Source: a virus. From it: DNA of 22,510 nucleotides. The notes under the pieces were generated by a model. It was given only the letters and a program-made list of their open reading frames with translations, searched no databases and had not been told where the DNA came from. The stretch is taken from the IMG/VR virus record IMGVR_UViG_3300045918_000358, positions 1 to 22,510 of that record, one strand, 5' to 3'. Below are positions 1-22,510 of the stretch, piece by piece; within the stretch, counting starts at the first letter, position 1; every line of letters starts with the position of its first letter. A program made the translations under genes and the position numbers.

Positions 1-24
1 AATATTTATTATATGATGATACTA

Positions 25-162
25 TTAAGACTTCAAGTATTTTTTATAAAAAAGTACAGCAATAACAAGAGTTAATGCATACAGAAATAACTTATCATTA
101 AAGGTTAGTATATGTTGGTTTATAATTTTAAGTTCTTCCAGTACCGAATGTGAAAGAATCAT
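25..162 (-). CDS. Small single-helix membrane protein (45 aa)
   Basis: A 45-residue reading frame starts at ATG 162-160, overlapping the stop of the preceding minus-strand gene as TGATG, and ends with TAA at 25-27. A GGGGTGG stretch just upstream can act as a ribosome site. Residues 1-24 are polar and amphipathic; residues 25-39 form one hydrophobic segment (LFLYALTLVIAVLFY), followed by a basic tail (KKYLK). This predicts an inner-membrane protein with a short cytoplasmic tail. The translational coupling to its neighbour argues that it is real despite its size. No family is recognised. It would be the last gene of the minus-strand run inside this window. Confidence 0.6.
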   Translation of the reverse strand: MILSHSVLEELKIINQHILTFNDKLFLYALTLVIAVLFYKKYLKS

Positions 163-416
163 CAACCACCCCAAGGTAAATGGTCTGCAACTAATTCAAT
201 TTTAAAGTGTTCAGAAGCATTTGCATTGTTAACAAAATCATCTTCATTCTTAAATTTACGAGCTGAAGGATGAGGATGGTTATATACTATTGGAGTATCA
301 TCTATAGTATCAACTGTATAACCAGCATCTTGTAGTGCTCGTCGTATAATAATCAGAGGATGGCTAATAATTTGTCCCATACCTGATACATTTACAGTAA
401 TTTTTTGTTTACTCAC
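162..416 (-). CDS. Hypothetical protein (84 aa)
   Basis: The frame starts with GTG at 416-414, overlapping the TGA stop of the radical SAM gene (GTGA), so translation is probably coupled to that gene. The product is small, soluble and has no cysteines. Its N-terminal third (KITVNVSGMGQIISHPLIII) looks like a beta strand followed by a helix, then a D-rich stretch and a PHPSARKFKNEDD segment. No known family is recognised. Its place directly behind the deazaguanine-type gene gives a weak hint of shared function, but nothing in the sequence proves it. The next gene (25-162) starts inside its stop codon. Confidence 0.75.
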   Translation of the reverse strand: MSKQKITVNVSGMGQIISHPLIIIRRALQDAGYTVDTIDDTPIVYNHPHPSARKFKNEDDFVNNANASEHFKIELVADHLPWGG

Positions 417-1306
417 GTACCAACACCGTTTCCAAATACACTGTTCTGGATTCTATGGCAATAGATGTATCCGTTGCTAATACACATATCAGCAACCTTA
501 GCCGCAATATTTTGTTGTTGTTCTTCTAAACAGGCGACCGGCATTATGTACACATTACGATCAATACGTACACCAGCTTTCTTATATGCATCTAGAACCC
601 AAGATACTTCAACAAAATCCAATTCAGTAGGACCACAAACAAACTTAAAATATTGTTGAACTTGACTGGAGAGCCACATTCCGTAGCTTAATTGACCTTT
701 AGCTACCTCAGGTTTGATAGCTTTTTCCCATTGCTCACCACTACCTGAAAGTTTTGGACTATTACTCCAAATTAACTTACGGTTAGTACCGTTATCAACC
801 CAACTAGCCAGATATTTAAGAAAATCGTCTTGCAATGGTACCGCACAGTTAGTTTCGATTAACAAGTATTGTAGATCGTTAAATAATGGGTGGTTTAATA
901 ATGCAGGTAAATGTTTTGCACGTAAAGTAGGTTCGCCGCCAGTTAATGAAAGTATAACTGGAGTTTTACTTAGAGGATGATGCCATTGATGATGTGGAAT
1001 AGTATCCATAACAGTTTGAGCTAATAAGTTCTCATCACCTTCTGTCCACATATGTTTGAATTTTTTATCCCAGCTGTAGATACTATCACAACCTTTAGTG
1101 ATCAGTGGAATACTATAGATATCTTTATAGTCTGATGGATTGAAACCTAAAGTTTCGATTGAGGTAGTATCGACCTTATCAGGGTTGTTAAATCCCCTAC
1201 ATTCAAAGTTGCAACCAGTAAAGCGGATGTATACAGTAGGCCAACCTGAATAGGGACCTTCACCTTCGATACTTTGAAACACTTCAGACCAACTAAATTT
1301 TGCCAT
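413..1306 (-). CDS. queE: QueE-like radical SAM protein (7-carboxy-7-deazaguanine synthase family)
   Basis: The 297-residue protein opens with FQSIEGEGPYSGWPTVYIRF (residues 10-29), matching the QueE signature, and carries the SAM-binding GGEPT motif in LSLTGGEPTLR. QueE converts 6-carboxytetrahydropterin to 7-carboxy-7-deazaguanine, the branch point to preQ0, queuosine and 7-deazaguanine DNA modification. In the usual CxxxCxxC cluster motif the third cysteine is replaced: the sequence is C32-NFE-C36-RG-F39-NNP, and the next cysteine is C73 in GCDSIYSW. The protein is also longer than the roughly 210-250 residues typical of bacterial QueE. Start ATG 1306 has an AGGAG site at 1314-1318 and a sigma70-like promoter at 1333-1361. 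No QueC, QueD or transglycosylase partner is in the window. The family call is firm; the exact reaction is inferred. Confidence 0.85.
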   Translation of the reverse strand: MAKFSWSEVFQSIEGEGPYSGWPTVYIRFTGCNFECRGFNNPDKVDTTSIETLGFNPSDYKDIYSIPLITKGCDSIYSWDKKFKHMWTEGDENLLAQTVMDTIPHHQWHHPLSKTPVILSLTGGEPTLRAKHLPALLNHPLFNDLQYLLIETNCAVPLQDDFLKYLASWVDNGTNRKLIWSNSPKLSGSGEQWEKAIKPEVAKGQLSYGMWLSSQVQQYFKFVCGPTELDFVEVSWVLDAYKKAGVRIDRNVYIMPVACLEEQQQNIAAKVADMCISNGYIYCHRIQNSVFGNGVGT

Positions 1307-1332
1307 AATAAACTCCTAGTATAATTTTGTAT

Positions 1333-1361
1333 AGTATACAGTATTTGAGTATAATATTCAA
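1333..1361 (-). promoter_or_regulatory. Sigma70-like promoter for the radical SAM gene
   Basis: On the minus strand a TTGAAT -35 (1361-1356), a 17-base spacer and a TATACT -10 (1338-1333) lie in the gap between the stop of the 1362-1553 gene and the queE-like start at 1306. The close match to consensus and exact spacing support an early-type host-polymerase promoter. Confidence 0.6.
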
Positions 1362-1553
1362 CTATTTTACATATATTATATCAAAACGTTCATCGGTAAC
1401 AGTATCGACCCATGCTACATTAACAGGGTTTAATACGGGATCTCCATCCGAATAAGTCATACCTACTGGCGGTTGACCTTTTACAGCAACTAAATTATGC
1501 TTTTTTCGAGCATTCATCCAATCGTTTAATTCTTTATTATTCTGGATCTTCAT
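1362..1553 (-). CDS. Hypothetical protein (63 aa)
   Basis: Start ATG 1553-1551 has a GGAG ribosome site five bases upstream, inside the 3' end of the preceding gene, with which it overlaps by 17 bases. The product begins MKIQNNKELNDWMNARKKHN, probably helical, and ends with VAWVDTVTDERFDIIYVK, probably strands. It has no cysteine and no membrane segment. I do not recognise the family. It is the last gene before the internal promoter of the queE-like gene, so it probably closes a transcription unit that started upstream. Confidence 0.7.
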   Translation of the reverse strand: MKIQNNKELNDWMNARKKHNLVAVKGQPPVGMTYSDGDPVLNPVNVAWVDTVTDERFDIIYVK

Positions 1554-2094
1554 TATACTCCGGTTCTTTTGGCTTATATATCAGTGGACCTGGATCTTTT
1601 GGTGGGTTAAAATTATCACGAAACGACTTTATTAACAATTCGGTAATTTCCAAGCTTATATTCTGTAACAATTTATCAAAATCTTTAGCACTATGTACTA
1701 CTGCATCCGTAAATGCATACATGTAACCAACTTGATCAGTTTTACCTGAGTTTCTAAATAATATTTTAACACTACCAACTCGTTTAGTATCGTCCCAGCC
1801 AATTACTGGTGCACCAATACGCAATTGTAATACATCATAATATGACTGGTTACTTGGTAGTGTATAATGTTCAGTACTACTCAACATTGGATGATATTTA
1901 TTATTGTTAGCTAATTCTTCTCTTACAGCATTTGAAACAACGTTAAGTTGTTCAATTTGTTGTTGATACGTATTATAAGCTAGTAACATATCATTTTCAC
2001 GTTGAGTAATTTCTTTCAAACGTTTAGTATTTACAAAGTGATAGTGCTTTGTTTTCAACCTATTAACAGTATTTAAATTTATAGGTTTGTTCAT
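1537..2094 (-). CDS. Hypothetical protein with N-terminal coiled coil (185 aa)
   Basis: Start ATG 2094-2092 overlaps the TGA stop of the upstream membrane-protein gene (ATGA), without its own ribosome site, so coupling is likely. Residues 20-65 are rich in K, E, Q and N with few breaks (KEITQRENDMLLAYNTYQQQ), which suggests a coiled coil. The middle (VLQLRIGAPVIGWDDTKRVG and following) looks like a beta-rich domain, and the C-terminus is proline- and acid-rich (PPKDPGPLIYKPKEPEYNEDPE region). No enzyme motif or family is recognised. Confidence 0.75.
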   Translation of the reverse strand: MNKPINLNTVNRLKTKHYHFVNTKRLKEITQRENDMLLAYNTYQQQIEQLNVVSNAVREELANNNKYHPMLSSTEHYTLPSNQSYYDVLQLRIGAPVIGWDDTKRVGSVKILFRNSGKTDQVGYMYAFTDAVVHSAKDFDKLLQNISLEITELLIKSFRDNFNPPKDPGPLIYKPKEPEYNEDPE

Positions 2095-2306
2095 AATTTA
2101 ATAGTAGCATCTTTTCGAATACACATATATTGGCTATCATCTGTAGTAATTAACATACCACCTGCAGCTTCACATTTAGTATTATATTGTTGATCTTGTT
2201 GAACTGCTACCACTGTAACACCAATTAATAATATAATTAGGAATCCTAGTACAAGTTCAACTGCATACCTTTCAACCCAACACCAATTTATCATAAATGA
2301 TTTCAT
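2091..2306 (-). CDS. Small membrane protein (71 aa)
   Basis: Start ATG 2306-2304 has an AGGT site about five bases upstream, within the stop region of the preceding gene. Residues 15-35 (ELVLGFLIILLIGVTVVAVQQ) form one strong transmembrane helix. The C-terminal part holds two cysteines (KCEAAGG and YMCIRK), spaced so that they could form a disulfide if it is periplasmic. The aromatic and charged N-terminus is short. Similar one-helix proteins with a two-cysteine tail are common in phage genomes, but no function is known to me. Confidence 0.75.
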   Translation of the reverse strand: MKSFMINWCWVERYAVELVLGFLIILLIGVTVVAVQQDQQYNTKCEAAGGMLITTDDSQYMCIRKDATIKL

Positions 2307-2307
2307 T

Positions 2308-2487
2308 TTAACCTAATAATATTTCTCGCCCTAACTGATCTACTTTAACAACTTCAGCCACCATCCGTTGGTCTACTGGTAGATTATCTAAAAATGGTTG
2401 TAAACCGCTACGAGTAGGTACTCGAACAGGTTGTAGTACGCCATTTACCTTTACTGTAAAAAAGTATTGTTCATTTGTTCCTAACAT
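2308..2487 (-). CDS. Hypothetical protein (59 aa)
   Basis: The frame is open back to 2568, but the start at ATG 2487-2485 is preferred: it has AGGAG eight bases upstream and leaves the macro-domain gene (ending at 2498) free of overlap. The longer version would run 71 bases into that gene. The 59-residue product (MLGTNEQYFFTVKVNGVLQP and on) looks like a small beta-rich domain with one helix (PFLDNLPVDQR). No family is recognised. Confidence 0.75.
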   Translation of the reverse strand: MLGTNEQYFFTVKVNGVLQPVRVPTRSGLQPFLDNLPVDQRMVAEVVKVDQLGREILLG

Positions 2488-2497
2488 TTTATTCTCC

Positions 2498-2953
2498 TTA
2501 TAATTCACATATAGTGATGTCTTTTTTATATTCATTAATACGAATACAATCTTGTAATGAGGGTTCAACCTCAGTATTCCAATTTAAACCACCAAATCCT
2601 GCCCCTATTTTAGGCATATAAATTGGTAAGTTGTGTACATTTGAAATATGTAATAGTTTTGTAAAGGTAGATTCAATAGATCCAATATCAGCGTAACGTC
2701 CATGTCTACCATAATTGAACTGTGTAAACATGTTCACAACATATAACTGATCTGGTACTATCACTACTAATTGAACTTGCCCTAACAATTTACGATTGCA
2801 ATGTTCTAAACTACGGTACATATCATTAATAATAGGCCATTTTCGTTTAAGTGCAAGAGCAGCACCTGCTCCCATTACACCTTGACAATTAACACCATGA
2901 CCTATAACCCCGTATGTAACAGTAGTAATATCTTGTTTTTGATATATTAACAT
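2498..2953 (-). CDS. Macro-domain protein (ADP-ribose-binding or phosphatase type)
   Basis: This 151-residue protein is a complete single macro domain. It shows GHGVNCQGVMGAGAALAL near residues 18-35, the ADP-ribose-binding loop with N22, and YMPKIGAGFGGLNW near 112-125, the second glycine-rich loop. The Poa1p-like and phage members of this fold remove phosphate from ADP-ribose-1''-phosphate or de-ADP-ribosylate substrates. A phage could use it in NAD+/ADP-ribose salvage or to counter ADP-ribose-based host defence; that role is inference. Start ATG 2953 has GAGG five bases upstream and overlaps the stop of the upstream gene. The fold call is strong, the substrate unknown. Confidence 0.88.
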   Translation of the reverse strand: MLIYQKQDITTVTYGVIGHGVNCQGVMGAGAALALKRKWPIINDMYRSLEHCNRKLLGQVQLVVIVPDQLYVVNMFTQFNYGRHGRYADIGSIESTFTKLLHISNVHNLPIYMPKIGAGFGGLNWNTEVEPSLQDCIRINEYKKDITICEL

Positions 2954-3141
2954 CCAGCCTCTGATTCGGTTAAGATATCAGCATCCATAATTGGTCTAGT
3001 TTTTGTAATAACTTGTGTTAATGCATTTGCATATGGAAAGGTTGAACCATGTAATGTCCAACCTTGAGATATCATAAGATTAACTTGAGATTCTAAAAAG
3101 TCTACTCGACCATGTAATATTTTATATTCAGTTTTTAGCAT
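2947..3141 (-). CDS. DUF1737-like small protein (64 aa)
   Basis: The pattern YKILHGRVDFLESQVNLMIS followed by QGWTLHGS and ALTQVITK matches the small DUF1737-type fold, in which a strand, a helix over the E/V/N residues and a GW.xxG turn recur. Its function is unknown; such proteins are common in phages. Start ATG 3141 lacks a good ribosome site, and the gene follows the stop of the upstream gene by one base, so coupling is likely. The last codons overlap the start of the macro-domain gene. The family call rests on pattern memory only. Confidence 0.7.
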   Translation of the reverse strand: MLKTEYKILHGRVDFLESQVNLMISQGWTLHGSTFPYANALTQVITKTRPIMDADILTESEAGC

Positions 3142-3142
3142 T

Positions 3143-3415
3143 TTAATGTAGTGTATGTTTAACGTTATCCCAGGGATTGGTACCTTTACGATACCACCCT
3201 AAGTCATTCATCTCTTCTTCAGAGAGGCATTGCATTTTAACACTTTCAGGAAATAATAAGATAGCAACTTCGTACTTTTCTGCAATAGGTGCCAGTGAAT
3301 CGAACATCTTTTGACGTTGGTCAGCAGATGTGGTTTCGGGTACAGTTATTGTTAAAATATCACCAGCATTTGGTTGCATTTGATCTACAACTACGGATAT
3401 ATCGATAGTGCTCAT
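3143..3415 (-). CDS. Hypothetical protein (90 aa)
   Basis: Start ATG 3415-3413 has a GGGAG site seven bases upstream. The protein begins with a beta segment (TIDISVVVDQMQPNAGDILT), contains a helix (SADQRQKMFDSLAPIAEKYE) and a hydrophobic strand (VAILLFPESV), then ends with LSEEEMNDLGWYRKGTNPWD. The strand-helix-strand order suggests a small alpha/beta domain. No known family is recognised. A 61-base gap with an inverted repeat (3438-3458) precedes it. Confidence 0.75.
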   Translation of the reverse strand: MSTIDISVVVDQMQPNAGDILTITVPETTSADQRQKMFDSLAPIAEKYEVAILLFPESVKMQCLSEEEMNDLGWYRKGTNPWDNVKHTLH

Positions 3416-3437
3416 AATCTACTCCCTGTAATAAGTT

Positions 3438-3458
3438 AATCATATATTTAATATGATT
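3438..3458. repeat. Inverted repeat in intergenic gap
   Basis: AATCATAT and ATATGATT form a perfect 8-base inverted repeat around a 5-base loop in the 61-base gap 3416-3476. It lacks a U-run in either direction, so it is not a clear terminator. It could be an operator or an RNA hairpin; being all A/T apart from one pair on each arm, chance is also possible. Confidence 0.35.
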
Positions 3459-3476
3459 TACATATAAGGGTGATTA

Positions 3477-3857
3477 TTATTCTGGTAAATTATTGTCCTG
3501 AGCGTATTTTTGTAATTCTTTCGCAGCTGCAATTAATGCAAGCTTACGTTTAAGATATTCAACCCGTGCTGGTGCGGTACGTTTACGTTGTTCTTCTTGA
3601 CGGTCAGATATGTTTTGTGCAATTTCTTCAAGAATTTGGTTAGCATCTGGAGCTAACTGAAGGTCAGCTTCTTCAACTTGTGCTAATTCAAATATTTGAA
3701 TGGCTTCATTATCAATCCTGTTTAATTCTGCAAATGGATCAACACCATCTCGTGTGTATATGTCTTCATTTGTGAAACGCTCAGCATCTTTCTTACTAAG
3801 TTTTATCCATAACCAAATTGCTCCAATTACTACTGCTAATACTAATAATTCTTCCAC
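3477..3857 (-). CDS. Membrane-anchored hypothetical protein (126 aa)
   Basis: The start is GTG 3857-3855, chosen because AGGAG lies seven bases upstream and no ATG is nearby. Residues 3-19 (ELLVLAVVIGAIWLWIKL region) form an N-terminal transmembrane anchor. The rest is soluble, strongly charged and predicted helical (long E/Q/R/K/A runs from residue 45 to the end), probably a coiled coil facing the cytoplasm. No catalytic motif is visible. The shape resembles spanin or phage inner-membrane accessory proteins only in a general way, so no function is assigned. Confidence 0.75.
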   Translation of the reverse strand: MEELLVLAVVIGAIWLWIKLSKKDAERFTNEDIYTRDGVDPFAELNRIDNEAIQIFELAQVEEADLQLAPDANQILEEIAQNISDRQEEQRKRTAPARVEYLKRKLALIAAAKELQKYAQDNNLPE

Positions 3858-3866
3858 GATATTCTC

Positions 3867-4055
3867 CTAAGCTATAATGTTGTCAACTTGTGTTTGTGGA
3901 ATAGTTTCTCCACTATACAAGGTGTAAAAGTGTATGTTTCGATCGATTCTAACTCCTTTTATAGAGTTATGTTTTTGTTCCCACTTACCAGAGCAACCAC
4001 AGCCATGTGGTACTCGGTATAATATTTTTGTTCCTATTGACAATGGATGTTGCAT
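3867..4055 (-). CDS. Hypothetical Cys-containing protein (62 aa)
   Basis: Start ATG 4055-4053 lies inside the 3' end of the upstream gene, overlapping it by 22 bases in another frame. The product has a HGCGCSGKW motif near residues 17-25, whose H/C spacing might bind a metal, and ends with strands (HFYTLYSGETIPQTQVDNII). It resembles a small SH3-like barrel of the type that begins with a G.K(I/V).Y pattern (IGTKILYRVPHG). The family is not recognised. Confidence 0.65.
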   Translation of the reverse strand: MQHPLSIGTKILYRVPHGCGCSGKWEQKHNSIKGVRIDRNIHFYTLYSGETIPQTQVDNIIA

Positions 4056-4321
4056 TCTATCTCGTCCTCATTTTCTAACATTACTTGCTGGGTGTTACTC
4101 CAACGACCCCACGCAAACATTAAATATAACCCTAATATCATAGAGATTATACCATACTTTATTGAATAGTGTGATATGTCTGATTCTAGTTTTGTACGAT
4201 CTTTATGTTCAATAAAACGGTTATTCGCAGCCATAATATTGTATATTAATAATCCAGTGAAACCTACTAATGCAATTGTTAGCAGGCATAATGTTTCAAA
4301 AGTTGAAATTTCAAAAAACAT
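4034..4321 (-). CDS. Two-helix membrane protein (95 aa)
   Basis: Start ATG 4321-4319 has a GGAG site five bases upstream, located in the stop region of the metallophosphoesterase gene. Two hydrophobic helices are clear: residues 8-29 (FETLCLLTIALVGFTGLLIY region) and 54-70 (YGIISMILGLYLMFAWG region), linked by a charged loop (NNRFIEHKDRTKLESD). The C-terminus is acidic with two cysteines. No holin or transporter signature is definite. It could be an inner-membrane regulator, but the role is unknown. Confidence 0.75.
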   Translation of the reverse strand: MFFEISTFETLCLLTIALVGFTGLLIYNIMAANNRFIEHKDRTKLESDISHYSIKYGIISMILGLYLMFAWGRWSNTQQVMLENEDEIECNIHCQ

Positions 4322-5104
4322 TTATATCTCCAATAATATTGTTGGGTTATGTTCAGGATTTCGTTCAGTAAAGTATCCAACTGGGTTAGCAATTACATTA
4401 GTTTTATTAATCATATAGTTAAAACTATTATGAACATGACCATGAAACCAATATTTAATATCAGTCGTTTCGATTAATTCATCCAGATCAGATGCATACG
4501 CACCATTAGTAGAATCAAACTTATAATGTTCGTGTATAGATTGTCTAGAGGGAGCATGGTGAGTTACTACTACAATTTTTCTACCTAATTCTGAATACTT
4601 TTCAACATTATTAAAAATAAAGTCACGAGCAGTATAGTGGTACTGTGCAGCATCTTGAGGTAAGAATTTTTGACGCCAAGGTTCACTTACTGGACCAGTT
4701 CTAATCAAACGATGATCATTCATTCTTAATTGACAATCCCACATTGACATAGGGTCTAATTTATCATAATCAGTCCACATAGTGTCACCAATAAACACCA
4801 CATCATCAACAAAAGCAACAAATCTATAACCGTTAGTTAAATTAACATTATCTATTAATAATTTATCAGCAACGTCTGCTGAATATGGCCAGTTGCCACG
4901 ATAATATTCGTGGTTTCCGTATACCCAGAGAACCCGTTTGAATCTAGCACAAGCATCTTCGATAAAGTCTTGATACGTGTATGGTTTTTCGAGCATACCG
5001 ATATCACCAGCCAGTATTAGCACAGTTTCTGAATCGGTTGGGAGTGTTGGAATCTCGTAGTTGCCCATCTCGAGGTGGCAATCTGATAAAATTCTAATGA
5101 ACAT
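4322..5104 (-). CDS. Calcineurin-like metallophosphoesterase
   Basis: All metal-binding motifs of the family appear in order in the 260 residues: D8-C-H10, G33-D34, G63-N-H-E66, H182-H183 and H221-G-H-V-H225. The enzyme would hydrolyse phosphoesters with a two-metal centre in the cytoplasm; the substrate (nucleotide, nucleic acid or other) cannot be told. Phage relatives are usually annotated simply as phosphoesterases. Start ATG 5104 has AAGG upstream and a sigma70-like promoter at 5136-5164, so this is the first gene of the long minus-strand unit. The length is normal and no active-site residue is missing, so it is likely active. Confidence 0.9.
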   Translation of the reverse strand: MFIRILSDCHLEMGNYEIPTLPTDSETVLILAGDIGMLEKPYTYQDFIEDACARFKRVLWVYGNHEYYRGNWPYSADVADKLLIDNVNLTNGYRFVAFVDDVVFIGDTMWTDYDKLDPMSMWDCQLRMNDHRLIRTGPVSEPWRQKFLPQDAAQYHYTARDFIFNNVEKYSELGRKIVVVTHHAPSRQSIHEHYKFDSTNGAYASDLDELIETTDIKYWFHGHVHNSFNYMINKTNVIANPVGYFTERNPEHNPTILLEI

Positions 5105-5135
5105 GAATTACCTTAGTATTTAAAATGTATAAGTT

Positions 5136-5164
5136 ATTATATTATATATTGATGGAGAAAACAA
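5136..5164 (-). promoter_or_regulatory. Sigma70-like promoter for the minus-strand cluster
   Basis: On the minus strand TTGTTT (5164-5159), a 17-base spacer and a perfect TATAAT (5141-5136) face the metallophosphoesterase. The -35 lies immediately beside the GTG start of the divergent gene at 5165, and the region also contains that gene's ribosome site, so the two transcription units share a 60-base control region. Confidence 0.6.
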
Positions 5165-5911
5165 GTGGCTAGACTATATAAATGGCAACGGATGGCTGAA
5201 CCTGAACTAGATGAGGAAGGTAATCCAGTACCTAAACCAAAACCTAAACGAAAAACAGTTAAAAAGAAAGTAGTTGCTCCAAAACCAGCTAAGAAACGAG
5301 CAGCTATAAAAAAACCAGATAAACCATTACCATCGAATCCAGATTTCTTACCATTCTGGGACGCGGTTCACTGGGTTCACAAACAAAAGTTTGCGTGTCT
5401 TAAAGATTGGCAAAAATTTGTTAAGTCTGGAGATCTCCCAACTTTTATACCAGCTAACCCTGAATATGAATATGGGTATAGAAAGACTGATGAGTGGAGA
5501 GGTTGGAAAGTATGGATAGGTATAACCTCTGAAGCTGTCATCTCAGCTGCTCAAGGAAAGACTCAGTATCTGGTACTATCATATAGACGTATGTTACCAC
5601 CTAACATTTTATGTTTTAGAACATTTAGAGATACCTTAGAAAATGCAATGACGGTAACTAATGGAATGGGAAATGTAATACTTCGGATATATGAAGTAGA
5701 CACTAAATATATGCAACAGGTAGGTAACATAGTAGAGTACCTATCTACAGGTTCTGATATGAGTAGTAGAGTGGTACAAAACACTCATGCGTTGTTATTT
5801 GAGATAGATTCACTACTAAGAGTATTGTATAGAGAGGGTGCAGTGTATAAACCTTTAGACGAATACTATGACGTTCCTGAGCACTTATACAAACCTATTA
5901 AAATGAAATAA
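5165..5911 (+). CDS. Protein with basic N-terminal tail and integrase-repeat-like domain
   Basis: The start is GTG 5165, supported by GGAG seven bases upstream. Residues 15-55 form a Lys/Pro/Ala-rich basic tail (KPKPKRKTVKKKVV and similar), as in DNA- or RNA-binding proteins. Residues 61-119 (FLPFWDAVHWVHKQKF, DWQKFVKSGDLPTFIPANPE, WRGWKVWIG) follow the pattern of the phage-integrase repeat unit, in which F.PF..A, W..Y.KSG..P..IP.NP and W..W.DWLG recur. The C-terminal 120 residues are unknown, with helices and a conserved-looking VLSYRRM. No tyrosine recombinase catalytic residues are visible, so it is not an integrase. A nucleic-acid-binding role is inferred from the tail and repeat. Confidence 0.75.
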   Translation: MARLYKWQRMAEPELDEEGNPVPKPKPKRKTVKKKVVAPKPAKKRAAIKKPDKPLPSNPDFLPFWDAVHWVHKQKFACLKDWQKFVKSGDLPTFIPANPEYEYGYRKTDEWRGWKVWIGITSEAVISAAQGKTQYLVLSYRRMLPPNILCFRTFRDTLENAMTVTNGMGNVILRIYEVDTKYMQQVGNIVEYLSTGSDMSSRVVQNTHALLFEIDSLLRVLYREGAVYKPLDEYYDVPEHLYKPIKMK

Positions 5912-5951
5912 CTTAAATGTTACATGGATTTTTAAGAATAGAGGTACTATA

Positions 5952-5969
5952 CTTACCCAGGACGGTAAG
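5952..5969 (+). other. Hairpin in leader region
   Basis: CTTACC and GGTAAG form a perfect 6-base stem around CAGGAC. It lies about 15 bases before the 5984-6007 terminator-like hairpin in the 123-base gap between genes. It may be part of a structured leader or an RNA-processing site. The rest of the gap shows no further signal. Confidence 0.35.
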
Positions 5970-5983
5970 AGATTCCGTTAAAC

Positions 5984-6007
5984 GTTCACATTTAGTGAAC
6001 ATTTTTT
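5984..6007 (+). terminator. Rho-independent terminator or attenuator
   Basis: GTTCAC (5984-5989) pairs with GTGAAC (5995-6000) around the loop ATTTA, followed by A and a run of six T. It lies behind the gene ending at 5911 and 28 bases before the gene at 6035, both on the same strand, so it may end one unit or act as an attenuator of the next. Confidence 0.6.
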
Positions 6008-6034
6008 AAACTTTTAGAATTACAGGACATTGCC

Positions 6035-6328
6035 ATGGCGTATCCAACTAACCCAACCAGTATCAACATTCCAGGTACTGTATCACATTTAAATAAACAA
6101 TTTGCCAGTTCAATCCAGAAGCTTGGATATTTGACAGGTGTTCGTTTTGCAGTTCGGGATACTGAAGTTTATGACTATCAGGTACAATATGCGTATATTA
6201 TAAACAACATTACCACCTCTCCTGGGTACATCGTACCTAAGTTCGTTACCAACGCACATGAACTTATTCGTGAAGTTGATAAACGTATCGAAGAAATCAA
6301 AGAGCAAAAGGCGGCTGAAACGGCTTAA
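6035..6328 (+). CDS. Hypothetical protein (97 aa)
   Basis: Start ATG 6035 has AGGA eight bases upstream. The protein begins AYPTNPTSINIPGTVSHLNK, has a central beta region (GVRFAVRDTEVYDYQVQYAY) and ends in a charged helix (ELIREVDKRIEEIKEQKAAE). The opening proline/threonine/asparagine-rich segment resembles flexible arms of phage structural proteins, but this is only a resemblance. Codon choice is richer in C/T-ending codons such as ATC and GTT than in the neighbours, as in highly expressed genes. No family is recognised. Confidence 0.75.
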   Translation: MAYPTNPTSINIPGTVSHLNKQFASSIQKLGYLTGVRFAVRDTEVYDYQVQYAYIINNITTSPGYIVPKFVTNAHELIREVDKRIEEIKEQKAAETA

Positions 6329-6339
6329 TAGCCCATATA

Positions 6340-6371
6340 GTTGATATGGGGATTTATGTCTCCATATCAAC
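6340..6371 (+). promoter_or_regulatory. Start-codon-sequestering hairpin (with competing hairpin 6332-6350)
   Basis: GTTGATATGGGGA (6340-6352) pairs with TCTCCATATCAAC (6359-6371): 13 pairs with one G-U. The six-base loop TTTATG ends with the likely start codon (6356-6358), and the GGGG ribosome site is in the stem. An alternative 7-pair hairpin, CCCATAT (6332-6338) with ATATGGG (6344-6350), shares bases with it, so the two exclude each other. There is no U-run, so it is not a terminator. Confidence 0.65.
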
Positions 6372-6958
6372 AACTACTCATTATGATTTTTAATTCAAAA
6401 AATACCAATACCTTAGATCAGTTAGTTAACACGTGCTCACAATATGTGATAGAATCGTGCGGTAATCCTTTACTTAAAAATTTGTCTAATAGCTATAATA
6501 TTATTGACAAGGTAAAAATTCGCCAAAGAAAAGGTATGGATGAGACAATGTCCGAAGCTTATTCAACTGCGTTTGAATTTAAGTCTTTATATAATAGAGC
6601 ATTATTTACCAATGGGTTAAAATCAATTCAACCTCCTACCAGTAATGACATAATTACATATTATGTATTTCCTGTAAACGGTTATGAGTATTTGTATAAC
6701 CCGGAAGTTATGAATTCATCACTCGAATATAAAACTATATTCGATTTATTGTTCCATGAGAATCATACAGGTGATAGTGTTTCAGTTATAACAGATTTGT
6801 TAAAATTTCAATATAAGCATACTGATTTAGCTGAAGGTATTCAATCTGGAACTGAAATTATTTTTTATAGTATTCCACAATTCTATGTAGTCACTGTTAA
6901 TTCATTCCCTGACTATACAGAATTGTATGATATTTTATTAGAGAGGTTAGACATATGA
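6356..6958 (+). CDS. Hypothetical protein (200 aa)
   Basis: The start is taken as ATG 6356 (GGGGA three to four bases upstream, inside the hairpin described separately); TTG 6341 is less likely, and ATG 6383 is possible if the hairpin blocks the first. The protein is mixed alpha/beta and has two cysteines. Segments include SQYVIESCGNPLLKNLSNSY, a basic patch VKIRQRKGMDE and a C-terminal NSFPDYTELYDILLERLD. No signature of a known enzyme or structural protein is visible. It overlaps the next gene as ATGA, so the three genes 6356-7423 form a coupled set. Confidence 0.7.
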   Translation: MSPYQQLLIMIFNSKNTNTLDQLVNTCSQYVIESCGNPLLKNLSNSYNIIDKVKIRQRKGMDETMSEAYSTAFEFKSLYNRALFTNGLKSIQPPTSNDIITYYVFPVNGYEYLYNPEVMNSSLEYKTIFDLLFHENHTGDSVSVITDLLKFQYKHTDLAEGIQSGTEIIFYSIPQFYVVTVNSFPDYTELYDILLERLDI

Positions 6959-7164
6959 TACCGTATACTACGAAGGACCACACATTTGGAACTGGTCAAA
7001 CAATCGAAGCTGTAATAAACTTATATAATATGCATTCGTTAGGTAAGGAGACTAGACAAGAGCTGATGTCTATATATAATGCATTAAATGGTGACAAACC
7101 TCCAACTTTAGGAAAGTCTGTTAAGGTGCCTGTAATTACAATTGAGTTTAATGACGATTTCTAA
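6955..7164 (+). CDS. Hypothetical protein (69 aa)
   Basis: Start ATG 6955 overlaps the preceding stop (ATGA) and has GAGAGG about eight bases upstream. The small soluble product has a helix (QTIEAVINLYNMHSLGKETR) and an acidic C-terminus (ITIEFNDDF). It overlaps the next reading frame by 14 bases. No family is recognised; the coupling to both neighbours suggests a shared role. Confidence 0.7.
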   Translation: MIPYTTKDHTFGTGQTIEAVINLYNMHSLGKETRQELMSIYNALNGDKPPTLGKSVKVPVITIEFNDDF

Positions 7165-7423
7165 ATTTATAGAATATTTGGGATCTTCCTTAATATTTTT
7201 AGGCGCTATTATAAATTCAATATCAATTGACCCATCGTTCACACTATGGGCGTTTGTTTCGTTTATAATAGGACATCTAATATGGTCGTATATTTCAATA
7301 GTAGAGAAACGTTGGTCATTATTTCTTATAAACGGTGGTTTTATACCACTAGACGCTTATGCAATAATGCTTAGAATATACCCAGATTTAACAATAGGGA
7401 AACTGATAAATATTTTATTATAA
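7151..7423 (+). CDS. Multi-helix membrane protein (90 aa)
   Basis: The start is ATG 7151; the frame is also open from TTG 7142, but ATG is preferred. Three hydrophobic helices are visible near residues 7-24, 31-50 and 57-78. The order helix, GHLIWSYISIVEKRWSLFLI, then a final helix recalls small PQ-loop or SemiSWEET-like three-helix proteins, but the match is only in shape. It would sit in the host inner membrane. It overlaps the upstream gene by 14 bases and lacks a clear ribosome site, so coupling is probable. Function unknown. Confidence 0.65.
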   Translation: MTISKFIEYLGSSLIFLGAIINSISIDPSFTLWAFVSFIIGHLIWSYISIVEKRWSLFLINGGFIPLDAYAIMLRIYPDLTIGKLINILL

Positions 7424-7440
7424 TTATATGGAGATTAGAC

Positions 7441-8412
7441 ATGGCAATTGTCGTATATAAATGCACAGTTTGTAATCGTGAAGTAGAAATCGAGCGTAAT
7501 AAACAAGGCTTAGAAGTTATTCAAAAGTGTGTTATTACGAAACGTTGTCGTGGGGAATTGTATCAGACTAGAATTTTAACAGATTATGTTAGAGGTAAAT
7601 TACCAGATACTGTTACCGGACTAGATAACTGGGAACAACGTAAAGTATTATTCAACTATTATCAAACAGTTGATAGTGCTACTTGGAAAATTACTCATAA
7701 CTTAAATAGTATTCCAACTATACAAACGTATATTAAGTCCGTTGCATTAAATGGTCAGGAAACGTTAACATTAATCGAACCATCTAAAATTACTGTAATA
7801 GATCAAAATACAGTTGAGTTAGTATTTGAACGTCCATATGCTGGTATGTCACAATTAGTGTCACACACTTCGAACTCAAATATATTAGCAGCAACTAGTG
7901 TTGCTGACAAAACCCCAATCCAAATAACCACAAATCAAGAGTTTAGTTTTGGTTTACGAGGTTCAAGTACTAATAATGTAGTGTTAGAAGTAGAAGTTAT
8001 TAGTACTGATGGTACTTCAACGTTGATAACGTATACTGTTGATAATATACCGTCAGTAAATTCACCGTGGCATGCTGCAAAAAGAATTTCAATAAACGGG
8101 CTAAGTTACACTGTGCGAAGTTTTAATATAAACACTGGTGGGCTGTTGAATGCTGTTAGTAATGGAGCTATAATAAAGATTATCGGTATAGACATTACAG
8201 GTGGTTTGAATTTTGTACCACTACAAAAACTACAAGCAGTAATATTATTATCTAAAGCTCCTTATAAGATATTTGATACTATAACAGATCAGTATATTGA
8301 CATGGCAGTAACTATAGATAATTCTGCAATGTTTTATGAGAATGACGAATTTAAGGTTATACGAGATATAGTTAAGTCTACATTTCCACCAATATATACC
8401 TTCACTAATTAA
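7441..8412 (+). CDS. Zinc-ribbon protein, possible virion protein (323 aa)
   Basis: Start ATG 7441 follows a GGAG site. The N-terminus holds a four-cysteine zinc ribbon: C8-TV-C11 and C29-VITKR-C35. The remaining 280 residues are rich in T, S, N, V and I, with few helices, giving a beta-sandwich appearance common in phage structural proteins (for example WKITHNLNSIPTIQTYIKSV and VLEVEVISTDGTSTLITYTV). WKITHNLN is a sequence also seen in beta-rich tail or baseplate domains. Zinc-ribbon plus beta-rich architecture is unusual for an enzyme. The virion role is inference; the zinc ribbon is directly visible. Confidence 0.7.
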   Translation: MAIVVYKCTVCNREVEIERNKQGLEVIQKCVITKRCRGELYQTRILTDYVRGKLPDTVTGLDNWEQRKVLFNYYQTVDSATWKITHNLNSIPTIQTYIKSVALNGQETLTLIEPSKITVIDQNTVELVFERPYAGMSQLVSHTSNSNILAATSVADKTPIQITTNQEFSFGLRGSSTNNVVLEVEVISTDGTSTLITYTVDNIPSVNSPWHAAKRISINGLSYTVRSFNINTGGLLNAVSNGAIIKIIGIDITGGLNFVPLQKLQAVILLSKAPYKIFDTITDQYIDMAVTIDNSAMFYENDEFKVIRDIVKSTFPPIYTFTN

Positions 8413-8421
8413 GAGGAATGC

Positions 8422-9744
8422 ATGAGTTTTGATGTAAAGAAACAACAATTATTAGTAGAGTATTTAATATCAGATCCGGATACCTTTGCGTTATGTTCAG
8501 CTATTGTAAAACCTGAGTATTTTGATCCTGAGTTACGAAATTCTGTTAAGTTTATAACTCAATATTATGAAAATTATAATACTACACCATCACCTATTCA
8601 AATCGAAGCTGAAACTGATGTTAAGTATCGATTAAAAGAAGTTAAGAAAGATGAAATTCAATACTGTGCAGATGAGGTTGAAAAGTTCTGTAGACAACAA
8701 GCTTTATGGAAAGCTATATTAGATGCTCCAGAATTAATGAAAGAAAACCGGGGTCATGATATTGAACTTGCGGTTAAGAATGCATTATTAGTCGGATTGC
8801 ATCGTGATATGGGTATTCGATATTATGATACTGTTCAAGAACGGTTACAACGACTACTAATTGAACCACCAGTTGAGAGTACTGGGTGGTCTGAATTTGA
8901 TAAATTACTATATGGTGGGTTAGGTCGTAAAGAATTATTATTAGTTGCGGCTAACTCAGGTGGTGGTAAATCTATAACATTAAACAATTTAGCTTTGAAT
9001 TTTACAGAAACAGGCCGAAATGTTTTATATATTACTTTAGAATTATCTCAGGACATGGTATCACAACGATTTGATGCTATGTACAGTGGGTATAACAGAA
9101 GTAACTGGATGTATCATACAGATGAAATTATTCATCGTGTGACGCAGGCTGGTAAGGACTGTGGTATCCTAGATTTAGTGTATATGTCTCCAGGCACTAA
9201 ACCTAGTCAAATGAAGGCGTTTATAAAAGAATATTATTTACGATATGGTATTATGCCAGATTTATTAATTGCTGATTATCTTGGTAAAATGGAACCGAAT
9301 CATAGAATATTGGATAATGTAAACGAGAGAGACAAAGCAATATCATCTCAATTTAGAGAATTAGGTGTTGAGTTTAATTGTTGTACAGCATCAGCAACGC
9401 AGTTAAACAGAACAGCAGTTAAAACTGAGGTACACGATCATTCAATGGTAGCTGGTGGTTATAGTCAAATTCAAGAGTGTGATGTATTTGTTACAATTAA
9501 CATGACTGAAATTGATAAAGCTAAAGGTGAGATTGAATATCAATTCTTAAAAACTCGTAGTAGTGATGGTGTTGGTAATATAATAAAGTTGAAGTGGGAC
9601 CCTAAATTTTTACGAATTTCTGATCACCCTTCACAAAAAACGAGTATAAATACTCAAGCTCGTACAATACCTACTGATACTGTTGGAATACCAGCCGTAT
9701 CAGAAAGTAAGTCAAAATTACTTTCTTTATTATCAGAAGATTAA
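8422..9744 (+). CDS. Replicative DNA helicase, DnaB/T4 gp41 type
   Basis: The 440-residue protein has the superfamily 4 RecA-like core: GWSEFDKLLYGGLGRKELLL, Walker A A177-NSGGGKS184, ITLELSQDM (motif H1a region), Walker B LLIADYL with D285, and a C-terminal part with TASATQLNR (motif H3) and FLKTRSSDG (motif H4). The N-terminal 130 residues form the helical primase-interaction region. It would unwind the lagging-strand template as a hexameric ring with the phage primase and polymerase. The length matches gp41 (about 475). Start ATG 8422 has AGAGGA upstream. The gene sits far from the polymerase in this window, in a run of unknown and structural-like genes. Confidence 0.93.
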   Translation: MSFDVKKQQLLVEYLISDPDTFALCSAIVKPEYFDPELRNSVKFITQYYENYNTTPSPIQIEAETDVKYRLKEVKKDEIQYCADEVEKFCRQQALWKAILDAPELMKENRGHDIELAVKNALLVGLHRDMGIRYYDTVQERLQRLLIEPPVESTGWSEFDKLLYGGLGRKELLLVAANSGGGKSITLNNLALNFTETGRNVLYITLELSQDMVSQRFDAMYSGYNRSNWMYHTDEIIHRVTQAGKDCGILDLVYMSPGTKPSQMKAFIKEYYLRYGIMPDLLIADYLGKMEPNHRILDNVNERDKAISSQFRELGVEFNCCTASATQLNRTAVKTEVHDHSMVAGGYSQIQECDVFVTINMTEIDKAKGEIEYQFLKTRSSDGVGNIIKLKWDPKFLRISDHPSQKTSINTQARTIPTDTVGIPAVSESKSKLLSLLSED

Positions 9745-9778
9745 TAAAATATAATTACAATAACCCTTAGGAGAAAAT

Positions 9779-10051
9779 ATGAAACAAGTAGAAGCTATCG
9801 TTACAATCAATGTTGGTGAAGTTGCCCATAATGTTGCTGATTTACCAGCTAACGTTCAAGAATTGGTTGAACTTTACAATGACTGGAGACAAGAAGAGTA
9901 TGTTGCACGTGTTGAATTAGTAAAAGTAAGTGCTGCATTGGAAGAAATGGGTCGTCGTATCGTTGCGGCTATTCAAGCAAATGATAAAGCTGTTGCTGAC
10001 GCTGCTGCTGTATCTGAAACACCTGCTGAAGAAACACCTGCTGCAGAATAA
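9779..10051 (+). CDS. Hypothetical Ala/Glu-rich protein (90 aa)
   Basis: Start ATG 9779 has a strong TAGGAG site. Residues 1-25 form strands (VEAIVTINVGEVAHNV), residues 26-75 a long helix, and the tail is a low-complexity AAAVSETPAEETPAAE stretch. Codon use is richer in GCT/GTT than most neighbours, as in abundant proteins. The acidic flexible tail resembles small phage capsid-associated or DNA-mimic proteins, but no family is recognised. Confidence 0.75.
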   Translation: MKQVEAIVTINVGEVAHNVADLPANVQELVELYNDWRQEEYVARVELVKVSAALEEMGRRIVAAIQANDKAVADAAAVSETPAEETPAAE

Positions 10052-10056
10052 GCTGC

Positions 10057-10353
10057 ATGTCATCAGTTTGCGATAAAGCAATCATGATGCAAGTTGACAC
10101 GGCATATAGGAAATTAGTTATTCCGAAAGTGCCGTTCAACAATACTATAGAAGTAATCGATGTAACCGATGTACCTAAAGATATCAGAAATGAATTGATA
10201 CACAGTTTTACACAGTATCATGAATATCTAAATGAACTTCAATCCAAAATATTATCCTATGAAGACTGGATAATTACTCAAAACAACAATCCATTACCAA
10301 AAGATACTAAACAATTCAAGATCTCTTTGAGTATGTTAAGTATTATTCGCTAG
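10057..10353 (+). CDS. Hypothetical protein (98 aa)
   Basis: The frame starts at ATG 10057, five bases after the preceding stop and without a clear ribosome site; ATG 10087 is an alternative. The protein shows strands (LVIPKVPFNN, TIEVIDVTDV) and then helices (IRNELIHSFTQYHEYLNELQ). It has no membrane segment and no known motif. Its position close behind the 9779 gene suggests reinitiation. No family is recognised. Confidence 0.65.
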   Translation: MSSVCDKAIMMQVDTAYRKLVIPKVPFNNTIEVIDVTDVPKDIRNELIHSFTQYHEYLNELQSKILSYEDWIITQNNNPLPKDTKQFKISLSMLSIIR

Positions 10354-10377
10354 ATCCAATTACTATCATTATACTCT

Positions 10378-10385
10378 TATAAATA
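10378..10385 (+). promoter_or_regulatory. T4-type late promoter (TATAAATA)
   Basis: An exact TATAAATA lies in the 91-base AT-rich gap before the 10445 gene. In T4 this octamer at -10 is recognised by the gp55 late sigma factor with gp33 and the sliding clamp. It is one of three exact copies in the window, all intergenic and correctly oriented. A near match, AATAAATA, follows at about 10404. Confidence 0.65.
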
Positions 10386-10444
10386 TATAATATTATTAAG
10401 TTTGAATAAATATTATAAACTCTCAAATTTATAGGGAAAAGAAC

Positions 10445-11548
10445 ATGTCACTATTAAAAGAATTATTAATAACAACCGAAAGTGCGGCTGGTGGAGCTGG
10501 CGGTGGTGGTGTAACTGCTGCTGGTAGTATTGCATCAAACCCATGGGGTGGATCGTTTACTAAGATGATTACCCGAGCTGGTACTGGTGTTAAGAAGACC
10601 AAAAAATCTAAATCTAAAAAAATGAATGAGTCTACAGATTTTCATGATTTTTTATTAGAAGATGAAGAAAACGCATTTGATCCGAACGATGTTATCTCAA
10701 AATTAAAATCTGCTGAAAAGAAAATCAAAGGTGCTGGTGATACAGTTTCTTTTGGTTTAGAAGATGAGAATGGTAAAATTGTTCGAGTAACTGTTAAGAC
10801 TGATCAAGCGAAGGACTTCGAGAGTACTTTAGGATCCTTATTGTCTTCAGAAGAAAACGATGAGTTTAAAGAAGATGATGATAGTGAAGGTGATGTTGTT
10901 AATTCTGCTGAAATTGCTGAAATATTATACGGCTTACGTGACAAGTTTGATATTGTTGATGTTGACTGGGGTGATATTGAACCAGATCAAGAAAACGAGG
11001 AACAAGCTGCTACTGTTCCAGCTGAGGGTCAAGATCAACAAGGTGGTCAACCTCCTGCAGATGGTCAACAAGCACCAGCTGATGGTCAACAACCTCCTGC
11101 AGATCAAGGTCAAGAAGGTGGTGATCAAGGTCAAGAAGGTGGTGTTCCTGCTGAAATGGATGCAGGTACTGGTAGTGACGAAGAATCTGCAAAATCAGCA
11201 TTATCACAAGTTATCGATATGATGAAAGCTGATGCAGAAGCTAGAAAAGCTGAAGCTGATGCTAGAAAAGCAAAAGCAAGAGCTGCTGAAGCTAAGTATA
11301 CTGCACAAGCTGCTGAACATCATATTAAAAAACATGAACAGTCTCTCGATATGGAAGACTACTATAACAAGAAAAAAGATACTAGTAAAGAAGCTAAACA
11401 AATTGCAAAGTTGGCTAGATTTAAACATGATTTGGCAAACGATAACGTAGATGATTCAGTTGCATTTGAAAATGAAGATCTTACTGATGAAATTGAATTA
11501 ACTAAATTAGCTGATTACATCTTTGATGTATTACGTGCTCAAAAATAA
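10445..11548 (+). CDS. Low-complexity acidic protein, possible scaffold or virion protein (367 aa)
   Basis: Start ATG 10445 has an AGGGA-type site and a late promoter upstream. The protein opens with MSLLKELLITTESAAGGAGG, then a glycine-rich segment, a basic patch (KKTKKSKSKK) and acidic regions. Residues near 190-240 are a repeat of GQQ-PPAD and QGQEGGD units. This is followed by a helix of AEARKAEADARKAKARAAEA type, probably a long coiled coil, then a charged C-terminus. There is no cysteine. Highly charged, helical and low-complexity proteins under late promoters are typical of prohead core or internal proteins, but no homologue is recognised. Confidence 0.75.
   Translation: MSLLKELLITTESAAGGAGGGGVTAAGSIASNPWGGSFTKMITRAGTGVKKTKKSKSKKMNESTDFHDFLLEDEENAFDPNDVISKLKSAEKKIKGAGDTVSFGLEDENGKIVRVTVKTDQAKDFESTLGSLLSSEENDEFKEDDDSEGDVVNSAEIAEILYGLRDKFDIVDVDWGDIEPDQENEEQAATVPAEGQDQQGGQPPADGQQAPADGQQPPADQGQEGGDQGQEGGVPAEMDAGTGSDEESAKSALSQVIDMMKADAEARKAEADARKAKARAAEAKYTAQAAEHHIKKHEQSLDMEDYYNKKKDTSKEAKQIAKLARFKHDLANDNVDDSVAFENEDLTDEIELTKLADYIFDVLRAQK
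11024..11143 (+). repeat. In-frame Gly/Gln/Pro codon repeat
   Basis: Imperfect units built around GGTCAACAACCTCCTGCAGAT and GGTCAAGAAGGTGGTGAT repeat several times inside the 10445-11548 gene. They encode GQQ(P/A)PAD and (D/V)QGQEGG units. All stay in frame, as expected for expansion by slippage in a flexible linker. Confidence 0.75.
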
Positions 11549-11557
11549 GGAATAGTT

Positions 11558-12499
11558 ATGGACATACAAGATCACGAAAATACTAGTAGAGATGATGCTG
11601 CATTGTCAGCATTAATAAGTGATGTGTTTACAGAATTGTTAGGGTTATCACCTAATACTGTTGATAAATTAACACGTCTTATTAAAACACAAAACGAATA
11701 TATGACTGCAAAACAATCATTACGTGCAATGAACGTTATTGATTATCATCGTCTTGGTAAAATCTTAGATGATATGCAAGAAAAAATCAGTCATGATGAA
11801 AAAGAACAAGGTACTGATGATTCAGATGAAGCTACTTTCAGCATGCATAATGATGCTGAAAAGAAAATCAATCCTGATAAACAAATGATTGCTGCTAATA
11901 ATTCAGCACCAAGCCACTCATTTGAAAATCTTAATGCACGTTTTAAATATTTAATGTTACCAGAGACTAAGGTTGAACCAATTCCAACTGGGTTTACTAT
12001 TACTAAAGATACCTTTTCATTATTAGGTGTTACCAGTAGTGTTAGTAAGATTGTTAAAGAATCAAACACAACTGCAACAGTTAAGACTGTTAAACCAACA
12101 TCATTTAACCTATTATCTGAAATAAGTACTGCTGATATTCGTTCTACTACTCCTACTCGTGATGCTGTTATGCAACAGTCAAAACAGCCACAAGCTGAAG
12201 TTATTAAGCAACGTGACGATGAAATTAAAGGCTTAGAGTCTAGTGACGATCCAGCTCAACGTAATTTAGCAGCTTTGTTGAAGAAACAAGTTCAATTGGC
12301 AAAACAAATTAATGATGTTCGTCAACAACTTGAACAAAAACGCCAACAAGGTCAACAGCAAAATACTAATAATCAAGCTGGCCAACAACAAAATAATCAA
12401 CAAGGTCAAAATCAACCACCTGCTCAGAATGCTCAACCTAGTAACATGGCAAACAGCACTCCGAATCAATCACCACAACGCGGTGGTGGTGTTGGATAA
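11558..12499 (+). CDS. Hypothetical protein with Gln/Asn-rich tail, possible virion protein (313 aa)
   Basis: Start ATG 11558 has AAGGA seven bases upstream, nine bases behind the previous gene. Residues 1-95 are helical and charged, the middle (FENLNARFKYLMLPE, TGFTITKDTFSLLGVTSSV) is mixed, and residues 205-260 form a long coiled coil (KQVQLAKQINDVRQQLEQKR). The last 50 residues are a Q/N/P-rich disordered tail ending GGGVG. With the preceding gene it probably forms a late operon of structural or internal proteins; it resembles the neighbour in style, but not in sequence. No family is recognised. Confidence 0.75.
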   Translation: MDIQDHENTSRDDAALSALISDVFTELLGLSPNTVDKLTRLIKTQNEYMTAKQSLRAMNVIDYHRLGKILDDMQEKISHDEKEQGTDDSDEATFSMHNDAEKKINPDKQMIAANNSAPSHSFENLNARFKYLMLPETKVEPIPTGFTITKDTFSLLGVTSSVSKIVKESNTTATVKTVKPTSFNLLSEISTADIRSTTPTRDAVMQQSKQPQAEVIKQRDDEIKGLESSDDPAQRNLAALLKKQVQLAKQINDVRQQLEQKRQQGQQQNTNNQAGQQQNNQQGQNQPPAQNAQPSNMANSTPNQSPQRGGGVG

Positions 12500-12510
12500 T
12501 AATAATATTC

Positions 12511-12545
12511 ATCGTATCTAATATGTTTACTCATTTAGATACGAT
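12511..12545 (+). promoter_or_regulatory. Start-codon hairpin of the nuclease gene
   Basis: ATCGTATCTAA (12511-12521) pairs perfectly with TTAGATACGAT (12535-12545), giving 11 pairs. The 13-base loop holds the start codon ATG (12523-12525). The gene has no Shine-Dalgarno sequence in front, so the structure may present or hide the start. There is no U-run. Confidence 0.6.
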
Positions 12546-13188
12546 TCAATATCCAGAATTAAAATCGATCGAAATTCCACCAATGGGGAGGTTTTATACC
12601 ACTCCGGGTGGAAAACGATACCCATCTATTACTACAGTTTTAGGTTCTATTGAGAAGCTAGGTATCACTGAATGGAAAAAATCCATGGGTGAGAAAAATG
12701 CTAAGAAAGAAACTGAACGTTGTGCTACAAGAGGTACTAATGTCCATACTATGATGGAACGGTACTTGAACAATGAACCAGATCCTACTCACGGATTTAC
12801 GTTTGAACACATTCCAAGTTTTAACAATTTAAAAATGTACGCTACTAGAATTAATAATATTCTAGGACAAGAAGTAGCTTTGTATAGTGACCAATTAAAA
12901 ATAGCTGGTAGATGTGACGTTATTGCAGAATACCAAGGTGTTCTATCTGTTATAGATTTTAAAACTTCCACAAATTCAAAAGATGTTGCACTTATAGAAG
13001 ACTATTTCTTACAATGTACTGCATATGCATTAATGTTTTTAGAAATGTTTGATATTAATATCGATCAAATTGTAGTAATGATTGCAGTTGAAAAGGGTAT
13101 ACCATTAATATATAAACGTAATATTGACGATTATATATCTCCATTATTCAAACGTATTAAACAATACCATAGTAAAAACAATAAATAA
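12523..13188 (+). CDS. PD-(D/E)XK (RecB-type) nuclease
   Basis: The 221-residue protein shows the RecB/Cas4-like nuclease order: RGTNVHTMMERY (motif I, H75), GRCDVIAEYQGVLSVIDFKT with D132, D145 and K147 (motifs II and III), and QCTAYAL (Q164, Y168; the QxxxY motif). These residues form a metal-dependent exonuclease or endonuclease site. There are no cysteines of a Cas4 iron-sulfur cluster at the expected places. Phage relatives act in DNA recombination, degradation of host DNA or genome processing. The start at ATG 12523 lacks a ribosome site and sits in a hairpin loop; the in-frame ATG 12583 is the alternative but would lose little of the domain. Confidence 0.85.
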   Translation: MFTHLDTIQYPELKSIEIPPMGRFYTTPGGKRYPSITTVLGSIEKLGITEWKKSMGEKNAKKETERCATRGTNVHTMMERYLNNEPDPTHGFTFEHIPSFNNLKMYATRINNILGQEVALYSDQLKIAGRCDVIAEYQGVLSVIDFKTSTNSKDVALIEDYFLQCTAYALMFLEMFDINIDQIVVMIAVEKGIPLIYKRNIDDYISPLFKRIKQYHSKNNK

Positions 13189-13212
13189 TATAATAACTAT
13201 TGGAGATTTTTA

Positions 13213-13827
13213 GTGAAGTTGCAAGATTTATTTGAATGTATACCTTCTGATTTAGCTTTAATGAATGAAGATTATGCAACTGATATTAATATGCGTGAGT
13301 TACCAGATTTTAATCCGCGGTATGCAAAAGTAGTTGGTACCTTTGATGGTATGGATGTATGGTTAACAAAGTATTTTAGTGGATATTTAACATTTGCATT
13401 TAGAACTGGTGAAACTTTAGATGCGTTTATTATTTTAAAAGATGAACAATATAAGGATGCATATCCATTAACCAGAATATGGTCATCTGGTAAAAAGGGA
13501 TATGTAACAGCATTAATATTATTTTTATTAAGAAAGAAACACATAAAACTAATATTATCTCATGATGAACCATTAACTGATGATGGTTGGAGATGGTTAA
13601 GTAATAGTATTATTCGTAATAAATTTAAGATCAAAAATGCTAATACTGGACTGCCTGTGAGTTATGAAGATATAATTAATGATAAAAAACATATAATAAC
13701 GTCGGATGAATCATCACCATTAGAAGTTATATTAGAAAGTCATAAAAGTCGAGAAAAATTGTTTGGAACTGGGTATCGGCAACTACCTGAAATGATTTAC
13801 GTTATTGGTGATCCTGACATATATTAA
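13213..13827 (+). CDS. GNAT-like acetyltransferase-fold protein (204 aa)
   Basis: The start is GTG 13213, with GGAG seven bases upstream. The second half carries a GNAT-like core: SSGKKGYVTALILFLLRKK followed by IKLILSHDEPLTDDGWRWLS, which aligns by eye with the acetyl-CoA-binding and following strand-helix of the 18852-19466 protein (LISDDKQTEYGRKLWNSIS). The classical Q/RxxGxG/A loop is only weakly present (SGKKGY), so activity is uncertain. The N-terminus MKLQDLFE resembles those of the 18852 and 19463 products. No substrate can be named. Confidence 0.6.
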   Translation: MKLQDLFECIPSDLALMNEDYATDINMRELPDFNPRYAKVVGTFDGMDVWLTKYFSGYLTFAFRTGETLDAFIILKDEQYKDAYPLTRIWSSGKKGYVTALILFLLRKKHIKLILSHDEPLTDDGWRWLSNSIIRNKFKIKNANTGLPVSYEDIINDKKHIITSDESSPLEVILESHKSREKLFGTGYRQLPEMIYVIGDPDIY

Positions 13828-13871
13828 CATTATAATAAATACTAAGATAACTATTAAAGTAGGATACTATT

Positions 13872-14438
13872 ATGGCTGAAAAACATGTAAGTGGTGACGA
13901 TATTATTGGTCAAACCGCTAAAGTAAAATTTTTAAACTTCCAACATCCAGTTCACGGACGAGTCGACACTGGTGCAACAATCTGTTCTTTACACGCAACT
14001 AATGTAGAAGTGGATCGTGGTACTCGTAGAGTTTCTTTTCAATGTGAAATGTTATCACATAACGTGATTACATTACCATTAGAATCTATGCACGCGGTTC
14101 AGTCTGCTGATGGTGGAATTGAAAACCGCCCAGTTGTAAAAATGGATATCGAAATTCACGGTAAACACTTGAAAGGTATCGAGTTTAACTTGAATGATCG
14201 TTCTGGTATGGAGCCAGTATTAATTGGTGAGAACGCTCTTAAATCAGGACACTTCTTAGTTAACCCAGGTCAAATGGAAAGTGTCGAACATGAAGAAGTT
14301 AGTACAATAACTGAAGAATCAGTTGAACGTCCAGTTGAAAAGATATATAATTTAATGCTTGAGAACGATATTAAATTTAGCGATTTAATTAAGTATATAC
14401 AAACAAAAGTAACTGAATCGGTAAAGGTACCTTACTAA
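13872..14438 (+). CDS. Retropepsin-like aspartic protease (RimB/PF05618-like)
   Basis: The 188-residue protein has the active-site segment GRVDTGATICSLHA with D32-T-G-A35, followed by RPVVKMDIEIHGKHLKGIEF and NDRSGMEPVLIGENAL. This is the pattern of the family once called ATP-dependent zinc proteases and now seen as a single-domain retropepsin that dimerises. Bacterial members (RimB) sit with RimK and act on glutamylated ribosomal protein S6. There is no RimK in the window. Start ATG 13872 has TAGGA upstream. Residues after 150 are an added acidic tail and helix. Its position among probable structural genes could mean a role in virion maturation, or in modifying host proteins; both are inference. 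Confidence 0.82.
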   Translation: MAEKHVSGDDIIGQTAKVKFLNFQHPVHGRVDTGATICSLHATNVEVDRGTRRVSFQCEMLSHNVITLPLESMHAVQSADGGIENRPVVKMDIEIHGKHLKGIEFNLNDRSGMEPVLIGENALKSGHFLVNPGQMESVEHEEVSTITEESVERPVEKIYNLMLENDIKFSDLIKYIQTKVTESVKVPY

Positions 14439-14442
14439 TTTT

Positions 14443-15057
14443 ATGGCAGCGAGCAAACCCCCATTTTTTGTGGTTGAAGAGTTTTTGTCTCCAAAACAGT
14501 GTGAATATATAGTTGACATGTTAGGGTGTATATCACCAGACCTCAACAATAAGAACAACCCTGTAAAAATGGTTAAACTAGACAAAGATCTAGAACAAAT
14601 TGTATTTGAGAGACTACAATCGATCGTACCAGATATTGAATCATATTATGATTTCAAATATAAAGGTACTGAACGAATGGCATTTGAATGGTTCCCTGAA
14701 GGATTCAAGGACCCAGAATGTGTTTGTGAAAATAGCTCTTACTTGAGAAAGAAATGGGTCAGAACTCGTAGCAGAGACTTAACAGGAGTATTGTTCCTGT
14801 CTAATTTCCGCGACTCTGCACCGTTTGATTCTGAATATGAAGTATATGGAGGAAAGTTAGAATTCCCTCAGCATAACTTTAGTTTTCATCCAAGTAGAGG
14901 TCAATTAATAATTTACCCAAGTGGTCCGCATTTTATAAATGCGAACTCAGAAGTTTTAATCGGTGATATGCATCAAATAAGATTCCATATTACCGGTGCA
15001 ATGCCATATTTGTACAATCCTGAAAAGTTTCCCGGTTCATGGAAAACTTGGTTTTAA
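14443..15057 (+). CDS. 2OG-Fe(II) oxygenase-like protein, possibly degenerate
   Basis: The 204-residue product follows the prolyl-4-hydroxylase-like phage oxygenase pattern: FFVVEEFLSPKQCEYI at the N-terminus, RDLTGVLFLSNF (111-122), YGGKLEFPQ (135-143), RGQLIIYPSGPHF with H163 (distal iron ligand) and HQIRFHITG with R180 (2-oxoglutarate ligand). The proximal HxD pair expected some residues before RDLTG is not found; the stretch reads ENSSYLRKKWVRTRSRD. It may be catalytically altered or inactive, or use other ligands. The start ATG 14443 follows the previous stop by four bases without a ribosome site. Its last 21 bases overlap the convergent HNH gene. Confidence 0.78.
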   Translation: MAASKPPFFVVEEFLSPKQCEYIVDMLGCISPDLNNKNNPVKMVKLDKDLEQIVFERLQSIVPDIESYYDFKYKGTERMAFEWFPEGFKDPECVCENSSYLRKKWVRTRSRDLTGVLFLSNFRDSAPFDSEYEVYGGKLEFPQHNFSFHPSRGQLIIYPSGPHFINANSEVLIGDMHQIRFHITGAMPYLYNPEKFPGSWKTWF

Positions 15058-15771
15058 TTTACAGTTATCAAAGTGCCAACGCTTTAAAACGTTTCCACCG
15101 ATAATATTACAATATGGACATTGTAGTTTAGGTCTAATATTATGAGAATTTTTCATTTTTTGTATAGATTCTAATGAATGTGATTTACCGTAAAAATGGT
15201 TTCCAGTACCTGAGTTTAATTTAGATAAGTTTTGTTTGAATTCAACAGTTCTAACTTTGTTACAGTTTTTACCTTTCATTGATTTTGACATTTTTTGTTT
15301 AGTTTCTTTTGTATGTGGTATTCCTGTTCTGGTACCAGGTTTCCCATAACTAGAACTATTAACACCGGTATATTTACCTGTGAGGGTTTGACTTATTTTA
15401 GTACGGTGTTCAGCAGTTTTAGGTACCCCATACATATAATTATTAGGGCCAGAAACTGAAATAATAAATTTCGTACGGAGCCATTCATATTCTTTATTTG
15501 ACCTGGTGTTGCCCATTATATGAGCTGCGTATAATATTTTAGAATTTGTAGGAAATATTTTTACCAATAATTGGTGAGCTATATAATGTTCAGAGGGGGT
15601 TAATTTTACTAAATTATCTTTGGAATTACTACCACCCATACATTTAGGTATTATATGATGGCGTTCTGTTACAGAGGGGGGTGTACGGTAAATAGCTTTA
15701 ACTATTAATTTATTATAGTGTTGAAGCCATTTTGCTTGATTTTTTGTTAAATTTTGAATATTATTTAGCAT
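15037..15771 (-). CDS. Free-standing HNH homing endonuclease with NUMOD3 repeats
   Basis: Residues 37-70 hold the HNH motif (ERHHIIPKCMGGSNSKDNLV, then LTPSEHYIAHQLL), and residues 110-205 carry several NUMOD3-type DNA-binding repeats (GPNNYMYGVPKTAEHRTKIS, GIPHTKETKQKMSKSMKGKN, GTGNHFYGKSHSLESIQKM). The C-terminus has a C2HC finger (CPYC, then WHFDNC). Such enzymes cut a DNA site in phages lacking the gene and spread by repair. The gene is on the minus strand, has AGGAG and a late promoter just upstream, and its 3' end overlaps the 2OG gene by 21 bases. All domains look intact, so activity is likely. Confidence 0.93.
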   Translation of the reverse strand: MLNNIQNLTKNQAKWLQHYNKLIVKAIYRTPPSVTERHHIIPKCMGGSNSKDNLVKLTPSEHYIAHQLLVKIFPTNSKILYAAHIMGNTRSNKEYEWLRTKFIISVSGPNNYMYGVPKTAEHRTKISQTLTGKYTGVNSSSYGKPGTRTGIPHTKETKQKMSKSMKGKNCNKVRTVEFKQNLSKLNSGTGNHFYGKSHSLESIQKMKNSHNIRPKLQCPYCNIIGGNVLKRWHFDNCKLKPSFP

Positions 15772-15790
15772 ATATAACTCCTAAATAATA

Positions 15791-15798
15791 TATTTATA
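15791..15798 (-). promoter_or_regulatory. T4-type late promoter of the HNH gene
   Basis: TATTTATA on the plus strand reads TATAAATA on the minus strand, 20 bases before the HNH start codon, with AGGAG between. This spacing gives a very short leader, as in many T4 late genes. Confidence 0.65.
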
Positions 15799-15827
15799 CA
15801 ATTCAGAGAAGTTGTATTGATCAATAA

Positions 15828-15958
15828 ATCTTAAGCGCAACGCTTAAGATCGAATATGCTGATAATATCGAGAACAATATTATCTAGCTACTGAATCAGC
15901 TACTGCTGATACACTTAGAGATATTCTAGGTGTTGGGATTGCTTGTAATAAGTGACCC
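15828..15958 (+). other. Array of five predicted hairpins upstream of the cell-wall hydrolase
   Basis: Stems in order: 15828-15850 (ATCTTAAGCG, loop CAA, perfect 10 pairs); 15858-15888 (GCTGATAATAT with a one-base bulge on the other arm); 15895-15910 (ATCAGC/GCTGAT); 15911-15933 (ACACTTAGA/TCTAGGTGT, one G-U); 15935-15958 (GGG/CCC with a bulge and wobbles). This could be a structured leader or small RNA. Alternatively, a stop-free stretch reading ATESATADTLRDILGVGIACNK (15887-15952) could be a gene remnant. No tRNA cloverleaf is seen. Confidence 0.5.
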
Positions 15959-15981
15959 GTTCTCAATAAGGAGGTAAAACT

Positions 15982-16572
15982 ATGAGAAAACTTATTTTAA
16001 CAGTAATGTTAAGTATAGGCCTATCAGGAGCCACGGATGGTTCTCAAGCTGAAGTCAAAATAATTGAACATATTAGATTCCCAGGTAATTTCGTTAAAGA
16101 CGAGATGGAAAGGGGACTTAATAAGGAAACGCAAAAGTTTTTAAATACTAGCAATTCTGATGTTCAATGTTTAGCTCGAAACATATACTTCGAAAGCTTA
16201 GGTCAAGGAAATAAAGGAATGCTTGCTGTCGGACTGGTAACAGTTAACCGACTTGAAAGTGGAAAGTTTGGTGAAACAATTTGTAAGGTTGTTAATCATA
16301 AAGACACTATCAAAATAGGCAATAGGTGGAAGACTATTTGTCAGTTTTCTTGGAAATGTGATGGTAAATCAGATATTCCGAGTGATAAAGAGGAATATGC
16401 GAAGTGTGTAGTCTTAGCAAGACGTGTATTAACTAAAACCGTTCCAGACATAACCAAAAACGCTACGCATTTTCATACGAAATATGTAAAGCCAGCTTGG
16501 AGTAAAAGTTACAGACTAGTTGCGATCATAGGTGATCACAAGTTCTACAAGCCAATTAAAAAGGCGGCGTAG
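15982..16572 (+). CDS. Secreted cell-wall hydrolase, SleB/Hydrolase_2 type (endolysin candidate)
   Basis: The start ATG 15982 has a strong TAAGGAGG site. Residues 1-23 form a signal peptide (MRKLILTVMLSIGLSG, then SQA before EV). The mature domain carries CLARNIYFESLGQGNKGMLA with E71, VTVNRLESGKFGETICKVV and CQFSWKCDGKSD, the core pattern of SleB/CwlJ cell-wall hydrolases that cleave peptidoglycan glycan strands. In a phage this is probably the lysis enzyme; the signal peptide implies export by the host Sec system rather than via a simple holin hole. The C-terminus (HFHTKYVKPAWSKSYRLVAI) also matches the family. A structured region lies just upstream. Confidence 0.9.
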   Translation: MRKLILTVMLSIGLSGATDGSQAEVKIIEHIRFPGNFVKDEMERGLNKETQKFLNTSNSDVQCLARNIYFESLGQGNKGMLAVGLVTVNRLESGKFGETICKVVNHKDTIKIGNRWKTICQFSWKCDGKSDIPSDKEEYAKCVVLARRVLTKTVPDITKNATHFHTKYVKPAWSKSYRLVAIIGDHKFYKPIKKAA

Positions 16573-16664
16573 TTTTAAAATTAGTTTATAATAATTTTCT
16601 ATTTGTTAGAAATGACTAATAGTTGATTATATGCAGACTCCAAATAACATTTAAGAGGTATAAA

Positions 16665-16943
16665 ATGAGTGATTTAGTAATCCCTTCTAGCCCATCAGAC
16701 AGGCAGAAGTTAAAACAGATCCTTCGGGATATGACGGATTGTATGACTCGTATGGACGCGGAAAGAGAAACAATTAAAGAACTGGCAGAAGCTGCAGAAG
16801 AAAGCTTTGAGATACCTAAAAAGTTGATCAATAAATTAGCCAGAACTATGCACAAAAGCAACCTTACAGAAATATTATCAGACACAGAAAATCTGGAATT
16901 TTTGTACGAAACTTTAATTGCTACTGAACAAAAAGAAGCGTAA
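16665..16943 (+). CDS. dsbA: DsbA-like double-stranded DNA-binding protein (T4 DsbA type)
   Basis: The start is ATG 16665, with AAGAGG upstream, rather than the longer TTG frame at 16623. The 92-residue, all-helical product has a SDRQKLKQILRDMTDCMTRM segment, then ERETIKELAEAAEESFEIPK and KLINKLARTMHKSNLTEIL, the same helix-loop-helix order as phage T4 DsbA, a small DNA-binding protein linked to late transcription. The function is inferred from similarity of pattern only; other small helical DNA-binding proteins are possible. It is followed by a strong terminator, and late promoters occur nearby, which fits the role. Confidence 0.65.
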   Translation: MSDLVIPSSPSDRQKLKQILRDMTDCMTRMDAERETIKELAEAAEESFEIPKKLINKLARTMHKSNLTEILSDTENLEFLYETLIATEQKEA

Positions 16944-16961
16944 TACTTCGATATTATTTAC

Positions 16962-16988
16962 AAAGGGCTTGAAAGAGCCCTTTTTTTT
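16962..16988 (+). terminator. Strong Rho-independent terminator
   Basis: AAAGGGCT (16962-16969) pairs with AGCCCTTT (16976-16983) around the loop TGAAAG and is followed by a T-run that reaches 16988. It ends the hydrolase-dsbA unit and isolates the polymerase gene downstream. Confidence 0.9.
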
Positions 16989-17003
16989 GTTCCAAATTTA
17001 TTA

Positions 17004-17009
17004 TATAAT
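17004..17009 (+). promoter_or_regulatory. Possible promoter -10 of the polymerase gene
   Basis: A TATAAT sequence lies about 30 bases before the polymerase start, in the 51-base gap after the terminator. The matching -35 region would fall in the terminator T-run (TTTTTT), which is poor, so a promoter is possible but weakly supported. AGGAG (about 17021-17025) lies between it and the start codon, at an unusually long distance. Confidence 0.35.
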
Positions 17010-17039
17010 ACCCTCACAATCGAGGAGAATTATAATAAT

Positions 17040-18617
17040 ATGAGTTATATTAGTGCTATACGTGATAGGGACGAGGTTATCGTTTGGGAACGGATTGACG
17101 GTAAACGAGTAGTTACCAGATACCCTGCTGAATATTATTTCTATGTTCCAGACGCAAATGGTGAACATGAAAGTATATTTGGTGATAAAGTTCGTAAATT
17201 ATCTTTTGAAAATGGAAGTGATTTCCGAGATGCAAGAGCAAGATATGAAAGTGATAATATTCGTGTATTTGAAACTGATATTCCAACTGATGTTCGTGTT
17301 CTAGCTAAACACTACTATAACGTACCACCTCCTAAATTACATTATACCTTCTACGATATCGAGGTTGATTACGATCCTGAACTTGGATTCTCTTCTGTAG
17401 AAAATCCATACGCACCACTTAATAGTATTGCAATATACCACGAATGGTCTAAACGTATGATCATTGGTTGTATACCATCACCAAAATTTAAAGATATTAC
17501 TCTAACTGAACTGTTAACTGAAATGGATGAAGATGCTCCATTACCAGATAATGTTAAACTTGAGTTTAATATTTTTAAGACTGAACGTGAATTATTGTTC
17601 TGGATATTAGACGAGTTTGAAGACTCAGATGTTATTACTGGTTGGAACTCAGGACTGTTCGATACCCCATATCTTGCTGCTAGAATTAGACGAGTGTTAG
17701 GTAAAGCTTCTTGGAAACGGTTATGTTTTCCAGAAGGTAGAGATCCAGTTGAACGTGATGTAGAATTGTTTGGTAGGATTAATAAAACTATTGACTTGTC
17801 TGGTAGGATTAGTATCGACTATTTGGTACTGTTTAAGAACTATGAGATGGGTGATAGACCTACTTATAAGTTAGAATCTGTTGCTGATGACCTATTACCA
17901 GATTTACCTAAATTACATTACGAGGGATCATTACGAGACCTGTACTATAATGATTTTCCAAACTTCGTTCGATACAACTTACGAGATACTGAAATCTTGA
18001 AAGGTTTCGAAGATAAACTCGGATATCTAGAGCTAGCTAACGTTATGGTTCATTTATCATGTGGTCAATTCGATTATGTTACTGGAACATTAAAGCTTGC
18101 TGAATTAGCTATCAATAACTATTGTCATTATGAGTTAAACAAAGTAGTCAATAATAAACCAAATGTTAACCCTGATGATCCTAACGACCGTTCTATTGAA
18201 GGTGCTATTGTATTAGAGCCTAAAGTAGGTATGCATAAGTGGTTAGGAGCTATCGATATTAACTCGCTGTACCCTTCTTGTATTATGGCTATTAATATTA
18301 GCCCTGAAACTCAGATTGGACAATTTGACCAGACTGAACGAGCTGTTAAAGCAATACATGATGAAACAGAAGAAATGTTAACCTTACATTTATATGATAG
18401 TGATGTTTATAAGACACAACCTGCTTGGAAGTGGAAAGAACTATTTTTAAAGAATGGAATGGCAATAAGCGGATACGGAACAGTGTATCGTCAGGATGAA
18501 CAAGGTGTTATTCCAATGATATTAGATGGGTGGTTTACTACACGTAAAAAGTATCAAAAAATGAAGAAAGATGAGTATTCAGCTGCAGAAGCAATATTGG
18601 CAAAATATAAAAAATAA
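17040..18617 (+). CDS. 43A: DNA polymerase family B, N-terminal half (exonuclease and motif A; T4 gp43A-like)
   Basis: This 525-residue protein contains the proofreading exonuclease motifs D106-I-E108, GWNSGLFDTP with D208, and Y312-NLR-D316, then polymerase motif A, D406-I-N-SLYPS413 with NISPET. It continues into the first fingers helix (RKKYQKMKKDEYSAAEAILA) and stops at residue 525. Motifs B and C are missing here and are found in the 20331-21428 protein, so the two must assemble into one enzyme. Together they are 890 residues, close to T4 gp43 (898). The split lies in the fingers domain, like the gp43A/gp43B split described in some Aeromonas T4-like phages. The catalytic residues are intact. 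Confidence 0.95.
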   Translation: MSYISAIRDRDEVIVWERIDGKRVVTRYPAEYYFYVPDANGEHESIFGDKVRKLSFENGSDFRDARARYESDNIRVFETDIPTDVRVLAKHYYNVPPPKLHYTFYDIEVDYDPELGFSSVENPYAPLNSIAIYHEWSKRMIIGCIPSPKFKDITLTELLTEMDEDAPLPDNVKLEFNIFKTERELLFWILDEFEDSDVITGWNSGLFDTPYLAARIRRVLGKASWKRLCFPEGRDPVERDVELFGRINKTIDLSGRISIDYLVLFKNYEMGDRPTYKLESVADDLLPDLPKLHYEGSLRDLYYNDFPNFVRYNLRDTEILKGFEDKLGYLELANVMVHLSCGQFDYVTGTLKLAELAINNYCHYELNKVVNNKPNVNPDDPNDRSIEGAIVLEPKVGMHKWLGAIDINSLYPSCIMAINISPETQIGQFDQTERAVKAIHDETEEMLTLHLYDSDVYKTQPAWKWKELFLKNGMAISGYGTVYRQDEQGVIPMILDGWFTTRKKYQKMKKDEYSAAEAILAKYKK

Positions 18618-18618
18618 G

Positions 18619-18647
18619 TTGAACTTTTAACATTAATATGTTATACT
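18619..18647 (+). promoter_or_regulatory. Sigma70-like promoter after the polymerase half-gene
   Basis: TTGAAC (18619-18624), a 17-base spacer and TATACT (18642-18647) start two bases after the polymerase stop and face the small membrane-protein gene at 18679. The match and spacing are good, which suggests an independent early unit. Confidence 0.65.
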
Positions 18648-18678
18648 ATGTTTTTAGTAATTCAATAGGTAACATATT

Positions 18679-18855
18679 ATGTTAATGACGGTTTTTTTAA
18701 TTGTAAGTATTGTAATGTGGGCAACATTATTGTGTATGCTGTCCAGTAATTCAATTCGTTTAATTATGTGGAAGGTTATGTCGTTCCTGATGAGTGCAGC
18801 TGCGGTTGTATTATTACTGGAACGCTTCGGCTACCTGGCTAAACATTTTAGTTAA
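18679..18855 (+). CDS. Small two-helix membrane protein (58 aa)
   Basis: Start ATG 18679 has AGGT eight bases upstream; ATG 18685 is an alternative. Residues 3-21 (MTVFLIVSIVMWATLLCML) and 32-49 (KVMSFLMSAAAVVLLLER region) are transmembrane helices joined by a polar turn (SSNSIRL). The second half uses CTG, CGC, GGC, TTC and TAC codons far more than the neighbouring genes, which suggests a recent origin from a GC-richer genome. Its stop overlaps the stop region of the convergent GNAT gene. It could be a superinfection-exclusion or lysis-inhibition protein, but this is only a guess from size and topology. Confidence 0.65.
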   Translation: MLMTVFLIVSIVMWATLLCMLSSNSIRLIMWKVMSFLMSAAAVVLLLERFGYLAKHFS

Positions 18856-19466
18856 TAATAATTGCCAATATTTTCAGGATGGGTATATAACATATGCCCA
18901 TCTAATATTCCATCACCTATTGCCAGTCTTTCTGTACCACGTAACCCAACATTAATAATTTGTTCAGCAATTAATAGATATCTATCAGGGTGACTGTTAT
19001 AAATGTCGGCATCTTGTACAGTATTTCTAGGTAATAACGTATCTGTTTGATTATCATGAACTTGTACATTTAATACTTTACTGATACTATTCCATAATTT
19101 TCTACCATACTCAGTTTGTTTATCATCACTAATTAATTTCATATTATATTTTTTTACTAATGAGACATATAGTGCAGTAGCATAACCCTGCATACGATAT
19201 TGTTTAGGTGTATATACATCTAATATTGAAAAGTATGTATTATCATTCCAATTTCTGTTATATCCAATAACAGCAGATAATAATTGATTATCTTTACTAT
19301 ACAATCCGAATAATATAACATGTGGAGTTTTCGGTGATAATGCTTTAATTATTTTTGTTCCACCTTCACTATATCCGAACTGTTCACCATTTTGGATATC
19401 AAAATCAGAAATATTAAATCGTTTATAGTCGTGATTAGGTACCATGATTATTTCACACAATTTCAT
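18852..19466 (-). CDS. GNAT-family acetyltransferase (204 aa)
   Basis: The product has a GNAT core: a strand region (VILFGLYSKDNQLLSAVIGY), then VYTPKQYRMQGYATALYVSL with the acetyl-CoA-binding Q/R-x-x-G-x-A loop (YRMQGYA), and the following strand and helix (MKLISDDKQTEYGRKLWNSI). The C-terminal 70 residues are an added region (DRYLLIAEQIINVGLRGTER). The target is unknown. Start ATG 19466 overlaps the nucleotidyltransferase stop (ATGA), so both are made from one transcript. The N-terminus MKLCEII resembles those of the neighbour and the 13213 protein. It lies inside the gap between the polymerase halves, on the opposite strand. Confidence 0.78.
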   Translation of the reverse strand: MKLCEIIMVPNHDYKRFNISDFDIQNGEQFGYSEGGTKIIKALSPKTPHVILFGLYSKDNQLLSAVIGYNRNWNDNTYFSILDVYTPKQYRMQGYATALYVSLVKKYNMKLISDDKQTEYGRKLWNSISKVLNVQVHDNQTDTLLPRNTVQDADIYNSHPDRYLLIAEQIINVGLRGTERLAIGDGILDGHMLYTHPENIGNYY

Positions 19467-20185
19467 ATAGACAAATCATCATCTTCTAATTTAGATTTAT
19501 AGTTTGACAACCTTTCAAGATACCCATTATTACGTAGTGTCTTAAAAGCTAAATTTTCTACCGACCACTCACCTGCAGTTTGTAAACCAGATTTACGCAT
19601 CGTTTTAATTTTATCTTTTAATTTTTGGATGTTGTGTAGATCTGTTTCTTTGTTATCAATCATACTATCAATTTGATTCATTATATCAGCTGCTTTACCT
19701 TTAACTGACATCGAATTATAAGATGGTTTTTCTTTTTTAGGTTTACTTAACCATTTGTCATCTTGTAATGAATATTCCCCAGCACTGATATGTTGCTCTT
19801 TTGCATCTTGTGCGTATAGTTCAACAGGGAAACCATGTATAGTGATTTCATGAGAATCGTTCCAGATTGCCTTTTTGGCCTGGAAATACATTCCAATAAA
19901 ATCTTCACATTTGACATCGATCTTAGCTAAGTTAATAACTAAATGTAAATCTATGTCAGATTGTTTGGTATAATTGTATCCACAGTTACTACCAGTAATG
20001 ATAATATCTTCTACACTCTTAGGATTGATTTCAAGAAATTCTAAAAACTCTTTAGCAATACGTTTAAGAGCTTTTTTAACATCTTCACGTAATGAGTCAC
20101 CATCCCAAACTTTTGGATTAAGTTTGTTATTGTATCTGATATTAGTTTTAACTTCTTCTGGTTTTAAAATTTCGAATAATTTCAT
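19463..20185 (-). CDS. Nucleotidyltransferase-fold protein (240 aa)
   Basis: Residues 64-83 read TGSNCGYNYTKQSDIDLHLV, the polymerase-beta-type nucleotidyltransferase signature (GS, then DxD); FPVELYAQD provides the likely third acidic residue. Such enzymes transfer nucleotides to proteins, RNA or small molecules, and related proteins occur as MNT-type toxins or antitoxins and as phage accessory enzymes. The C-terminal half is a charged helical region (ADIMNQIDSMIDNKETDLHN). Start ATG 20185 has only a weak site; a late promoter lies at 20223-20230. It is coupled to the GNAT gene. Substrate and biological role are unknown. Confidence 0.82.
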   Translation of the reverse strand: MKLFEILKPEEVKTNIRYNNKLNPKVWDGDSLREDVKKALKRIAKEFLEFLEINPKSVEDIIITGSNCGYNYTKQSDIDLHLVINLAKIDVKCEDFIGMYFQAKKAIWNDSHEITIHGFPVELYAQDAKEQHISAGEYSLQDDKWLSKPKKEKPSYNSMSVKGKAADIMNQIDSMIDNKETDLHNIQKLKDKIKTMRKSGLQTAGEWSVENLAFKTLRNNGYLERLSNYKSKLEDDDLSI

Positions 20186-20186
20186 G

Positions 20187-20215
20187 TTGATCTCAAAGTT
20201 GTAGTATTATATAAT
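20187..20215 (+). promoter_or_regulatory. Sigma70-like promoter for the C-terminal polymerase gene
   Basis: TTGATC (20187-20192), a 17-base spacer and TATAAT (20210-20215) lie upstream of the second polymerase half. This allows it to be transcribed apart from the first half. It overlaps the start of the divergent nucleotidyltransferase gene and lies beside its late promoter. Confidence 0.65.
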
Positions 20216-20222
20216 AGTATAT

Positions 20223-20230
20223 TATTTATA
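20223..20230 (-). promoter_or_regulatory. T4-type late promoter for the nucleotidyltransferase-GNAT pair
   Basis: TATTTATA on the plus strand gives TATAAATA on the minus strand, 38 bases before the start at 20185. It places the inserted minus-strand pair under late control, opposite to the early-type polymerase promoters around it. Confidence 0.65.
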
Positions 20231-20245
20231 CTAAAACAATCTATA

Positions 20246-20341
20246 CCTAAAGGATTAACACAAAAAGAGTTTATTACTCGATCGAAATTAGTTCATGGGG
20301 ATACATATGATTATAATATGAGGGGAAATTATGCCAGTTAG
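20246..20341 (+). pseudogene. Remnant of a homing-endonuclease-type domain
   Basis: Read in the frame starting at 20246, this stretch gives PKGLTQKEFITRSKLV, then HGDTYDYNMRGNYAS and a TAG stop at 20339-20341. The EF(I)xxxxxxHGDxYDYxxxxY pattern is the start of the small domain found at the N-terminus or between modules of many phage homing endonucleases and VSR-like endonucleases. The frame has no usable start codon and breaks off before the following strand and zinc-binding part. It is out of frame with the polymerase gene that starts at 20331 and overlaps its first codons. It probably is the tail-less remains of an endonuclease gene that once lay between the polymerase halves. Confidence 0.6.
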
Positions 20342-21428
20342 AAAAGGTATAGAAATATCTGAAGAAGATGCAAAAATATATGATCAGCATATTATGATGT
20401 CTGAATATTATGATAAACTTCAATATGTATTTAAGATCAAATTAAATAGCCTCTACGGAGCTCTTAGTAATTGCTATTTTCGGTACTTTAACCTTAACAA
20501 TGGAGAGAGTACTACAGGTACTGGTCGTGCAATATTAAAACATCAATGTGCAGTTGTTAATGAAGCTTTAACAGGAGAATATGACTATATGGGTGAAGCT
20601 ATTATATATGGCGACACCGATTCCAGCTATTTCCTAACTTTTTCAACAGGTGCCGACGCCATTAAAGTTGCGGACGCTGTCGCAGATGTTGTTAATGCAT
20701 CATTCCAACCATTTATGAAAGAGTGGTTTTTATGTACACCAGGTTATGATAATCGTATTAAATCTGGCCGTGAGTTGGTAGCAGACGCGGGTATTTTTGT
20801 TGAAAAAAAGCGTTATATGTTACATGTTGTTGATGACGAAGGTAAAAAAGTAGATAAAGAAAAAATCATGGGATTAGATTTAAAGAAAACCATTATCCCA
20901 AAAGAAATCTCAAAATATTTATCATCATATATCAAGCGGTTGTTAATGGGTGAAGATTGGAAAGAAATTTCTAAAGACATCGTTAGATATAAAGAAGAAT
21001 TATTAACAACTGACAAGGTTTATACAATAGGGTTACCAAAAGGTATCGGTAAGATGCAAGAATACCTTGAGAAGTATAATATTGATCGTACTACTTTTCT
21101 TCCAGGTCATGTGAGCGCAGCGATTAACTGGAACCGTAACTTAAACGAACGTAACGATAAAGTTACAATGGCTATTAACGGTGGAATGAAGATTCGTACA
21201 TTCTATTTGAAGAAAGTTGAAGGACGTTTCAAGAGTATTGCCATACCAACTGATATCGATGTATTGCCAGAATGGTTTATTCAAGATTACGTACCGAACA
21301 TTGACCGTAAAGCTCAGATTAAAAGGTTGATTGATAATCCATTAGAGAATATAATTAAAGCATTAGGTTGGAAGAGTCCAACTAAAAAAACATTATTAAT
21401 GGATCAATTTTTAGATTTCGGTGATTAA
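20331..21428 (+). CDS. 43B: DNA polymerase family B, C-terminal half (motifs B and C; T4 gp43B-like)
   Basis: The 365-residue protein begins in the second fingers helix (EEDAKIYDQHIMMSEYYDKL) and contains motif B, K35-IKL-N39-SLYG, then motif C, YGDTDSS with D95 and D97, and a thumb region. It ends with KKTLLMDQFLDFGD, a sliding-clamp-binding tail like that of T4 gp43. It pairs with the 17040-18617 protein to make the full polymerase. Start ATG 20331 has a GAGGGG site. The first six residues (MPVRKG) have no clear counterpart in unsplit polymerases and may have been gained with the new start. A promoter lies at 20187-20215. Confidence 0.95.
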   Translation: MPVRKGIEISEEDAKIYDQHIMMSEYYDKLQYVFKIKLNSLYGALSNCYFRYFNLNNGESTTGTGRAILKHQCAVVNEALTGEYDYMGEAIIYGDTDSSYFLTFSTGADAIKVADAVADVVNASFQPFMKEWFLCTPGYDNRIKSGRELVADAGIFVEKKRYMLHVVDDEGKKVDKEKIMGLDLKKTIIPKEISKYLSSYIKRLLMGEDWKEISKDIVRYKEELLTTDKVYTIGLPKGIGKMQEYLEKYNIDRTTFLPGHVSAAINWNRNLNERNDKVTMAINGGMKIRTFYLKKVEGRFKSIAIPTDIDVLPEWFIQDYVPNIDRKAQIKRLIDNPLENIIKALGWKSPTKKTLLMDQFLDFGD

Positions 21429-21430
21429 AA

Positions 21431-21631
21431 GTGAGTGAAGAAGTACAATCAGCAATAAACGATGTGAACAATATGACTCACTATGAGTTGGCTAGGTTAT
21501 GGAGATACGGAACTTCAGACCATTTGTATATTAAAACTCCAGCGATCTTTGAAGCGGTACGTTCACGGTTATTTGAACATTTTGGTGGAATAACTCCTAG
21601 TATTAGTAAGCAAGTAGGGTGGGATGAGTAA
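21431..21631 (+). CDS. Small conserved-looking phage protein (66 aa)
   Basis: The start is GTG 21431, two bases after the polymerase stop; no strong ribosome site is seen, so reinitiation is likely. The sequence NMTHYELARLWRYGTSDHLY, then RLFEHFGGITPSISKQVGW, resembles small phage proteins of unknown function that share a LARxWRYxxxxH pattern and a GGxTPxISKxxGW end. Such proteins occur in many large myoviruses. It overlaps the next gene by eight bases. No function is known. Confidence 0.75.
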   Translation: MSEEVQSAINDVNNMTHYELARLWRYGTSDHLYIKTPAIFEAVRSRLFEHFGGITPSISKQVGWDE

Positions 21632-22049
21632 TTTAATTCAAGGTACATTATCAAGTTTTTCAATTGAAGAGCATATTAAGTATTCCAATTTACCAGAGTT
21701 AGCTATTACTATTCTGGAGCAAATGGAAGAAGAATATGAGCAGCGTATTGCAGCTGCTCAAGAATGTGACAGTAACGATGAGGATGATCTTCAAGAACAA
21801 GTTGATGATTTAAAAACTCAAGTTGAAGAATTAGAAGGTGAGCTAAGCAAAAATAAGTACACTATTATGGAACTCCGAACTGCATTATCAGTCGCTAATA
21901 CAGATATGGAGCGATATAAGCGATTCGTTCGTGCAGTAAAGAAACGTATTAGAAATGGTAGCTTCTTTATCACTTACGAGATGCCGTTCGGGTTACATTC
22001 TCAAATACATACCGCATTAGTTGAAAACGATTTAGATTTTGACGTATAA
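21624..22049 (+). CDS. Coiled-coil protein (141 aa)
   Basis: Start ATG 21624 has a GGGTGGG site partly upstream and overlaps the previous gene. Residues 30-85 form a long acidic coiled coil (QVDDLKTQVEELEGELSKNK and neighbours), then a basic helix (ERYKRFVRAVKKRIRNG) and a short strand-rich end (SFFITYEMPFGLHSQIHTAL). It probably oligomerises. No catalytic motif is present. It overlaps the next start by one base (TAATG), so it is coupled to the feoA-like gene. Function unknown. Confidence 0.75.
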   Translation: MSNLIQGTLSSFSIEEHIKYSNLPELAITILEQMEEEYEQRIAAAQECDSNDEDDLQEQVDDLKTQVEELEGELSKNKYTIMELRTALSVANTDMERYKRFVRAVKKRIRNGSFFITYEMPFGLHSQIHTALVENDLDFDV

Positions 22050-22315
22050 TGACTATTCAAGACTTAGCAGTTGGTGATAACTGTAAAGTATTAGGATATT
22101 CAGAAGAAGGCAAGCCGTACCGTAAACGATTATTAGCAATGGGATTAACACCTGGAACAGAATTTAGTGTTACACGATTCGCTCCAATGGGAGATCCTGT
22201 ACAGTTATCATTACGAGGATATGCATTAACATTACGTAGAGCAGAAGCTAGTATTGTATTAGTAGAGAAGATTGAAAAAGACTGTCAACCAAAATGTAAG
22301 AAAGGATGTTGCTAA
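22049..22315 (+). CDS. feoA: FeoA-domain protein with Cys-rich tail
   Basis: The 88-residue product closely follows FeoA: IQDLAVGDNCKVLGYSEEGK, YRKRLLAMGLTPGTEFSVTR, FAPMGDPVQLSLRGYALTLR and a final strand. FeoA is the small SH3-like cytoplasmic partner of the FeoB ferrous iron transporter. The last ten residues (CQPKCKKGCC) add four cysteines not typical of FeoA; they might bind iron or zinc. There is no feoB in the window; the next gene is a small membrane protein. The domain is well preserved. In a phage it may tune host iron uptake or have been reused as a small SH3-like regulator; both are inference. Confidence 0.88.
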   Translation: MTIQDLAVGDNCKVLGYSEEGKPYRKRLLAMGLTPGTEFSVTRFAPMGDPVQLSLRGYALTLRRAEASIVLVEKIEKDCQPKCKKGCC

Positions 22316-22510
22316 TGTCAATCGAATTAGCATTATCATTAATAAGTGTATTGTTAGGGTGTTGGTGTATCGTACTAACAATACGTATTGATAATGAAGA
22401 ACAAGAAATTATGCACAAATATTTTGACCCAATTGTATTGCAATTAAACGAGATGTCTCGTGCAATAGGTATGAATAAGCTATTAGCAAATAATGGTGAT
22501 GGTCATGGAT
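22315..22510 (+). CDS. Membrane protein, 5' part only (cut by window end)
   Basis: Start ATG 22315 overlaps the feoA stop (TAATG), which suggests coupling. Sixty-five codons are visible. Residues 4-24 (ELALSLISVLLGCWCIVLTI) form an N-terminal transmembrane helix, followed by a polar, acidic stretch (RIDNEEQEIMHKYFDPIVLQ) and a soluble continuation. The frame is open at the end of the window. It is not FeoB, which starts with a G domain. The function is unknown; being coupled to feoA, it may work with it. Confidence 0.75.
   Translation, partial: MSIELALSLISVLLGCWCIVLTIRIDNEEQEIMHKYFDPIVLQLNEMSRAIGMNKLLANNGDGHG

Follow-up and report, generated by a model that had tools for sequence, protein, structure and literature searches.

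A polymerase gene in two parts

The window, by which we mean the whole stretch of DNA analysed (22.5 kb; IMG/VR virus record IMGVR_UViG_3300045918_000358), is a fragment of a giant phage whose DNA polymerase gene is in two parts. The first gene, gp43A (17040–18617, plus strand), encodes the N-terminal part of a family B DNA polymerase, comprising the exonuclease domain and the start of the polymerase domain (Pfam DNA_pol_B_exo1 and DNA_pol_B; phrog_262 and phrog_2062); it aligns with the single polymerases of phages XacN1 and RAS14 and has a C-terminus that reads AILAKYKK. The second, gp43B (20331–21428, plus strand), encodes the C-terminal part with motifs B and C and KKRY (Pfam DNA_pol_B; phrog_262 and phrog_1918) and is 42% identical to the XacN1 polymerase. 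Its N-terminus, MPVRKGIEISEEDAKIYD, is a motif common to other split relatives. The nearest named relatives, at 39–42% identity, are giant phages, namely Xanthomonas phage XacN1 and Stenotrophomonas phages CM1/RAS14, and the annotation of XacN1 and RAS14 gives the polymerase as a single gene. A joint alignment with uninterrupted polymerases spans gp43A and gp43B and is continuous across them; hence the polymerase is truly split, as a preliminary description of this DNA had proposed. Together the two products contain the full set of exonuclease and polymerase motifs of one polymerase, with no catalytic motif missing at the break in the joint alignment. The exonuclease domain and DINSLYPS, which we take to be motif A, lie in gp43A, and KIKLNSLYG, YGDTDS (presumably motifs B and C) and KKRY lie in gp43B. 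Alignment to solved T4-like polymerases places the break in the fingers, between chain residues ~496 and 556.

We propose that two genes encode the enzyme, with the break lying at the fingers-loop tip, and that gp43A and gp43B would associate after translation into a working polymerase, by analogy with the enzyme of Aeromonas phage 25. The polymerase region has no near relatives at the DNA level in the phages collection, and neither the single-sequence scan of viral sequences with gp43B nor the scan of genome contigs gave a confirmed match. The window is a single metagenome contig, in which a misassembly at the insert is possible, though five other contigs have the same break. Two neighbouring genes deserve mention. 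Approximately 1.3 kb upstream of gp43A lies a second homing endonuclease gene, apparently intact (15037–15771, minus strand; HNH and NUMOD3; phrog_655, E 1.2e-58), and slightly downstream of gp43B a FeoA-domain protein, unexpected for a phage, is encoded (22049–22315, plus strand; E 4.6e-19).

The stretch that separates the halves is 1.7 kb long (18618–20330) and, by an automatic test, absent in 161 of 168 relatives. It contains a hydrophobic ORF of 58 amino acids (18679–18855, plus strand), with only a weak holin-like PHROG match (E 0.043), and two intervening genes on the minus strand. One of these (18852–19466) is weakly GNAT acetyltransferase-like (Pfam E 0.005, below the cut-off) and has no match in the phages collection; the other (19463–20185) encodes a nucleotidyltransferase-like protein (phrog_36119; PHROGs E 1.8e-67) that shares 39–44% identity with cyanophage and other phage proteins. 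The earlier suggestion that a lost enzyme was replaced by cargo is consistent with these two genes at 18852–20185.

An endonuclease relic at the start of gp43B

Directly upstream of gp43B lies a relic of the opening 26 codons of a homing endonuclease gene with DUF723 (HGDxYDY) repeats (20243–20320, plus strand), with ATA at the start position. The preliminary description had assigned a decayed endonuclease domain to 20246–20341, a frame that reads PKGLTQKEFITRSKLVHGDTYDYNMRGNYAS up to its stop and is preceded by isoleucine (the ATA codon). Homology to endonucleases extends over 20243–20320, and the last seven codons of the frame are not clearly endonuclease. Homology, start position and profile score against a null together confirm the observation, with its borders slightly corrected.

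Three comparisons carry this assignment. A tblastn search with 33 residues against 50,697 phage records (2.3 Gb) matched 473 records, with E values down to 4e-4; each of the six matched places examined falls at the N-terminus, or in an early repeat, of endonucleases that combine multiple HGDxYDY repeats with a GIY-YIG/T5orf172-type domain at the C-terminus. Single full-length endonucleases align with the relic in the window at E ~1e-5 to 2e-5, and the best of these alignments begin within four residues of endonuclease residue 1. Intact relatives of the relic are the N-terminal repeats of T5orf172/GIY-YIG or EDxHD-like endonucleases, and what it carries is the N-terminal LTxxEFIxxAxxVHGDxYDY sequence of the DUF723-repeat enzymes. 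Finally, a profile made solely from repeats of the polymerase relatives, picked independently of similarity to the relic, scores 23.8 bits (E 1.7e-6), whereas 60 Markov-resampled windows gave 12.2 bits at most, and so the kinship with HGDxYDY repeats surmised from the letters is borne out. The match covers positions 3–24 of the 69 in the profile, and clear homology amounts to 78 nt. Because only this N-terminal part of the repeat remains, no model of Pfam, PHROGs or NCBIfam reports the 31–33 residues alone as an endonuclease domain; the search of profile libraries proposed as a check thus came out negative through shortness, not lack of kinship.

The relic has lost both its start and its catalytic part, as had been read from the sequence. 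Intact endonucleases have a methionine 16–18 residues before HG, and in the window the codon 17 before HG is ATA (20243–20245); the frame is open upstream to at least 20186, the extent translated, and over that distance holds no in-frame ATG, GTG or TTG able to start the relic motif. Past 20320 the rest of the repeat, with its CxxHG and CPxC zinc ligands, is absent, and the 1.7-kb insert gave no further significant match to full-length endonucleases that would represent a C-terminal nuclease domain (T5orf172 GIY-YIG or EDxHD-like). Since the insert holds no nuclease domain, the element is a relic and not a member of the DUF723 endonuclease family. The frame is closed by a TAG (20339–20341) within gp43B, in the start region of the polymerase half where the preliminary description had put it, and the ribosome site it had postulated is found directly at the relic's edge. 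There, where homology ends, a Shine-Dalgarno-like GAGGGG (20320–20325, plus strand) stands 5 nt before the ATG, and from this site translation of gp43B would start at 20331.

An intact DUF723/HGDxYDY endonuclease gene would formerly have lain between gp43A and gp43B in the same direction, and the remainder of it was probably lost by a deletion ending at the gp43B ribosome-binding site. Promoter-like sites around the relic are no commoner than in shuffled sequences. A 9-bp inverted repeat flanking the relic (20240–20248 and 20346–20354; RNA fold z −2.2) was rejected as a feature, being present also in 20% of null stretches.

As a kind, the relic is ordinary: known cases of split phage replication genes have homing endonucleases, or what remains of them, alongside, and T5orf172 endonucleases bearing DUF723-like domains cluster close to essential genes (PMC10448857). 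Like the DUF723/CapR/T5orf172 homing endonucleases of phages (PMC10448857), it has the N-terminal HGDxYDY repeat sequence; unlike them, it is only 26 codons long and is devoid of zinc-finger cysteines, nuclease domain and start codon.

One break site with varied occupants

Among 168 loci holding both polymerase halves, which were surveyed with an automatic test for interruption across the fingers, 161 are uninterrupted there. The seven flagged loci include two contig ends (L071 and L124), one distant and ambiguous case (L041) and four that are truly split (L151, L154, L160 and L178); a fifth split contig, L189, came from the DNA pattern of the loop. Four lineages other than that of the window (L151/L154, L160, L178 and L189) are therefore split at the same loop position. 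The flanks are conserved in all split forms, gp43A ending in ILxKYK(xx) before its stop and gp43B starting with MxxRxxI..S(D/E)EDAxxYD, with one extra residue before R in L151.

What lies at the break differs from lineage to lineage. Stop and start overlap (TAATG) in L178, which has no insert, and in L189 a 12-nt linker that carries a clean ribosome site joins the halves. L151 and L154 have a spacer of ~190 nt with a small ORF, identical in sequence in two samples. In L160 (IMGVR_UViG_3300045921_000730) 1.7 kb separate the halves and include an intact minus-strand endonuclease (phrog_3339, E 1.4e-100). L160 shares with the window the break point and the gp43B N-terminus; unlike the window, its endonuclease is intact, of another family and on the opposite strand, and gp43B contains a group I intron. 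The proposed look for relatives with an intact endonuclease between gp43A and gp43B turned up this one locus, with an enzyme of a different family, and no relative with a DUF723 endonuclease itself in that position was found. Endonucleases of the DUF723 type do occur nearby in other loci, 56–62 nt upstream of the polymerase in L139, L142 and L147, and in L164 within the polymerase itself, where an intein-like insert at motif C contains the endonuclease.

A scan of all viral contigs for the loop motif found only these polymerases, all of them split except that of L022, which is fused and has a long loop of the same kind. The split lineages do not group as a single clade (AU p 2.8e-4 with four rows and 9.99e-9 with five), a result to be read with caution given the long branches, the quick tree search and the labelling of loci as split ahead of tree building. 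The fingers loop of L132, 92 residues long and uninterrupted, has ends that resemble the split forms and could be a rejoined break.

The closest precedent is gp43A/43B of Aeromonas phages 25 and 44RR (PMC2988022; NC_008208). These too are family B phage polymerases, and the break falls in the same region of the fingers; it is occupied by a homing endonuclease in phage 25 and by an untranslated spacer in 44RR. The phage 25 proteins are reported to co-purify and to be active, and whether its seg endonuclease invaded an already split gene was left as an open question (PMC2988022). Unlike these polymerases, that of the window belongs to a different branch, whose nearest named members are XacN1 and RAS14 (~40% identity), and its break holds two minus-strand genes; the phage 25 endonuclease is of the GIY-YIG type, whereas the relic is of the DUF723 type. 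The phages described here are thus a second group, beside the Aeromonas T4-like phages, with a replicative polymerase broken in the fingers. A fused long loop, a break without insert, a spacer, an intact endonuclease, and a relic with other genes all occur at one site, and these states allow a direct comparison of whether homing endonucleases split genes or invade existing splits. It is this series across several non-sister lineages that seems to us the part worth following.

Origin of the break and other polymerase interruptions

We consider it highly probable that the window preserves the dead 5' end, ~26 codons, of a DUF723/HGDxYDY endonuclease at a two-gene polymerase broken at a fingers-loop site that is reused and variously occupied. 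Since other lineages have this break without insert, with a spacer or with an endonuclease of another family, the loop is a reused break site in these phages; the site may be empty or may be taken up by a spacer, by homing endonucleases or by different genes. The endonuclease of the window may precede or follow the break. The DUF723-type enzyme was one occupant of the site and need not have made the cut.

The preliminary description went further and proposed that the polymerase was split when this particular endonuclease inserted into it, after which the enzyme was lost and cargo moved in. The relic does sit directly at the break, an endonuclease, if of another family, occupies the same break in L160, and in T4-like phages insertion of mobE and mobA splits host genes (PMC2988022). 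As in the window, the endonucleases of phage Aeh1 nrdA (mobE) and T4 gene 60 (mobA) are tied to a split essential gene whose parts, in those systems, reassemble; unlike in the window, the genes are others and the endonuclease is present as a gene, not only as a relic (PMC2988022). The splits without endonuclease in L178 and L189, the short spacer of L151/L154 and the other enzyme family in L160 do not support this sequence of events as stated, and the long-loop motif is nearly confined to split polymerases. We regard it as possible but doubtful.

Somewhat less likely still is co-conversion, in which an endonuclease that homes at the loop copies the break, together with flanking sequence, into polymerases that were unsplit, so that the split spreads sideways. 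The split lineages share the loop motif yet are not one clade (the five-row AU result), and L160 is placed among short-loop polymerases. Between the window and L160, 38 of 45 nucleotides are identical over the first 15 aligned gp43B codons, compared with 58% identity in the rest, and all nine comparable codons are the same (p 8e-4). Against this, identity falls to background within ~15 codons, the long branches make the tree uncertain, and the pattern may also reflect repeated loss from a split ancestor. Because the excess of DNA identity is clear in only one of six pairs, we keep co-conversion as a rival only. A mobile break, that is, a two-gene polymerase with a special fingers-loop sequence that moves from one phage lineage to another through homing at the loop, is a similarly speculative prospect; if true, an essential gene would have been split repeatedly at one position, and the split would outlive the endonuclease that carried it.

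That the relic is a chance resemblance in an AT-rich leader is very improbable: it spans only 26 codons and matches no curated profile, but its profile score lies far above the null maximum and its position corresponds exactly to the N-terminus of intact copies. Least likely of all is a split intein or spliced intron that joins gp43A and gp43B and includes the relic; the polymerases of relatives do contain inserts that resemble inteins, and also a group I intron, but polymerase sequence runs right to the C-terminus of gp43A and from the N-terminus of gp43B, with no intein blocks, and the window has no match to RF00028, while L160 and phage 25 match (Rfam).

Other interruptions were seen along the polymerases of the relatives. 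A non-coding insert of ~1.1 kb lies near polymerase residue 300 in L020 (4875–6000) and has no Rfam match at the gathering score. Group I introns (RF00028) occupy the motif B site of gp43B in L160 (8109–8330) and in Aeromonas phage 25 (L186, 160–488), both of which are split in the fingers. In-frame, intein-like inserts ending in HN, recognised by eye, are located at two fixed sites, exonuclease motif II in L016 (5987–7080), L025 and L033, and motif C in L024, L027, L029, L034 and L164. The L189 polymerase is interrupted at further places (6669–7181 and 9318–9974): close to residue 111 by an ORF that looks HNH-like by eye, at the motif B site, where no Rfam intron match was obtained, by an endonuclease of the LAGLIDADG_2 type (E 4.6e-33), and at motif C by a probable intein. 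An HNH-endonuclease-like ORF (by eye) also breaks the polymerase near residue 111 in L029 (4470–5706) and is missing in its close relative L025.
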